Below the pieces are notes generated by a model that saw nothing but the letters and a program-made list of their open reading frames with translations, made no database searches and had not been told where the DNA came from. From Parvibaculum sedimenti (lineage in GTDB: Bacteria; Pseudomonadota; Alphaproteobacteria; Parvibaculales; Parvibaculaceae): a stretch of 64,000 nucleotides of DNA. The DNA lies in contig NZ_WESC01000016.1 of assembly GCF_009184905.1 (NCBI RefSeq), positions 1 through 64,000 on the forward strand, written 5' to 3'. Below are positions 1 through 64,000 of this stretch, piece after piece (positions within the stretch are counted from its first letter, which is position 1; every line of letters begins with the position of its first letter). Position numbers and translations under genes: made by a program.

Positions 1-128
1 ACTCCCTGCAATCTTCCATCAAAAGGTGATCGCAGATCACGACGCCAGAGGTAATGTGGGGGCAAAACACCGCTTACGCTGTATGTGTCTTCGACAAACC
101 ATTAGGGAAAATCTGCTAGGCTTTCTCC

Positions 129-881
129 ATGCCGATGGATGTCATCGATCTCAGGGATTTTTACGGGCGGCCGCTGGGCCGCGTCGCGCGTTCGTTGATC
201 GGGCAGCGCATCAGGACGCTTTGGCCCGAGGTGAAGGGGCTTTCGGTCCTCGGCCTTGGTTTCGCGACGCCCTATCTCGGGTTGTTCCTTGGCGAGGCCG
301 GGCGCGTCATCGGGCTCATGCCCGCGCAGCAGGGCGTGCTTCGCTGGCCATCGGAGGGGCGCTCTCTCACGGGGCTCACCGACGAAAAGGATCTGCCGCT
401 CGAGGACGAGAGCATGGACCGAGTGCTCGTCGTGCATGGGCTCGAAGCGAGCGAGGCGATGCGCGCCATGTTGCGTCAGGTCTGGCGTGTGCTGGCGCCG
501 GGCGGGAGGGTCATCATCGTGGTGCCGAACCGGCGCGGCCTCTGGGCGCGGCGCGAGGTGACGCCCTTCGGTCAGGGCCAGCCCTTCTCGCGCAGCCAGA
601 TCACGCAGGCGCTCCGCGAGTCGATGTTCAGCCCGGCGGATTGGGAGACGGCGCTCTTCGTGCCGCCTTTCGACTGGCGTCCCTTGATGCGTTCGGCTCG
701 CGCATGGGAGCGGGTGGGCTCGCTTCTCTGGCCGCGCTTTTCGGGCGTCATCATTGTCGAAGCGACGAAGCAGATTTACGCCGCAACGCCGATCCGCGAG
801 ACGAAACGCATCGAGGCGATCCGACAGCGCGTCCGCGCCATCGCACCTGTGTCTCAGGGCTGGCCGAGAAAAGAAGGCTAG
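129..881 (+). CDS. class I SAM-dependent methyltransferase
   Basis: The 250-residue protein has a Rossmann-type methyltransferase core: the beta1/motif I region reads VLGLGFATPYLG near residue 40, and the hydrophobic strand VIIVVPNRRGLWARRE near residue 130 is typical of a motif V/VI segment after the substrate loop. This family often sits beside the glyoxalase II gene in alphaproteobacteria, but gloB is not visible here and may lie left of the window. The substrate is unknown. ATG at 129 is followed by a second in-frame ATG at 135; either could be used. The gene is tail-to-tail with metW with no bases between the two stops. A longer overlapping frame (26-922) has no protein-like composition and is a shadow. 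Confidence 0.8.
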   Translation: MPMDVIDLRDFYGRPLGRVARSLIGQRIRTLWPEVKGLSVLGLGFATPYLGLFLGEAGRVIGLMPAQQGVLRWPSEGRSLTGLTDEKDLPLEDESMDRVLVVHGLEASEAMRAMLRQVWRVLAPGGRVIIVVPNRRGLWARREVTPFGQGQPFSRSQITQALRESMFSPADWETALFVPPFDWRPLMRSARAWERVGSLLWPRFSGVIIVEATKQIYAATPIRETKRIEAIRQRVRAIAPVSQGWPRKEG

Positions 882-1520
882 TTACTTCCGCGACATCAGC
901 AGCACGGCATCTTCAGCCATGAGATTGTCGAGCGTGCCGGGGCGGCCAACGCGGCGGGCGCGGTTGCCGGCGACGCTCACCGCGTCGTCGATGCGGAAGC
1001 CCACCTCCTCGCAAAGCGTCACGAAATCGCGCACCGTGCAGAGGTGAATATTCGGCGTGTCGTACCAGTCGTGGCCGAGCGTCTTGGTCATCGGCATACG
1101 GCCTGTCAGGAGAAGCTGGAGACGCACGCGCCAGTTGCCGAAATTCGGGAAGGAGACGATGCAATGCTTTCCGATGCGCTGCATCTGGCGCAGCACTTCG
1201 CGCGGATTGCGCGTCGCCTGAATGGTCTTGCTCAGAATCACATAGTCGAAAGCGTCCTTCGGATAGTCGCTCAGATCGGAATCCGCGTCGCCCTGGATGA
1301 CCGAAAGGCCACGCGTCACGCAGGCATTGACGCCTTCCTGGCTCAGTTCGATGCCGCGCCCGTCGACATTCTTCGTGCGCGCGAGCAGCGCAAGCAGCTC
1401 CCCGTCGCCGCAACCGACGTCGAGCACGCGGACATTGGGTTCGATCATTTCGGCGATGAGCGCGAGGTCAACGCGGTTCTGCACGTAACCATGCGTCGGG
1501 GCGATTTCAGTCGAGGTCAT
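882..1520 (-). CDS. metW: methionine biosynthesis protein MetW
   Basis: MetW is a SAM-methyltransferase-fold protein that works with MetX in homoserine acylation in many proteobacteria; its exact chemistry is unsettled. The 212-residue protein has motif [13 protein letters not shown] near residue 32, followed by the family-typical [15 protein letters not shown] segment near residue 92 and a [13 protein letters not shown] segment near residue 123. Length is normal for the family. The ATG at 1520 overlaps the metX stop (ATGA), so metX-metW is a translationally coupled pair transcribed leftwards. Confidence 0.95.
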
Positions 1521-2698
1521 TTAAGCCCTCGCCGTTCGGCGGCGGCGCCAATGAAGCCCTTGAGCGTCGCGAACATTTCCGGCTCGTCGAGCAGGAAGGC
1601 GTCATGGCCCTTGTCGGTGTCGATTTCGACGAAGCTCACATTGGCCGCGGCCGCGTTCAGCGCATGCACGATCTGGCGATTGTCCGACGTCGGAAAGAGC
1701 CAGTCGGACGTGAAGGAAACGACGCAGAAGCGTGTCTTCGTACCCTTGAAGGCATTGGCGAGCACGCCGCCGCAATCCGCCGCGAGGTCGAAATAATCCA
1801 TCGCGCGGGTGATGTAGAGATAGGAATTGGCGTCGAAACGGTCGACGAAGGTCGAGCCCTGATAGCGCAGATAGGATTCGATCTGGAAATCGGCGTCGAA
1901 GCCGTAGGTCACCTTGTCCCGGTTCTGGAGATTGCGTCCGAACTTGCGATGCAGTGCCGCTTCCGAGAGATAGGTGATGTGCGCGGCCATGCGCGCGACG
2001 GCGAGGCCCTTGGCGGGGCTCGTTTCCCCATCGAGATAGGCGCCGGCGTGCCATTCGGGATCGGCCATGATCGCCTGACGGCCCACCTCGTGGAAGGCGA
2101 TGTTCTGCGCCGAGTGCCGCGCCGCCGTGGCGATGGGGATCGCCGAGAAGACGCGCTCAGGATAGGCAGTCGCCCATTGCAGCACCTGCATGCCGCCCAT
2201 GGAGCCGCCGATGACGCAGAAAATATCCTTGATGCCCAGCCGGTCGAGCAGCATCGCCTGCGCCCGCACCATGTCGCCGATGGTGATGACCGGGAAGGAC
2301 AGGCCATAGGGCTTGCCGGTCCCGGGATCGATGTCCTTCGGCCCGGTCGTGCCCATGCAGCCGCCGATGACGTTCTGGCAGATGACGAAATAGCGGTCGG
2401 TATCGATGGGCAGGCCCGGGCCCACCATCATCGGCCACCAGCCGCCCGGCTTGCCGGTAATGGGGTGGCGGCTCGCCACATGCTGGTCGCCGGTCAGCGC
2501 ATGGCAGATCAGCACGACATTCGATTTGTCGACATTGAGCGTGCCATAGGTCTCGTAGGCAATGGTGAAAGGGGAGAGGCTCACTCCGCAGTCGAGCTGA
2601 AGCGGCGCCTCCGGCCCGAAGGTCGTGACGGCGCTGACGGCCTTCACCCTCGCGGCCGCGTCGTCCGGCTGTCTCTGAATTTCTACGGTCTGGCTCAT
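1517..2698 (-). CDS. metX: homoserine O-acyltransferase (MetX)
   Basis: Alpha/beta-hydrolase-fold enzyme that acylates homoserine in the first committed step of methionine synthesis, in the cytoplasm. From the ATG at 2698 it has 393 residues. The nucleophile elbow GGSMGG (Ser near 166), the TSDWLFP Asp segment and the GHDAFL His segment near the C terminus form the catalytic triad. The [13 protein letters not shown] loop near 110-120 is a MetX hallmark. Acetyl versus succinyl specificity cannot be decided by eye. A longer frame starts at a TTG (2719), but the ATG at 2698 gives the usual MetX N terminus and has a GAGGAAAG-type ribosome site upstream. The leader carries a triple 13-bp repeat (2714-2752) but no recognisable SAM riboswitch. 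Confidence 0.95.
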
Positions 2699-2713
2699 CG
2701 CCCGGCGATCTTT

Positions 2714-2752
2714 CCTCAAGTCCTGACCTCAAGTTCCGGCCTCAAGGCTGGC
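2714..2752 (-). repeat. three tandem 13-bp repeats in the metX leader
   Basis: On the plus strand the heptamer CCTCAAG recurs at 2714, 2727 and 2740, exactly 13 bp apart; in the metX mRNA this reads CTTGAGG three times, and the copy nearest the gene overlaps the ribosome-binding region. The repeat units diverge outside the heptamer. No known element matches; a role in translation or protein binding is only a guess. Confidence 0.6.
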
Positions 2753-2823
2753 CTGGGCCGCGGGCGGTCGGGACCTTTCCGGGTGCTTGCCGGGCCTTGC
2801 CGGACCCCCGGCAGCAGGGTGCA

Positions 2824-2853
2824 TAGCTAGGGACGCACCCCCCTAAATGTCAA
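2824..2853 (-). promoter_or_regulatory. candidate metXW promoter
   Basis: Minus-strand TTGACA (2853-2848) is followed after 18 bp by TAGCTA (2829-2824). The -35 is perfect, the -10 is weak. It would give a leader of about 115 nt before metX. Confidence 0.45.
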
Positions 2854-2861
2854 TGTTTTCT

Positions 2862-2890
2862 TTGATTTTGGCGGGTTGGCCGCTTATGAA
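2862..2890 (+). promoter_or_regulatory. candidate promoter of the Phe/Tyr operon
   Basis: TTGATT at 2862-2867 and TATGAA at 2885-2890 are separated by 17 bp. Transcription would begin near 2897, which supports a chorismate mutase start at 2972 or 2978 rather than the upstream ATG of the open frame at 2876. Confidence 0.5.
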
Positions 2891-2971
2891 TACCGCTCTT
2901 GCGGGTGGGGGCACGGGGGGCCTTTCGGCCCGTATCCCGAGCTTCCGGAAGCCCGCCCCTTCAGTCTCCAG

Positions 2972-3874
2972 ATGCCCATGTCGACCACCAGCAAAGAACC
3001 AGCCAAGGCGCTCAGCGAGGTCCGCCGCGAGATCGATACGATCGACGACGCGATTCAGGATCTGCTGATAAAGCGGACGGAACTCGTGGTCGAGGTCGCG
3101 AATGCGAAGGCGCGCGCGGCCAGCGCGAACGGAGAGGGCAGTTTCATCGCCTTCCGGCCCGGCCGCGAGGCCTCGGTGCTGCGCCGCCTCGCTTCGCGCC
3201 AGAAGGGACGCATGCCCCTCAAGGTGGTGTTCCGCCTGTTCCGCGAAGTCATCTCGACCATGACGCGCATTCAGGGCCCCTTCCGCATCGAAGTCTTTGG
3301 TTCGGACAACGCGCTTGCCTATTGGGATCTCGCGCGGAGCTATTACGGCTCCTCAACGGAGATGGAGCTTCACGACACGGCGCGCGATGTGCTGCGCCGC
3401 GTGACGCATGACCGCTCGGCGGTGGGCATCCTGCCGCTTCCGGGCAATTTCGAGGGCGGCGACTGGTGGTCGGCGCTGGCCAACGGTGCGAAGGACGGCC
3501 CCCGCGTGGTTGCCCGCGTGCCTTTCCTGGAAATCGGGGACGAACCCGACGCCGTGAGCGCGCTCGTCGTGACGCAGGCCGAGTTCGAGCCGACTGACGA
3601 CGATACGAGCCTTCTCGCCATCACCGTCGAGAGCAATGTGAGCGAGGCCATGATGACCGCCCGTGTGAAGGCGGCGGGCTTCGACGCCACGCGCATCGCC
3701 GTTGCCGAGACGAAGGACGGGCATCCGCTCCGCCATAATCTTTTCGCCATCGCGGGCCATATCACCGCCGATGACGCGCGGCTCGACGCTATCATCTCGG
3801 ATGGGACTGTCGAACGCGCGCACATCATCGGCGGCTATGCGAACCCGGTTCAACGCGCGAAAGATGGCGAATAA
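2972..3874 (+). CDS. chorismate mutase with C-terminal extension
   Basis: First gene of a Phe/Tyr operon; converts chorismate to prephenate. The N-terminal 90 residues form an AroQ-type all-helical chorismate mutase: [17 protein letters not shown] near 16-32 and the conserved [13 protein letters not shown] helix near 34-46. About 200 residues follow (from [11 protein letters not shown]) that look like a two-domain, prephenate-dehydratase-like fold, but I cannot see the dehydratase TRF signature, so this part may be a degenerate or regulatory domain. The frame is open from 2876, but a likely promoter at 2862-2890 and the low-complexity N terminus argue for starting at ATG 2972 (or 2978). The stop overlaps the start region of hisC. 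Confidence 0.8.
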
Positions 3875-3875
3875 A

Positions 3876-4976
3876 ATGACCAAGAAACCAGTTCCCCAGA
3901 AGGGCATTCTCGAGATCGCTCCCTATATCGGCGGTCGCGCGCATGCGCATGGCGTTGCCAAGGTCTTCAAGCTCTCGGCCAACGAGACTCCGCTCGGGCC
4001 GTCGCCGCTTGCGCGCGAGGCTTTCATCGGCGCGGCCGACCAGCTCGAATTCTATCCGGAAGGGTCGGCGTCGGAATTGCGCGAGGCGGTCGGCGAGCGC
4101 TACGGCCTCAACCCCGACAATATCGTTTGCGGTTCGGGCTCCGACGAGCTTCTGCACTTGCTTGCTCAGGCCTATCTCGGCGAGGGCGACGAGGCGATTG
4201 CGACGGAGCATGGCTTTCTCGTCTACCCGATCGTGACCCGCGCGGCTGGCGCGAAGATCGTTCAGGTGAAGGAGAAGGGGCTTCGCGCCGATGTCGACGC
4301 GATCCTTGCCGCAGTGACGCCGAAGACGAAGATCGTCTTCCTCGCCAATCCGAACAATCCGACGGGAAGCTATCTGCCGGTTGACGAAGTGAAGCGTCTC
4401 CATGCCGGGCTGCGTTCCGACATTCTTTTTGTGATCGATGCCGCCTATAGCGAATATGTTGGCAAGAACGATTACGAGAGCGGCATAGAACTCGTTGCCA
4501 CGTCTCAGAACGTGGTGATGACGCGCACCTTCTCGAAGATCCACGGGCTCGCGGCGCTCCGCCTCGGCTGGATGTATGCGCCGGCCCATATCATCGATGT
4601 CATCAATCGCATTCGCGGGCCGTTCAACGTGTCGATTCCGGCGCTGCGTGCCGGCATCGCGTCCATCCGCGACATCGATCACTTTGAAAAGGCGCGTGCG
4701 CATAACGCCGAATGGCTCGAATGGCTGGCGGTCGAAATTTCGAAGCTCGGACTCGACGTCGCGCCGAGCGTCGCGAATTTCCTGCTCGTCCGCTTTCCCA
4801 GCGAGCCGGGCCGCACGGCGAAGGATGCCGACGAGTTCCTGATGAAGCGCGGCCTCATCCTGCGTCAGGTCGCGGCTTATGGGTTGCCGGATTATCTGCG
4901 CCTCTCGGTCGGCATCGAAGAGGCAAACCGGGCCGTCGTCGCTGCGCTTGCGGAGTTTCTGGGACGCAAGCCATGA
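3876..4976 (+). CDS. hisC: histidinol-phosphate / aromatic aminotransferase (HisC-like)
   Basis: PLP-dependent fold-type I aminotransferase of 366 residues. Seen: ANPNNPTG near 158-164, the Asp/Tyr pair VIDAAYSEY near 187-194, and the PLP lysine in [15 protein letters not shown] (Lys about 221). The family is annotated for histidine synthesis, but its place between chorismate mutase and prephenate dehydrogenase suggests it transaminates phenylpyruvate, 4-hydroxyphenylpyruvate or prephenate, as known for broad-specificity HisC homologues. Two in-frame starts exist: ATG 3864, overlapping the upstream stop, and ATG 3876, just after it; the latter gives the canonical N terminus (MTKKPVPQ). The stop overlaps the next start (ATGA). 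Confidence 0.88.
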
Positions 4977-5917
4977 CCGACGAAAACGCCAGCGTTGATC
5001 CGCGTTTCGAGCGCGTCGCCATCATCGGCCTCGGTCTGATCGGCGGCTCGCTCGGCCATGCGATCAAGCGCGGCAAGCTCGCGGCCCATGTGGCGGGCTA
5101 CGCGCGTTCGGCGGAGACGCGCGCCCGCGCGCTTGAAATCGGCTTCGTCGACAGCGCCCATGAAACGGCGGCGGACGCGGTGAAGAATGCCGATCTCGTC
5201 GTCATCTGCACGCCGGTCGGTGCGCTCGGTCCCGTCGCGGCGGAGATCGAACCGCATCTGAAGCGCGGCGCGATCCTTACCGATGTCGGTTCAGTCAAGA
5301 TGGCGGTGGTGCGCGATATCGGCCCCTATGTGCCGGAGGGTGTGCATTTCATTCCTGGCCATCCGATTGCGGGCACCGAGCAGTCGGGCCCGGATTCGGG
5401 CTTTGCCGAACTCTTCGACGGGCGCTGGTGCATCCTGACGCCGGGGCCGGGCGCGGACCGCGATGCGGTGGCCAAGCTCGCCGCCTTCTGGCAGGCCTGC
5501 GGCTCGAAGGTCGACTACATGGAGCCGAAGCACCATGATCTGGTGCTCGCCATCGTCAGCCATCTGCCGCATCTCATTGCCTACAATATCGTCGGCACGG
5601 CGGACGATCTCGAAACGGTCACGGAGTCGGAAGTCATCAAATATTCGGCGGGCGGCTTCCGCGACTTCACGCGCCTGGCCTCGTCCGACCCGACCATGTG
5701 GCGCGACATCTGCCTCAACAACAAGGATGCGATCCTCGAGATGCTGGGACGCTTCTCAGAGGATCTGTCGGCCATGCAGCGCATGATCCGCTGGGGCGAT
5801 GGAGAGGGATTGTTCAATCTCTTCACGCGCACACGCGCGGTGCGCCGCTCGATCATCGAGGCTGGTCAGGATACGGCAGCGCCGAATTTCGGGCGTACGC
5901 CGGCGCAGAAGAAATAG
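4973..5917 (+). CDS. prephenate/arogenate dehydrogenase
   Basis: NAD(P)-dependent dehydrogenase of 314 residues that makes 4-hydroxyphenylpyruvate or tyrosine. The dinucleotide loop [10 protein letters not shown] is at residues 19-28. The TyrA signature [16 protein letters not shown] sits near 120-135, and the [13 protein letters not shown] helix near 195 belongs to the C-terminal dimerisation domain. No ACT or chorismate mutase domain is fused, so this is the monofunctional type (TyrA/TyrC). ATG 4973 overlaps the hisC stop, showing translational coupling; the three genes form one operon. Whether prephenate or arogenate is preferred is not visible. Confidence 0.92.
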
Positions 5918-5923
5918 CACTCG

Positions 5924-7024
5924 TCAGAAAAGCGGTTCGAGCTTCGCGACCAGCACGGGACCGAGAAATATCTTCCCTTCCGTAATGGTGACGGGCACGC
6001 GCACGCGGCCCGCCTGATCGCCCTGCAGTTCCGCGACGATGCCGAGGCCGACCGTTGCGATGCGCTGGTCCTTCTGGCTGATGACCTTGTTCTTGACGAG
6101 AGCCTTCAGGAGGCCTTCGTAATCCGCGATCGAGGCTTCGAGGCGGCCCTGGGGCCGCGCCTCGGCGTCCAGCGACAGCTCTCCCTGCGCCCAGAGATCG
6201 AGCGGCCCCCATTTGATCTGCATGTCGGAAATCGTTACCACGCCGCCACCCGTGGCCCAGGCACGGCCAAAATCGCCGGGGCTCGCATTGGCGGTGCGCG
6301 GCAGGTTCCTGATCCGGGCCTGTGCCGAGATGATGTCGATGCGCGGCCCGAGGACGCGCGGCGCGTCGGCATTGTCGAGCGCCATGTCGTTGCCCTGAAC
6401 CGCGACGTCGTAGCTCACGTCGGCGAGCCCCTTGGCGGGTTCGGCGGGCCGTGTGTGGAATTGCAGTCGGCCTGCGGCGAAGCGCTGGCCCGTGCTCGGC
6501 GCCTTGCCATCCTTCAGCGCGACGAGATTGTTGACGTCGATGGCGAGGCGGCCGAAGGGTGCGTCCTTCACATTGACATAGCTCGCCCATGTGCCTTCCG
6601 CCGTGATGCGGACGGCGTGGCGACGGCCGCCATTCTTGGTCGTGTCGCGATATTGGAGAAGCTGCTCGCCATCGACCTTCAGCACGACATGGTTGAGACT
6701 ATAGGGCAAGAAATCGGCGTCGAGGCCCCGCGCGGACCAGCTCCAATCCTCGGGTGCATTGGGGGCCGAGATCGCAGGCGCGGTGAAGCTCGCCTCGATG
6801 CGATAGGGATAGCCGGAGAGCGAGAGCCCGCTCCAGTTGACGGCGACATTGCCAGCATGATGTTCGGTGGCGAAGGTTTCGAGGAATTCGCGCGTCTTCC
6901 CGGCCATGACATACCAGTAGACCGAATAGATCGCTGCGAGCACCGCGAGCGCGATGGCCGGCACGAATATACGCGCGCGTGAAGCAGGCTTCCGCGCCGG
7001 TGCTTCGGATGGTGTGCTGGTCAT
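5924..7024 (-). CDS. DUF2125 domain-containing membrane-anchored protein
   Basis: The 366-residue protein has a short basic N terminus, one transmembrane segment (FVPAIALAVLAAIYSVYWYVMAG, about 20-42) and a long beta-rich periplasmic part with the family-like VNWSGLSLSGYPYRIEASF near 67-85. DUF2125 proteins are common in alphaproteobacteria; function unknown, and the repetitive beta content resembles AsmA-like or lipid-transfer proteins only loosely. An alternative ATG at 7048 would add eight residues. It is divergent from the cyclotransferase gene at 7064, with under 50 bp between starts, so the promoters must overlap. Confidence 0.8.
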   Translation of the reverse strand: MTSTPSEAPARKPASRARIFVPAIALAVLAAIYSVYWYVMAGKTREFLETFATEHHAGNVAVNWSGLSLSGYPYRIEASFTAPAISAPNAPEDWSWSARGLDADFLPYSLNHVVLKVDGEQLLQYRDTTKNGGRRHAVRITAEGTWASYVNVKDAPFGRLAIDVNNLVALKDGKAPSTGQRFAAGRLQFHTRPAEPAKGLADVSYDVAVQGNDMALDNADAPRVLGPRIDIISAQARIRNLPRTANASPGDFGRAWATGGGVVTISDMQIKWGPLDLWAQGELSLDAEARPQGRLEASIADYEGLLKALVKNKVISQKDQRIATVGLGIVAELQGDQAGRVRVPVTITEGKIFLGPVLVAKLEPLF

Positions 7025-7063
7025 GAGATCGTTAAAATGGTCCGTCATTTGTCGGGGTACAGA

Positions 7064-7603
7064 ATGCAGGATTTATGGGTGTTTGGATATGGCTCGCTGA
7101 TGTGGCGGCCTGGCTTCGAGTTCGAGGAACGCCGGCCGGCGCTGCTTGGCGGGCATCATCGCGGTTTCTGCGTTTATAGCCATGTCCATCGGGGCACGCC
7201 GGAACGGCCCGGCCTTGTGTTCGGGCTTGATACAGGCGGCGAGTGCCGTGGCGTCGCGTTCCGCGTCGAAGCCGCGCGCGCGGCTGAAACGCGCCGCTAC
7301 CTCGAAGCTCGCGAACAGGTGACATCCGTTTATGTCGAAGCGATGAAGCAGGTGGAACTGGTTGACGATGGTACCCATGTGGAAGCGCTTTGCTACCTGG
7401 TCGATCCGACGCATCCGCAATATGCGGGCGAGCTTTCCTTCGAGCGTCAGGTGGCGCTGATCGCGGCGGGCGAGGGCAGTTCGGGCAAGAACCCGGAATA
7501 TCTCGAAAGCACGGTCCGCCATCTTGAAGAGGCGGGAATTGCCGACGCCGAACTTACCCGGCTCTGGCAGGCCGTCGAAGAGCGGCTGCGTCTATCTGCG
7601 TGA
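7064..7603 (+). CDS. gamma-glutamylcyclotransferase (ChaC family)
   Basis: A 179-residue cytoplasmic enzyme of the ChaC-type cyclotransferase family, which cleaves glutathione to 5-oxoproline and Cys-Gly. Seen: N-terminal VFGYGSLMWRPGF (family loop binding the gamma-glutamyl group), HRGTPERPGLVFGL near 47-60, and the YLEARE segment near 84-89 that carries the catalytic Glu of ChaC proteins. The frame starts at 7037, but ATG 7064 gives the conserved start just before the glycine loop. Its 3' end overlaps the convergent ycaQ-like gene by 50 bp. Confidence 0.88.
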   Translation: MQDLWVFGYGSLMWRPGFEFEERRPALLGGHHRGFCVYSHVHRGTPERPGLVFGLDTGGECRGVAFRVEAARAAETRRYLEAREQVTSVYVEAMKQVELVDDGTHVEALCYLVDPTHPQYAGELSFERQVALIAAGEGSSGKNPEYLESTVRHLEEAGIADAELTRLWQAVEERLRLSA

Positions 7604-8759
7604 CGCCGGTGAAGCGGGCGAGCCCTTCGAGCGCGGTTTCGACGGCTGTCTTGCGGGCGCGGTCGAGCTTCACGCCGGGCTCGAGCCAGAAGCCCTTCAC
7701 CTCCAGCCGGTCCTCCGCGCGATGGACTTTGAGGTCCGCGCGGGCGGAGAAGCGCGTGCCTTCGAGGATCGGCAGCACGTAGTAGCCATAGCGGCGCTTC
7801 GCCTCCGGCACGAAGATTTCGATCGTGTAGTCGAAGCCGAAAAGGCGCTGTGTGCGCTTGCGGTCGCGGATCGCGGGGTCGAAGGGCGATAGAAGCCGTG
7901 TGCCCTCGTGCGGGTCGGGGAGAGCGGCGATGTCGGCCTCTATCGAGGCGGGCGCGAAGGCGTGGCGATGGCCCCCGTCCGCGCCTTCGACATTCACCTC
8001 GATGATGTTCTTCCGCCGCATCGCGGCTTTCGTCCATTCCTTGGCTTCCGCGATTTCGATGAGGTCGAAGAAGCCTGCAAGCTCCGTCGGCGTCGCGAAC
8101 CCAAGCCGGGCCAGCGCTTCGCGGCAGGCCCAGTCGATGGTTTGCTTGCGTGTCGGGCGCGCGGCGCGGAGATCGGCAGGGATCACGCGCTCCGAGAGAT
8201 CGTAGATTTTCTCGAAACCGTCGCGTCTGGCGATGGCGAGTTCGCCGGTTCGCCAGAGATATTCGAGCGCGGTCTTCGACGGTCCCCAGCCCCACCAGCC
8301 GCCGGCTCCCTTGTCCTCGAAATCGCGCGTCGAGACCTCGCCGTCGCGGCGGATGCGGGCGCGAACCTTGCGGATCGTCTTTTCAGGCTCGGGCCCGAAG
8401 CGCTCACGCCAGCGTGGATGGTCGCTGCGGGCCTTCGCGGCGCGAAAGCGATGCTGCCAGTGCGGATAGAACTCCATCGGAATAAGGGAGGCGTCATGCG
8501 TCCAGTGCTCGAAAAGGGCGCGCTGGTCGTGGTGCAGCGCGTGCAGGAGTTCGCGCTCATACTGTGCGGCGCGCGAGAAAAGGATCATGTGATGCGCACG
8601 CTCGACTGCGTTGACGGAGTCGAGCTGCACGAAGCCGATGCGCTGCACGAGTCCGAGAAGATCGTCATGATCGAGCGCCTCGTCGTGGCGGCTTCCAAGT
8701 GCGTGGCGTTCGAGAAAGAGGCGCCGGGCCGCGTCGTTGGAAATCTCGAGGGCGATCAT
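7554..8759 (-). CDS. YcaQ/AlkX-type DNA glycosylase (winged-helix HTH_42 family)
   Basis: A 401-residue member of the HTH_42 superfamily, whose characterised members (E. coli YcaQ, streptomycete AlkZ) are DNA glycosylases acting on bulky alkylated bases and interstrand crosslinks. The catalytic QxD motif is visible in GFVQLDSVNAVERAHHM near 42-58. Other family segments: ARIRRDGEVSTRDF near 133 and the C-terminal PILEGTRFSARADLKVHR. Length matches YcaQ (about 410). Its ATG overlaps the stop of the upstream VOC gene (ATGA), so the two are co-translated. Confidence 0.85.
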   Translation of the reverse strand: MIALEISNDAARRLFLERHALGSRHDEALDHDDLLGLVQRIGFVQLDSVNAVERAHHMILFSRAAQYERELLHALHHDQRALFEHWTHDASLIPMEFYPHWQHRFRAAKARSDHPRWRERFGPEPEKTIRKVRARIRRDGEVSTRDFEDKGAGGWWGWGPSKTALEYLWRTGELAIARRDGFEKIYDLSERVIPADLRAARPTRKQTIDWACREALARLGFATPTELAGFFDLIEIAEAKEWTKAAMRRKNIIEVNVEGADGGHRHAFAPASIEADIAALPDPHEGTRLLSPFDPAIRDRKRTQRLFGFDYTIEIFVPEAKRRYGYYVLPILEGTRFSARADLKVHRAEDRLEVKGFWLEPGVKLDRARKTAVETALEGLARFTGVTQIDAAALRRPARAG

Positions 8760-9172
8760 CCGCGCGGCTCGAAAACGAATTCGAGCTTGAGCCCGTCGGG
8801 GTCCGCGAACATCACCGCGTAATAGCCTTTGCCATATTCGGGATAGTCGGCCGGCGCGTCGAGGATCGTCGCCTTGATGTCGAGCAGAAGCTTGTAGAGC
8901 GCGTCAACATCCGCGCGGCTCTCGGCCTGCCAGGCCACATGATGAAGCCCCGGCGAGTAGCGGTCATGACGGCGCGAGCGTCCGAGTTCGTTCGCCTCCA
9001 TGATGCCGATGGTGGGCAGGCTGTCGCGCGAGGTCGCATGTTCCCAGTCTATGCCGTGTTCATCTTCCGACCAGCGGCGATAGCCCATGTAGCCGAGAAC
9101 CGCGTCGTAAAAAGGCGCCGACTGCGCGACTTTGGAGACGGTCAGATCGAGATGGTGGATGAAGCCGCGCAT
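8756..9172 (-). CDS. VOC (glyoxalase/bleomycin resistance-type) protein
   Basis: A 138-residue single-domain vicinal-oxygen-chelate protein. It begins IHHLDLTVSKVAQSAPFYDAVLGYMGY (beta-alpha-beta half with a metal-ligand His), has GLHHVAWQAESRADVDALYKLL in the second half, and ends with the family FADPDGLKLEFVFEP motif supplying a Glu ligand. Substrate unknown. The frame is open much further upstream through creA, but only ATG 9172 gives a VOC N terminus. It lies between creA and the ycaQ-like gene, four bases overlapping the latter. Confidence 0.85.
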   Translation of the reverse strand: MRGFIHHLDLTVSKVAQSAPFYDAVLGYMGYRRWSEDEHGIDWEHATSRDSLPTIGIMEANELGRSRRHDRYSPGLHHVAWQAESRADVDALYKLLLDIKATILDAPADYPEYGKGYYAVMFADPDGLKLEFVFEPRG

Positions 9173-9176
9173 GGAT

Positions 9177-9653
9177 TCAGCGACCGCCCCAGGGCGTGAC
9201 CGGCACACTCGCGACCGCGTTGAAGGGCGAGCCGTCGACGATCTTGTCGCTAATGGCGAGATAGACGAGCGTCTTCCGCTTCTGGTCCACGATGCGATAA
9301 ACCTTGGTGTGCTTGAAGAAGACGGAGGTCTTTTCGGAATAGACCTTCTCGCGGTCCCGGAGCTTCGCGAGGTCCGCCGTGATCGGCCCGGTCTGGATGC
9401 AAGAGAGCGAGAAGCGCGAAGGGTCTTCGGCAAGCCCCACCATACCCGACACGCCGCCCGTGCGCGCTTGCGCGATATAGCAGGTGACGCCGCCCACTTC
9501 CTCATCGTCGAAGCCTGAGACGCAGACCTTGTCGTTCGTGCCCATGACGCGGAAGGTCGTCGAGACGCAGTCTATGTCGTCGGCGAATGCCGGCGTCGCG
9601 ACGAGTGCGAGGACAATGGAGACGAGCAGGCTCTTTATATTCATTCGATCCAT
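9177..9653 (-). CDS. creA: CreA family periplasmic protein
   Basis: A 158-residue protein with a signal peptide (MNIKSLLVSIVLALVATPAFA, cleavage near residue 24) and the CreA family body: DDIDCVSTTFR, GGVTCYIAQARTGG and AEDPSRFSLSCIQTGP, with cysteines likely disulfide-bonded in the periplasm. The function of CreA is unknown. ATG 9653 is chosen because AGGA lies about 8-11 bases upstream; the ATG at 9644 is possible. The 5' end overlaps the end of the small upstream gene by 13 bp. Confidence 0.85.
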   Translation of the reverse strand: MDRMNIKSLLVSIVLALVATPAFADDIDCVSTTFRVMGTNDKVCVSGFDDEEVGGVTCYIAQARTGGVSGMVGLAEDPSRFSLSCIQTGPITADLAKLRDREKVYSEKTSVFFKHTKVYRIVDQKRKTLVYLAISDKIVDGSPFNAVASVPVTPWGGR

Positions 9654-9991
9654 TTGGGAGTCCTTTTGCCATCTGCGTCTGAGTCTACCCTCAGGTCCGT
9701 GACGATTCTGGCGCGGAGCCATGGATTGGCACCGCAATGTATTTCGCCTCGATGGAGAACGCTGCCCATTCTAGTTCGGACAAACTCTGCTGGATATGGG
9801 AGAGGGTGGGGTCGCTGATAACGGGAAATATCTATTTGCTCTTCGAACGAAGCAGTTTTCTGAACATACAATTGTTCAAGGAGCCATTTGATCTTTTGGG
9901 TCGATGTTCTAGCGCTTAGGATGGCTACAATCGGCTCGGAAACAGCGGCATGATCGCCAATCCATTCCCAAGTAACTAGCCACGCTTTCAT
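9641..9991 (-). CDS. conserved hypothetical small protein
   Basis: A 116-residue protein starting MKAWLVTWEWIGDHA and containing SEPIVAILSARTSTQKIKWLLEQLY and a later RTRMGSVLHRGEIHCGANPWLRARIV segment. The composition is protein-like (Trp-rich, balanced), unlike shadow frames nearby, and I recall similar stand-alone small proteins in diverse bacteria, but no function. No signal or membrane segment. Its base composition is noticeably more AT-rich than its neighbours, which may mean recent acquisition. It overlaps the creA start by 13 bp and could be co-transcribed with creA-VOC-ycaQ. Confidence 0.65.
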   Translation of the reverse strand: MKAWLVTWEWIGDHAAVSEPIVAILSARTSTQKIKWLLEQLYVQKTASFEEQIDISRYQRPHPLPYPAEFVRTRMGSVLHRGEIHCGANPWLRARIVTDLRVDSDADGKRTPKWIE

Positions 9992-10016
9992 ACGCAGTCC
10001 TTTTACAAAAACCTGT

Positions 10017-12326
10017 TCATCCGCATTTCGAGAAGCCGCAGGAGGTGCAGGTCTCGCAGCCTTCCTGGCTGATCATGGCGCGTTCGCCGCAGCGCGGGCA
10101 GCCCTTGAGCTTCACTGTGCCTATATTCGGCTCTGCGGGTTCGCCGACGACGGCGCGAACGGCTTCCGTCACCGGGGACCCATCTTCCTTGGCAATGAAG
10201 CCCGTGTCGATCATGTGCTGTTCGATGATCTCGCCGATGGCGGCAAGCAGGCTCGGCACATAGCGGCTCTTCATCCATGAACCACCGCGCGGATCGAAGA
10301 CCGCCTTCAGCTCTTCCACGACGAAGGTGACATCGCCGCCGCGCCGAAAGACCGCCGAGATCATGCGCGTCAGCGCCACGGTCCAGGCATAATGCTCCAT
10401 GTTCTTCGAGTTGATGAAAATCTCGAAGGGGCGCCGCCTGCCATCCTGAAGAATGTCGTTGATGGTGATGTAGATCGCGTGGTCGGATTCCGGCCATTGC
10501 AGCTTGTAGGTGAAGCCCGGCAGCACCGTTTCGCGTTCGAGCGGCTTCGACATGTAGACGACGCCGTCCTTTTCGTAAGGCGTCTGCTTCGGCGCATTGA
10601 GCGCGAGGGTGGCTTGCGCCTCTTCAGGCTTCGGCGCCTCGACCGAGAGAACGGAGCCGCGCACATCGCTCGGGCGATAGGTGGTGCAGCCCTTCAGGCC
10701 CATCTCATAGGCATGGGTATAGATGTCCTTGAAGTCCTCGAAGGAAATATCCTCCGGCACGTTGATCGTCTTGGAGATTGAGCTGTCGATATAGTCCTGC
10801 GCGGCGGCCTGTACGGCGAGATGTTCGGCGGGCGTCAGCTCCTGCGCATTGACGAAATAATCCGGCAGCGCTGCTGTCTCGCCGAAAGCTTCGTGGAACT
10901 TCGCCACGGCGTAGTCGACAACCTTTTCCTCGCGCCGCGTGCCATCAGGCATCAGCACCTTACGCGTATAGCCATAGGCGAATACCGGCTCGATGCCGGA
11001 CGAGACGTTTCCAGCTAAGAGCGAGATGGTGCCGGTTGGCGCGATGGAGGTCACCAGCGCATTGCGGATGCCGTGCGCGGCGATCGCCTCGCGTACATCC
11101 TCGTCGAGCGTCTTGATGGTTTCGCCCGAGAGATAGGCATCGCGGTCGAAAAGCGGGAAGGCGCCCTTTTCCTTCGCGATTTCCACCGAGGCGAGATAGG
11201 CGGCGCGCGTCAGCGCATGCATCCAGCGGCGGATGAGTTCGATCGACTGCGCCGAGCCATAGCGCGAGCGGCACATGATGAGGGCGTCGGCGAGGCCCGT
11301 GACGCCAAGGCCGATGCGGCGCTTTGCATGCGCCTCATGCGCCTGTTGCGGCAGCGGGAAGCGCGAAACATCGACCACATTGTCCATGGCGCGGACGGCG
11401 ACGGAGACGAGCTCCGAAAGTTCTTTCTCGTCGATATGCGCCGTTTCGCTGAATGCGTCCTTTACGAGCGCGGCGAGATTGATCGAGCCGAGAAGGCAGG
11501 CGCCGTAAGGCGGCAGGGGTTGCTCGCCGCAAGGATTCGTCGCGTTGATCGTCTCGCAATAATGGAGATTGTTTCGCGCATTGATGCGGTCGATGAAGAT
11601 GACGCCCGGTTCCGCATAGGCGTAGGTCGCGGCGATGATCTTGTCCCAGAGCGCGCGGGCCTTCAGCGTCTTGAAGGTTTCGCCCCTGAAGACGAGGTGC
11701 CAGTCGGCATCGGCCTTGACCGCCGCCATGAAAGCGTCGGTGACGAGCACCGACAGGTTGAACATGGTGAGGCGGCCGGGCGTGCGCTTGGCGTCGATGA
11801 AGGCCTCGATATCCGGGTGGTCGCAGCGCATCACGGCCATCATGGCGCCGCGGCGCGAGCCCGCCGACATGATGGTGCGGCACATGGCGTCCCACACATC
11901 CATGAAGGAGAGGGGACCGGAAGCGTCCGCGCCCACGCCCTTCACCGGCGCGCCCTTGGGGCGCAGCGTCGAGAAGTCGTAGCCGATGCCGCCGCCCTGC
12001 TGCATGGTCAGGGCCGCTTCCTTCAGGCTGTCGAAGATGCCCCCCATGGTGTCGGGGATCTCTCCCATGACGAAACAGTTGAAAAGGGTCACGTCGCGGC
12101 CCGTGCCCGAGCCCGCGAGAATGCGTCCCGCAGGCAGGAAGCGATAGCCCGACATCGCGTCGTGGAAACGCTTGAGCCAGGTATCCCGCGCTTCCGGCGC
12201 TTCGGCCTCGGCCAGCGCCGTCGCCACCCGGGTCCACGTATCCTCGACGGTAAGGTCGAGGGGCGTGCCGTCCTCGCCGTGAAGGCGGTATTTCATGTCC
12301 CAGATCTGTTCGGCGATCGGATGCAT
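10017..12326 (-). CDS. nrdJ: AdoCbl-dependent (class II) ribonucleoside-diphosphate reductase
   Basis: Reduces ribonucleotides to deoxyribonucleotides using adenosylcobalamin to create the thiyl radical, with or without oxygen. The 769-residue protein has the NrdJ core: FNCFVMGEIPDTMGG and GGGIGYDFSTLRP near 80-120, the active-site cysteine loop NATNPCGEQPLPPYGACLLGSINL near 255-280, and the PTGTISLLAGNVSSGIEP substrate loop near 425. A C-terminal zinc ribbon (CPRCGE..CETCTSCG) carries the cysteines used for re-reduction. No class I nrdAB is in the window. The cofactor is plausibly supplied by the PduO gene at 30.2 kb. The upstream region is unusually rich in candidate control sites. Confidence 0.95.
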   Translation of the reverse strand: MHPIAEQIWDMKYRLHGEDGTPLDLTVEDTWTRVATALAEAEAPEARDTWLKRFHDAMSGYRFLPAGRILAGSGTGRDVTLFNCFVMGEIPDTMGGIFDSLKEAALTMQQGGGIGYDFSTLRPKGAPVKGVGADASGPLSFMDVWDAMCRTIMSAGSRRGAMMAVMRCDHPDIEAFIDAKRTPGRLTMFNLSVLVTDAFMAAVKADADWHLVFRGETFKTLKARALWDKIIAATYAYAEPGVIFIDRINARNNLHYCETINATNPCGEQPLPPYGACLLGSINLAALVKDAFSETAHIDEKELSELVSVAVRAMDNVVDVSRFPLPQQAHEAHAKRRIGLGVTGLADALIMCRSRYGSAQSIELIRRWMHALTRAAYLASVEIAKEKGAFPLFDRDAYLSGETIKTLDEDVREAIAAHGIRNALVTSIAPTGTISLLAGNVSSGIEPVFAYGYTRKVLMPDGTRREEKVVDYAVAKFHEAFGETAALPDYFVNAQELTPAEHLAVQAAAQDYIDSSISKTINVPEDISFEDFKDIYTHAYEMGLKGCTTYRPSDVRGSVLSVEAPKPEEAQATLALNAPKQTPYEKDGVVYMSKPLERETVLPGFTYKLQWPESDHAIYITINDILQDGRRRPFEIFINSKNMEHYAWTVALTRMISAVFRRGGDVTFVVEELKAVFDPRGGSWMKSRYVPSLLAAIGEIIEQHMIDTGFIAKEDGSPVTEAVRAVVGEPAEPNIGTVKLKGCPRCGERAMISQEGCETCTSCGFSKCG

Positions 12327-12390
12327 CGGGTCTCGCTCAAGTCACTCGGCGTTGAAAGAGGCAATAGTCTAGCATGGAACCGGCGCTTGA

Positions 12391-12420
12391 GTGTTCTCAT
12401 TTTGTACCCAATGAGAGCAC
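12391..12420. promoter_or_regulatory. inverted repeat with LexA-like site before nrdJ
   Basis: Arms GTGTTCTCATT (12391-12401) and AATGAGAGCAC (12410-12420) pair at 10 of 11 positions around an 8-nt loop. Inside it, GTTC-N7-GTAC (12393-12407) matches the alphaproteobacterial LexA box GTTC-N7-GTTC at 7 of 8 positions. It lies 65-95 bp upstream of nrdJ, just downstream of the AT-rich -10-like GATAAT (rc at 12424-12429), a repressor-like position. It could equally be a leader hairpin. Confidence 0.5.
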
Positions 12421-12473
12421 AGGATTATCATAGCTAAGACACTGATATATAAATATCATTGCCGCTTTCCCCG

Positions 12474-12508
12474 TTATCCACAGCATAACATTGTCCTACT
12501 TATCCACA
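12474..12508. promoter_or_regulatory. two DnaA-box-like sequences upstream of nrdJ
   Basis: TTATCCACA occurs at 12474-12482 and 12500-12508, same orientation, 26 bp start to start; both match the DnaA box consensus TTATNCACA perfectly. The second lies over the last codons of plsC. An AT-rich tract (12441-12460) separates them from the nrdJ -10 region. DnaA is known to control nrd genes in some bacteria; here it is inference. Confidence 0.55.
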
Positions 12509-13221
12509 GGGTGGCCAGCTTCCGCAAGCAAGCGGTCGGTGGCCATTTCGATACGTTCCGAGAGCGTGGCCATGAAGGTCTCGCGGTCGAGCCCCGGCGG
12601 GATCGGCTCCAGGAATTCGACAACGATGGTGCCGGGCCGGCGCAGGAATTTGCGGCGCGGCCAGAAGAGGCCGGAGTTGACCGCCACCGGCACGCAGGGA
12701 ACGCCGAGCTGGCGGTAGAGGGCGGCGACGCCCGGTTTGTAATCGAGCCTGGCGCCGGGCGCGGCGCGGGTTCCTTCCGGGAAAATGACAATGGGGCGCT
12801 TGAGGGCGAGCGCCGCCTTGCCCTGCTGGATCAGATGGCGGACCGCCTTCGCGCCCGCGCCGCGGTCGATGCCGATCATGTCGGCCTTTTTCGAGAACCA
12901 GCCATAATAGGGAATCCAGAGGAGCTCGGCCTTCAGCACGATGGCTGGGTCTTTCAGGATCGCCGGCATGGCGATCGTGTCCCACATCGACTGGTGTTTG
13001 GCGGCGATGAGGACGCCGCCCTCGGGAAGCCTGCCCCGGATCTCGTAGCGCGTTCCGGCGATGACCCTGAGGAGCCAGATTGCAAGCGTCGAGAGGTTGT
13101 GGATGATCCAGACGGCCGCGCCGCGTGGCATGAAGAGCGCGGGCGTGGCGGCAAGGCCGATCGCGACCGCAGTCACGTAGAGCGCAAGGTTATAAGCGAT
13201 CGAGCGGAGCCAGAGCAGCAC
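12496..13221 (-). CDS. plsC: 1-acyl-sn-glycerol-3-phosphate acyltransferase
   Basis: Membrane acyltransferase making phosphatidic acid from lysophosphatidic acid. From GTG 13221 it has 241 residues: an N-terminal hydrophobic anchor (about 8-50), the catalytic HX4D motif in KHQSMWDT (His about 76, Asp 81), and the substrate motif IFPEGTR near 146-152. GTG 13221 is preferred because AAAGGA lies 9 bases before it and it avoids the upstream gene; an ATG at 13275 would add 18 basic residues and overlap ydcF by 35 bp. Downstream of the DUF218 gene in the same operon. Confidence 0.9.
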   Translation of the reverse strand: MLLWLRSIAYNLALYVTAVAIGLAATPALFMPRGAAVWIIHNLSTLAIWLLRVIAGTRYEIRGRLPEGGVLIAAKHQSMWDTIAMPAILKDPAIVLKAELLWIPYYGWFSKKADMIGIDRGAGAKAVRHLIQQGKAALALKRPIVIFPEGTRAAPGARLDYKPGVAALYRQLGVPCVPVAVNSGLFWPRRKFLRRPGTIVVEFLEPIPPGLDRETFMATLSERIEMATDRLLAEAGHPVDK

Positions 13222-13240
13222 GGTCGGCGATCCTTTGGCC

Positions 13241-13873
13241 TTAATAGGTTTCAGGGCGGATGAGCGCGCGCGCATGGGCGAGCGTCAGCAGATATTTCGA
13301 ATATTCCGAGGCCAGCAGCTTTGTCGTGCCGGGGAAGTCCCACCAGCCATCGAGATGAAGCGTACCCTGCACCACCGGGAAGGGCGTGATGGAAACGCCC
13401 GGCATGGCGCGACGAAGCTCAAGCGTTGCGCGCGGCATGTGATAGGTCGATGTCACGAGGATGATCGAGCGGTACTTATGCGCACCTACCCATTTGGCGG
13501 TCTCGCTCGCATTGCCGATGGTGTTTTCAGCTTGGCGACCGATATCGACGCAGCAGTCGAACTTGGCGCCCGATCCGCCGACAGCGGCCTTGACGGCGGC
13601 GCGCTTCACCTCCGGATGGACGCCGGTGATGAGGAGGCGCGCGCCCTTGCCGTCCTCGAGGAGCTTCATCGCTTCGTTGAGGCGGCCTTCGCCCCCCGTC
13701 AGCGCGACGATCCCGTCGGCCACCGGCATGTCGGCGGGCGGCCTGCGGTCCAGTTCCGCGACGAAGATGAAGAATCCCACGCCCCAGGCAAGCACGAGCA
13801 TGCCCAGCAAGATCACCAGCCTCCGGCCGAAGTGCTGGCCCAGTCCTTCCCGTTCGCTCGCTCCGGCCGCCAT
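13241..13873 (-). CDS. YdcF family (DUF218) membrane protein
   Basis: A 210-residue protein with one N-terminal transmembrane segment (RLVILLGMLVLAWGVGFFIFVAEL) and a DUF218/YdcF Rossmann-like domain: ADGIVALTGGEGRLNEAMKLLEDGKGARLLITG, then the family signature ENTIGNASETAKWV and SIILVTSTYHMPRATLELRR. DUF218 proteins (for example ElyC/SanA) act in cell-envelope metabolism, but the activity of this one is unknown. Its position before plsC fits an envelope role. The stop is 19 bp before the preferred plsC GTG. Confidence 0.85.
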   Translation of the reverse strand: MAAGASEREGLGQHFGRRLVILLGMLVLAWGVGFFIFVAELDRRPPADMPVADGIVALTGGEGRLNEAMKLLEDGKGARLLITGVHPEVKRAAVKAAVGGSGAKFDCCVDIGRQAENTIGNASETAKWVGAHKYRSIILVTSTYHMPRATLELRRAMPGVSITPFPVVQGTLHLDGWWDFPGTTKLLASEYSKYLLTLAHARALIRPETY

Positions 13874-13994
13874 TCCGTCTCGCCAGTTCCAGTTCCATGA
13901 GCCCCGTAGACCCTCAAGGGGTTCGGCGGCGGCTGGACTTTAGCATAAGCGGCGAGGGCGGCGCATAGACAGGAAATGCGGGTTGGCTTTCGGT

Positions 13995-14042
13995 TTGACA
14001 TGACAGTTTTTAATATGCGTTATGTTCAAACAAATATAGCGC
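13995..14042 (+). promoter_or_regulatory. modA promoter with Mo-box-like dyad
   Basis: A perfect -35 TTGACA at 13995-14000 precedes a dyad GCGTTAT (14017-14023) / ATATAGCGC (14034-14042) that covers the expected -10 position (17-20 bp downstream). The dyad resembles ModE-type Mo-boxes, in which two CGnTATAT-like half-sites face each other. Overlap with the -10 fits repression by molybdate-loaded ModE; no modE is in the window. Confidence 0.5.
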
Positions 14043-14064
14043 TGGCGAAGCTGGCGCAGAATGC

Positions 14065-14913
14065 ATGCGAATGACGGGGGTCATCATCGTGTTGGACGTA
14101 TCGGGAAAACCTGTCGGCTTAGGCCGGCGCCTTTTCATATCCGCCCTGCTGGCCTGTGCGGTGCTTGTGGGTTCGTTGTCGGTAGGCGCCGGACCTGCGC
14201 GCGCAGGCGAGCCGCTGGTCTTCGCCGCAGCGAGCCTCAAGAACGCGCTGGACGACATCATCAAGGCCTATGCGGCGACAGGCGGCGGCAAGGTCGTCGC
14301 GTCCTATGCGGGAAGTTCGGTTCTCGCCCGGCAGATCGAGGCGGGCGCCAAGGCGGACATCTTTATCTCCGCCGATACGGACTGGATGGACTATCTCGCC
14401 AATCGTGGCCTCATCAACGGGCAGACGCGCTCGAACCTTCTCGGCAACCGTCTGGTGTTGATCGCGCCCACGGATTCGAAGGTTGCGATCACCATCGGCC
14501 AGAACTTCCCGCTCCGCGAGGCGCTGGGCGAGGGCAGGCTGGCGATCGCCGATCCTGATTCCGTGCCTGCCGGAAAATATGCGCGCACGGCGCTCACCTC
14601 TCTCGGCGTCTGGGGCGACGTCGTCGACCACACCGCATCGGCGGAGAATGTGCGTGTCGCGCTTGCCTATGTCGCGCGGGGAGAGACCCCGCTCGGTATC
14701 GTCTATGAGACCGATGCAAAACAGGAGCCGAAGGTACGCATCGTCGGCTATTTCCCCGAAGATACGCATCTCCCGATCATCTATCCGGCGGCGTTGACCA
14801 AGGGCGCGACGCCCGAGGCTGCCCGCTTCCTCGAATTCCTGCACAGCGACAAGGCAAAAGCTGCCTTCCTCAAGGCCGGGTTCACATTTCCAGCCGCAGG
14901 AGTTCAACAGTGA
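14065..14913 (+). CDS. modA: molybdate ABC transporter substrate-binding protein
   Basis: Periplasmic molybdate/tungstate-binding protein. The mature part begins GEPLVFAAASLKNALDDI, the classic ModA start in which the AAASL Ser binds oxyanion; the second oxyanion Ser/Ala loop is YAGSSVLARQIEAGAKADIFISAD, and PDSVPAGKYARTAL and GIVYETDAK follow. The signal peptide is long: a 20-residue polar stretch, then GRRLFISALLACAVLVG, with a twin-Arg pair that weakly resembles a Tat signal; cleavage is likely after ARA (about 47). ATG 14071 is an alternative start. modB and modC are missing downstream; the next gene is a porin, coupled by a GTGA overlap. Confidence 0.92.
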   Translation: MRMTGVIIVLDVSGKPVGLGRRLFISALLACAVLVGSLSVGAGPARAGEPLVFAAASLKNALDDIIKAYAATGGGKVVASYAGSSVLARQIEAGAKADIFISADTDWMDYLANRGLINGQTRSNLLGNRLVLIAPTDSKVAITIGQNFPLREALGEGRLAIADPDSVPAGKYARTALTSLGVWGDVVDHTASAENVRVALAYVARGETPLGIVYETDAKQEPKVRIVGYFPEDTHLPIIYPAALTKGATPEAARFLEFLHSDKAKAAFLKAGFTFPAAGVQQ

Positions 14914-16526
14914 GATCGCGTCTTTTCCTCCTTACCACCGTTGCCTGCTGCGCGCTGTCCGCGCCCGCCTTTGCCGACGACGCCGAAGTCCTGAAGCGTC
15001 TCGATGCCATGCAGAAGATGCTCGAGGCGCAGCAGCACCAGATCGAGCAGCAGCGTAGCCAGATCGAAAGCCAGTCGCGCGAGATCGCCAGCCTGAAGCG
15101 CTCAGGCGTGGAGCGGAAGAAGTCGGCCGTCGCGCAGGCCGTTCCGCAAACCTCGCCCGCCCAGACGGCAAGCCAGCAGGCGCAGATTGACGCGCTCAAA
15201 ATCGAACTCGATTCCTACAAGACGACGCAGCGGCTTGAAAAACAGGACGAGCCCGTGTGGAGCTTCGCTTCGGGCCGCCCTGTGGTTCAGTCGCCCGACG
15301 GCAGGTTCTCGCTCGGACTGCGCGGCCTCGGCCAGTTCGATAATGCCTATTATGACCAGGACGACAGCGCTTCGCGGCTCTCGTCGGCGAATGGCGGTGC
15401 GCTCAGCAGTGGCTCGAATTTCCGCCGCGCCCAGCTCGGCATCCAGGGCAAACTCTTTGGCGATTGGTCCTATCTCTTCAATTACGATTTCGGCGGCAGC
15501 AGCGGCAACGAACAGCAGGGCCGCGTTCAGGCGGTTTATGCGCAATATGACGGGCTTGCGCCTTTCGCGCTGCGCGTCGGCGCCTATCCGCCGCCAGCCA
15601 ATATTGAAGACGGCACGGCGTCAGGCGACACGATCTTTCTCGAGCGCAACGCACCTGCCGAGATCGCGCGCGGCATCGCAGGAAGCGATGGCCGAGATGC
15701 AATCACGGCGCTTTACACAGGCGGCAAGCTTTATGCTGCGCTTTCGCTCACGGGCGGCAAGGTCGCGGATAGCAACACCTATGCCGGCGAACAGCGCGCG
15801 GTACTCGGCCGCGTCTCCGATCTGTTCTATTCCGACAATGACTGGCGCCTTCTCGCTGGCGTGAACGGCAGCTATGTTTTCACGCCGCCGTTCACGAATA
15901 CCGTGGGCCCAAACGGCGCGCATACGATTACGTTCTCCACATCGCCTGAGCTGACTGTCGACGACACAGGAACGAAACTCGTGAGCACCGGCGCTATCAA
16001 CGCCGAACATGCCTATCACTGGGGCGTTGAGGGCGCGGCCCAGTGGCGTTCGCTTTATGGGCAGGCTGGCTATTTCGGTTACGGCATCGACAGGGTAGCA
16101 ACAGGGCTCTCCAACCCGAATTTCGACGGCTGGTACCTGCAGGGAACATGGGTGCTCACCGGCGAACGACGCGGTTACAGCGCGGCAAACGGGGCGTTCA
16201 CTTCGCCCAAGCCTTCGGTTCCTCTCTCGCTCAAAGGCGGTGGCTGGGGTGCATGGGAACTCGCCGCGCGCTATAGCGATCTTGACCTCAATTATCACGA
16301 GGGGCAGATCGGATCGGCGATGCCGGCCGACGGCGTCCGTGGCGGCGAGCAGAAGATCTGGACCGCAGGCATCAACTGGTATCCCAACAGTCTGCTTCGT
16401 TTCGCGCTCGACTATCAGCATGTCTCCGTCGATCGCATCGGCTCGACGGCGGCGCCGGTCGTCGCAAACACGGACATCGGACAGAGCTTCGACGTGATCT
16501 CCTTGCGCACGCAGTTCGGCTTCTGA
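14910..16526 (+). CDS. OprO/OprP-type porin
   Basis: A 538-residue outer-membrane porin. It has a signal peptide (cleavage AFA|DD near 22), then a 35-residue coiled coil (VLKRLDAMQKMLEAQQHQIEQQ and on) like that of the phosphate-selective porin O/P family, then a beta-barrel starting FSLGLRGLGQFDNAYYD and ending in an aromatic residue (QFGF), the usual BAM signal. It starts with GTG 14910 overlapping the modA stop, so it is translated with the molybdate-binding protein and might pass oxyanions; this coupling is the only functional clue. Confidence 0.85.
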   Translation: MRSRLFLLTTVACCALSAPAFADDAEVLKRLDAMQKMLEAQQHQIEQQRSQIESQSREIASLKRSGVERKKSAVAQAVPQTSPAQTASQQAQIDALKIELDSYKTTQRLEKQDEPVWSFASGRPVVQSPDGRFSLGLRGLGQFDNAYYDQDDSASRLSSANGGALSSGSNFRRAQLGIQGKLFGDWSYLFNYDFGGSSGNEQQGRVQAVYAQYDGLAPFALRVGAYPPPANIEDGTASGDTIFLERNAPAEIARGIAGSDGRDAITALYTGGKLYAALSLTGGKVADSNTYAGEQRAVLGRVSDLFYSDNDWRLLAGVNGSYVFTPPFTNTVGPNGAHTITFSTSPELTVDDTGTKLVSTGAINAEHAYHWGVEGAAQWRSLYGQAGYFGYGIDRVATGLSNPNFDGWYLQGTWVLTGERRGYSAANGAFTSPKPSVPLSLKGGGWGAWELAARYSDLDLNYHEGQIGSAMPADGVRGGEQKIWTAGINWYPNSLLRFALDYQHVSVDRIGSTAAPVVANTDIGQSFDVISLRTQFGF

Positions 16527-16540
16527 TCCGAGAGTGTGGG

Positions 16541-16564
16541 GCCGTGCCTGTTCCGTGGCACGGC
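16541..16564. terminator. hairpin between the convergent porin and ftsX genes
   Basis: GCCGTGCC (16541-16548) and GGCACGGC (16557-16564) form a perfect 8-bp stem with an 8-nt loop between two convergent stops. There is no T-run on either side, so termination is plausible from position only. Confidence 0.45.
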
Positions 16565-16578
16565 TCTGCACCCGCCGC

Positions 16579-17550
16579 TTACAGCAGCCGGTGCAGCGTC
16601 CGCAGCACGGTGATCCGCGCCGTGATCATGGCGACCAGCGCGGCGATGACTGGCACACCGGCGAGCGCCGGATAGAATTCGGGCCGCAGACCCGACACCG
16701 GCACGAGGAAAGAGCTTGCCGAGCCTCCATACCAGGCGAGACCGAGGAAGGTCGCGACCGAGAGCGCAAGTCCAATGATTCCGCCGCGCAGTCCGAGATG
16801 CAGGAAATGGCGCTGCACTTCGGACGCGATGAACTTGTCGCGCGCGCCGATCATGTGCAGCACTTCCACCACTTCACGATTTGCGGAAAGGCCCGAACGC
16901 GTCGCGAAAGTGACGATGGCGATGGTCGTTGCCGCGACCACGGCGAGCACCGCATAGGCGAGCCACTGGGCCGAGCGCGCGGTGCGAACGAGTTCTGTCT
17001 GCCATTGGCGATGCGTGTCGAGAATGGCGCCGGGGGCCACCTCCGCAAGGTGTCGGGCCAACGCATCGAAATCCGGCGGCGTGTTTGCGTCGATGCGGAT
17101 ATCCACGAGGCGCGGCAGCGGCAGATCTTCGGTCACATTGCCCTTGCCGAGCCAGGGCTCGAGCAACGCTTCCGTATCGGCCTTGCTCAGCGCCTCGGCG
17201 CGGAGGATGCCCTGCGTTTCCTTCAGCAGCTTCACGACGGCTTCCACCTGCTCGTCCTGCGGCATGGCATCGGACGGCTTCACCTCCACGGTGAGGGCGC
17301 CCGAAAGGTCGCGCGCCCAGTCTGCCGAGGTGCGGCCGACTGAAAGTGCCGCGCCGAGTGCGAGGCTTGCGAGGAAGCACATGGCGGCGATGACGAGGAT
17401 CAATGAAAGGCCCGCGCCATCGGCGGCCGGCATGACGCTGCGCGTCTCGACCATGACGGCCCTGATCCGTTGGCCGAGGCCCCGGCGCTCATGAACGGGC
17501 TCCGCCTTTTCCTTGGCGGCCGGACGGGCTTTGGCGCGGGGTTCAGCCAC
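16579..17550 (-). CDS. ftsX: cell division ABC transporter permease FtsX
   Basis: Inner-membrane partner of FtsE that links septation to activation of peptidoglycan hydrolases. The 323-residue protein has a basic cytoplasmic N terminus, TM1 near 45-70, a periplasmic domain (KLLKETQGILRAEALSK..DLPLPRLVDIRID), and three C-terminal transmembrane segments typical of FtsX/MacB topology. The start overlaps the ftsE stop by 8 bp. Sequence is divergent from enterobacterial FtsX, as usual for alphaproteobacteria, so the ID relies on architecture plus ftsE. Confidence 0.88.
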   Translation of the reverse strand: MAEPRAKARPAAKEKAEPVHERRGLGQRIRAVMVETRSVMPAADGAGLSLILVIAAMCFLASLALGAALSVGRTSADWARDLSGALTVEVKPSDAMPQDEQVEAVVKLLKETQGILRAEALSKADTEALLEPWLGKGNVTEDLPLPRLVDIRIDANTPPDFDALARHLAEVAPGAILDTHRQWQTELVRTARSAQWLAYAVLAVVAATTIAIVTFATRSGLSANREVVEVLHMIGARDKFIASEVQRHFLHLGLRGGIIGLALSVATFLGLAWYGGSASSFLVPVSGLRPEFYPALAGVPVIAALVAMITARITVLRTLHRLL

Positions 17551-18202
17551 GGACGGTCAGCCTCCCGCCATTGATCATGAGTTCCGGCGCCCCCGCCGCC
17601 TCGACCAGAGCATGGTCGTGGGTGGCGATGAGGACCGAAGTGCCCAGACGGTTCAACTCGATGAAGAGACGAAGCAGCCGCTTGCCCATTTCAGGGTCGA
17701 CATTGCCAGTCGGCTCGTCGGCGAGCAGGACGTCGGGCTGCGCGACGACGGCGCGGGCGATGGCGGCACGCTGCTTTTCGCCGCCCGAAAGCGTCGGCGG
17801 CTTGGCTGTCATGCGCTCACCAAGGCCCACCCAGGCGAGCAGTTCCTTCACATCCGCGCGGTAGCTGTCCTCGGACCTTCCCTGGATCTTCAGCGGCAGG
17901 GCGACGTTCTCATAGGTCGTCAGATGATCGAGAAGGCGGAATTCCTGAAAGACGACGCCGACGCGGCGGCGCAGGTCCGGCAGTTCGGCGCGTGGCAGTG
18001 TCGCGATATCGCGACCGAACATGGTGATGAGGCCGCGCGAAGGGCGCGAGGCGAGGAACATGAGTTTCAGAAGCGAGGTCTTGCCCGCGCCCGATGGGCC
18101 GGTCAAAAAGTGGAGCGAGCCCGGCGCGAGGTGAAAGCTCACATCACGCAGGATCTCCGGCCCCATGCCGTAGCGCATGCCCACATTCTCGAAGCGAATC
18201 AT
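17543..18202 (-). CDS. ftsE: cell division ATP-binding protein FtsE
   Basis: A 219-residue ABC ATPase. Walker A GPSGAGKTSLL is at about 35-45, Q-loop FQEFRLLDHLTTYENV near 85-100, signature LSGGEKQR near 138-145, Walker B VLLADEPTGNVDP near 158-170, and switch His in ATHDH near 193-197. The FtsE-specific N terminus MIRFENVGMRYG shows that ATG 18202 is the start; the longer frame upstream (to 18397) is non-coding. Divergent from the zinc-ribbon gene across a 203-bp region containing a CtrA-type site. Confidence 0.95.
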   Translation of the reverse strand: MIRFENVGMRYGMGPEILRDVSFHLAPGSLHFLTGPSGAGKTSLLKLMFLASRPSRGLITMFGRDIATLPRAELPDLRRRVGVVFQEFRLLDHLTTYENVALPLKIQGRSEDSYRADVKELLAWVGLGERMTAKPPTLSGGEKQRAAIARAVVAQPDVLLADEPTGNVDPEMGKRLLRLFIELNRLGTSVLIATHDHALVEAAGAPELMINGGRLTVRG

Positions 18203-18288
18203 GGAACGCAAGGTAACATGGAAGCGGCCGGACGCGGGCAGCCCCTCGCGAAAATGTACCGCGATGCGACACGCTTTCGTTATGGCAC

Positions 18289-18304
18289 TTAACCGGACTT
18301 TAAC
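18289..18304. promoter_or_regulatory. CtrA-type binding site between ftsE and the zinc-ribbon gene
   Basis: TTAA (18289-18292), seven bases, TTAAC (18300-18304): a perfect match to the TTAA-N7-TTAAC consensus of the alphaproteobacterial cell-cycle regulator CtrA. It is 87 bp from the ftsE ATG and 102 bp from the divergent ATG. It overlaps a second dyad, CCGGAC-N10-GTCCGG (18293-18314). Confidence 0.6.
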
Positions 18305-18405
18305 CATGGTCCGGCTTTCAATAGGCTGTGGTGAACAGGCGTCGCGCGAAGCGTCCCGTCCTCCTGTCCGCCCGCTTGGGCATATCGGTTTCGGCAATCA
18401 ACCTG

Positions 18406-19272
18406 ATGATCATTACCTGTCCAGCATGTTCGGCCCGCTACCCGGTGGACGCGGCTTCCTTCGCGCCGTCCGGGCGGAAGGTGCGCTGCGCCAAATGCGG
18501 CCATAGCTGGCATCAGGCTCCGCCGACCGACCTGCCGCGCAAGGGCGAGGAGCCGGCGGCGGCACCCGCCGCTCCCGAGCCTCAGCCCGAGCCGGAGCAT
18601 GAGATCATTTCGGCACCGGAACCGGTTGTTCCCTTTGAGGTACCAGCGACCCCCATTTTCAAGAAACCCGCGCCTGCGGAGGCCGAAGCGCCGGCGCCGG
18701 AAGACGACATCGGCTTCGCGGAGCCCGGAGAATCCCAGCTCGGCAATGGCGGCAAGCTCCGCACCTTCGTCAATCGTGCCGCCTCGTCGCGTCGGGGCCG
18801 TGTGCTCTCCGCCATCGGCTGGGTGTTGCTCATCGCTTTTGTCGGGACGACGCTTTTCGGCGGCTGGCACTATCGCAAGGACATTGCCGCGTACTGGCCC
18901 GCGACGACGAAAATCTACGGCGCCGTCGACAAGCCGATCAATCTGCGCGGCTTCGAGTTCCGCGAGGTAGGCTACGAACGCCAGACGGAAAACGGATTGC
19001 CGGTGCTGGCGGTCAAGGGCCAGGTCGTGAATATCAGTGACGAGCGTCGCGCCGTGCCGCGCCTTCGCGTCGGCCTTCTCGATGCCAAGCAGCATGAGCT
19101 TTATCACTGGACCTTCGCCCTCAGCGAGGCAGAGCTTGACCCGAAGCAGGCCGTGCCTTTCGTGACACGGCTTTCGAGCCCGCCCGTTGACGTGCGCGAT
19201 CTCGAACTGCGCTTTGTGCAGAAGGGTGAGGAGAGCGAGCCCGCGAGCCCGCCAACCACGCCCAAGCCCTGA
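18406..19272 (+). CDS. MJ0042-type zinc-ribbon membrane protein
   Basis: The 288-residue protein starts with a zinc ribbon (Cys 5, 8, 28, 31 in MIITCPACSARYPVD..VRCAKCGHSWH), followed by a Pro/Ala/Glu-rich linker (about 40-110), one transmembrane segment (VLSAIGWVLLIAFVGTTLFGGW near 130-152) and a C-terminal domain resembling DUF3426-like beta domains (VLAVKGQVVNISDERRAVPRLRVGLLD). Such proteins are widespread and uncharacterised in alphaproteobacteria, often beside ftsEX. ATG 18406 directly precedes the zinc ribbon; upstream codons of the open frame are not family-like. Confidence 0.85.
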   Translation: MIITCPACSARYPVDAASFAPSGRKVRCAKCGHSWHQAPPTDLPRKGEEPAAAPAAPEPQPEPEHEIISAPEPVVPFEVPATPIFKKPAPAEAEAPAPEDDIGFAEPGESQLGNGGKLRTFVNRAASSRRGRVLSAIGWVLLIAFVGTTLFGGWHYRKDIAAYWPATTKIYGAVDKPINLRGFEFREVGYERQTENGLPVLAVKGQVVNISDERRAVPRLRVGLLDAKQHELYHWTFALSEAELDPKQAVPFVTRLSSPPVDVRDLELRFVQKGEESEPASPPTTPKP

Positions 19273-19368
19273 GCCTCTGGCCGATCAGGATTGCGAACGG
19301 GCTGGACTTCGGGCCGTCACGCCGTCAATTTGTGCCCTTAGCCGCAAATAAACAGGCAATCACGGATC

Positions 19369-19914
19369 ATGAGTAAGCTCGTCGCGCATGGCGCGCAGAT
19401 ATCGGTTATGTTTACGGCAGAGGAAATCGCCGCTCGCGTTCGGGAACTGGCGAAGGAAATCGTCGCCGTGATGGGCAAGGAGCTGCTCGTCATTCCCATC
19501 CTCAAGGGCAGCTTCATCTTCGCCGCCGATCTGTTGCGCGCGCTTCATGAGGAAGGCGCCGAGCCCGACATGGATTTCATCAGCCTGTCGAGCTATGGCA
19601 AGGGAACGCAGTCGCTGGGCGAGGTAAAGATCATCCGCGACACAGAGGCCGCAATCGAAGGCCGCGACGTCCTCATCGTCGACGACATTCTGGAATCGGG
19701 GCGCACGCTCGCCTTCGCCAAGGACCTGATGACGGCGCGCCGCGCTCACTCGGTCAAGACCTGCGTGCTGCTGGACAAGCCCGGCAAGCTCGCCGTCCAT
19801 ATGAAGGCCGATTTCACCGGCTTCAAATGCGCCGACCGTTTCGTCGTCGGCTATGGCATGGACGTGGCGCATGCCTATCGGCAGTTGCCGTTCGTCGGCG
19901 TCGTCGAGGGCTGA
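19369..19914 (+). CDS. hpt: hypoxanthine phosphoribosyltransferase
   Basis: Purine salvage enzyme converting hypoxanthine or guanine plus PRPP to IMP or GMP. The 181-residue protein has the PRPP-binding motif VLIVDDILESGRTL near 101-114, the flexible-loop SLSSYGKGTQS near 70-80, and the C-terminal FVVGYGMDVAHAYRQLPFVGVV typical of bacterial Hpt. First gene of a pair with the response-regulator gene 6 bp downstream. Confidence 0.95.
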   Translation: MSKLVAHGAQISVMFTAEEIAARVRELAKEIVAVMGKELLVIPILKGSFIFAADLLRALHEEGAEPDMDFISLSSYGKGTQSLGEVKIIRDTEAAIEGRDVLIVDDILESGRTLAFAKDLMTARRAHSVKTCVLLDKPGKLAVHMKADFTGFKCADRFVVGYGMDVAHAYRQLPFVGVVEG

Positions 19915-19920
19915 TAGCGC

Positions 19921-20298
19921 ATGGCTCGCATCCTGATCGCAGAGGACGAGCCCAGTGTACGCGCCTTCATCACGCGCGCGCTTTCAGGCGTCGGCCATGA
20001 GGTCGAGGAGGTCGGCGATGGCAGCGAGGCACTGATGGCACTCGCCCGCGCGCGCGAGGCGGGCAGGGCGCATGATCTCCTGCTCACCGATATTCTTATG
20101 CCCGTGATGGATGGCATTTCGCTCGCGCTTTCTGCCGCCCGCGACGCACCCGACATGCCGATCATGCTGATGACCGGTTATTCCGACCAGCGCGAACGCG
20201 CATATGGCCTTGACGCCATCATCGACGACATTCTGCTGAAGCCCTTCACGCTGGACGAGCTTGTCATGCGCGTGCAGACGGTTCTGGACAAGGAATAG
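19921..20298 (+). CDS. cpdR: single-domain response regulator, CpdR-like
   Basis: A 125-residue stand-alone receiver: acidic pair Glu8-Asp9 (ILIAEDEP), phospho-acceptor Asp57 in LLLTDILMP, switch Thr85 in LMTGYSD, Lys107 in LLKPFTLDELV. There is no output domain. The MARILIAED start, size and the LLKPFTLDEL end match CpdR, which in unphosphorylated form recruits substrates to ClpXP (including CtrA degradation) in alphaproteobacteria. The CpdR name is by resemblance; another single-domain regulator cannot be excluded. GAGGG lies upstream of the start in the end of hpt. Confidence 0.75.
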   Translation: MARILIAEDEPSVRAFITRALSGVGHEVEEVGDGSEALMALARAREAGRAHDLLLTDILMPVMDGISLALSAARDAPDMPIMLMTGYSDQRERAYGLDAIIDDILLKPFTLDELVMRVQTVLDKE

Positions 20299-20307
20299 CG
20301 GAATACT

Positions 20308-22854
20308 TCAAAACCGCTTCAGCAGCCGGTCGAGATAATCCAGCTCGTTCTTCGGGCGGCCGAGTTCACCGGCGCGGCGACGCAGTTCCTCAATGATCTT
20401 TCGGGCGCGCTGAACGTCGATCTTGTTGGGCACGGCAACGTCGTTGCCGATCGTGGTCGAGCCATTGGCGGTCGGGCGACCGAAGGGATCGGAGGCGCTG
20501 TTCTGTCCGCGCCCGGCGCTGCCGCGTCGGCCCGCCATGCTCTGCATCATTTGATCGGCCAGGCCCTGCGCTCCTTCACGCATTTCTGCGATGGCTTTGC
20601 CCTGCGCGGCGGTGGCGCGGTCAGTGCGCTCGTCGCCGAGGCGCTCTTCGGCGCTCTTCATCGAGTTGCCGGCGTCGACAAGCGCGGGGGGCGCCTTCGC
20701 ACCGGATTTTTCAAGTTCAAGAACCGCCTTTGCCAGCTCCTCGCGCAGCGCTTCCTGCGACTTCCTGAGGTCGTGCATGGAGGCTTTGCCGCCCTTGCCG
20801 GCGCCCGCGCCCATCTTCGCGCCTTGCTGGAAGGTTTGGGCCATGAGTTCGTTCTGCTTGTCGATCAGCTTGCCTATCTTGTCGACACCCTGCTGCATCG
20901 CCTGTTCCTGCGGCGTCATGCCGGCGCTTTTCTGGGGCGTCCGCATGTTCTCCATGATCGCCTGGAGCTGCTGCAGCATGGCTTTCGCCTGATCTCGTGC
21001 GCCGGTCTTCGTCATTTCCTCGATGGAACTCAGCATCTTTTCGAGGTCGGAGCGGTCGATGGTCTGTCCGTCCTGCGGCGCGAAGCGATTCATGTCGCTC
21101 GTAGCCGGCATCTGGCCGCTGGCGGTCAGCGCTTCCATGTAGCGATTGAAAGCGCTTTTGAGGTCGGCGAGCAGCCGGTCGAGTTCCTCGCCCGACGCGC
21201 CCTTGGCCAGTGCATTGGCCAGCGCGTCGCGGGCGCGGCGCATGTCGTTCTCGGCGAGCGAGACGTCGCCATCCTCGATGTGGAGCGCGGTTGCCCAGAG
21301 AAGGTCGTAGATGCCGGTAAGGTCGCTGTCGCGCTGGGCGTCGGCGAGGCGCCAATAGGCCGCGCGGAGCGCGAGATAGACGCGCAGGTCGTCGATGTAG
21401 CGATCGGGGTCCGTCGTGAAATCGTCGAGTACGCGGGCCACGCGCGCCGTCGCCTGCGGTTCGAGCGCGAGCGCGCGGCGCTGCTCGACGATGGCGGCGG
21501 CAAGCGGCTTCTTGAACTCGCGGGCGGGAAGCACGATCGCCACGGGCAACGACGTCCCTTCCTGTCCCGCGTCGTCCTTCGCCACCAGCGTGATGGTGAC
21601 GGCCAAGCCCGCCCAAGGGTGCGGCGTGAGGTCGATATAGGTTTCGTCGCTCGCCTCACGAGGGCGGAGTGTCGGCAGCGGCAGGTTGATGGTGGGTGGC
21701 GTCACGCGGGATTGCACCGGCTTTGCGCCCACCTTGGCGCCCGCCTTGGTCGTGCCCGGCGATGCCTGTTCTGGCGGGAGGACGAGGGCAATGCGCGCCA
21801 CGGCGGAGGTGACGCCGTAATCGTCATCGACCTTGTAGGCGAAGCGCAATGAGCCGGTGGCCGTCTTCTCGATAGGCTTGGTGAGTGCGATCCGCGGCTT
21901 TCGGTCGGCGACGACGTCGATCTCCCAGCCGCGCATCATGCGCCCGCCTTGCGTCAGCGCGAATTCCGTCGAGGCAGCGATCTTCGCGTCGATGGCGTAA
22001 TTTGTGCTGCCCATATGTTTCAGCGGCTCGGGGCGGCCGCGGTCGCCCTGTCCGGCTTCGAGCGAGGGGGTATTCTTGAGGCCGTGGACGCGCAGCGACA
22101 GCACGCTGTTTTCCGGCACGACGAGCTTTCGCTCCTCCGTCGTCGCGCGGTCTGCCGATTGCTGATCTTCGAGATAGATCGGCGCCTGGCCCGTATAAGC
22201 CGGCGGGGTGATCCAGGCTTCGACCGAGAAGGGCTTTGCAACGCCGAGGCCGGGGAGCAGCGCCGCCGCGATACGGTTCATCTGCCCGCCGCCGGTGCCC
22301 AGAAAGGCGATGACGAGGAGGAGCACCACCGCGGCGCGAAGCGCATAGGGGTCCTGCGAGGCAAGGCCCGGCGAGGCAAAACCGAGCTTGAGCTTGCGGA
22401 TGCGTTCGGCCACCCAGCGTTGGTGCGCGCGCCAGAGCGCGGCGTCCCCCGTGCCCGGCGCAGGCGCGTCTTCATAAGCGCCGAGCGGCTGGTGGGTGAG
22501 GCCCGAGACCTGTTCGAGATGGCGCAGTGCCGCTTCACGGTCTGGCCAGCGGAAGCCCATGAGCCCGCGCCAGAGCATCCAGGCCATGAGCCCGCCGAAG
22601 CCCGCGAGCATGGCCCAGTGGATGCCGAGGGGCAGGCCCGAAAAGGCGCCGAAGAGTGCGAGCACCAGAAAGACGCCGCCGACGCCCGCAGGCGGCCAGA
22701 GGACCGGCCAGAGGGCTTCCCAGAAGAGGATGGCGCGGGCGATGCGGATGCGCCGCTCGACGCGCGGCGGCAGGCGCGGGCCCTCGGCGCGGCGGGGGGC
22801 TTCTTTCCCCGCCTCCGTCACCTTCGCCGTCTTGCGCGTATTGGGGCCGTTCAA
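20308..22854 (-). CDS. TIGR02302 family (DUF4175) membrane protein
   Basis: A large 848-residue protein with two or three N-terminal transmembrane segments (about 40-110 and 175-195), a periplasmic beta-rich region (residues about 200-440), helical repeats, and a Gln/Met-rich coiled coil near 570-770 (for example MLQQLQAIMENMRTPQ). It ends NELDYLDRLLKRF, a typical TIGR02302 end. The family is largely restricted to alphaproteobacteria and its function is unknown. Convergent with cpdR (9 bp between stops). Upstream of lysA but 63 bp away, so it could be read from the argH-lysA transcript. Confidence 0.85.
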   Translation of the reverse strand: MNGPNTRKTAKVTEAGKEAPRRAEGPRLPPRVERRIRIARAILFWEALWPVLWPPAGVGGVFLVLALFGAFSGLPLGIHWAMLAGFGGLMAWMLWRGLMGFRWPDREAALRHLEQVSGLTHQPLGAYEDAPAPGTGDAALWRAHQRWVAERIRKLKLGFASPGLASQDPYALRAAVVLLLVIAFLGTGGGQMNRIAAALLPGLGVAKPFSVEAWITPPAYTGQAPIYLEDQQSADRATTEERKLVVPENSVLSLRVHGLKNTPSLEAGQGDRGRPEPLKHMGSTNYAIDAKIAASTEFALTQGGRMMRGWEIDVVADRKPRIALTKPIEKTATGSLRFAYKVDDDYGVTSAVARIALVLPPEQASPGTTKAGAKVGAKPVQSRVTPPTINLPLPTLRPREASDETYIDLTPHPWAGLAVTITLVAKDDAGQEGTSLPVAIVLPAREFKKPLAAAIVEQRRALALEPQATARVARVLDDFTTDPDRYIDDLRVYLALRAAYWRLADAQRDSDLTGIYDLLWATALHIEDGDVSLAENDMRRARDALANALAKGASGEELDRLLADLKSAFNRYMEALTASGQMPATSDMNRFAPQDGQTIDRSDLEKMLSSIEEMTKTGARDQAKAMLQQLQAIMENMRTPQKSAGMTPQEQAMQQGVDKIGKLIDKQNELMAQTFQQGAKMGAGAGKGGKASMHDLRKSQEALREELAKAVLELEKSGAKAPPALVDAGNSMKSAEERLGDERTDRATAAQGKAIAEMREGAQGLADQMMQSMAGRRGSAGRGQNSASDPFGRPTANGSTTIGNDVAVPNKIDVQRARKIIEELRRRAGELGRPKNELDYLDRLLKRF

Positions 22855-22917
22855 ATCCTCGCGCCTCTTGTCAGGCCGTTCCGGGAACCGTGTTCGCGGC
22901 CCGTGAGCGACTCGCGC

Positions 22918-24195
22918 CTAGCGAGGTCCTCCGAGCCATGCGGGGATCATATCGTGCTTCAGGATTTCGTCATAACTTGGGCGCGCGCGGATGATCGCAT
23001 AGTCGCTGCCGTTGACGAGGACCTCGGGCACGAGGGGCCTTGTGTTGTATTCCGAGGCCTGCACCGCGCCATAGGCGCCCGCCGACATGATGGCGACGAG
23101 ATCGTCTGCCTTCAGCCGCGCCATTTCGCGGCCCTTGGCGAGATAGTCACCGGTTTCACAGACGGGGCCGACGACGTCATAGACGGCGCGCTCCGCCGAG
23201 GCTGAGGGCTCGACCACTGCCTTGATCTCGTGGAAGGCGTCGTAAAGCGTCGGGCGGATCAGGTCGTTCATCGCCGCGTCGACGATGAGGAACTTCCGGT
23301 CGTCGCCCTGCTTCTCATAGATGACGCGCGAAACGAGGATGCCCGCATTGCCCACAATGAGGCGGCCGGGCTCATAGGTAAGCTCGCAGCCCAGATGGCC
23401 GACGGCGCGCTGCACCATCGCGGCATATTCATCCGGATGCGGAGGAATGTCGTTGTCGCCGCGATAGGGAATGCCCAGCCCTCCGCCGAGGTCGATGCGG
23501 CTGATGGCATGGCCCTCGCGGCGCAACTCCTCGACCATGCCCGCGACCCGGCGGAAGGCGGCGTCGAAAGGCTCAAGCGAGGTGAGCTGGCTGCCGATAT
23601 GAACGTCGATGCCCACGGCGGCGATGCCGGGAAGCTCTTCGGCGCGGGCATAGACGGCAGGCGCGCGCTTCCAGGAAATGCCGAACTTGTTCTCGGCCTT
23701 GCCGGTCGCGATCTTCTCGTGCGTCCTCGCGTCGACATCCGGGTTCACGCGGATCGCGATCTTCGCGGTGAGACCGCGCGCGCTGGCAAGCGCCGATATC
23801 TGTTCGAGTTCCGGCTCCGATTCGACGTTGAACTGGTCGATACCAGCTTCCAGCGCGAAGGAGATTTCCTGCGCCGTCTTGCCGACGCCAGAAAAGACGA
23901 TCCTGGAAGCGGGAATGCCTGCCGCAAGGGCGCGGCGCAATTCGCCTTCCGAGACCACATCGGCGCCCGCGCCGACCTTGGCCAGGGTTGCGATGACGGC
24001 GAGGTTGGAATTGGCCTTGACCGCATAGCAGAGCCGCGCGGGCTGCTTCCTGAAGGCGTCGATGAAGACCTGCGCGTGGCGCGTCAGTGTCGCGGAGGAA
24101 TAGCAATAGAAGGGCGTGCCGACTGTCGCCGCGATATCGGAGATCGCGACGTCTTCAGCATGAAGAACGCCGCCCTTGTACTCGAAATGATTCAT
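22918..24195 (-). CDS. lysA: diaminopimelate decarboxylase
   Basis: PLP enzyme (fold type III) of the last lysine step. The 425-residue protein has the PLP lysine in LCYAVKANSN (Lys60), EGELRRALAAG, the His in VDVHIGSQL, the GGGLGIPY phosphate loop, and the C-terminal VGPVCETGDYLAKGR motif with the substrate-site Cys-Glu. ATG 24195 gives the standard LysA N terminus; the upstream part of the open frame overlaps lptM in another frame. Order argH-lptM-lysA is conserved in proteobacteria. Confidence 0.96.
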   Translation of the reverse strand: MNHFEYKGGVLHAEDVAISDIAATVGTPFYCYSSATLTRHAQVFIDAFRKQPARLCYAVKANSNLAVIATLAKVGAGADVVSEGELRRALAAGIPASRIVFSGVGKTAQEISFALEAGIDQFNVESEPELEQISALASARGLTAKIAIRVNPDVDARTHEKIATGKAENKFGISWKRAPAVYARAEELPGIAAVGIDVHIGSQLTSLEPFDAAFRRVAGMVEELRREGHAISRIDLGGGLGIPYRGDNDIPPHPDEYAAMVQRAVGHLGCELTYEPGRLIVGNAGILVSRVIYEKQGDDRKFLIVDAAMNDLIRPTLYDAFHEIKAVVEPSASAERAVYDVVGPVCETGDYLAKGREMARLKADDLVAIMSAGAYGAVQASEYNTRPLVPEVLVNGSDYAIIRARPSYDEILKHDMIPAWLGGPR

Positions 24196-24235
24196 GGCGC
24201 GGTCGCCTTGCGGAGAAACTGGAGTTCGGGGCGCC

Positions 24236-24478
24236 TCAGCAGGGCGGAAGCGTCTGGCTGGGCATCTGGCTGGGCGCGCTGGTCGACGACGAGCGCTTCT
24301 GCGCATCGATCGGCGCATCCTGCGGCACGACGGCAGGCGTGTTGCCGCAGGGCGTTTTTTGCGCCATGTCGGGGCTCCCGCCGGGCGGCGGTTCGAGATC
24401 GCCCTTTCGGCCGCAGGCGCCGAGCGCGAGAAGAACGGAAAGGCCGAGCGCCGCCGTGATCGTCATTCGCCGGTTCAT
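24236..24478 (-). CDS. lptM: small lipoprotein LptM (YifL)
   Basis: An 80-residue lipoprotein: signal peptide MNRRMTITAALGLSVLLALG followed by lipobox LALGAC (Cys22) and the family motif CGRKGDLEPPP. LptM assists maturation of the LptD-LptE LPS translocon by mimicking LPS; that role is from characterised homologues. Its place between argH and lysA is the usual one. The start is one base after the argH stop; ATG 24466 (Met5) is a possible alternative. The Ser/Pro/Gln-rich tail is low-complexity. Confidence 0.88.
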   Translation of the reverse strand: MNRRMTITAALGLSVLLALGACGRKGDLEPPPGGSPDMAQKTPCGNTPAVVPQDAPIDAQKRSSSTSAPSQMPSQTLPPC

Positions 24479-24479
24479 C

Positions 24480-25871
24480 TCACTTCTCCCTGCTGCCAAG
24501 CTCGTTTCGCCACCAGGCGACCGAGGCACGCACATTTTCGGGGGCCGTGCCGCCGAAGCTTGTCCGGCTGCGGACCGAATTGTCGACGCCCAGTACAGAA
24601 TATACCTCATCGGTGATGCCGGGCTCCACTTCCCGCATCTCGTCGAGCGAGAGGCCATCGAGATCGATGCCCCTCTTCTCGGCCCTGGCGACGAGCGCGC
24701 CGGTAATGTGATGCGCCTGACGGAAGGGCACATTGAGGCGCCGGACCAGCCAGTCGGCAAGATCGGTCGCCGTGGCGAAGCCGCGAGAGGCCGCCGCGCG
24801 CATTTCCTTCGCGTTGACGGTCAGCGTCGATATCATGCCGGTCATGGCGGCAAGCGAGAGCGACAGCGCATCAAGCGCGTCGAAGGCGGCTTCCTTGTCT
24901 TCCTGCATGTCCTTGGAATAGGCGAGCGGCAGGCCCTTCATGACGATGAGGAGCGAGGTGAGGTCGCCGATGACGCGGCCCGACTTCGCGCGCACGAGTT
25001 CGGCGGCATCGGGGTTGCGCTTTTGCGGCATGATCGACGAGCCGGTGGTGAAGCCGTCGGTCAGGCGCACGAAGTTGAAGCCCGGCGTCGACCAGATCAC
25101 GATTTCTTCGGCAAGGCGCGAGAGATGCGTCGCGGCGATTGCGGCGGCCGACATGGTTTCCAGCACGAAGTCGCGGTCGGACACGCTGTCGAGCGAGTTC
25201 CGCGTCGGGCGGTCGAAGCCGAGGGCCTTGGCCGTCATGTGGCGGTCGATGGGGAATGAGGTGCCGGCAAGCGCCGCGCTGCCTAGCGGGCTCTCGTTGA
25301 GGCGCCGCCGCGCATCGGCGAAGCGGCCACGGTCGCGCGCTGTCATCTCGACATAGGCGAGGCAATGATGGCCGAAGGTCACAGGCTGGGCCGTCTGCAG
25401 ATGAGTGAAGCCCGGCATGATCGTGTCGGCGTTGGCTTCCGCCTTGTCGAGCAGCGCCTTCTGGAAGTCGGCAAGCTGTTCGTCCAGATGGTCGATCGTG
25501 TCGCGGATATAGAGCTTGAAGTCGAGCGCCACCTGATCGTTGCGCGAACGAGCCGTGTGAAGCCTGCCCGCCGACGCGCCGATGAGGTCCGCAAGCCGCG
25601 ATTCGACATTCATGTGGATATCTTCAAGCGCCCGCTTGAACTCGAAGCGGCCTTCCTCGATCTCGGCCAGCACGGCATCGAGACCGGCGATGATTTGATC
25701 GGCATCGGCTCTTGAGATAATTCCGGTTTCGGCCAACATGGCGCAGTGCGCCTTCGAGCCCCGGATGTCCTGGGCAAAGAAGCGCTGATCGAAGCCGATG
25801 GAGGCGTTGATCTCCTCCATGATGCGGTCGGGACCTTCGCCGAAGCGGCCGCCCCACATTTTGTTGCTCAT
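24480..25871 (-). CDS. argH: argininosuccinate lyase
   Basis: Cleaves argininosuccinate to arginine and fumarate. The 463-residue protein carries the fumarase/aspartase-superfamily signature [16 protein letters not shown] near 278-293, the N-terminal [15 protein letters not shown] and the [16 protein letters not shown] segment near 105-120. Length is typical. First gene of argH-lptM-lysA, divergent from tlpA across 63 bp. Confidence 0.97.
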
Positions 25872-25934
25872 CGCGAGATTCCCCGGGCGTCGAGCCCGGC
25901 CCGGAGTCGCGGGGGCGCGGAGTTCTGAGACCCG

Positions 25935-26576
25935 ATGTTACGTTTCAGCAGCAAGACTATCCTGATAATCGCCGCCGCCGTCATTATCGTCGTTGCGGCG
26001 GTATACTTGATCGTCGGCCCCTTAGGCAATGGTACGGGGGGCACGGGGAGCAGCGAGGCTCCCGCCGGGGGTGGCGAGGCGGCGGTGCTCGCGCCTTATG
26101 CGACGGGCGACATGGAGAATTTCAAGCCGGAAGCGCAGGCAAAGCCCGTGCCCGACCTCGCCTTCAAGGACGGGGAGAGCAAGGATGTCCGGCTTTCGGA
26201 CTTCAAGGGCAAGCTCATCCTCCTCAATCTCTGGGCCACATGGTGCGTCCCCTGCCGCGAGGAAATGCCCGCCTTGAACCGGCTGCAGGCGGCGATGGGC
26301 TCGGGCAAGTTCCAGGTTCTCGCCCTCAGCGTGGACAAGGACGGGCATGACCTCGCCAAGGCGTTTCTGGCCGAGGTCAAGGCCGACCATATCGCCCTCT
26401 ATAATGACCCGACCTCGCGGGCGAGCTTCGCCATGAAGGCTTTCGGCCTGCCGACCACGGTGCTGGTCTCGCCGGACGGCAAGGAAATCGGGCGGCTCGT
26501 CGGACCTGCGCATTGGGACGGGCCCGAGGCTCAGGCGCTTATCGGGGCGACGCTGAAGGCCTACCCTCCACGCTGA
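25935..26576 (+). CDS. tlpA: TlpA-type thiol:disulfide oxidoreductase
   Basis: Membrane-anchored periplasmic thioredoxin-like protein that reduces apocytochrome c or copper-chaperone thiols. The 213-residue protein has an uncleaved N-terminal anchor (about 8-30), a Gly-rich linker, and a thioredoxin fold with WCVPC (Cys104, Cys107), LALSVDKDG and the cis-Pro segment [12 protein letters not shown]. Matches alphaproteobacterial TlpA in size and layout. Divergent from argH, as is common in this class. Confidence 0.92.
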
Positions 26577-26592
26577 GGGGCCCGAAAGGGGG

Positions 26593-27108
26593 TCAGCGCT
26601 TGTCGGTGACGAACATGGCTCCGAGCATCTGGGCAATACTCGTGCCGCCCGCCGTCAGAGGCATGGAAACGGCGTGGAGAGCGAGATAGGACCGGTCGGA
26701 ACTCGACATGGTGCCGTTGACGAACACGGGTTCCTTCAGCGCATAGGCGCGGCGGGTTACATCGAGCCAGCGGAATTGGACGATTTCGGGTCTTGTCGGC
26801 ACGGAAGCGCGAGTGCCGAATTCAGACAGGCATTTGCCCGTCCGCTCCTCACCGACAATGAGGACGAGGGCAGTGCCAAAGAGGCGGGTGCGGAAATCCT
26901 CGCCGTCGCCGAGCACGTCGCAGATGATGAGGTTTGGGAGGAGTTTGACGATCTCCGCGGGCGAGATGTCGGCCCGATCGGGCATGGTGCGGGGGCCCCG
27001 CTTCGCCAGCCAATAATCGGTAAGCGCCGATACGCCGGGGTGGTCCGGGGTATCGCGATATCGCAATCCTTGGTCGAGCTGCCCGTCGCTGCTGACGCCG
27101 CGCTCCAT
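26593..27108 (-). CDS. PAS-domain protein (PAS_5 type)
   Basis: A 171-residue protein with a single PAS-like domain of the family common in alphaproteobacteria: LTDYWLAKRGPRTMPDRADISPAEI near 29-53, LPNLIICDVLGDGEDFRTRLFGTALV near 57-82, and the closing VSMPLTAGGTSIAQMLGAM. No output domain, so it probably acts as a small sensor or adaptor. ATG 27108 has GAGGTGGG 7-14 bases upstream. Convergent with tlpA. Ligand unknown. Confidence 0.78.
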   Translation of the reverse strand: MERGVSSDGQLDQGLRYRDTPDHPGVSALTDYWLAKRGPRTMPDRADISPAEIVKLLPNLIICDVLGDGEDFRTRLFGTALVLIVGEERTGKCLSEFGTRASVPTRPEIVQFRWLDVTRRAYALKEPVFVNGTMSSSDRSYLALHAVSMPLTAGGTSIAQMLGAMFVTDKR

Positions 27109-27214
27109 ATGGATCCCACCTCTGCAATGCCACGCTATCGAAAGATGGCGTATTGAGCTTTGCAGCCGCGGGTTAACAAATTCTGTCGGCAGATGATCCG
27201 AATTGGGAAAGTAT

Positions 27215-28099
27215 TCAGCGCGTCGGCACGGGCGTTTCGCCGCGGTAATCATAAAAACCGCGCTGCGTCTTGCGTCCTAGCCAGCCTGCCTCGACATATT
27301 TAACCAGAAGCGGGCAGGGGCGGTATTTCGAGTCGGACAGGCCATCATGCAGTACCTGCATGATGGAGAGGCAGGTATCGAGGCCGATGAAGTCGGCAAG
27401 TTGCAGGGGCCCCATCGGGTGGTGCGCGCCGAGGCGCATGGCCTTGTCGATGCTCTCGACCGAGCCCACACCTTCGTAAAGCGTGTAGACGGCTTCGTTG
27501 ATCATCGGCAGCAGGATGCGATTGACGATGAAGGCAGGGTAGTCCTCGGCATTCGCCGTCTGCTTGCCGAGGCGGCCCGCGAGGTCGCGCACCGCGTCGA
27601 ATGTTTCATCATCCGTTGCGATGCCGCGCACCACTTCCACCAGTTCCATGACAGGAACCGGGTTCATGAAATGCATGCCGATGAATTTTTCGGGGCGGTC
27701 GGTGGAGGCGGCCAGCCGCGTGATGGAGATCGAGGAGGTATTGGTGGCGATGATCGCGTCTTCGCGCAGGTGCGGACAAAGATCGGCGAAAATCTTGCGT
27801 TTCACCGTCTCGTTTTCGCTGGCCGACTCAATGACGAAATCCGCCGTCTCGAAGGCGTCATAGGTCACGGCGGCGGAGATCCGGTCGAGGGCGGCGTCGC
27901 GGTCGGCGGCGGTGATGCGGCCGGAATGCACCTGACGGCTCAGATTGCCGTCGATCGTGGCGAGCCCGGCCTCGATGCGCTCCTTGGTGACATCATTCAG
28001 AAGGACCTCGCAGCCTGCGAGTGCGCAGACATGCGCGATGCCGTTGCCCATCTGACCCGCGCCGATAACGCCGACCTTGCGAATGTTCATGCTGTCCAT
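27215..28099 (-). CDS. 3-hydroxybutyryl-CoA dehydrogenase
   Basis: NAD(P)-dependent oxidoreductase acting on acetoacetyl-CoA/3-hydroxybutyryl-CoA. The 294-residue protein has the Rossmann loop [11 protein letters not shown] near 12-22, the catalytic His in [19 protein letters not shown] near 138-156, [14 protein letters not shown] near 187, and [16 protein letters not shown] in the dimer domain. It feeds the ethylmalonyl-CoA pathway, beta-oxidation or polyhydroxybutyrate metabolism. Downstream of etfBA but separated by a strong terminator (28165-28197), so it probably has its own promoter. A second ATG at 28090 could be the true start. Confidence 0.93.
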
Positions 28100-28162
28100 C
28101 CAAACCTGGCGCGGAATGTCCGGCGCCGGAACTACAATACTCTAACAGAAGACCCGTCTGAC

Positions 28163-28198
28163 AAAAACGGCGCTGCGGGAGGCCAGCAGCGCCGTTTG
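28163..28198 (-). terminator. intrinsic terminator of etfBA
   Basis: On the minus strand a 12-bp perfect stem (28197-28186 with 28176-28165, GC core GGCGCTGC) is followed by five T residues (28167-28163). It lies 29 bp after the etfA stop. Confidence 0.85.
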
Positions 28199-28225
28199 TC
28201 ATCGATGAGACTACATCGTCAGGCG

Positions 28226-29167
28226 TCAGAGGCCGATCTTGGTCAGTTCCTGCTCCAGCGCCGGAACGGCCTGGAAGAGGTCGGCCACGAGGCCATAATC
28301 GGCCACCTGGAAGATCGGGGCCTCTTCGTCCTTGTTGATCGCGACGATGACCTTGGAGTCCTTCATGCCGGCGAGATGCTGGATCGCACCGGAGATGCCG
28401 ACCGCGATGTAGAGGTCGGGCGCGACTACCTTGCCGGTCTGGCCGACCTGGTAATCGTTCGGCACGAAGCCCGCGTCGACCGCGGCGCGCGAGGCACCCA
28501 CGGCGGCGCCGAGCTTGTCGGCGATCTTGTCCAGCATGTGGAAGTTGTCGCCCGACTGCATGCCACGGCCACCGGAGACGATGATCTTGGCCGAGGTGAG
28601 TTCGGGACGATCCGACTTCGTCAGATTCTCGCTGACCCATTCCGAGAGGCCCGGATTGGCGGCGGCGGCGATCTTCTCGATCGAGGCAGAACCCGTCTGG
28701 GCCGCAGCCGGGAAGGCCGTCGTGCGGACCGTGATGACCTTCTTCGCGTCGGTCGACTTCACGGTCTGGATCGCGTTGCCGGCATAGATCGGACGCTTGA
28801 ACGTGTCGGCGCTATCGACCTCGATGATTTCCGAGATCTGCTGCACGTCGAGGAGCGCCGCGGCGCGCGGGGCGAAGTTCTTGCCCACGCCGGTGGCAGG
28901 GGTGACGATCGCGTCATAGGAGCCGGCGAGGCTCACGACGAGGGCGGCGAGCGGCTCGGCCGTGCGATGCGCATACTGCGCGTCGTCGGCGACGAGGACC
29001 TTGGAGACGCCCGCGAGCTTCGCGGCGGCGGCGGCGACACCGTCGACGCCCTGGCCCGCGACGAGCACATGCACGTCGCCGCCGAGCTTCGTCGCGGCGG
29101 TTACGGCCTTGGCGGTCGCGTCGTTGAGGTTTTCGTTGTTGTGTTCAGCAATAACCAGCGTGGTCAT
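28226..29167 (-). CDS. etfA: electron transfer flavoprotein alpha subunit
   Basis: Carries FAD and moves electrons from acyl-CoA dehydrogenases to ETF:quinone oxidoreductase. The 313-residue protein has the ETF-alpha FAD signature [19 protein letters not shown] and [12 protein letters not shown] near 255-290, plus ISGGRGM-like [12 protein letters not shown] near 200. The ATG overlaps the etfB stop (4 bp). It is the expected acceptor for the methylsuccinyl-CoA dehydrogenase encoded 5 kb away. Confidence 0.97.
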
Positions 29168-29913
29168 CCGATCACTCCCGCTTCCTTGAGCTTCGAAACA
29201 AGCTGCTCGACAGATTCAACCTTGATGCCGGCCTGACGCTGCGGCGGCTCGGTCACTTTCAACACCTCAAGGCGCGCCTTGACGTCGACGCCGTAGTCGG
29301 CAGGCGTCTTTTCGTCGATTGGCTTCTTCTTCGCCTTCATGATGTTCGGTAGCGAAGCATAGCGCGGCTCGTTGAGGCGGAGGTCCGCGGTCACGATCGT
29401 CGGCATGTTGAGCTTCAGCGTCTGCAGGCCGCCGTCGATTTCGCGGGTGAGGAGGATCTTGTCGCCATCGAACTCGATCTTCGAGGCGAAGGTGCCCTGC
29501 GCCCAGCCGAGAAGGGCGGCGAGCATCTGGCCCGTCTGGTTCGAATCGTCGTCGATCGCCTGCTTGCCGAGAATGACGAGGTCGGGCTTTTCGGCCTCGA
29601 CGATGCCCTTCAGGATCTTCGCGACATTGAGCGGCTCAACCGTCTCATCCGACTTCACGAGGATGCCGCGGTCGGCACCCATGGCAAGCGCCGTGCGGAT
29701 CGTCTCGGTCGACTGGGCAACGCCGATCGACACTGCGACGACTTCGGTCGCCTTGCCCGCTTCCTTCAGACGGACCGCCTCTTCGATGGCGATTTCGTCG
29801 AAGGGATTCATGGACATCTTTACGTTGGCGAGATCGACGCCCGTCTGATCCGACTTCACGCGGATCTTGACGTTGTAGTCGACCACGCGCTTCACGGGCA
29901 CGAGGACTTTCAT
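29164..29913 (-). CDS. etfB: electron transfer flavoprotein beta subunit
   Basis: AMP-binding partner of EtfA. The 249-residue protein starts [19 protein letters not shown] and has [35 protein letters not shown] and the ETF-beta signature region [28 protein letters not shown] near 180-207. ATG 29913 is the canonical start; the upstream codons of the open frame are not conserved. A good sigma70-type promoter lies at 30125-30153, leaving a leader of about 205 nt. Confidence 0.97.
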
Positions 29914-30232
29914 CGAGATAGACTCCCTGGGCGTCGCCTTGGTTTTCCGGAGCAAGAACGGCTCACCGCGGCGACGGACTTGGTGTTGAGGTTTCCGGGC
30001 CTTCAATCCGCTTTCCGGCGTCCCGAGAAGGCGCTTTTCAAGCGGTCACCCATGATGGGAGCGCCATGACGGAAGAGAAGGTCCGGCCACGCGAAAAAAA
30101 CACTGGCCGTTGTTGCGGTGCGGCAACCTAGAGCCGCCATAAGCCCCTGTCAACGAATAGGGGATCGGCGCCGCAAAGCATCGGAATGGGGCAAAAAGCC
30201 TTTTGGCAGCAATGGCTTGAGGGGTGACCTGT
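29914..30232 (-). promoter_or_regulatory. 319-bp intergenic region with etfBA promoter
   Basis: Minus strand TTGACA (30153-30148), 17-bp spacer, TAGGTT (30130-30125). Transcription would start near 30118, so etfBA has a leader of about 205 nt. The leader has an A7 run (plus strand 30093-30099) but I recognise no riboswitch or small gene in it. The rest up to the pduO stop shows nothing else. Confidence 0.65.
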
Positions 30233-30826
30233 TCAGCGGTGCGCGCCTGGTGTCCAGAGCACGTCGCCGGTGCCCCGGCCTTCCGGTGCCCAGTTCGCAT
30301 AACGCGCCGCGACAAAGAGGAAATCGGAGAGGCGATTGAGGTATTTGAGCGCGGCTTCGCTCACCCCGTCGGGCGTCTCATGGGCAAGCGCGACGGTGAG
30401 GCGCTCGGCGCGGCGGCAGATCGTGCGGGCAAGGTGGAGATGGGCTGCGGCCGCCGTGCCGCCCGGCAGGACGAAGGAGCGGAGCGGTTCCAGATTTCCG
30501 TTCAATTCGTCGATTTCGCGCTCGAGCCGCGTCACCTGCGCCTCGACGACGCGGAGTGGTTCATAGCCGAGTTCCGCCGCCGTCTTGCCCGGCGTCGCCA
30601 GATCGGCGCCGAGATCGAAAAGGTCGTTCTGGATGCGGGCGAGCATGGCGTCGAGCGCCGGAATGCCGCCGGTATGGAGCCGCGCCATGCCGACGGCGGA
30701 ATTGGTCTCGTCCACGGTGCCGTAGCTCTCGATCCGCAGCGCATGCTTGGGCAGGCGTTCGCCGGTGGCGAGCGCCGTCGTGCCCTTGTCGCCGGTGCGC
30801 GTGTAGATCTTGTTGAGCGTGACCAT
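30233..30826 (-). CDS. cob(I)alamin adenosyltransferase, PduO type
   Basis: Adenosylates corrinoids to give coenzyme B12. The 197-residue protein has the ATP-binding N terminus IYTRTGDKGTTAL (7-19), RIESYGTVDETNSAVG near 31-46, and the helix CRRAERLTVAL with the conserved Arg-Glu near 137. Length matches stand-alone PduO. Its product serves NrdJ and ethylmalonyl-CoA mutase in this window. Seven bases after the cytochrome b561 stop, so the two are probably one operon. Confidence 0.93.
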   Translation of the reverse strand: MVTLNKIYTRTGDKGTTALATGERLPKHALRIESYGTVDETNSAVGMARLHTGGIPALDAMLARIQNDLFDLGADLATPGKTAAELGYEPLRVVEAQVTRLEREIDELNGNLEPLRSFVLPGGTAAAAHLHLARTICRRAERLTVALAHETPDGVSEAALKYLNRLSDFLFVAARYANWAPEGRGTGDVLWTPGAHR

Positions 30827-30833
30827 CGGGACT

Positions 30834-31382
30834 TTAGACTTTCGCGAAGGGCAGCATACGCTTCAGCACGGCGTCGTGACGGATGAAGTGATGATAGAGC
30901 GCTCCGACCACATGAGCGGCGATCAGGGCCGCGATGACCCAGGCGTTGAGCCCGTGCAGGTCTTCGGCAATGCCATGGATCGCCTCGTTCGGCGCGATCT
31001 GGAGGCCGAGGACTCCGAAGGCTTGAAGGTTGAACTTCGACGTCGTTGCGATGGCGAGCCCGAGCAGCGGCTGCAGGATGACGAAGAAGTAAAGGCCGTG
31101 ATGGGCGGCTTTCGACGCAATGACCTGCCAGCGCGGCATGTCGGCGGGCAGTGCGGGTGCAGGATGGCCGAGGCGATAGATGAGGCGCGCGAGCATGAGC
31201 ACCAGAACGGTGATGCCGACGCCTGCGTGAATCTGCATCACGCCGAGGCGTTCGTCCTTCGGCAGGTCTTCGACGGTCCAGCCGCCATAGAGCATCAACG
31301 CGATGAGAACGACGATCGTCCAGTGGAACGCTTTTGCAACGCCCGAATAGGGCTGCACGGTCGCCATGTTTGCCTCGGACAT
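30834..31382 (-). CDS. cytochrome b561 family protein
   Basis: A 182-residue, four-helix inner-membrane di-heme cytochrome b. Seen: N-terminal helix with KAFHWTIVVLIALMLYGGW (His about 20), IHAGVGITVLVLMLARLIYRLGHPAP (second helix with His, then the Arg-rich exit), AHHGLYFFVILQPLLGLAI, and NAWVIAALIAAHVVGALYHHFIRHDAVLKRMLP. Probably moves electrons between ubiquinone and a periplasmic partner such as superoxide, as shown for CybB. AAGGAGATAAAG gives a strong ribosome site. Confidence 0.9.
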   Translation of the reverse strand: MSEANMATVQPYSGVAKAFHWTIVVLIALMLYGGWTVEDLPKDERLGVMQIHAGVGITVLVLMLARLIYRLGHPAPALPADMPRWQVIASKAAHHGLYFFVILQPLLGLAIATTSKFNLQAFGVLGLQIAPNEAIHGIAEDLHGLNAWVIAALIAAHVVGALYHHFIRHDAVLKRMLPFAKV

Positions 31383-31453
31383 CTTTATCTCCTTCTGTGT
31401 TTCCCCGCAGGCTCGCGCGGGACGGGTCTGCGATCAAGCCCCGCCTCGCCGAA

Positions 31454-32344
31454 TCAGGCCTTTCGCCATGAGCGGCGCCATTTGGCGATGGCCTCGCCGA
31501 TTTCATGCGGGCTGTCTTCCTGAAGGAAGTGATTGCCCTTCACGGTGACTTCCGTCTGGTTCTTCCACGTCCGGCAGAATTCGCGCTGCGCGCCGGTCAG
31601 GATCGCGCCCGGGTCCGCATTCACGAAAAGTTTCGGGATATCCGTCGTTGAAAGCCAATCCGCATAGGACTGCACGACTTCAACGACGAAGGGCGGTTCG
31701 CCATCGAGCGGAATCTGGCGCGGCCAGGTGAGCGTCGGGCGGCGATCATCGCCTGGCTCGCGGAAGGGGCGGCGATAGACTTCCATTTCTTCGGGCGTCA
31801 GCTTGCGGAGGATCGAGCCCGGCAGCACTGCTTCAATGAAGAGGTTTTTCTCGAGGATCATTTCCTCGCCCTTGTCGGAGCGGAAGCCCTCGAAGATGCG
31901 CCGCGCGCTGGGGTTCCACTCTTCCCATGTGAGCGGACGCACGATCCCTTCCATATAAGCAATGCCTTCGACTGCATTGCGGTGGCGGTTCGCCCAGTCG
32001 AAACCGAGCGCCGAGCCCCAGTCATGGATGACGAGCGTGACCTTCTCGTGCACCCCGATCGCCTCAAGGAAGGCACCGAGAAAGTTACGATGCTCACGGA
32101 ACGTGTAGCGCTCGGGGCCCGAGGGTTCGAGCTTGTCGCTGTCTCCCATGCCGATGAGATCGGGCGCGATGCAGCGTCCCTGATCGGCGAGATGTGGCAT
32201 CACATTGCGCCAGAGATAGGAAGATGTCGGATTGCCATGCAGGAAGACGATGGGGTCACCTTCGCCCATCTCGGAATAGGTCATGTGCCGGCCAGCGATG
32301 TTGACCGTCTTCTTGGGAAGCTCTGCGGCGGAAATCTCTGTCAT
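31454..32344 (-). CDS. dhaA: haloalkane dehalogenase (HLD-II/DhaA type)
   Basis: Alpha/beta hydrolase that cleaves carbon-halogen bonds by hydrolysis. From ATG 32344 it has 296 residues, and the full DhaA pentad can be placed: Asn38 ([12 protein letters not shown]), nucleophile Asp108 and Trp109 ([16 protein letters not shown]), Glu132 (AYMEGIVRP) and His272 ([15 protein letters not shown]). This layout (Asp-His-Glu plus Asn-Trp) is the HLD-II subfamily. Spacing agrees within two residues with Rhodococcus DhaA. The start is supported by AAGGAGAAGG just upstream. It sits between pagL and cytochrome b561 with no mobile element near. The natural substrate is unknown. Confidence 0.9.
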
Positions 32345-32435
32345 GGGGGCCTTCTCCTTCGCTCCCTTGTGCTCTTTTCCCGAAGGATAGACGCCAGACG
32401 ACCGCGCGATCAAACCTGCATATGCGTGCCAAATA

Positions 32436-32466
32436 AAAAGGGCGCCCCAAGGCGCCCTTTTCGCGG
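32436..32466 (-). terminator. intrinsic terminator of pagL
   Basis: Perfect 11-bp stem AAAAGGGCGCC/GGCGCCCTTTT (32436-32446, 32451-32461) with a CCAA loop. On the minus strand the stem is followed by TTTTTATTT, the form of a strong terminator, 19 bp after the pagL stop. It is upstream of dhaA, so dhaA must have its own promoter or be read by leakage. Confidence 0.85.
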
Positions 32467-32479
32467 TTTCACGCCGAAA

Positions 32480-33043
32480 TCAGAACTTGAAGCCGTAGCG
32501 CACACCGACGTCGGTGAGGCCCGGATTAGCGTCGCACAGGCTCGCATTCGACATGTGGTCGATGGTGAGCATCAGGCTTGAATGTTCGTCGAAACGATAG
32601 CCGAGCGAGGCGCTTTCGTGGAACATTGCGCGGCAACCGAGGTTGAGCTTCGTGCTCGTCTCGTGCTCCGTCTCGCCGTTATGGATGGCGCCGCCGAACG
32701 TGCCTTCGACGAAGAGCGCCTTCGTGAAGTCGTAATCCCAGGCGAGGCCCGCATAGGCGATGCTGGTCCCGTTACCGGTGTTGATGTTCGCGCCGATGAT
32801 CGGACGCGGCGCCCAGGCCCATTCGAGGAAGTCCGGCGTCTTGAAGAGAACCTCGGCATTGATGTCCGGGTTGCTCGTTTCGTGACGCGTCGCGAACAGG
32901 TCGGTGTTGTGGTCGTAGACGCCGACGCGCAATTCGTCGACCCAGTCGGACGCCAGCGCGGGCGCAGACAACGCCACAACGGCGGTCGCCGCCGCGGCGG
33001 CCGTCAGAAGCTTGCTCTTCAGCACGATATTCCCCTTCATCAT
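32480..33043 (-). CDS. pagL: PagL-type lipid A 3-O-deacylase (acyloxyacyl hydrolase)
   Basis: Outer-membrane beta-barrel enzyme removing the 3-O-acyl chain of lipid A. The 187-residue protein has a signal peptide (cleavage ALA|SD near 32), repeated amphipathic strands, and the catalytic His163/Ser165 in TIDHMSNASL. In Pseudomonas PagL the third residue is Glu 14 positions after the His; here an Asp (178) stands 15 after, which may fill the role. It ends VRYGFKF, an aromatic barrel end. ATG 33040 (Met2) is an equally possible start. Confidence 0.85.
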   Translation of the reverse strand: MMKGNIVLKSKLLTAAAAATAVVALSAPALASDWVDELRVGVYDHNTDLFATRHETSNPDINAEVLFKTPDFLEWAWAPRPIIGANINTGNGTSIAYAGLAWDYDFTKALFVEGTFGGAIHNGETEHETSTKLNLGCRAMFHESASLGYRFDEHSSLMLTIDHMSNASLCDANPGLTDVGVRYGFKF

Positions 33044-33190
33044 AGCCGCCGTTCGACGGCATCAGCCTTCATCGCAAAATAACCCAGTTTCACGCCGCTT
33101 CGGCATGTTTCGACAAAATCTAGACGAACTGTTGCCGATTTGTCGCTAGTTCTGTCCGGAAATGAAGCCGTCGTCCACGGGTTTCCGGGC

Positions 33191-33382
33191 TCAGCGGCTC
33201 GTGAAGTAGAGCGCGCCCATCAGGAAGACGATCGCGACGAATTGCAGGATGACGCGCCAGCGCATCAGCGTCTGCGACGTCGAGGCGGCCCCGCCACGCA
33301 TCATGTTGAATAGGCCGAGCGCAAGCACCAGGACCACGGCGGCCATGGCAATCGGGCCGAGATAGCGGAAAAGCTGTTCCAC
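33191..33382 (-). CDS. HIG1-like small twin-transmembrane protein
   Basis: A 63-residue inner-membrane protein with two helices (YLGPIAMAAVVLVLALGLFNMM and WRVILQFVAIVFLMGALYF) joined by the short polar loop RGGAASTSQTLMRWR, the layout of HIG1-domain and related twin-TM proteins in alphaproteobacteria. HIG1 proteins associate with cytochrome c oxidase; that role is inference here. It starts with GTG, with AAGGAA eight bases upstream, 24 bp after mcd. Confidence 0.75.
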   Translation of the reverse strand: MEQLFRYLGPIAMAAVVLVLALGLFNMMRGGAASTSQTLMRWRVILQFVAIVFLMGALYFTSR

Positions 33383-33406
33383 GATGCGTTCCTTTGCTTC
33401 CTTGTT

Positions 33407-35092
33407 TTAGTTGCCGCCTTCAAGAAGGCGGCGGGCAATGACCTGGGCCTGAATTTCGGCGGCGCCCTCGAAGATGTTGAGGATGCGCGCGTCGCAGAGG
33501 ACGCGGCTCACCGGATATTCGAGCGCGAAGCCGTTGCCGCCGTGAATCTGCAACGCATTATCGGCCGCCGCCCAGGCAACGCGGGCGCCGAGAAGCTTCG
33601 CCATGCCAGCCTCAAGGTCGCAGCGCCGTCCGCCGTCCTTTTCGCGCGCTGCGTGATAGGTGAGCTGTCGGGCGACGAGGATTTCGACGGCCATCATCAC
33701 GAGCTTTCCCGAGACGCGGGGGAAGTTGAAGATCGGCTTGCCGAACTGGATGCGCTCCTGCGCGTATTTGAGGCCAAGCTCGAGGGCGGCCTGCGCGACG
33801 CCAATGGCGCGGGCGGCCGTCTGGATACGGGCGCTTTCGAAGGTCTGCATCAATTGCTTGAAACCCTGGCCTTCCTCACCGCCGAGGAGGTTCTCGGCCT
33901 TCACCTCGAAATCGTCGAAGCCGATCTCGAATTCCTTCATGCCGCGATAGCCGAGCACGCGGATCTCGCCGCCGGTCATGCCCTTGGCGGGGAAGGGGTT
34001 GGCGTCGTCGCCGCGCGGCTTTTCCGCAAGCAGCATGGACAGGCCCTTGTAGCCCGGTGCATCGCTGGTGCGGCAGAGAAGCGTCATCACATCGGCGCGG
34101 GCGGCATGGGTGATCCAGGTCTTGTTGCCAGTAACGCGATAGACGTCGCCGTCACGTTTGCCGCGTGTCCTGAGGCTCGCGAGGTCGGAGCCGGTATTGG
34201 GCTCGGTGAAGACGGCGGTGGGCAGGATTTCGCCGCTCGCGATCTTCGGGAGCCACTTCGCCTTCTGCTCGGGCGTGCCGCCGCCGAGAATAAGCTCCGC
34301 CGCGATCTCGGAGCGCGTGCCGAGGGAGCCGACGCCGATATAGCCGCGCGAGAGCTCTTCCGAGACCACACACATCGATTCCTTGCCGAGGCCGAGGCCA
34401 CCGAATTCTTCCGGGATCGTCAGGCCGAAGACGCCGAGCTCGGCCATTTTTGCGATGACTTCGAGCGGGATGTATTCGTCCTTCAGGTGCCAGTCATGGG
34501 CGTAAGGCACGACTTCGGCGTCGGCGAAGCGGCGCATCTGGTCGCGAATCTGCTCGTAGGTGTCTTCGAGGCCCGCGTCGCCGAAGCTTGCGGCACCCAC
34601 ATTCTCGGCGATGAGCTTCGCGAGGCGGGCGCGCACTTGCGCGGTGTTGCCCTGTGCGATCAGGGCGCGGACATCGGCGGTGTGGAAGGCTGCATGGTCT
34701 GTGTCTGAAATGCCGAGATCCTGCGGGCGCACGATCTCGCCCTGACTCATCGGAATGCCACCGGAAAGCTGCGAGAGATATTCGCCGAAGGCGACCTGAA
34801 CGATCAGCGCCTCGATTTCGCCGAAGCGGCCTTCCTCCGTCATGCGCGCCGCATAGGCGGCGAGCTGGCGCAGACCCTCGACATAGGTCGCCATCCAGGA
34901 CAGACCGTGCGCGGCGAACTGCTCGCGTTCGATCAGTGCCGCCGAAATCTTGCCGTCGTGGCTCACCTTCAGGGCAACAGCCGCCTTGGCCTTCGCGAGC
35001 AGGGTTTCGGCGCTCGTGGCCGCGCTTGCAGCCAGGGGCAGGAGATTGCCAAGAACAAGCGCTTTGGCGGCGGTTTCGGCGGTGTTTGTCAT
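33407..35092 (-). CDS. mcd: (2S)-methylsuccinyl-CoA dehydrogenase
   Basis: Acyl-CoA dehydrogenase of the ethylmalonyl-CoA pathway that oxidises methylsuccinyl-CoA to mesaconyl-C1-CoA, donating to ETF. The 561-residue length with an approximately 160-residue N-terminal extension (AAKALVLGNLLPLAASAATSAETL..) is the mark of Mcd; ordinary acyl-CoA dehydrogenases are about 380. FAD/acyl sites: TEPNTGSDLASLRT near 305, GFKQLMQTFESARIQTAARAIGVAQAAL near 435, and C-terminal QIHGGNGFALEYPVSRVLCDARILNIFEGAAEIQ. ATG 35092 gives the family N terminus; a TTG at 35128 is less likely. Ccr and Ecm of the same pathway are encoded 3-7 kb away. Confidence 0.92.
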   Translation of the reverse strand: MTNTAETAAKALVLGNLLPLAASAATSAETLLAKAKAAVALKVSHDGKISAALIEREQFAAHGLSWMATYVEGLRQLAAYAARMTEEGRFGEIEALIVQVAFGEYLSQLSGGIPMSQGEIVRPQDLGISDTDHAAFHTADVRALIAQGNTAQVRARLAKLIAENVGAASFGDAGLEDTYEQIRDQMRRFADAEVVPYAHDWHLKDEYIPLEVIAKMAELGVFGLTIPEEFGGLGLGKESMCVVSEELSRGYIGVGSLGTRSEIAAELILGGGTPEQKAKWLPKIASGEILPTAVFTEPNTGSDLASLRTRGKRDGDVYRVTGNKTWITHAARADVMTLLCRTSDAPGYKGLSMLLAEKPRGDDANPFPAKGMTGGEIRVLGYRGMKEFEIGFDDFEVKAENLLGGEEGQGFKQLMQTFESARIQTAARAIGVAQAALELGLKYAQERIQFGKPIFNFPRVSGKLVMMAVEILVARQLTYHAAREKDGGRRCDLEAGMAKLLGARVAWAAADNALQIHGGNGFALEYPVSRVLCDARILNIFEGAAEIQAQVIARRLLEGGN

Positions 35093-35319
35093 GGGGCGGT
35101 ACTCGTAAGGGCTGGCGGGCGGGCTCAAGGGGGGACGGACCTTGTACGAGCGAAGGAGGGGATCGGCTCAGGCGGGCGTCCAAGGGACTATATAGCCCGA
35201 AGCGCCGGACCCGGCCAGCGCATGTGCGGGAGGTTTTCAGGTCATAAAACTATGCTTGGCGCCCGGCGGAAGTTCCGGTCAGACTGTCTCCTTCTGAAAC
35301 ATGGCTGTGGGGGCTATTC

Positions 35320-36183
35320 ATGAAGGCGGTTGCTCTGCTTCTGCTCCGGCTTGTCACCGGACTCTATCTGCTCGCCTGGTCGGTGGTGAAACTTACCAGC
35401 ACCGACCGCGCGGTTGAGATTTCCAACAAGCTCTATTTCGGGCTTTTCAGCAATCCGGTCGTGCAGCATGGGCTGGGGGCGCTGGGGGGCGTGCTCGGGC
35501 TTTTCGTTATTCTGGGCTTTCTGCGCAGCTTCTCCTATCTGGTGCAGGCGCTGGTTCTGGCGCTCGGCGTCGGTGTGCTGGCGAAGACCATGACCGCGCC
35601 CGTCGATTTCGCGAGCGGTGTCGATCTGACGACGGCGCTCACGCCCTATCTGGCGCTGTTCGTTGCCGCCGTCGTGCCGCTGCTGGCCAAGTTGGATGAT
35701 GTCCTCTCGCTCGATGTGTTTCTCGCCTGGGCCGAGCGCAGGCTGGGGCGCGACGAACTGGCTGCCCCCGTGGTGACGGCGGCGGCGGTCGCCGCTGCTG
35801 CCGCCGCGGCCGATGAGGTCGCGCAGTATGACGAGCCCGCTTACGAAGAGCCCGCTCAGGAAGATGCTGTCGTCGAGGCCGCGGCGCCCGAAGACGCCTA
35901 TGCCGCACCTGCTGTCGACGAGGTGGCGGTCGACGCCCCTTTGATCGAGGAAGCGGCGGCGGAGGATGTCGCGGTGGAAGCGCCGCCGGCTGAAGAGTCT
36001 GTCATGGAAGCGCAGGCCGGGCCCGTTCCGCTGGAAGTCGCCGTCGACGAGGCGCCTGCGGTTGAGGTGCAGGCCGTCGAAGAAGCTACTCCCGAAGCGG
36101 CTGGGGAAGCAGAGCCCGCGCTCGAAGAACTCGCCGCCGTCGAGGCGCAGAAGCACGAGGCTCCCGCGCCGACGGTGCATTGA
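35320..36183 (+). CDS. DoxX-like membrane protein with acidic repetitive tail
   Basis: The 287-residue protein begins with about 130 residues holding four hydrophobic segments (LLLLRLVTGLYLLAWSVVKL, LGALGGVLGLFVILGFL, LVQALVLALGVGVLAKTM, LTPYLALFVAAVVPLLA), which resembles a DoxX-type four-helix unit. A tail of about 140 residues follows, made of Ala, Glu, Val and Pro (EEPAQEDAVVEAAAPEDAYAAP and similar), strongly acidic and repetitive, probably disordered and cytoplasmic. Function unknown. A nearly full-length antisense frame exists (35314-36180) but is His/Arg-rich and not protein-like. Divergent from mcd over 227 bp. Confidence 0.75.
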   Translation: MKAVALLLLRLVTGLYLLAWSVVKLTSTDRAVEISNKLYFGLFSNPVVQHGLGALGGVLGLFVILGFLRSFSYLVQALVLALGVGVLAKTMTAPVDFASGVDLTTALTPYLALFVAAVVPLLAKLDDVLSLDVFLAWAERRLGRDELAAPVVTAAAVAAAAAAADEVAQYDEPAYEEPAQEDAVVEAAAPEDAYAAPAVDEVAVDAPLIEEAAAEDVAVEAPPAEESVMEAQAGPVPLEVAVDEAPAVEVQAVEEATPEAAGEAEPALEELAAVEAQKHEAPAPTVH

Positions 36184-36204
36184 GGAATTGCGGGAGGCGA
36201 GCCT

Positions 36205-37089
36205 TTAGAGGTTCGCCTCCGGCGGAACCGTGAGCGGTATCTTCAGATAGCGGTGCCCGTTCGCTTCGGTCTTCGGCAGATGACCCGCACGGATGTTGAC
36301 CTGAACCGACGGCAGCAGCAGCACGGGCGCTGCAAGCGCGGCGTCGCGCATTTCGCGCATGGCGACGTAGTCATCCTCGCTCACGCCATCGTGGATATGG
36401 ATGTTATGCGCGCGTTCCTCCGCAACGCTGGTCTCCCATGCATAGGTATCGCGGCCGGGCGCCTTGTAGTCGTGACACATGAAGAGCCGCGTCTCTGGCG
36501 GGAGAGAGAGTATCCTGTGGATCGAGCGATAGAGTGCGTGCGCATCGCCGCCGGGAAAGTCCGCCCGCGCCGTGCCATAGTCCGGCATGAAGAGCGTATC
36601 GCCGACGAAAACGGCATCACCGATCCGGTATGAGATGCAGGCCGGTGTATGACCCGGCGTCGCCAGAACCTCGAAGTGGCTTTGACCGAGCGGAATCCTG
36701 TCGCCATCCGCAAAGAGTGCATCGAATTCGCGGCCATCGGACGGCGCGTTCTGGCCGAAGAGCGGCCCGAAGATTTCCTGCACCTTGCCGATATTGGCGC
36801 CGATGCCCGTCTTCGCTCCCGTTTTCGCCTTCAGATATTGCGCAGCGGAGAGGTGGTCGGCATGGGCATGCGTTTCGAGAATCCATTCGACCTTCGCGCC
36901 GGATTCGCCGATGGCGGCGAGAAGCCGGTCTGCGCCGATGGTTGTGATCTTGCCCGATTTCGGGTCGTAATCGAGCACCGGGTCGATGATGGCGGCCGTG
37001 TCCGTCGCGGGATCGCGCACGAGATAGGTCACGGTGAAGGTCGCTTCATCGAAAAACGCCCTGATGTCGGGTTTCGTCTGTGCGGACAT
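36205..37089 (-). CDS. MBL-fold persulfide dioxygenase-like hydrolase (Blh/ETHE1 type)
   Basis: Non-heme iron enzyme of the metallo-beta-lactamase fold that oxidises glutathione persulfide to sulfite. The 294-residue protein has the THAHADH metal motif (His74, His76, Asp78, His79), GHTPACISYRIGDAVFVGDTLFMPDYGTARADFPGGDA near 155-190 (second and third metal-ligand motifs) and LFMCHDYK. The DYGTARADFPGGDA stretch is typical of persulfide dioxygenase/Blh proteins. ATG 37089 has GGAGG and AGGA upstream. Divergent from rhodanese and a TauE-type exporter, together a sulfide-detoxification module. Confidence 0.88.
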   Translation of the reverse strand: MSAQTKPDIRAFFDEATFTVTYLVRDPATDTAAIIDPVLDYDPKSGKITTIGADRLLAAIGESGAKVEWILETHAHADHLSAAQYLKAKTGAKTGIGANIGKVQEIFGPLFGQNAPSDGREFDALFADGDRIPLGQSHFEVLATPGHTPACISYRIGDAVFVGDTLFMPDYGTARADFPGGDAHALYRSIHRILSLPPETRLFMCHDYKAPGRDTYAWETSVAEERAHNIHIHDGVSEDDYVAMREMRDAALAAPVLLLPSVQVNIRAGHLPKTEANGHRYLKIPLTVPPEANL

Positions 37090-37115
37090 TTCCTGATCCT
37101 CCGTGGCTTCGTACC

Positions 37116-37141
37116 TTGACAATATATTAGGTTTATCTAAT
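37116..37141. promoter_or_regulatory. shared promoter and AT-rich dyad of the sulfide module
   Basis: TTGACA at 37116-37121 (plus strand) is followed by a perfect inverted repeat ATTAG-N6-CTAAT at 37126-37141 lying between the divergent starts (37089 and 37177). AT-rich dyads of this sort are bound by ArsR-family persulfide sensors such as BigR/SqrR; no such regulator gene is visible next door. Confidence 0.5.
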
Positions 37142-37176
37142 TTAACAAGGTCTGTTGACCCGAAGAGGTTGCCGCA

Positions 37177-37641
37177 ATGGCGCTCAAATCCATTTCACCT
37201 GCCAAGGCCAGGAAACTCGTCGGCCGGGGTGCGCTCGTGGTCGATGTTCGCGAGCGCGGCGAATTCGCGCGCGAGCATATCGAAGGCGCTCGCAACGAAC
37301 CTCTGTCCAGCCTGGGGCGTATCGAAGAGCCGGACCCCGGCGCGGTCATCATCTATCATTGCAAGTCTGGTATGCGAACGCGCGCAAGCGCGAAAAAGCT
37401 CGAAGAGTCAGCCAATTGCGAAGCCTTTATTCTCGAAGGCGGCATCGACGCCTGGAAGGCGACCGGCCTTCCGGTCGTCAAGGGAGGCGGCGCGGACGAT
37501 GCGGCGCATCAGATGCAGATCATCGGGCTGAGCGTATTTTTTATCGGCGTCGCGCTCGGCATGTCCGTCAATCCCGCATTCTATGCATTGGCTGCCGCCG
37601 CGGCTGTCTGGCTCATACAGGGCCTTTTCCGGCGCGCTTGA
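37177..37641 (+). CDS. rhodanese-domain protein with C-terminal membrane segments
   Basis: A 154-residue protein: rhodanese domain (residues 1-105) with VVDVRERGEFAREHIEGARN and active-site Cys62 in YHCKSGMRTRA, followed by two hydrophobic stretches (IIGLSVFFIGVALGMSV and FYALAAAAAVWLIQGLF), a DUF2892-like membrane hairpin. It likely transfers sulfane sulfur at the inner membrane. The same fusion is known in bigR-type operons. Eleven bases separate it from the downstream TauE-like gene. Confidence 0.9.
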   Translation: MALKSISPAKARKLVGRGALVVDVRERGEFAREHIEGARNEPLSSLGRIEEPDPGAVIIYHCKSGMRTRASAKKLEESANCEAFILEGGIDAWKATGLPVVKGGGADDAAHQMQIIGLSVFFIGVALGMSVNPAFYALAAAAAVWLIQGLFRRA

Positions 37642-37651
37642 TGGAGGTCGC

Positions 37652-38443
37652 ATGATCCCCCTGGCCGATATTCTCACGCTTGGCTCCGGTACGCTGATCG
37701 GATTGACGCTTGGGCTCATCGGCGGCGGCGGTTCGATTCTCGCCGTACCGCTCCTCGTCTATGTGGTGGGCGTCACCTCGCCCCACGTCGCCATCGGCAC
37801 CAGCGCTATCGCGGTCGCCGCAAATGCGCTGGTCGGCGTCGCGCTTCATGCGCGGGCGCGCTCGGTCAAATGGCCTTGCGCTCTCGTCTTTGCGGGCTCC
37901 GGCGTCATCGGCGCGTTTCTCGGCGCGCGTGCGGGCAAGGCCGTAGGCGGCGAATTCCTGCTTTTCCTCTTCGGCCTCCTCATGATCGCGGTCGGCGTCA
38001 CCATGCTGCTCAGAAAAGGCGCGGGCGGCGATCACGACGTCCGTCTCAATCGGGTATCGGCGCCAGCGCTTCTTCCCTCGCTCACGGGTTATGGGCTCGG
38101 CGTCGGCCTGCTGTCGGGGTTCTTCGGAATCGGTGGCGGCTTCCTGATCGTGCCGGGCCTCATCAACGCGACCAACATGCCGATCATCTTCGCGGTCGGA
38201 TCGTCGCTCGTTTCCGTCGCCGCCTTCGGCCTTGCCACGGCATCGAGCTATGCGCTGGCGGGCCTTGTCGACTGGCATATGGCGGCGCTGCTGCTGGCGG
38301 GCGGTGTGGTCGGCGCGCTGCTCGGCACGACGCTCGCGCGGCGGCTGGCGGCGGAAAAGGCGCTGCTTGCGCGCCTCTTCGCCGTCATCGTGATGCTGGT
38401 GGGTCTTTACGTCAGCGTGCGAGGCCTCGCCGCGCTGCTTTAG
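37652..38443 (+). CDS. TauE/SafE family sulfite/anion exporter
   Basis: A 263-residue polytopic inner-membrane protein with about eight helices and the two TauE/SafE repeats: LGLIGGGGSILAVPLLVYVVGVTSPHVAIGTSAIAVAANALVG near the N terminus and GFFGIGGGFLIVPGLINATNMPIIFAVGSSLVSV in the middle. In this setting it would export sulfite or thiosulfate made by the persulfide dioxygenase and rhodanese. ATG 37652 has GGAGG seven bases upstream. Its stop overlaps the convergent ccr stop by 4 bp. Confidence 0.9.
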   Translation: MIPLADILTLGSGTLIGLTLGLIGGGGSILAVPLLVYVVGVTSPHVAIGTSAIAVAANALVGVALHARARSVKWPCALVFAGSGVIGAFLGARAGKAVGGEFLLFLFGLLMIAVGVTMLLRKGAGGDHDVRLNRVSAPALLPSLTGYGLGVGLLSGFFGIGGGFLIVPGLINATNMPIIFAVGSSLVSVAAFGLATASSYALAGLVDWHMAALLLAGGVVGALLGTTLARRLAAEKALLARLFAVIVMLVGLYVSVRGLAALL

Positions 38444-39735
38444 CTGTTGCCGGCCTCGATCGCGTCCTCATAGGTGCGAAGCCCGGGATGCTTGGCCGAG
38501 ACGAGCACGGCCATGTTGCCGGGCAGATGCTCGTTCTTCCACATCTTCATATGCGCCTTGGGAATGTCTTCCCATGAGAAGACCTCCGAAAGGCCGGGGT
38601 CGATGCGGCGCTCGATGACGAGCTGGTTCGCGGCCGAGGCCTGCTTCAGATGCGCGAAATGCGAGCCCTGAATGCGCTTCTGCCGCATCCAGACGAAACG
38701 TGCGTCGAAGGTGATGTTGAAGCCAGAGGTGCCGGCGCAGAAGACGACCATGCCGCCGCGCTTCGCCACCATGCAGGAGACGGGGAAGGTTGCCTCGCCC
38801 GGATGCTCGAAAACGATGTCCGGATCGATGCCCTTGCCCGTGATGTCCCAGATCGCCTTGCCGAACTTCCGCGCCTCTTTCATGAAGTCGTTGAATTCGG
38901 CGGAGTTCACCTTGGGGAGCTGGCCCCAGCAGTTGAAATCCTTGCGGTTGATGACGCCCCTGGCACCGAGCGACATCACATAGTCGCGCTTGCTCTCGTC
39001 CGAGATGACGCCGATGGCATGGGCGCCCGCGGTCGCGCAGAGCTGCACGGCGAAGGAGCCGAGGCCACCCGATGCACCCCAGACCAGCACGTTCTGGCCG
39101 GGTTCGAGCGTGTGCGGGCGATGTCCGAAAAGCATGCGATAGGCGGTGGCGAGCGTCAGCGTGTAGCAGGCGCTTTCTTCCCAGGTGAGGTGCTTGGGGC
39201 GCGGCATGAGTTGCTGCGACTGCACGCGGGCGAACTGGGCGAAGGAGCCGTCCGGCGTCTCGTAGCCCCAGATACGCTGCGAGGGCGAAAGCATCGGGTC
39301 GCCGCCATTGCACTCCTCGTCGTCATGGTCGTCCTGGTTGCAATGGATGACGACTTCGTCGCCGACCTTCCATCGCGTGACCTTGGAGCCGACCGCATAG
39401 ACGATGCCCGACGCGTCGGAACCGGCGATGTGATAGGGCACCTTGTGAACGTCGAAGACGGAAATGGGGGTGCCAAGCGCGGCCCAGACGCCATTGTAAT
39501 TGACGCCCGCCGCCATCACGAGAACGAGCACGTCATGGCTGTCGAGTTCCCAGGTCGGCACGACTTCCACCTGCATCGCCTGCTCGGGCGGTCCGTGGCG
39601 TTCGCGGCGGATGGTCCATGCGTACATGTTCGCCGGGACATGGCCGAGCGGCGGAATCTCGCCGATCTCGTAGAGATCCTTCTTCGGAAGCGGATTGTCG
39701 CTCACGGCAGCGGCCGTGCTGTCGGTCTTCGCCAT
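38440..39735 (-). CDS. ccr: crotonyl-CoA carboxylase/reductase
   Basis: Key enzyme of the ethylmalonyl-CoA pathway: NADPH-dependent reductive carboxylation of crotonyl-CoA to ethylmalonyl-CoA. The 431-residue MDR-fold protein shows ANMYAWTIRRERHGPPEQAMQVEVVPTWEL, GVNYNGVWAALGTPISVFDVHK, the acidic insert NQDDHDDEECNGGDPMLSPSQRIWGYET and the NADPH loop VWGASGGLGSFAVQL near 228, all typical of Ccr rather than simple enoyl reductases. ATG 39735 has GAGGACAG upstream; the open frame extends further but is unconserved. Transcribed away from the di-iron gene; the 296-bp region between holds a palindromic motif also found before ecm. Confidence 0.96.
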   Translation of the reverse strand: MAKTDSTAAAVSDNPLPKKDLYEIGEIPPLGHVPANMYAWTIRRERHGPPEQAMQVEVVPTWELDSHDVLVLVMAAGVNYNGVWAALGTPISVFDVHKVPYHIAGSDASGIVYAVGSKVTRWKVGDEVVIHCNQDDHDDEECNGGDPMLSPSQRIWGYETPDGSFAQFARVQSQQLMPRPKHLTWEESACYTLTLATAYRMLFGHRPHTLEPGQNVLVWGASGGLGSFAVQLCATAGAHAIGVISDESKRDYVMSLGARGVINRKDFNCWGQLPKVNSAEFNDFMKEARKFGKAIWDITGKGIDPDIVFEHPGEATFPVSCMVAKRGGMVVFCAGTSGFNITFDARFVWMRQKRIQGSHFAHLKQASAANQLVIERRIDPGLSEVFSWEDIPKAHMKMWKNEHLPGNMAVLVSAKHPGLRTYEDAIEAGNS

Positions 39736-39889
39736 ACTCTGTCCTCGCTCATGCCCCCTGGGTCCTTCGCCGACGGCTGACGCCTGGAGGCTGGGCCCAT
39801 GATCCATCCGTCACCCGTCTGCCGCAATGAGAGGCAGCGGGGCGGTTTTGCCCGGATCATTGGCGGATGACGCGGGGGATGCAAGGGCT

Positions 39890-39906
39890 TTTTGCACTGC
39901 AGCAAA
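39890..39906. promoter_or_regulatory. 17-bp palindromic motif, ccr/di-iron intergenic copy
   Basis: TTTTGCACTGCAGCAAA. It is 15 of 17 identical to a site before ecm (41754-41770). The half-sites TTTGC/GCAAA face each other. It lies 155 bp before the ccr start and 126 bp before the di-iron gene. Resembles PhaR-type (TGC-N-GCA) and ScfR/RamB/PccR-type (TTTGCAAA) operators; which regulator binds is unknown. Confidence 0.55.
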
Positions 39907-39990
39907 TAGCGCCGGAAGCCGACGCGGTGCTTCAGGCGGCCCTGTTCTCCCTTTTCGTCGCGTCAGCTTCTCGGATAGCATTCCTTCGTG

Positions 39991-40005
39991 CGGAGTTTAA
40001 CTCCG
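39991..40005. repeat. 15-bp perfect palindrome before the di-iron gene
   Basis: CGGAGTT-T-AACTCCG, seven paired bases around one centre base, 26 bp upstream of the ATG at 40032. Could be an operator or a short leader hairpin; nothing further can be said. Confidence 0.45.
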
Positions 40006-40031
40006 TATTTGGCCTTTGGGAGGAGGACCGG

Positions 40032-41111
40032 ATGAGCTTCAAGGATATGTACGCGATCGCGCTCGATGGCAGCCATTGGGACGTTCCGCAGAATTACGAC
40101 GCAATGTTCAACTGGAATTACGACCCCGAACGCAGCGCGATGATGGGGCTCTACCAGAAGGGCAAGGAGATGCAGTGGGATGCCAAGACCCGCATCGACT
40201 GGACCCAGGAGCTCGACGAGGACAATCCCGAGCAATTGCCCGACGAGATGCTGCCGATCAACGGCATGGCCGCTTTCGAGAAAATGTCGCGCAAGGAGAA
40301 GGCGAATGTCCGGAAGCATTTCCAGGCATGGCAGCTCTCGCAGTTCATGCAGGGCGAGCAGGGCGCGCTGATCTGCACCGCGAAGATCGTGACGCAGGTG
40401 CCGGACATGGACTCGAAGTTCTATGCCTCGACGCAGGTGATCGACGAGGCGCGCCATGTCGAGAGCTACAAGATGCTGCTTTCGAAGTTCAATCTCGTCT
40501 ATCCGATGACGAAGCCGCTGCAGACGCTGATCGAGCAGACGCTGCGCGACAGCCGCTGGGACATGACCTATCTCGGCATGCAGGTGGTGATTGAAGGTCT
40601 TGCGCTCGCGGCCTTCGCGCAGATCCGCGACCACGCGCAGAACCCGCTCGCCGCCTCCGTGAATGCCTATGTCATGCAGGACGAGTCCCGCCATGTCGCC
40701 TTCGGGCGTCTGGCGCTGCGCGACTATTATCCTCAGCTCTCGGAGAAGGAGCGCGACGAGCGCGAGGAATTCCTGCTCGAAGCGAGTTATCTCATGCGCG
40801 ACCGCTTCGACGCCGTCGAGGTCTGGCAGAATCTGGGGCTCGATCCCGTGGAATGCGCGGAGCACATGTATCATTCCGGCTTCATGGCGAAGTTCCGCTC
40901 CTCGCTCTTCCAGCGCATCGTGCCCATTGTGAAAGATGTTGGGCTTTGGGGTTCGCGCATCCGCAAGGGCTATGAGGAAATGGGTGTGATCGACTATGCC
41001 AAGCAGGATGTCGACGCGATGCAGGCGAATGACGATTTCATCGCCCGCGAATTCGATGCGCGGCGCAAGCACATCGAAAGCGTTGCGGCCCGCGCTTCCG
41101 CTGCCGAATAG
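40032..41111 (+). CDS. uncharacterised ferritin-like di-iron protein
   Basis: A 359-residue soluble protein with a complete carboxylate-bridged di-iron ligand set on four helices: Glu109 (FMQGEQGAL), Glu139-x-x-His142 (VIDEARHVESY), Glu188 (VVIEGLALAAF) and Glu218-x-x-His221 (QDESRHVAFG). The spacing E..ExxH..E..ExxH is that of ribonucleotide-reductase-R2-like oxidases and AurF-type oxygenases. I cannot name the reaction. AGGAGGA six bases before ATG 40032 fixes the start. It lies between ccr and ecm and shares the ccr-facing control region, suggesting a role tied to acyl-CoA or lipid metabolism. Confidence 0.82.
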   Translation: MSFKDMYAIALDGSHWDVPQNYDAMFNWNYDPERSAMMGLYQKGKEMQWDAKTRIDWTQELDEDNPEQLPDEMLPINGMAAFEKMSRKEKANVRKHFQAWQLSQFMQGEQGALICTAKIVTQVPDMDSKFYASTQVIDEARHVESYKMLLSKFNLVYPMTKPLQTLIEQTLRDSRWDMTYLGMQVVIEGLALAAFAQIRDHAQNPLAASVNAYVMQDESRHVAFGRLALRDYYPQLSEKERDEREEFLLEASYLMRDRFDAVEVWQNLGLDPVECAEHMYHSGFMAKFRSSLFQRIVPIVKDVGLWGSRIRKGYEEMGVIDYAKQDVDAMQANDDFIAREFDARRKHIESVAARASAAE

Positions 41112-41240
41112 GCTTCACTCTGCGCTGGAACGGCTTGGCCGTTCCAGCGTTTGACATGGGAGGGGGCGAGATTTGCCTTGTTCCGGCCACAGATTGGCGG
41201 GACGCTCCTTCAACGCTCACCCGCAGGGAAGGATTTGCTC

Positions 41241-41705
41241 ATGACCTCCAAATCTCCGACAAGGTTCGTCGCGTTGCTGGCCGCTGCCGCCATCGTCATG
41301 CCGACGCTTGCCTTTGCCGACGATCATCGCCCGCCGCCCGGTCAGGGACAGGGCCAGCCCCAGCATCGCGATATGGAGCGGCGCGATCAGAACAAGCACC
41401 AGAATCGTGACATGCAGCGTCGGCAATCGCGCGACCGGCCAGAATTCCGATATGACGAGTCGCGCTATGCACGCGACTATTACCGCAAGCCCGGCAACCG
41501 CTGGGACGCGCCGCGGGCGCCGCGCGGCTTCGGCTATGGCCACAGGCTGCCGCGCAATTACTGGCACCCCCTGCCGCCCGGCCTTCGCGGCCATTTCCAT
41601 CCCCGCCCCGGCTATGACTACTACATGGTCGGCAACGACATCGTGCTCGTGGCGATCGCGACCGGCATCATTGTGGACATCCTCTACAACGTGAACCGTT
41701 ACTGA
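41241..41705 (+). CDS. RcnB family periplasmic protein
   Basis: A 154-residue protein with a signal peptide (LLAAAAIVMPTLAFA|DD, about residue 26), an Arg/Gln/His/Asp-rich middle, and the RcnB-family end: YGHRLPRNYWHPLPPGLRGHFHPRPGYDYYMVGNDIVLVAIATGIIVDIL. RcnB of E. coli tunes nickel/cobalt export; most homologues are uncharacterised. A cobalt link would suit the B12-dependent mutase next door but is only inference. AAGGA before ATG 41241 supports the start. Followed by a strong terminator. Confidence 0.85.
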   Translation: MTSKSPTRFVALLAAAAIVMPTLAFADDHRPPPGQGQGQPQHRDMERRDQNKHQNRDMQRRQSRDRPEFRYDESRYARDYYRKPGNRWDAPRAPRGFGYGHRLPRNYWHPLPPGLRGHFHPRPGYDYYMVGNDIVLVAIATGIIVDILYNVNRY

Positions 41706-41723
41706 GGCACAGGCGCCATTTTC

Positions 41724-41757
41724 GGGGCCCGGGAGCGATCCCGGGCCCCGTCCTTTT
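41724..41757 (+). terminator. intrinsic terminator after the RcnB-like gene
   Basis: Perfect 11-bp stem GGGGCCCGGGA/TCCCGGGCCCC (41724-41734, 41739-41749) with a GCGA loop, then TCCTTTT. The T-run is shared with the first bases of the ecm-side palindromic motif. Confidence 0.85.
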
Positions 41758-41770
41758 GCGCCGCAGCAAA
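41754..41770. promoter_or_regulatory. 17-bp palindromic motif, ecm copy
   Basis: TTTTGCGCCGCAGCAAA, 50 bp before the ecm ATG and 15 of 17 identical to the copy at 39890-39906. Directly abuts the RcnB terminator. No second copy was seen near mcd, etfBA or the 3-hydroxybutyryl-CoA dehydrogenase gene. Confidence 0.55.
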
Positions 41771-41820
41771 GCCTGTGATAAGGCGTTTCAAGCACAGAAC
41801 GCAGCGTAAAGGCGAAGAAC

Positions 41821-43815
41821 ATGGCGAAGGACGTAGGCGGCAAGCCGGCCCCGAAGCAGGACCAGCCCTGGATTTTCCGTACCTATGCGGGCCATTCGAC
41901 CGCCTCGGCTTCGAACGAGCTTTACCGCACCAATCTGGCCCGCGGGCAGACGGGCCTTTCCGTCGCCTTCGATCTGCCCACCCAGACCGGCTACGACAGC
42001 GACCATGTGCTCGCCAAGGGCGAGGTCGGCAAGGTCGGTGTGCCGATCAGCCATATCGGCGACATGCGGGATCTCTTCCACGACCTTCCGCTCGACCAGA
42101 TGAATACGTCGATGACCATCAATGCGACGGCGGCCTGGCTGCTGGCGCTTTACATCGCCGTGGCCGACGAGCAGGGGGCCGACCGCGCCAAGCTTCAAGG
42201 CACGGTGCAGAACGACATCATCAAGGAATATCTCTCGCGTGGCACGTATGTGTTCCCGCCCGAACCCTCGATGCGCCTCATCACGGACATCGTCTCCTAC
42301 ACCTATACGCAGGTGCCGAAGTGGAACCCCACCAACGTCTGCTCCTACCATCTGCAGGAAGCAGGTGCGACGCCGGTGCAGGAGCTTGCCTTCGCGCTCG
42401 CCAATGCCATTGCGCTGCTCGACCATGTGAAGGCGAGCGGGCAGGTGCCGCCGTCCGAGTTTCCGCAGGTCGTGGGCCGTATCTCCTTCTTCGTCAATGC
42501 GGGCGTGCGCTTCATCACCGAAATCGCGAAGATGCGAGCCTTCGTCGATCTCTGGGACGAAATTTGCCGTGAGCGCTATGGCGTCACCGACGAGAAGCTG
42601 CGCCGCTTCCGCTATGGCGTGCAGGTGAATTCGCTCGGCCTCACCGAGCAGCAGCCGGAAAACAACGTCTATCGCATCCTGATCGAGATGCTGGCCGTGA
42701 CGCTGTCGAAAAAGGCCCGCGCCCGCGCCGTGCAATTGCCCGCCTGGAACGAGGCGCTCGGCCTGCCGCGCCCCTGGGACCAGCAATGGTCGCTGCGCGC
42801 GCAGCAGATTCTCGCTTATGAGACGGACCTTCTTCAGTATCAGGACATTTTCGACGGCAGCCATGTCATGGACGCCAAGGTCGAGGCGCTGAAGGCGGAA
42901 GCGCGCGAGGAACTGAAGCGCATCGAAGACATGGGTGGCGCTATCGCGGCCATCGAAACCGCCTATATGAAGGAACAGCTCGTCGCCTCGAACTCGGCGC
43001 GGCTTGCCGCCATCGAGGCGGGCGAGCAGAAGGTCATCGGCGTCAACGCCTTTGTCGAGACGGCGCCGTCTCCGCTCGCGACCGGTGAAGGCTCGATCCT
43101 CACCGTCTCGCATGATGTCGAGGAGCACCAGATCGCCCGGCTCAAGGAATGGCGCCGCATGCGCGACAATGAGGCCGTGGAAGCTGCGCTCGCCGAACTT
43201 CGCCGGGCGGCGAAGGAAGGCCGCAACATCATGGAGCCCTCGATTGCCTGCGCGAAGGCCGGCGTCACCACGGGCGAATGGGGCACGGCGCTCCGCTCGA
43301 TCTTCGGCGAATACCGCGCGCCGACGGGCGTTTCCCGCGCCGTGCGCAACGACGCGCCGGAACTCGACCATGTGCGTGGCATGGTCGATGCTGTTTCGAA
43401 GAAGCTCGGCCGCCGCCTCAAGTTTCTTGTCGGCAAGCCAGGCCTCGACGGTCATTCGAATGGCGCCGAGCAGATCGCCGTCCGCGCACGCGACTGCGGC
43501 ATGGATGTCGTCTATGACGGCATCCGCCTCACGCCCGCTGAAATCGTGGAAGCCGCCCGGGAGGGCCGCGTCCATGTGCTCGGCCTGTCGATCCTGTCGG
43601 GCAGCCACATTCCGCTCGTCACTGAAGTCATGGCGCGGCTGAAGGGGGAGGGGATCAATATCCCCGTCGTCGTCGGCGGTATCATTCCGCAAGACGATGC
43701 CGAAAAGCTCCGCGCCGCGGGCGTCGCCGCCGTTTACACGCCCAAGGACTTCCAGATCACAGACATCATGGCCGATGTCGTGCAGCTGGTGGACGCGGAC
43801 GCCGACGCGGCGTAG
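41821..43815 (+). CDS. ecm: ethylmalonyl-CoA mutase (AdoCbl-dependent)
   Basis: Converts ethylmalonyl-CoA to methylsuccinyl-CoA. The 664-residue protein joins the mutase TIM barrel (YRTNLARGQTGLSVAFDLPTQTGYDSDH near 35-62, DQMNTSMTINATAAWLLALY near 93-112, PSMRLITDIVSYT near 150) and a C-terminal B12 domain with the base-off motif GLDGHSNGAEQ (Asp543, His545). Size and the contiguous ccr neighbourhood identify Ecm rather than methylmalonyl-CoA mutase (about 710) or isobutyryl-CoA mutase. Cofactor would come from the PduO gene. AAAGGCGAAG precedes ATG 41821. Confidence 0.95.
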   Translation: MAKDVGGKPAPKQDQPWIFRTYAGHSTASASNELYRTNLARGQTGLSVAFDLPTQTGYDSDHVLAKGEVGKVGVPISHIGDMRDLFHDLPLDQMNTSMTINATAAWLLALYIAVADEQGADRAKLQGTVQNDIIKEYLSRGTYVFPPEPSMRLITDIVSYTYTQVPKWNPTNVCSYHLQEAGATPVQELAFALANAIALLDHVKASGQVPPSEFPQVVGRISFFVNAGVRFITEIAKMRAFVDLWDEICRERYGVTDEKLRRFRYGVQVNSLGLTEQQPENNVYRILIEMLAVTLSKKARARAVQLPAWNEALGLPRPWDQQWSLRAQQILAYETDLLQYQDIFDGSHVMDAKVEALKAEAREELKRIEDMGGAIAAIETAYMKEQLVASNSARLAAIEAGEQKVIGVNAFVETAPSPLATGEGSILTVSHDVEEHQIARLKEWRRMRDNEAVEAALAELRRAAKEGRNIMEPSIACAKAGVTTGEWGTALRSIFGEYRAPTGVSRAVRNDAPELDHVRGMVDAVSKKLGRRLKFLVGKPGLDGHSNGAEQIAVRARDCGMDVVYDGIRLTPAEIVEAAREGRVHVLGLSILSGSHIPLVTEVMARLKGEGINIPVVVGGIIPQDDAEKLRAAGVAAVYTPKDFQITDIMADVVQLVDADADAA

Positions 43816-43846
43816 GTCTGCCGCCCCTCCTGCCCGGAAAGTTCCC

Positions 43847-44791
43847 ATGGGATATGCGTTGAGCCTTGTCCTGCCGATCTTCGGCGTGATCGGTCTGGGC
43901 TATATGGCCGTGCGGTTGCGTGTCCTGAGCGATGCGGCGATTGACGGGCTCGACGCCTATGTCTTCACCTTCGGCATTCCCTTTCTTCTGTTTCGCAATA
44001 TCGCGCGGACGGCGATGCCGGATGCGCTGCCCTGGGGCCTATGGCTTTCCTATTACGGCGCGATGCTCGGTGTCTGGCTCCTGGGTTCGCTCATCGCCCG
44101 CTATGCGCTGAAGAAGAATTTCGGCGAAGCGATCATCATCGGCTTCGGCGGCGGGCAGGGGAATGTCGCCATGCTCGGTATCCCGATCATCCTGACTGGC
44201 TTCGGAGATGCGGCGGGCGTGCCGCTCTTTCTGCTGCTTGCCTTTCACGGCCTCATTCTCATCACGACGGCGACCTTCCTGCTTGAAATGGCGCAACTGC
44301 CCGAAGGCCAGCAGGTGCCGGTCCGGCGCATCCTGATGAACGGGCTGATGGGGTCGCTGAAGAACCCGATCATCATCGGACTTGGCCTGGGTCTCATTTA
44401 TGGCCGCTTCGGCGTGCCATTGCCGGGCCCGGTCGACGCAACCGTCGAGATGATGAGCAAGACCGGTATTCCTTGTGCGCTTTTCGTACTCGGCGGAATG
44501 CTCACGCGCTATCACCTGCGAGCAGCCATCGCGACGGCCAGCATGACGGCGACGTTCAAGCTCGTCGTGCATCCGCTGTTGGTTTTCGTGATGACCGATT
44601 TCGTCTTCGGCCTGCCGCCGCTCTGGGTTGCGGTTGCAACGGTGCTGGCAGGTATGCCCACGGGCGTCTATTCGTCGATCCTTGCGGGCCGCTATCGCAT
44701 GGCGCCTGCCACGGCGTCGAGCGCCGTTCTGATCTCGACGGCGACAAGCGCGATCACGCTGACGCTTCTGCTCAACTACTTCAGGCCCTGA
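43847..44791 (+). CDS. AEC family transporter (auxin efflux carrier type)
   Basis: A 314-residue inner-membrane protein with about ten helices in two five-helix halves, family segments IFGVIGLGYMAVRLRVLSDAAIDGLDAYVFTFGIPFLLFRNIA at the start, and MLGIPIILTGFGDAAGVPLFLLLAFHGLIL and AVATVLAGMPTGVYSSILAGRYR later. AEC members carry small carboxylates such as malate, or auxin-like compounds. Located 31 bp after ecm in the same direction, so an organic-acid substrate of the ethylmalonyl-CoA pathway is a reasonable guess. Confidence 0.88.
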   Translation: MGYALSLVLPIFGVIGLGYMAVRLRVLSDAAIDGLDAYVFTFGIPFLLFRNIARTAMPDALPWGLWLSYYGAMLGVWLLGSLIARYALKKNFGEAIIIGFGGGQGNVAMLGIPIILTGFGDAAGVPLFLLLAFHGLILITTATFLLEMAQLPEGQQVPVRRILMNGLMGSLKNPIIIGLGLGLIYGRFGVPLPGPVDATVEMMSKTGIPCALFVLGGMLTRYHLRAAIATASMTATFKLVVHPLLVFVMTDFVFGLPPLWVAVATVLAGMPTGVYSSILAGRYRMAPATASSAVLISTATSAITLTLLLNYFRP

Positions 44792-44794
44792 CGC

Positions 44795-45820
44795 TCAGGC
44801 CGCGACCGTGGCCTCGCTGGTCGGCGCCTGCGGTTTCAGGCGGAAGGCTTGCGGGCGCACGAAGAAGAAGGCGAGCGGCGTATCCTTCACGATGCGATAG
44901 GCAAGAAGCGGCGTGCCGACTGCCATGACGATACAGGCGAGCGTGAGCAGATCGCCATTCGTGACGCCGAGCTTCAGCAGGGCGATGCGCGTCGCTGCCA
45001 TGGGCAGGAAGAAGGCGAGGAAGACATAGAGCGAGCGCGAACCGATATAGGTGAGCGGCGCGCCCCAGCCCCGTGCGACCAGCATCGCGACGAGCATCAG
45101 CGTCGCCGCGCCGCCGACATAGCCCGTCAGCAATTCCATCGCGCGGATGTCGACCGCGCCTGAAAAAACGATGATCCCCACCGCAACGAACATCGTCGCG
45201 CTTGCGCCAAGGGCTGCCGCCACATGCGTCCGCGCCCATTCCGCCATCTGGAAGATGTAAGGCGCGCCATAGACGCCTGAGACGAAGAAGATGAAGCGGT
45301 GCGCGAATTCGTCGGGGATAGTCCATCCTGTGTTGAGGTTCGAGAAATAGAGCGCCAGTGCGAGGCCGATGACGATGGGCTTCGCCACGTCGCGCAGGAG
45401 GCGCATCAGCACGAAGAAGATGCTCAGCGCATAGATGAACCAGAGCAGTCCGAAAGGCTCGAAGGGGATGAGCAGCAGATCCCTGTAGGTGACAGCCCAT
45501 TCGCTGTCATGCGGCAGTACGATCTTGAGCCCGATCTGGATGACGGACCAGAGCAGGTAGAAATAGACGAAGTGCAGCACCTTGCCGTCGATGAAGCTCC
45601 TGAGGTCGCTCCGCAGCGCGCGCATGGCGAAGAGCCCCGCGACGAGGAAGAAAAGCGGCATTCGGAAGGGAATGGTGAACTCGCAAAGGATGTTGAAGAG
45701 ATAAGGCACGTGGTTGAGCGCCACCGCGTCGTTATAGGTCGCGTGCTTCATCACCACGAGTGTCATTGTGAGACCCTTGGCGGCGTCGACCCAGTCGATA
45801 CGTGGCTTTGTGGCGGTCAT
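44795..45820 (-). CDS. membrane acyltransferase (Acyl_transf_3 family)
   Basis: A 341-residue polytopic protein with about ten helices and the family N terminus RIDWVDAAKGLTMTLVVMKHATYND, where the His after the first helix is the catalytic residue of this superfamily. FTIPFRMPLFFLVAGLFA and the Arg-rich loop SDLRSFIDGKVLHFVYFYLLW also match. Such enzymes O-acylate sugars of surface polysaccharides, glucans or antibiotics; the substrate is unknown. Convergent with the AEC gene (3 bp between stops). Confidence 0.88.
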   Translation of the reverse strand: MTATKPRIDWVDAAKGLTMTLVVMKHATYNDAVALNHVPYLFNILCEFTIPFRMPLFFLVAGLFAMRALRSDLRSFIDGKVLHFVYFYLLWSVIQIGLKIVLPHDSEWAVTYRDLLLIPFEPFGLLWFIYALSIFFVLMRLLRDVAKPIVIGLALALYFSNLNTGWTIPDEFAHRFIFFVSGVYGAPYIFQMAEWARTHVAAALGASATMFVAVGIIVFSGAVDIRAMELLTGYVGGAATLMLVAMLVARGWGAPLTYIGSRSLYVFLAFFLPMAATRIALLKLGVTNGDLLTLACIVMAVGTPLLAYRIVKDTPLAFFFVRPQAFRLKPQAPTSEATVAA

Positions 45821-45925
45821 TTACCATGCTCCCCGTGGTTCCCCGTCCCCGGATGGGACGCAGGCTGCGGCTTTCGAACCTTGGGAGCAGGAAGCGGGCC
45901 AGAGAGCGGCCGGAGGAGAGGGAGG

Positions 45926-46834
45926 CTAGATACCGGCGAGACGGTGCACTTCGGCGGGCGTGATGCCATGGGCCCGCAATTCGCGGAGCCCCATATCCTT
46001 GGCGCTCTTGGAAAGGCGGCGGCCCGTCTCGTCGCGCACCAGCGGGTGATGGCGATAACGCGGCTCGGGCAGGCCGAGCAGCACTTGCAGGATGCGATGA
46101 ACATAGGTTGCGGGGAAGAGATCCTGCCCGCGCGTGACGCAGGTAACGCCCTGAATGGCGTCATCCACGGTGACGGCGAGATGATAGCTCGTCGGCACAT
46201 CCTTTCGCGCAATGACGACATCGCCGAAGAGCATGGGGTCGATGGGGAGCCGTCCGTGCTGGCCGCGGGGCCCGCCCGCTTCTTCGAGGAAGGTGAGGGG
46301 ACCGCCTGCCTTTTCCTCGGCCAGCGCAAGGGCCTTTTCCATGTCGAGCCGCCATGCATAGGAGCGGCCTTCCCACATCAGACGATTGAGCTCGGCGGGG
46401 TCGATATCCTTGTAAAGGCCGGGATAGACCGGCGCGCCATCGGGATCGACCGGCCAGCGCGCATGGCCGATGCCGGAGGCCTCAATGGCGTCGTGGATTT
46501 CCTTGCGCGTCGCGAAGCAGGGATAGACGACTTTCATGTCGCGCAGGCGTTTCAGCGCCGCTTCGTAATCGTCGAAATGCTCCGACTGGCGGCGCACCGG
46601 GCGCTCCCAGTCGAGGCCGAGCCATGCGAGGTCTTCATAGATGCCTTGCTCATATTCGGGGCGGCAGCGGCCGACATCTATGTCTTCGATGCGGAGCAGG
46701 AAGCGCCCGCCGAGCGACTTCGCGGTCTCATAGGCGAAGATCGCCGAATAGGCATGGCCAAGATGCAGCCAGCCATTGGGGCTCGGCGCAAAGCGGATGA
46801 CGTCACGCTTCTTCTCTCCACCGTCGAGCGCCAT
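45926..46834 (-). CDS. gluQ: glutamyl-Q tRNA(Asp) synthetase
   Basis: Attaches glutamate to queuosine 34 of tRNA-Asp. The 302-residue protein resembles the catalytic half of GluRS: RFAPSPNGWLHLGHAYSAIF (HIGH-like motif HLGH), RIEDIDVGRCRPEYEQGIYEDLAWLGLDWERP, and VTRGQDLFPATYVHRILQVLLGL; the KMSKS-like site is RRLSKSAKD. No anticodon-binding domain follows, which separates it from true GluRS. Divergent from the esterase gene. Confidence 0.94.
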   Translation of the reverse strand: MALDGGEKKRDVIRFAPSPNGWLHLGHAYSAIFAYETAKSLGGRFLLRIEDIDVGRCRPEYEQGIYEDLAWLGLDWERPVRRQSEHFDDYEAALKRLRDMKVVYPCFATRKEIHDAIEASGIGHARWPVDPDGAPVYPGLYKDIDPAELNRLMWEGRSYAWRLDMEKALALAEEKAGGPLTFLEEAGGPRGQHGRLPIDPMLFGDVVIARKDVPTSYHLAVTVDDAIQGVTCVTRGQDLFPATYVHRILQVLLGLPEPRYRHHPLVRDETGRRLSKSAKDMGLRELRAHGITPAEVHRLAGI

Positions 46835-46907
46835 TGAAAGCTCCGTTTCCCGGCCTACACTCGGCCCTCCTTATAGACGAAGTGCGCGACGCGAACGAGG
46901 ATCGGGA

Positions 46908-47561
46908 ATGGCGATATTGACGGGACCTTCGGTGACGGCGGCAAGCGGCAAGGCGGAACAGCTCGTGATCCTCGCGCATGGGTATGGCGCGGACGGCAAC
47001 GATCTCATCGGCCTTGCGCCCTATTGGCAGAAGCTCATGCCCAATGCTGCCTTCGTCGCGCCCAATGCGCCGGAGCGTTGCGATGTCGGCTTTGGCTATC
47101 AGTGGTTTCCGATTTCGCGGCTCGATCCGGACGAGATCATGCGCGGCATTCTCGGCGCGGCGCCGATTTTCGACCGCTTCATCGACGAGGAGCTTGAGCG
47201 CCGCGGGCTCGACGAGTCGCAGCTCGCGCTGGTGGGTTTCAGCCAGGGTACGATGATGTCGCTTCATGTCGGGCTCCGGCGCCGGAAAGCGCCCGTCGCA
47301 ATCCTTGGCTATTCGGGCGCACTTGCGGGCGGGGAGAGGCTCGAAGCTGAAATGACCTGCCGTCCGCCGGTTTTCCTCATCCACGGTGACATGGACGATT
47401 TGCTGCCCGTCTCGCGCATGTATGACGCGGCCGAGACGCTGGGCGCGGCGGGGCTTTCCGTCCGCTGGCATGTCTCGCGCGGGCTTGGCCACGGCATCGA
47501 CCCCGAAGGTCTCGAACTCGGCGGGCAGTTTCTCAAAGATGCCTTTGCTGCGGCGGTTTGA
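46908..47561 (+). CDS. phospholipase/carboxylesterase family hydrolase
   Basis: A 217-residue cytoplasmic alpha/beta hydrolase of the YpfH/acyl-protein thioesterase-like family. Nucleophile Ser in LVGFSQGTMMSLHVGL near 112, Asp in FLIHGDMDDLLPVSRM near 160, His in RGLGHGIDPEGLELG near 195. ATG 46908 gives the usual short N terminus. Likely a short-chain carboxylesterase; substrate unknown. Confidence 0.88.
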   Translation: MAILTGPSVTAASGKAEQLVILAHGYGADGNDLIGLAPYWQKLMPNAAFVAPNAPERCDVGFGYQWFPISRLDPDEIMRGILGAAPIFDRFIDEELERRGLDESQLALVGFSQGTMMSLHVGLRRRKAPVAILGYSGALAGGERLEAEMTCRPPVFLIHGDMDDLLPVSRMYDAAETLGAAGLSVRWHVSRGLGHGIDPEGLELGGQFLKDAFAAAV

Positions 47562-47585
47562 GGTTTCGGGAATAGCTCAAGTGGC

Positions 47586-47613
47586 TTCACAAAGCCGTTG
47601 CACTAGATATAGT
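47586..47613 (+). promoter_or_regulatory. candidate promoter of the HNH gene
   Basis: TTCACA (47586-47591), 16-bp spacer, TATAGT (47608-47613); each hexamer is 5 of 6 to consensus. It would start transcription about 55 bp before the GTG at 47676. Confidence 0.45.
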
Positions 47614-47675
47614 AAGGTTAGTGACAATTCGGGACGCAGTCCTTGTCTGGACCGATGCGATCCCAGGAGGGCAGC

Positions 47676-48236
47676 GTGCACGGTTCGTTTGCCAATCCGG
47701 ATAGTTGTCCGGCCCTGGTGCTGAATGCGGATTACAGGCCGCTCAGCTATTACCCTCTCTCGCTCTGGTCCTGGCAGGACACGATCAAGGCGGTCTTCAT
47801 GGACCGCGTGAATATCGTGTCGAGCTACGAGACATATGTCCGTTCGCCGAGCTTCGAGATGCAGCTGCCGAGCGTCGTCTCGCTCAAATCCTATGTGAAG
47901 CCCGCGCGCTACCCTGCCTTCACGCGCTTCAACCTCTTCCTGCGCGACCGCTTCTCCTGCCAATATTGCGGACACCGCCATGATCTCACCTTCGATCATG
48001 TGATCCCGCGCTCGCGCGGCGGGCAGACGACGTGGGAAAATGTGGTCGCCGCCTGCGCGCCCTGCAATCTCAGGAAGGGCGGGCTCATGCCCGCGCAGGC
48101 CGAGATGTTCCCGATGCAGAAGCCCTATCGGCCGAGCGTCACCGATCTGCACAAGAACGGGCGGCACTTCCCGCCGAACTATCTGCATGAGAGCTGGCAG
48201 GACTATCTTTACTGGGATAGCGAGCTGGAGCCGTGA
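47676..48236 (+). CDS. HNH endonuclease family protein
   Basis: A 186-residue protein of the widespread chromosomal HNH family beginning ALVLNADYRPLSYYPLSLWSWQDTIKAVF. The HNH finger holds C-x2-C (Cys95, Cys98: FSCQYCGHRHDLTFDHVIPRSRGG), the catalytic His108, Asn122 and a second C-x2-C (127, 130). Unlike phage or restriction HNH enzymes, this family is vertically inherited in proteobacteria; function unknown. GTG 47676 is preferred because AGGAGG ends five bases before it; in-frame ATG 47655 and TTG 47643 are alternatives. Confidence 0.88.
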   Translation: MHGSFANPDSCPALVLNADYRPLSYYPLSLWSWQDTIKAVFMDRVNIVSSYETYVRSPSFEMQLPSVVSLKSYVKPARYPAFTRFNLFLRDRFSCQYCGHRHDLTFDHVIPRSRGGQTTWENVVAACAPCNLRKGGLMPAQAEMFPMQKPYRPSVTDLHKNGRHFPPNYLHESWQDYLYWDSELEP

Positions 48237-48293
48237 TTCCATTGATGCGGGGCGCTTGCGCCGCATGACTCAATATAGTCGAAAGAAGAGAGA

Positions 48294-48956
48294 ATGCTGC
48301 AGGACTGGTCGGCGGTGGACCGCTATTTCGCCGACAGGCTCGCGCCGTCCGACGACATCCTCGAAAGCGTCCTTGCCGCGAATGCGGCGGCCGGTCTTCC
48401 GCCGCATGACGTTTCCCCTCTGCAGGGGCGCTTCCTCGAACTCCTCGTTCGTCTGACGCATGCGAGCCGTGTTCTCGAAATCGGGACGCTGGGCGGCTAT
48501 TCGACGATCTGGATGGCACGGGGGCTATCGGACGGCGGCCGCATCGTTACGCTGGAAGCGGACGAAAAGCATGCGACGGTTGCACGCGCCAATTTCGAAG
48601 TTGCAGGCCTGTCGAATCGCATCGACCTTCGCGTGGGGCCGGCACTTTCGACCTTGCCCGCGCTCGAAGGCGCAAAGCAGGGGCCGTTCGATCTCGTTTT
48701 CATCGATGCCGACAAGCCGTCCAATCCCGACTATCTCGCATGGGCGCTGAAGCTCACGCATCCGGGAAGCCTGATCATCGGCGATAATGTGGTTCGCGAC
48801 GGCGCCGTGATCGACGCGCAGAGCACCGATCCGCGTGTCCAGGGCGTGCGCCGCTTCACGGATCTGCTTGCGGAGGAGCCGCGGCTCGTCGCGACCGCCC
48901 TGCAGACGGTGGGCTCCAAGGGATGGGATGGATTTGCGATGGCGCTCGTCGTCTGA
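48294..48956 (+). CDS. class I O-methyltransferase (caffeoyl-CoA OMT-like)
   Basis: A 220-residue SAM-dependent methyltransferase of the Methyltransf_3 (COMT/caffeoyl-CoA) family: motif I VLEIGTLGGYSTIWMARGL near 62-80, EADEKHATVARANFEVAGL near 90-108, and FDLVFIDADKPSNPDYLAWAL near 133-153, whose Asp residues bind a divalent metal. Acts on small catechol-like molecules; substrate unknown. AAGAAGAG precedes the ATG. Convergent with the coq7-like gene (5 bp between stops). Confidence 0.9.
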   Translation: MLQDWSAVDRYFADRLAPSDDILESVLAANAAAGLPPHDVSPLQGRFLELLVRLTHASRVLEIGTLGGYSTIWMARGLSDGGRIVTLEADEKHATVARANFEVAGLSNRIDLRVGPALSTLPALEGAKQGPFDLVFIDADKPSNPDYLAWALKLTHPGSLIIGDNVVRDGAVIDAQSTDPRVQGVRRFTDLLAEEPRLVATALQTVGSKGWDGFAMALVV

Positions 48957-48961
48957 GCCGC

Positions 48962-49558
48962 TCAAACCTTCTCCGACAGCCTGATCGCCAGTCGGCAACC
49001 GGCGCCGATGAGGCCGGAAAGAAGCGCATAGGCAGGCGCTTCCTTTGCGCCTTTCTCGATCGCTTCGTCGCGATGCTGCACTTCCTCAAGGCGAAAACGC
49101 TCGATCGTGTCGATGAGGTCTTTCTCGTCGGCATTCATGGTTTCGAGCTTCGCGATCTGGTTCCTGTAGTGTTCGTCGATCACGGTCTCGACGGCTTCCG
49201 TGCAGGCATGGGCGGCTTTCTCGCCCATGAGCGCCGTGGCCGCACCGAGCGCGAAGCCCGCCACATGCCAGATAGGCGCGAAGGCTGTGGGCCTTACCCC
49301 GCGCTCATTGATGAGGTCGTTGAAGCGGGCGAGGTGGACTTCCTCCTCCTTCTCCATGCGTGTCAGGGACTCCACTGTCTCCTGCTTGTTGGGAAGATAT
49401 TTGAAGACGGCGAGCTGGCCCGAATAGATGCGCACCGCGCCATATTCGCCCGCATGATCGACGCGAACGATTTCCTCAATCGTTTTGCTTATCGACCGGC
49501 CGGGCTGCGCGCTGCGGGGTGTGGGTTTCGGCTTTCTCTCGGGCTGTCTCGGCATCAT
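48962..49558 (-). CDS. coq7: COQ7-type demethoxyubiquinone hydroxylase
   Basis: Di-iron monooxygenase that hydroxylates demethoxyubiquinone (C6) in ubiquinone synthesis. The 198-residue protein shows all ligands: Glu38 (VDHAGEYGA), Glu72-x-x-His75 (EKEEEVHL), Glu124 (TEAVETVIDEHY) and Glu159-x-x-His162 (RLEEVQHRDEA). The N-terminal Lys/Pro-rich 20 residues are variable. The ATG overlaps the dsbB stop (ATGA), so both are co-translated. A COQ4 homologue is encoded at 62.2 kb. Confidence 0.93.
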   Translation of the reverse strand: MMPRQPERKPKPTPRSAQPGRSISKTIEEIVRVDHAGEYGAVRIYSGQLAVFKYLPNKQETVESLTRMEKEEEVHLARFNDLINERGVRPTAFAPIWHVAGFALGAATALMGEKAAHACTEAVETVIDEHYRNQIAKLETMNADEKDLIDTIERFRLEEVQHRDEAIEKGAKEAPAYALLSGLIGAGCRLAIRLSEKV

Positions 49559-50085
49559 TCCATTCCATGCGCTTCGCGCTCATAGCGCAGCACGGGGAGT
49601 GCCGAAAGCGCAAAGAGGGCGAGCGAGATGAAGAAATTGAATCCCGCCAGCGAGATGCCGAAAAGCGTCCAGGCCGCCTTGTCGCATTGGGGCGCGCGGG
49701 TGCCGCCCTGAATCTGCGCCTGCAGATCGGCAAGCGAGTTCGCGACGAGGCCGCTCGACGTGCAGTCCGAAGGGCCTGCCCACCACTTGTATTCGACGCC
49801 CGCGTGATAGCCCGAAATGCCCGCGCCAATCGCGAAGGCCGCCGCGCAGAGGCCAAGCAGCACGACCGGCCCGATGCCGAGATTGGCCTCGCGCGAAAGG
49901 ACCCCTGCACAGAGCGCCGCGCCGATGGCGAAGACATAGGGAATGCGCTCGATCAGACAGAGATGGCAGGGCTGATAGCCGAGCGCATATTGAAAGAAAT
50001 AGGCCCCGCCCAGCGTTGCGACGCTGACGGCGAGAACGATCCAGGGGATGGTGAGCGGCGGAATACGGTCAAGCATGGGGCGCAT
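49555..50085 (-). CDS. dsbB: disulfide bond formation protein B
   Basis: Inner-membrane quinone reductase re-oxidising DsbA. From ATG 50085 it has 176 residues, four helices, the first redox pair in YQPCHLCLIERIPY (Cys40, Cys43) and the second periplasmic pair in GPSDCTSSG and RAPQCDKAAW. An ATG at 50076 is possible; the upstream codons of the open frame are unconserved. Sharing an operon with coq7 links quinone supply to a quinone user, perhaps by chance. Confidence 0.92.
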   Translation of the reverse strand: MRPMLDRIPPLTIPWIVLAVSVATLGGAYFFQYALGYQPCHLCLIERIPYVFAIGAALCAGVLSREANLGIGPVVLLGLCAAAFAIGAGISGYHAGVEYKWWAGPSDCTSSGLVANSLADLQAQIQGGTRAPQCDKAAWTLFGISLAGFNFFISLALFALSALPVLRYEREAHGME

Positions 50086-50144
50086 TGAACCACGGCTTGG
50101 GACGAAGGACGAGAGGCTTTCCGCCGCATGGAAGCGGCGCAGCA

Positions 50145-51866
50145 TCAGCCCGGCCGAGGCGCGCTTTTCATATTGCCGCTGGCGCCCTCTCCCAGCGCAT
50201 GCTCGATCATGCCGCGGGCGATTTCCCGCTCGCCCATGATGATGAGATTCGCGCCGTGCTGGCGGAGATAGTCGATCTCTGCGTCGGAATGGGCGCGGGC
50301 GATGATTTCGAGCGAGGGATTTGCCTTGCGGGCCTGCTCGACCGCCTGTCCCGTCTCGAAAGCATTGGGGATGGCAACGAAGAGCCAGCGCGCGGCGGGG
50401 AGATTCGCGGCATCAAGAATGGCCGAATTCGCGGCGTTTCCTTCCAGCACCGCGTAGCCCCGCTGGCGCAGCCTGCCCGCGACGCCCACCGTGTCCTCGA
50501 TGACAAGGATGGGGATGCCCGCCTGCTGCAGCCTTTTCCCGACCAGCCCGCCGACGCGGCCGAAGCCGATGATGACGGCATGGCCGCGAAGATCGGTCGG
50601 CGTCACCTCGGGGGCTCCTCCGACGTCGGGTCGGGCCTCGTCCGCAGCTTCGCGCGGCCAGACTTTTTCGAGAACCGGCTTCAACCGTTCGAGCGCCATG
50701 AAGAAGAGCGGGTTGAGCATGATCGAGAGGATCGCGCCAGCGAGGATCAGGTCGCGCCCACGTTCGGGCAGAAGGTGCAGCGTGACGCCGAGCGTGGCGA
50801 GGATGAAGGAGAATTCGCCGATCTGGGCGAGGCTCGCCGAAATAGTGAGTGCTGTCGAAACCGGATGGCCGAAGGCACGCATGATGAAGAAGGAGGCGAC
50901 CGACTTGCCGATGATGATGATGGCGAGCGTTGCGATGAGGGGTAGTGGATCCGTCAGCAGGATGCGCGGATCGACGAGCATGCCCACCGAGACGAAGAAG
51001 AGCACGGCGAAGGCGTCGCGCAGCGGCAACGTCTCCTCCGCGGCGCGTTGGCTCAACGGCGACTCGCTCAGGATCATGCCCGCGAAGAAGGCGCCGAGCG
51101 CGAAGGAGACGCCGAAGAGAAGCGCTGCGCCATAGGCGACGCCGAGCGCGATGGCGAGAACCGCGAGGCGAAAGAGTTCGCGCGAGCCGGTATGAGCAAT
51201 CTCGTGCAGAACCCAGGGGATGAAGCGGCGCCCGACGATCAGCATCAGGGCGACGAAGGCGGCGATCTTGCCAATCGTCAGTGCGACGGCCTTTGAAATT
51301 TCATAGAGGTCGAGTTCGTTGCCTGCGGTTCCCGCGGCCTGCAACAACCCGGCAAGGGCGGGCAGCAGCACCAGCGTCAGCACCATGGCGAGATCCTCGA
51401 CGATGAGCCATCCGACGGCGATGCGGCCGCGCTCTGTTTCGACGATGCGGCGATCCTGAAGCGCACGCAGCAGCACGACGGTGCTCGCGACGGAAAGCGC
51501 GAGCCCGAAGACGAGCCCCATGCCGATGGGCCAGCCGAGCGCCCATCCGAGCGCCATGCCGAGCAGCGTCGCCACGGCGATCTGCGTGAGCGCGCCGGGG
51601 ATCGCGATGGCTTTTACCGAGAGAAGGTCCTTGAGCGAGAAATGGAGGCCGACGCCAAACATCAGAAGGATGACACCTATTTCTGCGAGCTGCAGCGTCA
51701 GCGTCTGATCCGCAACGAAGCCGGGCGTGAAAGGGCCGACGACCACGCCTGCGAGCAGATAGCCGACCAGAGGCGACAGGCGGAAGCGATTGGCGATTGC
51801 GCCGAAGATGAAGGCGAGCACCAGACCGCCGACGATTGCGGCAATGAGCGGGGTTTGGTGTTCCAT
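50145..51866 (-). CDS. CPA2 family monovalent cation:H+ antiporter (YbaL/KefB-like)
   Basis: A 573-residue protein: an N-terminal Na+/H+-exchanger domain with about 12 helices (HQTPLIAAIVGGLVLAFIFGAIANRFRLSPLVGYLLAGVVVGPFTPGF; VLLRALQDRRIVETERGRIAVGWLIVEDLAMV) and a C-terminal TrkA-N/RCK domain starting HAVIIGFGRVGGLVGKRL near 432. The order matches E. coli YbaL and glutathione-gated KefB/C; the ion and ligand are unknown. ATG 51866 starts the family sequence; the longer frame adds unconserved residues. It lies 59 bp from dsbB. Confidence 0.9.
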   Translation of the reverse strand: MEHQTPLIAAIVGGLVLAFIFGAIANRFRLSPLVGYLLAGVVVGPFTPGFVADQTLTLQLAEIGVILLMFGVGLHFSLKDLLSVKAIAIPGALTQIAVATLLGMALGWALGWPIGMGLVFGLALSVASTVVLLRALQDRRIVETERGRIAVGWLIVEDLAMVLTLVLLPALAGLLQAAGTAGNELDLYEISKAVALTIGKIAAFVALMLIVGRRFIPWVLHEIAHTGSRELFRLAVLAIALGVAYGAALLFGVSFALGAFFAGMILSESPLSQRAAEETLPLRDAFAVLFFVSVGMLVDPRILLTDPLPLIATLAIIIIGKSVASFFIMRAFGHPVSTALTISASLAQIGEFSFILATLGVTLHLLPERGRDLILAGAILSIMLNPLFFMALERLKPVLEKVWPREAADEARPDVGGAPEVTPTDLRGHAVIIGFGRVGGLVGKRLQQAGIPILVIEDTVGVAGRLRQRGYAVLEGNAANSAILDAANLPAARWLFVAIPNAFETGQAVEQARKANPSLEIIARAHSDAEIDYLRQHGANLIIMGEREIARGMIEHALGEGASGNMKSAPRPG

Positions 51867-52047
51867 GCGCCTCCAGAGCGTGTCGGATGAGATGGAGCTT
51901 AAGAATACACATAAATTGACCAAAATGCGGCCAAGGGCCTCCCGAAAATCGAAACCTTCATATGCCTGTGTCCATTCCGCCATCCGCGATTGTTAAGAGC
52001 TGAGGCGGAGGCAGGTTCGGCCTTCGGTATGTGCGGGGGCGTTACTC

Positions 52048-52773
52048 TTGGATACTCAAAGCATTGCCGTGGGCGGCGTGGAGCTGGCTCGCGAAGGGGC
52101 GCGCTTTTTTGCGCTTCCGCTCATTGTTCAGGTGGCGGCTCCGGTTCTTCTTTTCGCTGCTGCTTCGACAATCGCCATTGATCCGGCGCTTGCCACGCTG
52201 ATGAAGGCCAATGTGACGGGCGTGCCGGCCGATATTATGCGCGCGCTCACGGACCTCGGCATCGGCACCGGCTGTGTCGTCGGTGCGCTGCTTCTCATCA
52301 TCTTCGCGACTATCGCTCGGCGCGCGCATTTCGCGCCCCGCTTCGAGGCGCTTTTCGCCAGGGCGCAGCGGTTGAGTTTTCTGTTCCTGCTGTCGCTGGC
52401 GGCCTCTGGCGCTATCGTCAATCTCATGAAGATTCTCGCGGGCCGTCATCGTCCGCGCGATCTCTTCGGCCGGTCCGAATATGGCTTCGAGCCTTTTCAG
52501 TTCCGCCATGCGCTGGACAGTTTTCCGTCAGGCCATTCGCAGACGATCTTCGTTGTGACGACGGTTCTGGCGCTGGCCCTGCCGAAGCGCTGGCGGAGCA
52601 TCAGCCTTGCCGGAGCCATGATCGCGGCGACGCGCGTTGTCATGACCAATCACTATCTGAGCGATGTGGTGGTGGGATCCTATATCGGCATTGCGGCGGT
52701 TTTGCTCATCGCGCCGTTCGTCCTGCGCCAGGGCGATGCACCGATGCTTCGTCGCCCGCTATCGCGTCTCTGA
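52048..52773 (+). CDS. PAP2-family membrane phosphatase
   Basis: A 241-residue protein with about six helices and all three lipid-phosphatase motifs: K-x6-RP in KILAGRHRPRDLF near 131-143, PSGHS near 164-168, and R-x5-H-x3-D in TRVVMTNHYLSDVVVGSYIG near 205-225. It dephosphorylates lipid phosphates (phosphatidic acid, undecaprenyl-PP or lipid A). The start is uncertain: the frame opens with TTG 52048, and GTG 52069 is possible; there is no ATG before the first helix. Confidence 0.85.
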   Translation: MDTQSIAVGGVELAREGARFFALPLIVQVAAPVLLFAAASTIAIDPALATLMKANVTGVPADIMRALTDLGIGTGCVVGALLLIIFATIARRAHFAPRFEALFARAQRLSFLFLLSLAASGAIVNLMKILAGRHRPRDLFGRSEYGFEPFQFRHALDSFPSGHSQTIFVVTTVLALALPKRWRSISLAGAMIAATRVVMTNHYLSDVVVGSYIGIAAVLLIAPFVLRQGDAPMLRRPLSRL

Positions 52774-52777
52774 GGCG

Positions 52778-53359
52778 TCAGATCACATAGCGCGCAATGA
52801 GGAAGCCCGCGACGATCAATCCGACGAAGAGAATTGCAACGAGGCCGAGATTCTCGTCGATGAATTCCTTCAGCGGGTTGCCATAGCGGTTGAGGATGCC
52901 GGCGACGATAAAGAAGCGCGCGCCGCGCGTGATGATCGACAGCACGACGAACCAGAAGAGATTGTAGCCAGCAAAGCCCGAGGCGATGGTGACGATCTTG
53001 TATGGGATCGGCGTCAGGCCCTTGATGAGGATGATCCAGGCGCCCCATTTCGCATAGAGCGCGCGGAATTCCTCCACCTTGTCGGTATAGCCGTAAAGGC
53101 TCATCAGCCAGTGCCCGATCGTATCGTAGAGAAGATAGCCGATCGCATAGCCGAGCAGCGCGCCGAGGACGGAAGAAACGGTGCAGACGGCAGCGTAGAA
53201 CCAGGCGCGGTCCGGCCGGGCGACTGTCAGCGGCACCAGCATGACGTCGGGGGGCACCGGGAAGAAGGAGCTTTCGGCGAAGGAGACGGCCGCAAGCGCC
53301 CAATGGGCGTTCTTGTGGGCGGAAAGCCGGATCGTCCAGTTGTAGAGCCCGCGCAGCAT
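52778..53359 (-). CDS. VTT-domain (DedA-like, YqaA) membrane protein
   Basis: A 193-residue inner-membrane protein of the YqaA branch of the DedA/VTT superfamily, whose members act as phospholipid scramblases or lipid-carrier flippases. Seen: MLRGLYNWTIRLSAHKNAHWALAAVSFAESSFFPVPPDVMLVPL (re-entrant loop with Glu and the Phe-Pro-x-Pro-Pro-Asp motif), LGYAIGYLLYDTIG, and KGLTPIPYKIVTIASGFA, the second re-entrant loop. ATG 53359 with AGGTG upstream is chosen over 53416. Convergent with the PAP2 gene (4 bp apart), another lipid-phosphate protein. Confidence 0.9.
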   Translation of the reverse strand: MLRGLYNWTIRLSAHKNAHWALAAVSFAESSFFPVPPDVMLVPLTVARPDRAWFYAAVCTVSSVLGALLGYAIGYLLYDTIGHWLMSLYGYTDKVEEFRALYAKWGAWIILIKGLTPIPYKIVTIASGFAGYNLFWFVVLSIITRGARFFIVAGILNRYGNPLKEFIDENLGLVAILFVGLIVAGFLIARYVI

Positions 53360-53463
53360 CTGAAGCACCTTTTGTGGAGGCTTTGCATGTAGCAGGCTTG
53401 GCCGCGCGGTGTCCATCGCGCCGGTTCGCGCGGTCTTTCTCACGCGGGGGCGATACATTTTGT

Positions 53464-53491
53464 TTGATCGCGCGCGCCCGCCGACTATCAT
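53464..53491 (+). promoter_or_regulatory. candidate tRNA-Leu promoter
   Basis: TTGATC (53464-53469), 16-bp spacer, TATCAT (53486-53491). Predicted start about 53498, eleven bases before the tRNA. Confidence 0.5.
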
Positions 53492-53508
53492 GCGCCCGCG
53501 CTTCGGGA

Positions 53509-53594
53509 GCCCCTGTGGTGGAATGGTAGACGCGGCAGACTCAAAATCTGTTGCCTTCACGGGCGTGCTGGTTCGAGTCCGGCCAGGGGCACCA
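53509..53594 (+). tRNA. tRNA-Leu (CAA)
   Basis: Acceptor stem GCCCCTG (53509-53515) pairs with CAGGGGC before the discriminator A and an encoded CCA (53592-53594). The anticodon stem-loop AGACT-CAA-AATCT gives anticodon CAA. The long variable arm (TTGCCTTCACGGGCG) and the T loop GTTCGAGTC fit a class II leucine tRNA of 86 nt. It reads UUG codons. No integrase or attachment-site remnant follows the 3' end. Confidence 0.95.
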
Positions 53595-53726
53595 AACACT
53601 CGATGACTTGAGCACGCTCGTCATCCCGCTCCCCGTCCATTCGGTTCATTCTCCTGGCCTCGTCGACCGCCGGATCGCGGCACATGACTTTTTTGTAAGT
53701 TTCTGTTGCGCTTTGGCTCGCGTGTT

Positions 53727-53745
53727 GATACTAAGAGTCATTCGC
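53727..53745. promoter_or_regulatory. Fur-box-like site before hemP
   Basis: The 19-mer at 53727-53745 matches the classic Fur box at 13 of 19 positions and reads GATACTAAGAGTCATTCGC. It is 18 bp before the hemP ATG, in the promoter of an iron/heme uptake operon. Alphaproteobacteria may use Fur, Irr or RirA here. Confidence 0.5.
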
Positions 53746-53762
53746 ATCTAAAGGCAACGGAA

Positions 53763-53936
53763 ATGAAGAATGAGGCTCCACCGGACCCGGGCGTAGCCGC
53801 CGGAGCAAGGCCGGCAGAGCGGTCGGTCGCCAGTCATCTGCTTTTCGGGGGGCGTCGCGAGGTCATCATCGACCACGGCGGCGAGCGCTATCGGCTCCGC
53901 ATAACAGGCAGCAACAAGCTCATTCTCATCAAATAG
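53763..53936 (+). CDS. hemP: hemin uptake protein HemP
   Basis: A 57-residue protein; the conserved HemP core is the C-terminal half: SHLLFGGRREVIIDHGGERYRLRITGSNKLILIK. In rhizobia and Burkholderia HemP activates transcription of the heme receptor gene (as HmuP), probably with Irr or Fur; that role is from homologues. AAGG precedes the ATG. First gene of the heme operon; 97 bp with hairpins and a direct repeat separate it from the receptor. Confidence 0.9.
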   Translation: MKNEAPPDPGVAAGARPAERSVASHLLFGGRREVIIDHGGERYRLRITGSNKLILIK

Positions 53937-53940
53937 CCCT

Positions 53941-53999
53941 CGCGACATTCGCGGCAACCAAGCCAGCCAGTTCGCTCCTGCGGGAGTGCAGCCAGCCAG
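53941..53999 (+). repeat. hairpins and 10-bp direct repeat between hemP and the receptor gene
   Basis: A small stem CGCG-ACATT-CGCG (53941-53953) is followed by AGCCAGCCAG at 53961-53970 and again at 53990-53999, flanking a second stem (CGCTCC/GGAGTG, 53973-53988). No T-run follows. This could be mRNA processing, attenuation or a binding site for HemP or another activator. Confidence 0.45.
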
Positions 54000-54032
54000 G
54001 ATTGCTTTTCAAAACGCATCTTGGAACTGAAC

Positions 54033-56267
54033 ATGGCACGGTACAGGCTTACTGCATTTCTATTGTTGACGACGTCGCTCGTCGCATTTTCCACGGCGCA
54101 GGCTGAGGACGCGGCGACAAAACCCGCTGGGACGGCAATCGAGTCGACAGCTCCGGCAAAAGCCGAAAAGACGCGGAACGCGACACAGCTTGACGCAGTG
54201 ACGACCACGGCAACGCGCAACGCGGAAGCGCTGGGCGACGTTCCGGCGACCGTGTCCGTCATCGACGCGGAAGACCTCGAGCGCATGAATGCGCGCAACC
54301 CGCGCGACGCGATCCGTTATGAGCCCGGCGTCTCCGTCGGCAACCAGCCTTTGCGGACGGGCTCGTCCAGCTACACGATCCGCGGCATCGGCGACAATCG
54401 CGTGCTTCTGCTGATCGACGGCCTCGACGTGCCGGACATGCCGGAGTCGAACTCGGCCTCGGGCGGGTACACGCGCGATTTCGTCGATCTCGACAATCTG
54501 AAGCGGATCGAAATCGTCCGTGGTCCGGCATCGGCGCTCTACGGCAGCGACGCGCTGGGCGGCGTCGTCTCTTATGTGACCAAGGACCCCTCTGACTATC
54601 TCGATCTCGTCGGCAAGGATTGGTTCGCGAGCCTCAAGGGCGCCTATAGCAGCGCCGACGACAGCTTTGCCGAGACGGCGACGGGCGCCATGCGGGCGGG
54701 CGATTTCGAAGTGCTTGGCCTTTACACGCGGCGCGACGGCCACGAGGTGGAACCGAATGGATCGGTCGCCGGCGGCGCTCTCTACAATCCGCAGGACTAT
54801 TCGTCGGACAACTTCCTCGGCAAGCTGGTCTTCACGCCCACGACCGTCGACACGCTCAAGCTGACAGGCGAGTTCACGAAGAAGAATCAGTTCACGAATG
54901 TCCGGACGGATCTTTCCGGCACCGTCCTGTCGTCCACCTCCGACGACGATACGAAGCGCAATCGCGTCAGCCTCGATTACATCCACGACGCGCCGCTCGG
55001 CTTTATCGACCGTAGCGAGTTCAAGATCTTCTATACGAAGGTCGATCGCACCGAACATCAGGAGCAGCTTCGCAGCAGCGGCGCGACCTTCCGCGTGACC
55101 GATCTCGGCTTCACACAGGAAATCTTCGGCGCCGAGACCCAGTTCAATTCGGCGGCGAAAATATTCGGCCTCGCGAATGAGTTCACGTACGGCCTCAATG
55201 TCGAGCATTCGGATACGGAGCGCCCGCGTTATCGCACCGACACGAACACGACCACGGGCGTTTCGACCTCGAACATCTGCACCGGCCCCGGCATGTGTGA
55301 GTTGTTTCCCAACAAGACCTTCCCGGACAACAGCCTGCTGAAGTTCGGCTCCTATGTTCAGGACAAGATCACCTTCGGCAATTTCGCCGTCCTGCCCGGC
55401 GTGCGTCTCGACTACTACCGGATGACGCCACATCCGGATCAGCTCTTCGAGAACTCGAACGCGCTCGATGTCGAGAAGTTCTCGAAGTGGCATGCCTCGC
55501 CCAAGCTCGGCCTGACCTATGCGTTCAGCGACGAATATACGGGCTTCGCGCAATATGCCCATGGTTTCCGCATTCCGCCCTATGACAGCGCGAACCAGAC
55601 CTTCATCAACTATTCCTACTTCTACGGCGTCGTTCCCAATCCGGACCTGAAGCCCGAGCAGAGCGACGGCGTCGAGCTTGGTCTGCGCGGCAAATATGCG
55701 AGCGGTTCGAGCTTCATCACCTCGGTCTTCTACAACAAGTATGAAGACTTCATCGAGACGGTGACGCTTCCCGCGGGAACGCTGCCCGGCGGTCTGACGG
55801 CCTTCCAGTATCAGAACCTGTCCAACGTCGTGATCTATGGTGCGGAAGCGCGAGGCGACTATCGCTTCCTGCCGGAATGGGCGCTGCTCGGCAGCATCGC
55901 CTATGCCTATGGCGAGGATGAAGACACACATCAGGCCATCGACAGTGTCGACCCGGTGAAGCTTGTCGCCGGGTTGAAATATCAGAGAGAGAACTGGGGC
56001 GCGGAATTCACGGCCACCCATGCCTGGCGGCATACCCGCGTAAGCGATGCGAACTATTTCCGCGCGCCGAGCTACACCGTGCTCGACCTCACCGCCTATG
56101 TCGAAGTCATGCCGACTTTCACTATCAATGCGGGCGTCTTCAACCTTACGGACGAGAAATACTTCGTGTCCCAGGATGTGAAGGGCGTCACGGAATCGAG
56201 CACCGTCATCGATCGTTATGCGCAGGTTGGCCGGAATTTCGGCGTCAACGCGACGATCCGGTTCTAG
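54033..56267 (+). CDS. TonB-dependent hemoglobin/heme receptor
   Basis: A 744-residue outer-membrane receptor. It has a signal peptide (cleavage AQA|ED near 25), a TonB box-like segment (TQLDAVTTTATR near 55-66), the plug domain (ATVSVIDAEDLERMNARNPRDAIRYEPGVSV..YTIRGIGDNRVLLLIDGLDVPD) and a 22-strand barrel ending VGRNFGVNATIRF. The plug and VRGPASALYGSDALGGVVSY match the hemoglobin/transferrin/lactoferrin receptor family; the downstream hmuSTUV genes point to heme. ATG 54033 is preferred to TTG 54021. Confidence 0.92.
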   Translation: MARYRLTAFLLLTTSLVAFSTAQAEDAATKPAGTAIESTAPAKAEKTRNATQLDAVTTTATRNAEALGDVPATVSVIDAEDLERMNARNPRDAIRYEPGVSVGNQPLRTGSSSYTIRGIGDNRVLLLIDGLDVPDMPESNSASGGYTRDFVDLDNLKRIEIVRGPASALYGSDALGGVVSYVTKDPSDYLDLVGKDWFASLKGAYSSADDSFAETATGAMRAGDFEVLGLYTRRDGHEVEPNGSVAGGALYNPQDYSSDNFLGKLVFTPTTVDTLKLTGEFTKKNQFTNVRTDLSGTVLSSTSDDDTKRNRVSLDYIHDAPLGFIDRSEFKIFYTKVDRTEHQEQLRSSGATFRVTDLGFTQEIFGAETQFNSAAKIFGLANEFTYGLNVEHSDTERPRYRTDTNTTTGVSTSNICTGPGMCELFPNKTFPDNSLLKFGSYVQDKITFGNFAVLPGVRLDYYRMTPHPDQLFENSNALDVEKFSKWHASPKLGLTYAFSDEYTGFAQYAHGFRIPPYDSANQTFINYSYFYGVVPNPDLKPEQSDGVELGLRGKYASGSSFITSVFYNKYEDFIETVTLPAGTLPGGLTAFQYQNLSNVVIYGAEARGDYRFLPEWALLGSIAYAYGEDEDTHQAIDSVDPVKLVAGLKYQRENWGAEFTATHAWRHTRVSDANYFRAPSYTVLDLTAYVEVMPTFTINAGVFNLTDEKYFVSQDVKGVTESSTVIDRYAQVGRNFGVNATIRF

Positions 56268-56277
56268 GGAGCAGGCC

Positions 56278-57042
56278 GTGGCCTTCGTGGCAATTGGCAG
56301 TGCTGGCTTTCATGAGGCGGGGGGCCGTTCCTCTCCCCGCCTCATGAGGCTGCGTGGCCCGATGCTGCGATTGGTCGCTGCCTTTGCACTGCATGCAGGA
56401 GCGGTTGCTGCCGCGATCTCCACCTCTTCCACGTCGCGCCTGTTGGATGAGAGGAAGGCTGCCGATACCGCGAGAGTGATAGACGTCGTCTTCATCACCA
56501 TGCCGCGTGAAGCCGCGCGGCCGGAGATGCCCGTCACTACACCGGTCGGGAAGCCTGTCGAAAAGAAGGTGGCGCCCAAGCCGGTGAAGGCCGCGAAGGC
56601 TCTTGCCAGGTCAGCGGAGAAGATCGCGCCCGTGGCCAAGGCGGAGCCTGCGGAGTTGCAACCGGCAACGGGCGAGAGTCCATCGCATGCGGCAAGCGTT
56701 GTGCAGGCAAGCAGCGCAGCGAGCGCGGATGTTCAGACCGCCAATGGCGGCGCGACGACCAATCTCGTTATCACCAGTCCGCGCTTCCGAAGCCCACCGC
56801 GACCGGCCGCCTATCCGAAGCGTGCGCGCGAGCTGGGACAGGAGGGCGAGGCGCTGGTTCATGCGCGTCTCGATCCGGATGGCGATCCCGAAGAGGTCCT
56901 GATCTGGAAAAGCTCCGGCTTTGCGCTTCTCGACAATGCGGCGCTGGCGGCGGTGCGCCGCTGGCAGTTCGAGCCTGCACGGAGGAACGGACACGCGACG
57001 GTCGCATGGGTCGAGATTCCAGTCCGCTTTCAACTCAACTGA
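56278..57042 (+). CDS. TonB family energy transducer
   Basis: A protein of about 254 residues with one N-terminal transmembrane helix (MLRLVAAFALHAGAVAAAI), a Lys/Pro/Ala-rich periplasmic linker (PVGKPVEKKVAPKPVKAAKALARS), and a C-terminal TonB domain (PRPAAYPKRARELGQEGEALVHARLDPDGD..AALAAVRRWQFEPARRNG). It powers the adjacent receptor. No exbB or exbD is present in the operon, so it must share them from elsewhere. GTG 56278, ten bases after the receptor stop and behind GGGAG, is chosen; ATG 56344 would give a more usual short N terminus. Confidence 0.85.
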   Translation: MAFVAIGSAGFHEAGGRSSPRLMRLRGPMLRLVAAFALHAGAVAAAISTSSTSRLLDERKAADTARVIDVVFITMPREAARPEMPVTTPVGKPVEKKVAPKPVKAAKALARSAEKIAPVAKAEPAELQPATGESPSHAASVVQASSAASADVQTANGGATTNLVITSPRFRSPPRPAAYPKRARELGQEGEALVHARLDPDGDPEEVLIWKSSGFALLDNAALAAVRRWQFEPARRNGHATVAWVEIPVRFQLN

Positions 57043-57064
57043 TTTCACTTAAGGAGATGATGAC

Positions 57065-58117
57065 ATGACAATGCAGTTCAACGAGCTCAAGACGCGCCGT
57101 GACACCATTCTCGCGCAGGAGCCGCGCCTCCGCGCCCGCGATCTCGCCGCGAAGCTCGGCATCAGCGAGGCCGAGCTCATGGCGCTGGGCCGCGAGGACG
57201 CCGAGGCGACGCGGCTGAAGCCGGAATGGTTTTCCATCATCGCCGATGTTCCGACGCTCGGCTACGTCATGGCGTTGACGCGCAACGAGTCTTGTGTGCA
57301 TGAGCGCAAGGGCGTCTATGGCAAGGTTGGCGGCAACGCGCATGTCGCCTTGATCGTCGGCGATGATATCGACCTGCGCATTTTCCTCAGCCAGTGGCGC
57401 TTCGGCTTCGGTGTCATCGAGACGACAGAACAGGGTCTGCGCCGCAGCCTTCAGTTCTTCGATGCGGCGGGCGACGCCATTCACAAGATCTATCTCACCG
57501 ATCAATCCGATATTGCCGCCTTCGACCGTCTGGTCACGAAGTGGGCGAGCGACGAACCGCGCGCTTCGCTCGCTATTGAAGCACTCCCGGCGCGTGAAGC
57601 CATGTTGTCCGACAGCGAGATCGATGTGCCGGGCCTTCATGCTGCCTGGGATGCACTGAAGGACACGCATGAGTTCCATGGGCTGCTGAACAAGTTCAAG
57701 GTCCAGCGCGTTCAGGGCCTGCGCCTTGCGGGCATCCGCCGGGCTATGCCCGTCGATGCGACGACACTGCGCGGCGTTCTGTCGAATGCGGCCGCGCGGG
57801 AAACGCCGATCATGGTCTTCGTCGGCAATCCGGGCATGATCCAGATCCACACAGGTCCCGTCGTGAACCTCAAGCCCATGGGTCCCTGGTTCAACGTGCT
57901 TGACGAGAAGTTCAACCTGCATCTGCGCGAAGATCACATCGCCAGCGCATGGATCGTCTGGAAGCCGACCGAGGATGGCGTCGTGACTTCGCTCGAACTC
58001 TTCGATGCTCAGGGCGACGCGATTGCCACGCTTTTCGGCAAGCGCAAGCCGGGCCAACCGGAAGACGAGGCCTGGCGCGCCATCGTCGCAGATGCGATTG
58101 AGAAGGTCGCCGCCTGA
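57065..58117 (+). CDS. hmuS: hemin-degrading factor (HmuS/ChuS family)
   Basis: A 350-residue cytoplasmic protein made of two homologous heme-binding halves: residues about 1-175 (FNELKTRRDTILAQEPRLRARDLAAKLGISEAELMAL; GYVMALTRNESCVHERKGVYGKV) and about 180-340 (LRGVLSNAAARETPIMVFVGNPGMIQIHTGPV). Homologues bind heme and free its iron, or traffic it. GGAGATG precedes the ATG; the stop overlaps the hmuT start (TGATG). Confidence 0.92.
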   Translation: MTMQFNELKTRRDTILAQEPRLRARDLAAKLGISEAELMALGREDAEATRLKPEWFSIIADVPTLGYVMALTRNESCVHERKGVYGKVGGNAHVALIVGDDIDLRIFLSQWRFGFGVIETTEQGLRRSLQFFDAAGDAIHKIYLTDQSDIAAFDRLVTKWASDEPRASLAIEALPAREAMLSDSEIDVPGLHAAWDALKDTHEFHGLLNKFKVQRVQGLRLAGIRRAMPVDATTLRGVLSNAAARETPIMVFVGNPGMIQIHTGPVVNLKPMGPWFNVLDEKFNLHLREDHIASAWIVWKPTEDGVVTSLELFDAQGDAIATLFGKRKPGQPEDEAWRAIVADAIEKVAA

Positions 58118-59004
58118 TGAAAAACGTCGTTGCCGTTGTGTTGCTGAGTTTCTTCGCCGCCGGGGCCGCTCATGCGGAGGCGCCGAAGCGCATTCTCTCC
58201 GTGGGCGTTGCGGCGACGGAGACGGTTTTCGCTCTCGGCGCGGGCGACGAACTGGTCGGCATCGACCAGTCGAGCGTCTTCCCGCGCGAAAGGACGAAGG
58301 CGCTACCGAATGTGGGCTATGTGCGGACTCTCGCTGCAGAGGGTCTGCTCTCGCTCAAGGCCGATGTCATGATCGCAGGGCCGGAGGCAGGCCCGCCTGC
58401 CGCGCTCGATCAGGCGGAAGCGGCGGGGCTCCGTATCGTCCGCCTCCATGAGGGCTATACGCCCGAAGAGGCCGTGGCGCGCATTCGCGAGATCGGCAAG
58501 GCGCTCGGCCGTGAGGCGGAAGCCGAGAAGGTGGCCGACACTGTCGCGAGCGATCTCGCGGTGGTGAAGAACGAGGTGGCTGCAGCAAAGACGCATCCTC
58601 GCGTGCTCTTTGTGCTGCAGGCGGGGCGCGGCGCGCCCATGGCGGCGGGTGCAGGAACTGCGGCAGATGCCATGATCCGGCTTGCAGGTGGCGTCAACAC
58701 GGTTGGGCAGATCAAGGGCTACAAGCCACTCTCGCCCGAGGCGGCGATTGCCGCCGCGCCGGAAATCATTGTGATGATGAAGGACACGGTGGATGCGCTG
58801 GGTGGCGAGGGCGCCGTCTATGCGATGCCCGGGATCTCCCGGACGCCCGCTGCGAAGAACAAGCGGCTCATCGTCATCGACGGCACCTATAGTCTGAGCT
58901 TCGGGCCACGTCTCGCCCATGCACTGCGCGATCTCGCCGTGGAGTTTCACCCGGAGGCAAAATTTCCGCCTCTGCCGGTGCGCGAATGGACGAAACAACA
59001 ATGA
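58117..59004 (+). CDS. hmuT: heme ABC transporter substrate-binding protein
   Basis: Periplasmic heme-binding protein of 295 residues: signal peptide (cleavage AHA|EA near 22), then the class III binding-protein start KRILSVGVAATETVFALGAGDELVGIDQSSVFP, a long linking helix (EEAVARIREIGKALGREAEAEKVADTV) and the second lobe VLFVLQAGRGAPMAAGAGTAADAMI. Layout matches HmuT/HutB. One-base overlap with hmuS and a 4-base overlap with hmuU show tight translational coupling. Confidence 0.93.
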   Translation: MKNVVAVVLLSFFAAGAAHAEAPKRILSVGVAATETVFALGAGDELVGIDQSSVFPRERTKALPNVGYVRTLAAEGLLSLKADVMIAGPEAGPPAALDQAEAAGLRIVRLHEGYTPEEAVARIREIGKALGREAEAEKVADTVASDLAVVKNEVAAAKTHPRVLFVLQAGRGAPMAAGAGTAADAMIRLAGGVNTVGQIKGYKPLSPEAAIAAAPEIIVMMKDTVDALGGEGAVYAMPGISRTPAAKNKRLIVIDGTYSLSFGPRLAHALRDLAVEFHPEAKFPPLPVREWTKQQ

Positions 59005-60059
59005 GTGTCGCGCGCGTAGCAAGACCGCCGGCCTTGCGGCGGTTGCCGCGCGCCGTCTTGCTGGGCGGTCTGGCCATGCTGCTCGGCCTTGCTTTCCTCC
59101 TGGCGCTCGGTATCGGCGCAATGCAGATACCGGCGGGCGAGGTTTTGCGCGTTCTCTTCGGCTTCGAGACGGATAGTCAGGCCGCAGCCATTGTCCTCGG
59201 CTTGCGTCTGCCGCGCGCGGTGCTGGCCATACTCGTCGGCGCGGGGCTCGGCATTTCCGGCGCGGCGCTGCAGGGGCTTTTCCGCAATCCGCTCGCCGAT
59301 CCGGGTCTTATCGGCATTTCCGGCGGCGCGGCGCTTGGCGCCGTATCGGTGATTGTGCTTGGGCATCTGCTCATCGCGCTTCTGCCGCTCGCGGCCGATC
59401 CGCATCTTCTGCCCGTCGCGGCTTTTCTCGGCGGGCTTGCGGCAACCTTCGCGACTGAGCGTCTCGCCCATCATCGCGGCGTCGCGGCGACGGGCATATT
59501 GCTTCTCGCCGGCATCGCCATAAATGCCATGGCGGGCGCGATCATGGGCGTTCTGATCTATAGCAGCGACGATTCGCAGCTGCGCGAGATCACCTTCTGG
59601 ACCATGGGAAGTCTCGCCAAGGGCGGCTGGTCCGGCGTGACGCTTTCCGCGCCCTTCGTCATCCTTGCCGTTCTGATGCTGCTGCGTTGCGCGGCGCCGC
59701 TCAATGCAATGCTGCTCGGCGAGCGCGAGGCGCATCATCTCGGCGTGAGCATCGAGCGGTTGAAGCGCGTCGTGATGATTGCGGGCGCGCTGGCGGTCGG
59801 CGCGTCGGTTGCCGTCTCTGGCATCATCGCCTTCGTCGGCGTCGTCGTGCCGCATCTCGTGCGCATGGCGGCGGGGCCGGATCACCGGGTTGTGCTGCCG
59901 GGCTCGGCGCTTCTCGGCGCCGTGCTGCTTCTCGTCGCCGATTGCGGTGCGCGCGTCATCGTTGCGCCAGCCGAAATGCCGATTGGCCTTGTCACCAGTC
60001 TGATCGGCAGCCCGTTCTTCCTTTGGCTGCTCCTGCGCCGGAAGGGGCTTGGCGCATGA
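59001..60059 (+). CDS. hmuU: heme ABC transporter permease
   Basis: FecCD-family permease of 352 residues with about ten helices: LRLPRAVLAILVGAGLGISGAALQGLFRNPLADPGLIGISGGAALGAV is the family hallmark, and SGIIAFVGVVVPHLVRMAAGPDHRVVLPGSALLGAVLLLVAD is the C-terminal half with the ATPase-contact loop. ATG 59001 overlaps the hmuT stop (ATGA); ATG 58986 is a less likely alternative. Confidence 0.94.
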   Translation: MSVARVARPPALRRLPRAVLLGGLAMLLGLAFLLALGIGAMQIPAGEVLRVLFGFETDSQAAAIVLGLRLPRAVLAILVGAGLGISGAALQGLFRNPLADPGLIGISGGAALGAVSVIVLGHLLIALLPLAADPHLLPVAAFLGGLAATFATERLAHHRGVAATGILLLAGIAINAMAGAIMGVLIYSSDDSQLREITFWTMGSLAKGGWSGVTLSAPFVILAVLMLLRCAAPLNAMLLGEREAHHLGVSIERLKRVVMIAGALAVGASVAVSGIIAFVGVVVPHLVRMAAGPDHRVVLPGSALLGAVLLLVADCGARVIVAPAEMPIGLVTSLIGSPFFLWLLLRRKGLGA

Positions 60060-60835
60060 TCGAAGCGAGAGACCTTGCGCTGCGTATTGGCGCGCGAAAC
60101 ATCGTCGATGGCGTTTCCTTCGCCATTCGTCCGGGCCGCGTCACGGCGCTGCTCGGGCCGAACGGTGCGGGCAAGTCGACGCTGATTTCGTTGCTCTCGG
60201 GCGAACATCGGCCGGATGGCGGCAGCGTCGAGATCGACGGCGAGGCGATGGAGAGCTTCGATCCCCTCGCGCTGGCGAAGCGCCGCGCGGTTCTGTTGCA
60301 GCATTCGTCGCTCGATTTCGATTTCACAGTCGCGGAGGTCGTGGCGTTGGGGCGGCTGCCTTTCCGCGCAACGCGCGACGCGCTGGACGATGATGAGGCG
60401 TGTCTCGCCGCTCGCTGCCAGAGCGGCATCGAGCCTTTGTGGTCGCGCCTCTATCGCACGCTTTCAGGTGGTGAGCGTCAGCGGGTGCAATTCGCCCGTG
60501 CGCTCGCGCAGATATGGCGGCGCGAAAATGGCGTGAGCGTTCGGCGTTATCTCATGCTCGACGAGCCGACCTCGGCGCTGGATTTACGGCACAGGCGCTT
60601 GCTGCTTGAATCCTCTCGCCGTCTCGCTGGCGAGGGGATCGGCGTGCTCGCCGTGCTTCACGATCTCAACCTCGCGGCCGACTATGCGGATGATGTGGTG
60701 CTTCTCGACAACGGTCGCGTGATGGCGGCGGGCGAGAAGGACCAGGTGCTGACGCAGGAAAATCTCTCCGCCTGTTTCATGACGCCGGTCGAGATTATGA
60801 CCAGGGCGGACGGCTCGAAGGCCATTCTTGCCTGA
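60056..60835 (+). CDS. hmuV: heme ABC transporter ATP-binding protein
   Basis: A 259-residue ABC ATPase: Walker A LLGPNGAGKSTLISLL near 33-48, Q-loop LLQHSSLDFDFTVAEVVALG, signature LSGGERQRVQFARAL near 138-152, Walker B RYLMLDEPTSALD near 163-175, His-switch VLHDLNLAADYAD. HmuV type by order and by the C-terminal LTQENLSACFMTPVEI. Last gene of the heme operon; the ATG overlaps the hmuU stop. Convergent with a GNAT gene five bases away. Confidence 0.95.
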   Translation: MIEARDLALRIGARNIVDGVSFAIRPGRVTALLGPNGAGKSTLISLLSGEHRPDGGSVEIDGEAMESFDPLALAKRRAVLLQHSSLDFDFTVAEVVALGRLPFRATRDALDDDEACLAARCQSGIEPLWSRLYRTLSGGERQRVQFARALAQIWRRENGVSVRRYLMLDEPTSALDLRHRRLLLESSRRLAGEGIGVLAVLHDLNLAADYADDVVLLDNGRVMAAGEKDQVLTQENLSACFMTPVEIMTRADGSKAILA

Positions 60836-60840
60836 TGGCG

Positions 60841-61341
60841 TCAGGCTTCGAGCATGAGTTGCATCAGCACGAGATCGAGCCAGCGGCCGAATTTGCGTCC
60901 GACTTCCGGCATCCGCCCAACCTCGCGGAATCCGAGCCGCTCATGCAGGGCTATGGACGCCGTATTCTGCGCCTCGATGCAGGCCATCATGACATGGTGG
61001 CCGTCTGCGCGCGCATGGGCGACCAGTGGCTTCATCAGCGCGAAGCCCAGTCCGCGCCCGCGGGCGTCGGGATGAATATAGATCGAGTTCTCGACCGTGT
61101 GCCGGTAGCCGCTGCGCGGGCGGTAGTGCCCATAGGCAGAGAAGCCGAGCACGGCATGACCCTGGACGGCGACCAATACCGGAAAGCCGTGATCGATATG
61201 ATCGGCAAGCCATGCAGCGCGGTCGGCAAGGTCGGCTTCCTCGTCCATCCAGATCGCTGCGGTATTTCGTACCGCATCGTTATGAATGAGCAGAATGCCG
61301 GGAAGATCGTCTGAGGTTGCGGGCCGGACGATGTAAGTCAT
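60841..61341 (-). CDS. GNAT acetyltransferase (phosphinothricin/Pat-like)
   Basis: A 166-residue N-acetyltransferase of the Pat/MnaT type: IVRPATSDDLPGILLIHNDAVRNTAAIW at the start (substrate side) and the acetyl-CoA loop SIYIHPDARGRGLGFALMKPLVAHA near 88-112, with ACIEAQNTASIALHERLGFREVGRM. Relatives acetylate phosphinothricin or methionine sulfone/sulfoximine. ATG 61341 starts 7 bases after the TetR stop, so the two genes form an operon. Confidence 0.88.
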   Translation of the reverse strand: MTYIVRPATSDDLPGILLIHNDAVRNTAAIWMDEEADLADRAAWLADHIDHGFPVLVAVQGHAVLGFSAYGHYRPRSGYRHTVENSIYIHPDARGRGLGFALMKPLVAHARADGHHVMMACIEAQNTASIALHERLGFREVGRMPEVGRKFGRWLDLVLMQLMLEA

Positions 61342-61348
61342 CGCGGCC

Positions 61349-62044
61349 TCAGTCCTTCCGCTGATGATCGTGGTGTTCGGCATGTTCCGCGAGGAGTTGT
61401 GCGAACCAGCGGCGGAAGCGGATGATGCCGTCATGGTCGAGTCCCGCCTCCTCGGCGAGATGGCGGCCGATGATGGCGTCGCCGAAAGCAGCGTTTGCCG
61501 TCAACATGGCCATGAACATCGTGTCTTCGCGGTCGGGAGTCGGTGCGGCGTTCTTCTCGGCTTCCTTGACGCGGCGGCTGTGAATCGCGTTCGAGATTTC
61601 CGTCATCAGCGCGCGCGAACTGGTTGCTTCCGTCAACCGGTCGGTCAGCATCATCCATGAGAGAAGGCGCGCCGTGCCGCGATCGCTCAGGGCCTCGAAG
61701 ACGCTTTCGATCAGCTCGCCCGCTTCGAGCTGGTGGCCGTTTCGGTCTTGAAGCGCGCCGAGCATCTTGTCGCGAAACTGGGCGGAGGTCCGCGCGATCA
61801 GCGCGCGGACGAGGCCTTCGCGGCTTTCGAAATGGTGCAGGATCGCCGGATGGGAGATGCCAACGTCGCGGGCAATGTCCTGAAGGCGGATGCCTTCCGG
61901 TCCCTGTGTCGCCAGCCGCTTCTCCGCGGCGTCGAGGATCAGCCGCCGCGCCTCTTCGGCCGAGCGGCGGACGCGCTTCGGCGCCTGCCGGGTTTCGGTC
62001 GCAATGTCGGTCGGGAGAATCTCCGTCTTCTCTGCGGTACTCAC
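61349..62044 (-). CDS. TetR/AcrR family transcriptional regulator
   Basis: A 231-residue regulator: disordered N terminus (about 30), TetR helix-turn-helix ARRLILDAAEKRLATQGPEGIRLQDIARDVGISHPAILHHFESREGLVRALI at about 30-82, and an all-helical ligand domain. Divergent from the COQ4 gene, with a clear inverted repeat between them, so it probably represses itself and COQ4. The effector is unknown; the pairing of this TetR type with COQ4 hints at a quinone or lipid ligand. Confidence 0.9.
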   Translation of the reverse strand: MSTAEKTEILPTDIATETRQAPKRVRRSAEEARRLILDAAEKRLATQGPEGIRLQDIARDVGISHPAILHHFESREGLVRALIARTSAQFRDKMLGALQDRNGHQLEAGELIESVFEALSDRGTARLLSWMMLTDRLTEATSSRALMTEISNAIHSRRVKEAEKNAAPTPDREDTMFMAMLTANAAFGDAIIGRHLAEEAGLDHDGIIRFRRWFAQLLAEHAEHHDHQRKD

Positions 62045-62069
62045 CGTGAAATATTTCCCCTTTGGTAGA

Positions 62070-62089
62070 TATTGACAATCATGTCAGTA
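62070..62089. promoter_or_regulatory. TetR operator-like dyad before the COQ4 gene
   Basis: TGACA (62073-62077), ATCA, TGTCA (62082-62086) is a perfect dyad, extending with one mismatch to 8-bp arms (62070-62089). It contains a TTGACA -35 hexamer (62072-62077) for rightward transcription and lies 26 bp from the TetR ATG, so binding would block both genes. Confidence 0.6.
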
Positions 62090-62151
62090 TAACATATCTC
62101 ATTAAGCGATCAGAGCGCGATTTTTGCCATCTTATCAAGGGACGTCCACCT

Positions 62152-62937
62152 ATGACGATGACTGGTAGCGTGACAAATGCGACCGGGATGCGCCCGCGCC
62201 GCAAGCGTATCGAGCCGTTGAAGGCGATCCGCGCGATCCGCGCGCTCATCGCCGACAAGGAAGATACGGGTCAGGTCTTCAAGATCATCGATGCGCTTTC
62301 GGGCGGTTCCGACGAGCGCATGTTCAATCGCTTCATGGCGAGCGAAATGGGCCGCCGCATCGTGTTGGAAAAGCGCGACCTGATCTCGCTGCTCAATGAT
62401 CGCGAACGGCTTTCGAAGCTGCCCGAGGGCACGCTCGGTCGAACTTATTATGAATTCATGGCGGAAGAAAACCTGTCGGCGGACGGTCTCGTCGCCGCGA
62501 GCGAAGAAGCGCCGCGCTATTATCGCGACATGCCGGCGGATGCGCGCCTCTTTCGCGACCGCCTGCGCGACGCCCATGACCTCTGGCATGTGACCTCCGG
62601 CTATGGCCGCGACGGACTCGGCGAACTCTGTCTACTCGCTTTCACCTATGCGCAGATGCGCAATCGCGGCGTCGGCTTCATCGTGCTGGTGGGCGCCCGC
62701 GTCACGTCGAAGAAGGTGCCCGGGCTCGGCATCTGGAAGGCGGTCCGCGAGGGCTATCGCCACGGCAAGGCGGCAAGCTGGTTGCCGATGGCCGATTGGG
62801 AGGCGCTCCTCGACAGGCCGCTCGAGGAGGTGCGCCGCGAGCTCGGAATCCAGCCGCCGGCGATCTATCGGCACATCGAACCCGTTACCACGGCAAGGGA
62901 GAGGGACCTGGGCCTGACGACGAGGCAAGCTGCCTGA
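62152..62937 (+). CDS. COQ4 family ubiquinone biosynthesis protein
   Basis: A 261-residue homologue of eukaryotic COQ4, which scaffolds the CoQ complex and in recent work promotes C1 decarboxylation/hydroxylation of CoQ precursors. The zinc motif HDxxH-x11-E is intact: His142-Asp143, His146, Glu158 in AHDLWHVTSGYGRDGLGELC. Also GRTYYEFMAEENLSADGL near 96-114. Bacterial copies are mainly alphaproteobacterial. ATG 62152 or 62158 could be the start. Followed by a short GC hairpin with T6 (about 62946-62963), a weak terminator. Confidence 0.88.
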   Translation: MTMTGSVTNATGMRPRRKRIEPLKAIRAIRALIADKEDTGQVFKIIDALSGGSDERMFNRFMASEMGRRIVLEKRDLISLLNDRERLSKLPEGTLGRTYYEFMAEENLSADGLVAASEEAPRYYRDMPADARLFRDRLRDAHDLWHVTSGYGRDGLGELCLLAFTYAQMRNRGVGFIVLVGARVTSKKVPGLGIWKAVREGYRHGKAASWLPMADWEALLDRPLEEVRRELGIQPPAIYRHIEPVTTARERDLGLTTRQAA

Positions 62938-62989
62938 TCCCTAAATCGCCTGGCGGGTTTTTTGCGCCCTCGCGGCCTGATATGTTGAC

Positions 62990-63015
62990 AAGCCCCGGAA
63001 GGAACTCCGGGGCTT
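62990..63015. terminator. perfect 10-bp hairpin before the Spx/ArsC-like gene
   Basis: AAGCCCCGGA (62990-62999) pairs fully with TCCGGGGCTT (63006-63015) around a 6-nt loop. No T-run follows on the plus strand, so it is either a bidirectional barrier or a leader structure 17 bp upstream of the TTG start at 63033. Its presence argues against the upstream ATG at 62982. Confidence 0.5.
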
Positions 63016-63032
63016 CGTCATGTGAGGGTCCC

Positions 63033-63389
63033 TTGGTCATCGTCTACGGTCTGAAGAACTGCGACACCTGCCGCAAGGCGCTTTCCTGGCTCGGGCAGGA
63101 GAAGATCGCGCATCGCTTCGTCGATCTCCGGGCCGATGGCATTTCAAAGAGCGACATCACCCGCTTCGTGAAGGCGGTCGGCATCGAGAAACTCGTCAAC
63201 AAGGCGAGCACGACCTGGTGCGGCCTTGCCGACGACGAGAAGGACATTTCGACCGAGGCGAAAGCCATCGCGCTTCTCGAAGCCAATCCCACGCTCATCA
63301 AGCGGCCGGTCTTTGTGGTGGGCAAGATGATCGTCTCGGGTTTCCGCGAGCCCGAGAAGGCGGCGCTCGCTGCGGTGTTCGGGGCATGA
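63033..63389 (+). CDS. ArsC/Spx-family (YffB-like) thioredoxin-fold protein
   Basis: A 118-residue protein with the ArsC/Spx fold: IVYGLKNCDTCRKALSWLGQE (Cys10-x-x-Cys13), HRFVDLRADGISKSDITRFVKAVG, NKASTTWCGL and NPTLIKRPVFVVGKMIVSGF with the conserved Arg-Pro. The CxxC pair is Spx/YffB-like rather than classical arsenate reductase. No arsenic genes are nearby. The start is read as TTG 63033 with GAGGG five bases upstream; ATG 62982 would run through a hairpin. The stop overlaps the next ATG. Confidence 0.85.
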   Translation: MVIVYGLKNCDTCRKALSWLGQEKIAHRFVDLRADGISKSDITRFVKAVGIEKLVNKASTTWCGLADDEKDISTEAKAIALLEANPTLIKRPVFVVGKMIVSGFREPEKAALAAVFGA

Positions 63390-63955
63390 TCCGGTCGCGC
63401 GCGCAGGCTCCGCTCTCGCTTCCGATCGAGACGCCGCGCCTCGTGCTGCGCGAATTTCGAAAATCCGATGTCGATGCCGTGCATGCCTATTCCGCGCTGC
63501 CGGAGGTTGCGCGTTTCATGATCTGGGGCCCGAACTCGCCGGCGCAGAGCCGCGAGGCAGTCGAGGGTTTTCTGGAAGATCAAGCGGCGCGCCCCCGCAT
63601 TTTTTTCGACCTTGCCATGACGCTGAAGCCGAAAGGGCAGGTCATCGGCGGCGTGGGCCTCCACCTTCTCGACCGCGTGAACCGCACCGGCGATCTCGGC
63701 TATGTGCTCCATCCCGATTGTTGGGGTTATGGGCTTGCGGAAGAGGCGGCGCGTGCGCTCATGGAGGCGGGATTCGTGGAACTGGGGCTCCACCGCATTG
63801 TGGCGAGCTGCGACCAGCGCAACCGGGCGTCCGCCCGCGTCATGGAAAAGCTTGGCATGCGCCGCGAAGGGGCGTTCCGCCAGTCGCGGCTCATTCAGGG
63901 CGAATGGCGTGATGAATATCTCTACGCCATCCTCGCCGAGGAGTTTCTCGATTAG
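63386..63955 (+). CDS. RimJ-like GNAT acetyltransferase
   Basis: A 189-residue GNAT protein of the RimJ/RimL type: LPIETPRLVLREFRKSDVDAVHAY at the start, DLGYVLHPDCWGYGLAEEAARALMEAGF (acetyl-CoA loop) near 110-137, and CDQRNRASARVMEKLGMRREGAFRQS near 148-173. Could acetylate a ribosomal protein N terminus or a small amine. ATG 63386 overlaps the preceding stop (ATGA). Confidence 0.88.
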   Translation: MIRSRAQAPLSLPIETPRLVLREFRKSDVDAVHAYSALPEVARFMIWGPNSPAQSREAVEGFLEDQAARPRIFFDLAMTLKPKGQVIGGVGLHLLDRVNRTGDLGYVLHPDCWGYGLAEEAARALMEAGFVELGLHRIVASCDQRNRASARVMEKLGMRREGAFRQSRLIQGEWRDEYLYAILAEEFLD

Positions 63956-64000
63956 TCGGTCTGGCTGATTTCCGATCCACGCCGGATCAGGAATTCGACC
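63952..64000 (-). CDS. possible 3' end of a minus-strand gene (partial)
   Basis: Reading leftwards from 63999 the frame gives VEFLIRRGSEISQTD and a TAA at 63954-63952. The end resembles the C terminus of LacI-type regulators, but 15 residues are too few to identify. It would overlap the RimJ-like stop by 4 bp in a convergent arrangement. Confidence 0.3.
   Translation of the reverse strand, partial: VEFLIRRGSEISQTD

Follow-up and report, generated by a model that had tools for sequence, protein, structure and literature searches.

Which regulator, if any, recognises both of the near-identical 17-bp palindromes that precede ccr and ecm, two genes of the ethylmalonyl-CoA pathway, was investigated in a 64-kb stretch of Parvibaculum sedimenti DNA (the window). 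A preliminary description of this DNA had proposed a pathway operator, with PhaR or a regulator of the ScfR group (RamB, PccR) as candidates. PhaR (AniA) is a regulator that binds to PHB granules.

Two palindromes in the ccr and ecm control regions

Site 1, TTTTGCACTGCAGCAAA, is located at 39890-39906 and site 2, TTTTGCGCCGCAGCAAA, at 41754-41770. The two are identical at 15 of 17 positions and both have facing TTTGC/GCAAA ends, and in positions, agreement and ends the preliminary description was borne out. In the genome of 3,701,047 bases the exact sequence TTTTGCNNNGCAGCAAA is found only at site 1 and site 2. Site 1 lies 154 bp upstream of ccr and 125 bp upstream of a di-iron gene, and site 2 lies 50 bp upstream of ecm (Table 1).

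Table 1. Sites, genes and elements around the two palindromes (positions in the window).
Feature	Position	Strand	Details
Operator 1, predicted PhaR-type palindrome	39887..39907		between ccr and the di-iron gene; core TGCACTGCA at 39893-39901; top matrix match, 23.5
Operator 2, predicted PhaR-type palindrome before ecm	41751..41771		core TGCGCCGCA at 41757-41765; second matrix match, 16.5
ccr, crotonyl-CoA carboxylase/reductase	38440..39735	-	TIGR01751 equivalog, 622 bits against a cut-off of 378.55
AurF-like di-iron gene, transcribed divergently from ccr	40032..41111	+	PF11583, 63.3 bits
ecm, presumed ethylmalonyl-CoA mutase (a B12-dependent acyl-CoA mutase)	41821..43815	+	PF01642, PF02310
Likely ccr promoter	39856..39884	-	TTGCAT (39884-39879), 17-base spacer, AATGAT (39861-39856); 2 bases from operator 1
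Likely ecm promoter	41754..41782	+	TTTTGC (41754-41759), 17-base spacer, GATAAG (41777-41782)
Terminator-like hairpin of upstream RcnB-like gene	41723..41750	+	12-pair stem; T tail overlaps operator 2

The solved relatives of the ecm product are methylmalonyl-CoA and related mutases, and we take the product to be Ecm from its ccr neighbourhood and its single-chain size. The gene at 33407-35128 is presumed to be mcd from its acyl-CoA dehydrogenase matches and from the N-terminal extension that Mcd has. By eye, the likely ccr promoter block is conserved in the aligned upstream regions of relatives and AAAGCCTGTGATAAT at the ecm promoter, present in the window as AAAGCCTGTGATAAG, is conserved in many of them. 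Operator 2 overlies the upstream half of the likely ecm promoter. A scan of 39650-41900 with the sigma-70 consensus found no promoter, picking up neither the ccr nor the ecm candidate.

Between the di-iron gene and ecm, 41241-41705 encodes an RcnB/CigR-like small protein (25.7 bits against a Pfam cut-off of 25.9). A second palindrome, CGGAGTTTAACTCCG, is located at 39991-40005 directly before the di-iron gene and looks like a separate operator for that gene. The sequence CGKAGNNTAACTCCG was found in 24 of the 368 fetched loci, every one a ccr/di-iron region, from 11 genomes.

A pattern derived from the pair was found, with at most two mismatches, at 22 places in the genome against 24 for the reversed control pattern, and with at most three mismatches at 5 places in the window against a shuffle mean of 4.55. 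With 22 places against 24, the pair alone therefore defines no enriched genome-wide motif, and the genome scan from the two sites alone, which had been put forward as a check and a means of refutation, would have misled. As judged from sequence, it is the comparison with the PhaR matrix and with relatives described below, not the pair pattern, that raises the two sites above chance.

Match to published PhaR sites

The PhaR motif of S. meliloti is given as WNWD2NYGCRNYGCRNH2WNW, together with a site table with EMSA for each promoter (Lagares et al. 2025, PMC12542648), and the B. diazoefficiens consensus as TGCRNYGCASMA, from footprints and alignment (PMC6201568). Both sites fit TGCRNYGCASMA at 12 of 12 positions, and they are its sole matches in the window, where 1.0 would be expected by chance. 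In the AT-rich arms (WNWDDN...NHHWNW) operator 1 is off at one outermost position and operator 2 at two outer W, while the inner arm fits.

A symmetrised PhaR matrix was made from 25 S. meliloti sites in 23 promoter regions scored as bound. Throughout the 64-kb window it ranked site 1 first (23.5) and site 2 second (16.5), followed by a match of 12.5. Among 300 Markov sequences, each 64 kb long, the score of 23.5 was never reached, the best match was at least 16.5 in 28 and the second-best was at least 16.5 in 3. With 500 permuted matrices there was no case in which both sites attained 16.5. Both palindromes are very probably docking sites for PhaR.

Conservation before ccr, ecm and mcd in relatives

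Upstream regions of ccr were taken from 35 related genomes, in 30 of which the ecm upstream region was also usable, and the window was added to each set. PhaR-matrix sites scoring at least 14.5, a threshold chosen after the scores were seen, were found in 33 of 36 ccr and 25 of 31 ecm sequences, and at a score of at least 10 the numbers were 33 and 26. With 300 column-permuted matrices at most 4 sequences reached 14.5 for either gene. In 22 sequences, the window included, more than 0.9 kb separates the starts of the ccr and ecm matches, and 18 of these 22 have a site of at least 14.5 at each gene. The motif recurring in relatives reads TTTTGC, followed mostly by R-S-Y and next by GCA with an arm near GCAAA, and is often found near -67 before ecm.

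The mcd gene served as a negative control from inside the pathway. None of its 30 upstream regions reached 14.5 and two reached 10 with the PhaR matrix; the earlier remark that no copy precedes mcd, which suggested split control, thus holds. Two genomes (G030, G035) have PhaR and no sites. In two others (G005, G014), whose assemblies are 71% and 91% complete, the ccr site is present and no PhaR was found.

PhaR and PhaR-like sites elsewhere in the genome

A PhaR gene is present elsewhere in the genome (G000:C12, L089:6351-6977), and its product matches PF07879/PF05233 and passes the TIGR01848 equivalog cut-off. Two PhaR-like sites (28.1 and 25.7) precede the only Phasin_2 gene detected. Within the 20-kb region of phaR, the top two matrix matches (15.5 and 14.3) lie between phaA and phaR, upstream of each of them, and within an over-long called phaA frame in which the thiolase domain starts only at residue 68.

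Further intergenic sites of at least 16 were found at a nuoA-like gene (17.9), a sugar transferase gene (20.1) and an argininosuccinate synthase/DsbA-like pair (16.2). An SLT-domain gene has two such sites (18.9 and 17.9), and one more (19.4) is located in L279, at a stretch without annotation. A site of 16.9 lies between divergent citrate synthase genes, one of them with a helix-turn-helix domain (L276:1498-1518, G000:C23). A site of 24.6 precedes a 69-residue ORF with no Pfam match (L286:1521-1541, G000:C40:194820-194840), a candidate for a small PhaR-controlled protein. Sites of 19.3 and 16.4 are located in the gap that separates a TetR-type gene from a 70-residue ORF for which NCBIfam gave no match (L090:10510-10619, G000:C12:295509-295618). 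Other strong matrix matches fall within called genes. This genome list was drawn from places given by pattern searches and is incomplete.

Two patterns were tried as regulon patterns and rejected. TTTGCRNYGCAR occurred at 19 places in the genome against 13 for its control, and 16 of the 19 were within called genes, site 1 being counted among these 16 because the gene caller over-extended the di-iron frame upstream. TTNYGCRNYGCRNMA occurred at 46 places against 22, palindromic places being counted on both strands and the reversed control losing CpG context. Strong matrix matches within called genes, such as those in L265 (21.6) and L021 (20.8), are among its places, and the TTNYGCRNYGCRNMA list is therefore not a clean regulon.

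Breadth in Alphaproteobacteria

Among 80 named alphaproteobacterial ecm loci, a non-random set being the best 80 of 593 confirmed and including at least two (L171, L172) from genomes of the first set, 54 reached 10 and 35 reached 14.5. The other 26 of these best 80 of 593 scored below 10, with Methylocystis and Methylobrevis below 2 and Xanthobacter at 3 to 4. None of 320 control stretches reached 10; these are all coding, and the permuted matrices and mcd are fairer controls. Many Rhodobacterales in the same best 80 of 593 have a site version ending GCAGCGAAT.

The ecm upstream regions of the Rhodobacterales within L180-L249 show a form of the site peculiar to this lineage, in which CCGCRNYGCAGCGAAT is common; its place is nearly fixed, about 70-90 bp before ecm. 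The Rhodobacterales version has a low S. meliloti matrix score despite its clear conservation.

A class sample of 290 genomes, drawn with a completeness of at least 95% requested, was found to contain Ecm in 86, PhaR in 184 and ScfR in 104. Ecm was accompanied by PhaR in 84 of 86 genomes, against 100 of the 204 genomes without Ecm (Fisher p 2.7e-18, ignoring kinship and genome size), and by ScfR in 36 of 86.

With one genome per genus, the ecm site was present in 44 of 50 genera at a score of at least 10 (one, G144, only by rounding to one decimal) and in 35 at a score of at least 14.5, the genera being counted without a tree and not independent events. With 300 permuted matrices at most 4 reached 10 and 2 reached 14.5. 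The 50 genera come from 56 with Ecm, the omitted six (g1, g3, g5, g8, g9, g26) having already been sources of sequences in the first set. PhaR is present in all 44 genomes with the ecm site. Conversely, the site was found in 44 of the 48 sampled genomes with PhaR, scores below 10 being obtained for G104, G157, G218 (9.8) and G287, and in neither of the two without PhaR (G061, 5.5; G143, -1.4). No site was found in G044 either, a genome without PhaR from the same family as G061. The earlier proposal of a pathway operator with PhaR as candidate is supported by an independent PhaR matrix, by the genome's own phasin and phaA/phaR sites and by the co-occurrence of Ecm and PhaR.

Proposed mechanism and alternatives

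The analysis shows what the sites are by sequence, how far they are conserved and that they co-occur with PhaR, and we infer binding in the organism, repression over activation and titration by PHB. In this reading, to which we assign a probability of roughly 80%, both palindromes are predicted PhaR (AniA) operators, with repression by free PhaR and derepression of ccr and ecm when PHB titrates it. Free PhaR would bind both sites. It would repress ecm from operator 2, over the upstream half of the promoter, and ccr from operator 1, which abuts the likely -35; the divergent di-iron gene may be repressed as well. A surplus of acetyl-CoA and hydroxybutyryl-CoA would lead to PHB, whose granules would pull PhaR off, and its withdrawal would derepress both the mutase and the enzyme of the first committed step in the ethylmalonyl-CoA pathway. 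The mcd gene would stay outside PhaR control.

Assuming a start 7 nt after each -10, the site centres lie near -48 for ccr and near -28 for ecm. Sites in S. meliloti are reported at 47 (phaP1, phaP2), 39 (phaZ) and 14 (SMa1961) from the start, in genes treated as PhaR-repressed, and for phaZ the repression rests on EMSA and promoter assays (PMC12542648). The site positions resemble those of these PhaR-repressed genes, and repression relieved by PHB titration therefore leads for both promoters.

The main alternative to repression is activation at ccr. PhaR would then bind both sites, activate ccr and repress ecm, or have an effect that varies with growth state, and we consider this unlikely. 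Operator 1 near -48 lies upstream of the likely ccr -35, where an activator could act, and motif-bearing genes activated by PhaR are described both in S. meliloti, where seven are in PhaR-activated modules (PMC12542648), and in B. diazoefficiens (PMC6201568). The S. meliloti phasin genes with sites at 47 from the start are however repressed, and the motif is enriched there in the repressed module 1 (PMC12542648).

Binding of the palindromes by a TetR-type regulator such as CcrR is very unlikely. CcrR is a TetR protein described as activating a gene of the ethylmalonyl-CoA pathway in Methylobacterium extorquens, and a TetR gene adjoins the two PhaR-like sites at G000:C12:295509-295618. Yet similar sites are found before phasin genes and in the phaA-phaR regions of these genomes, as PhaR would predict.

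Still less probable is an ScfR-family regulator of the RamB/PccR type, sensing CoA thioesters and binding both palindromes. The genome encodes one ScfR-domain protein, ScfR proteins govern acetate and propionate assimilation genes, and the TTTGC/GCAAA ends may resemble ScfR boxes. RamB is reported to control acetyl-CoA assimilation in P. denitrificans, an alphaproteobacterium with the ethylmalonyl-CoA pathway, but it depends on a RamB class 2 site, a pair of nearly identical boxes with a spacing of 18 bp, and acts before ms, the boxes being upstream of the glyoxylate-cycle operon, and expression patterns in Paracoccus are described as unchanged after deletion of Pden_4472 or Pden_1350 (PMC10370305). 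Here one palindrome was found per promoter, the next matches being -3.0 and 1.7 as scored with the PhaR and not an ScfR matrix. Many genomes with the site have no ScfR-domain protein, this domain (PF09856) being absent from 26 of the 44 sampled genomes with the ecm site. The earlier suggestion of RamB, PccR or another ScfR protein is left unsupported by the paired RamB boxes and by these 26 genomes, and PhaR is favoured over ScfR as the probable regulator of these sites.

That the resemblance arose by chance and from the terminator T tail at site 2 is almost certainly wrong: the Ts of site 2 come after the hairpin, the loose pair pattern is unenriched in the genome and one occurrence of TGCRNYGCASMA is expected in the window, but the sites of both promoters are conserved in relatives and across the class with permuted-matrix and mcd controls negative, and the conservation in relatives therefore already contradicts this explanation.

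Under repression by PhaR relieved by PHB titration, a further input is likely. Starved Paracoccus is reported to form PHB within 30 min when refed on succinate (PMC8353029), and Ccr-mCherry is reported as undetected during succinate growth (PMC10370305). With PHB formed on succinate and no Ccr-mCherry, although the conditions differ, simple titration may therefore not suffice.

Relation to known systems and implications

The S. meliloti PhaR/AniA regulon resembles the present case in its palindrome YGCRNYGCR with AT-rich arms and in phasin genes with two sites. Its published list includes citrate synthase (gltA), nuoA1 and exopolysaccharide genes, and PhaR-like sites lie beside such genes here too (PMC12542648). 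It differs in that the word ethylmalonyl does not occur in the main text (PMC12542648), whereas here sites are found at ccr and ecm. Likewise, the B. diazoefficiens consensus is fitted exactly by both sites (PMC6201568), whereas ethylmalonyl and crotonyl-CoA are absent from the main texts on that system (PMC6201568, PMC10888616). M. extorquens CcrR, like the regulator proposed here, is described as regulating a gene of the ethylmalonyl-CoA pathway, and differs in being a TetR-family activator. We found neither ccr nor ecm named as a target of PhaR in the open-access literature searched, and the main text of a review on PHA regulation from 2021 does not mention ethylmalonyl. The regulator and its site are already known, and what is apparently new is ccr and ecm as predicted targets. 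The class-wide reach of the PhaR sites is apparently new as well, if PhaR in fact binds.

The mechanism that upregulates the ethylmalonyl-CoA pathway in Paracoccus has been called "enigmatic" (Kremer et al. 2023, PMC10370305), and in Methylobacterium ecm has been described as a point at which the pathway is controlled. By its presence upstream of ecm in 44 of the 50 genera sampled, the predicted PhaR site points to a candidate regulator and makes induction of the pathway testable. We give even odds to the broader proposal that the missing inducer of this pathway, throughout the Alphaproteobacteria, is the titration of PhaR by PHB, in an old circuit whose granules would gauge surplus acetyl-CoA. 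If true, PHB, made from the same hydroxybutyryl-CoA pool, would switch on the first committed enzyme and the mutase, and one switch would join PHB storage to a pathway that competes with it for precursors, each of them being of interest to biotechnology.
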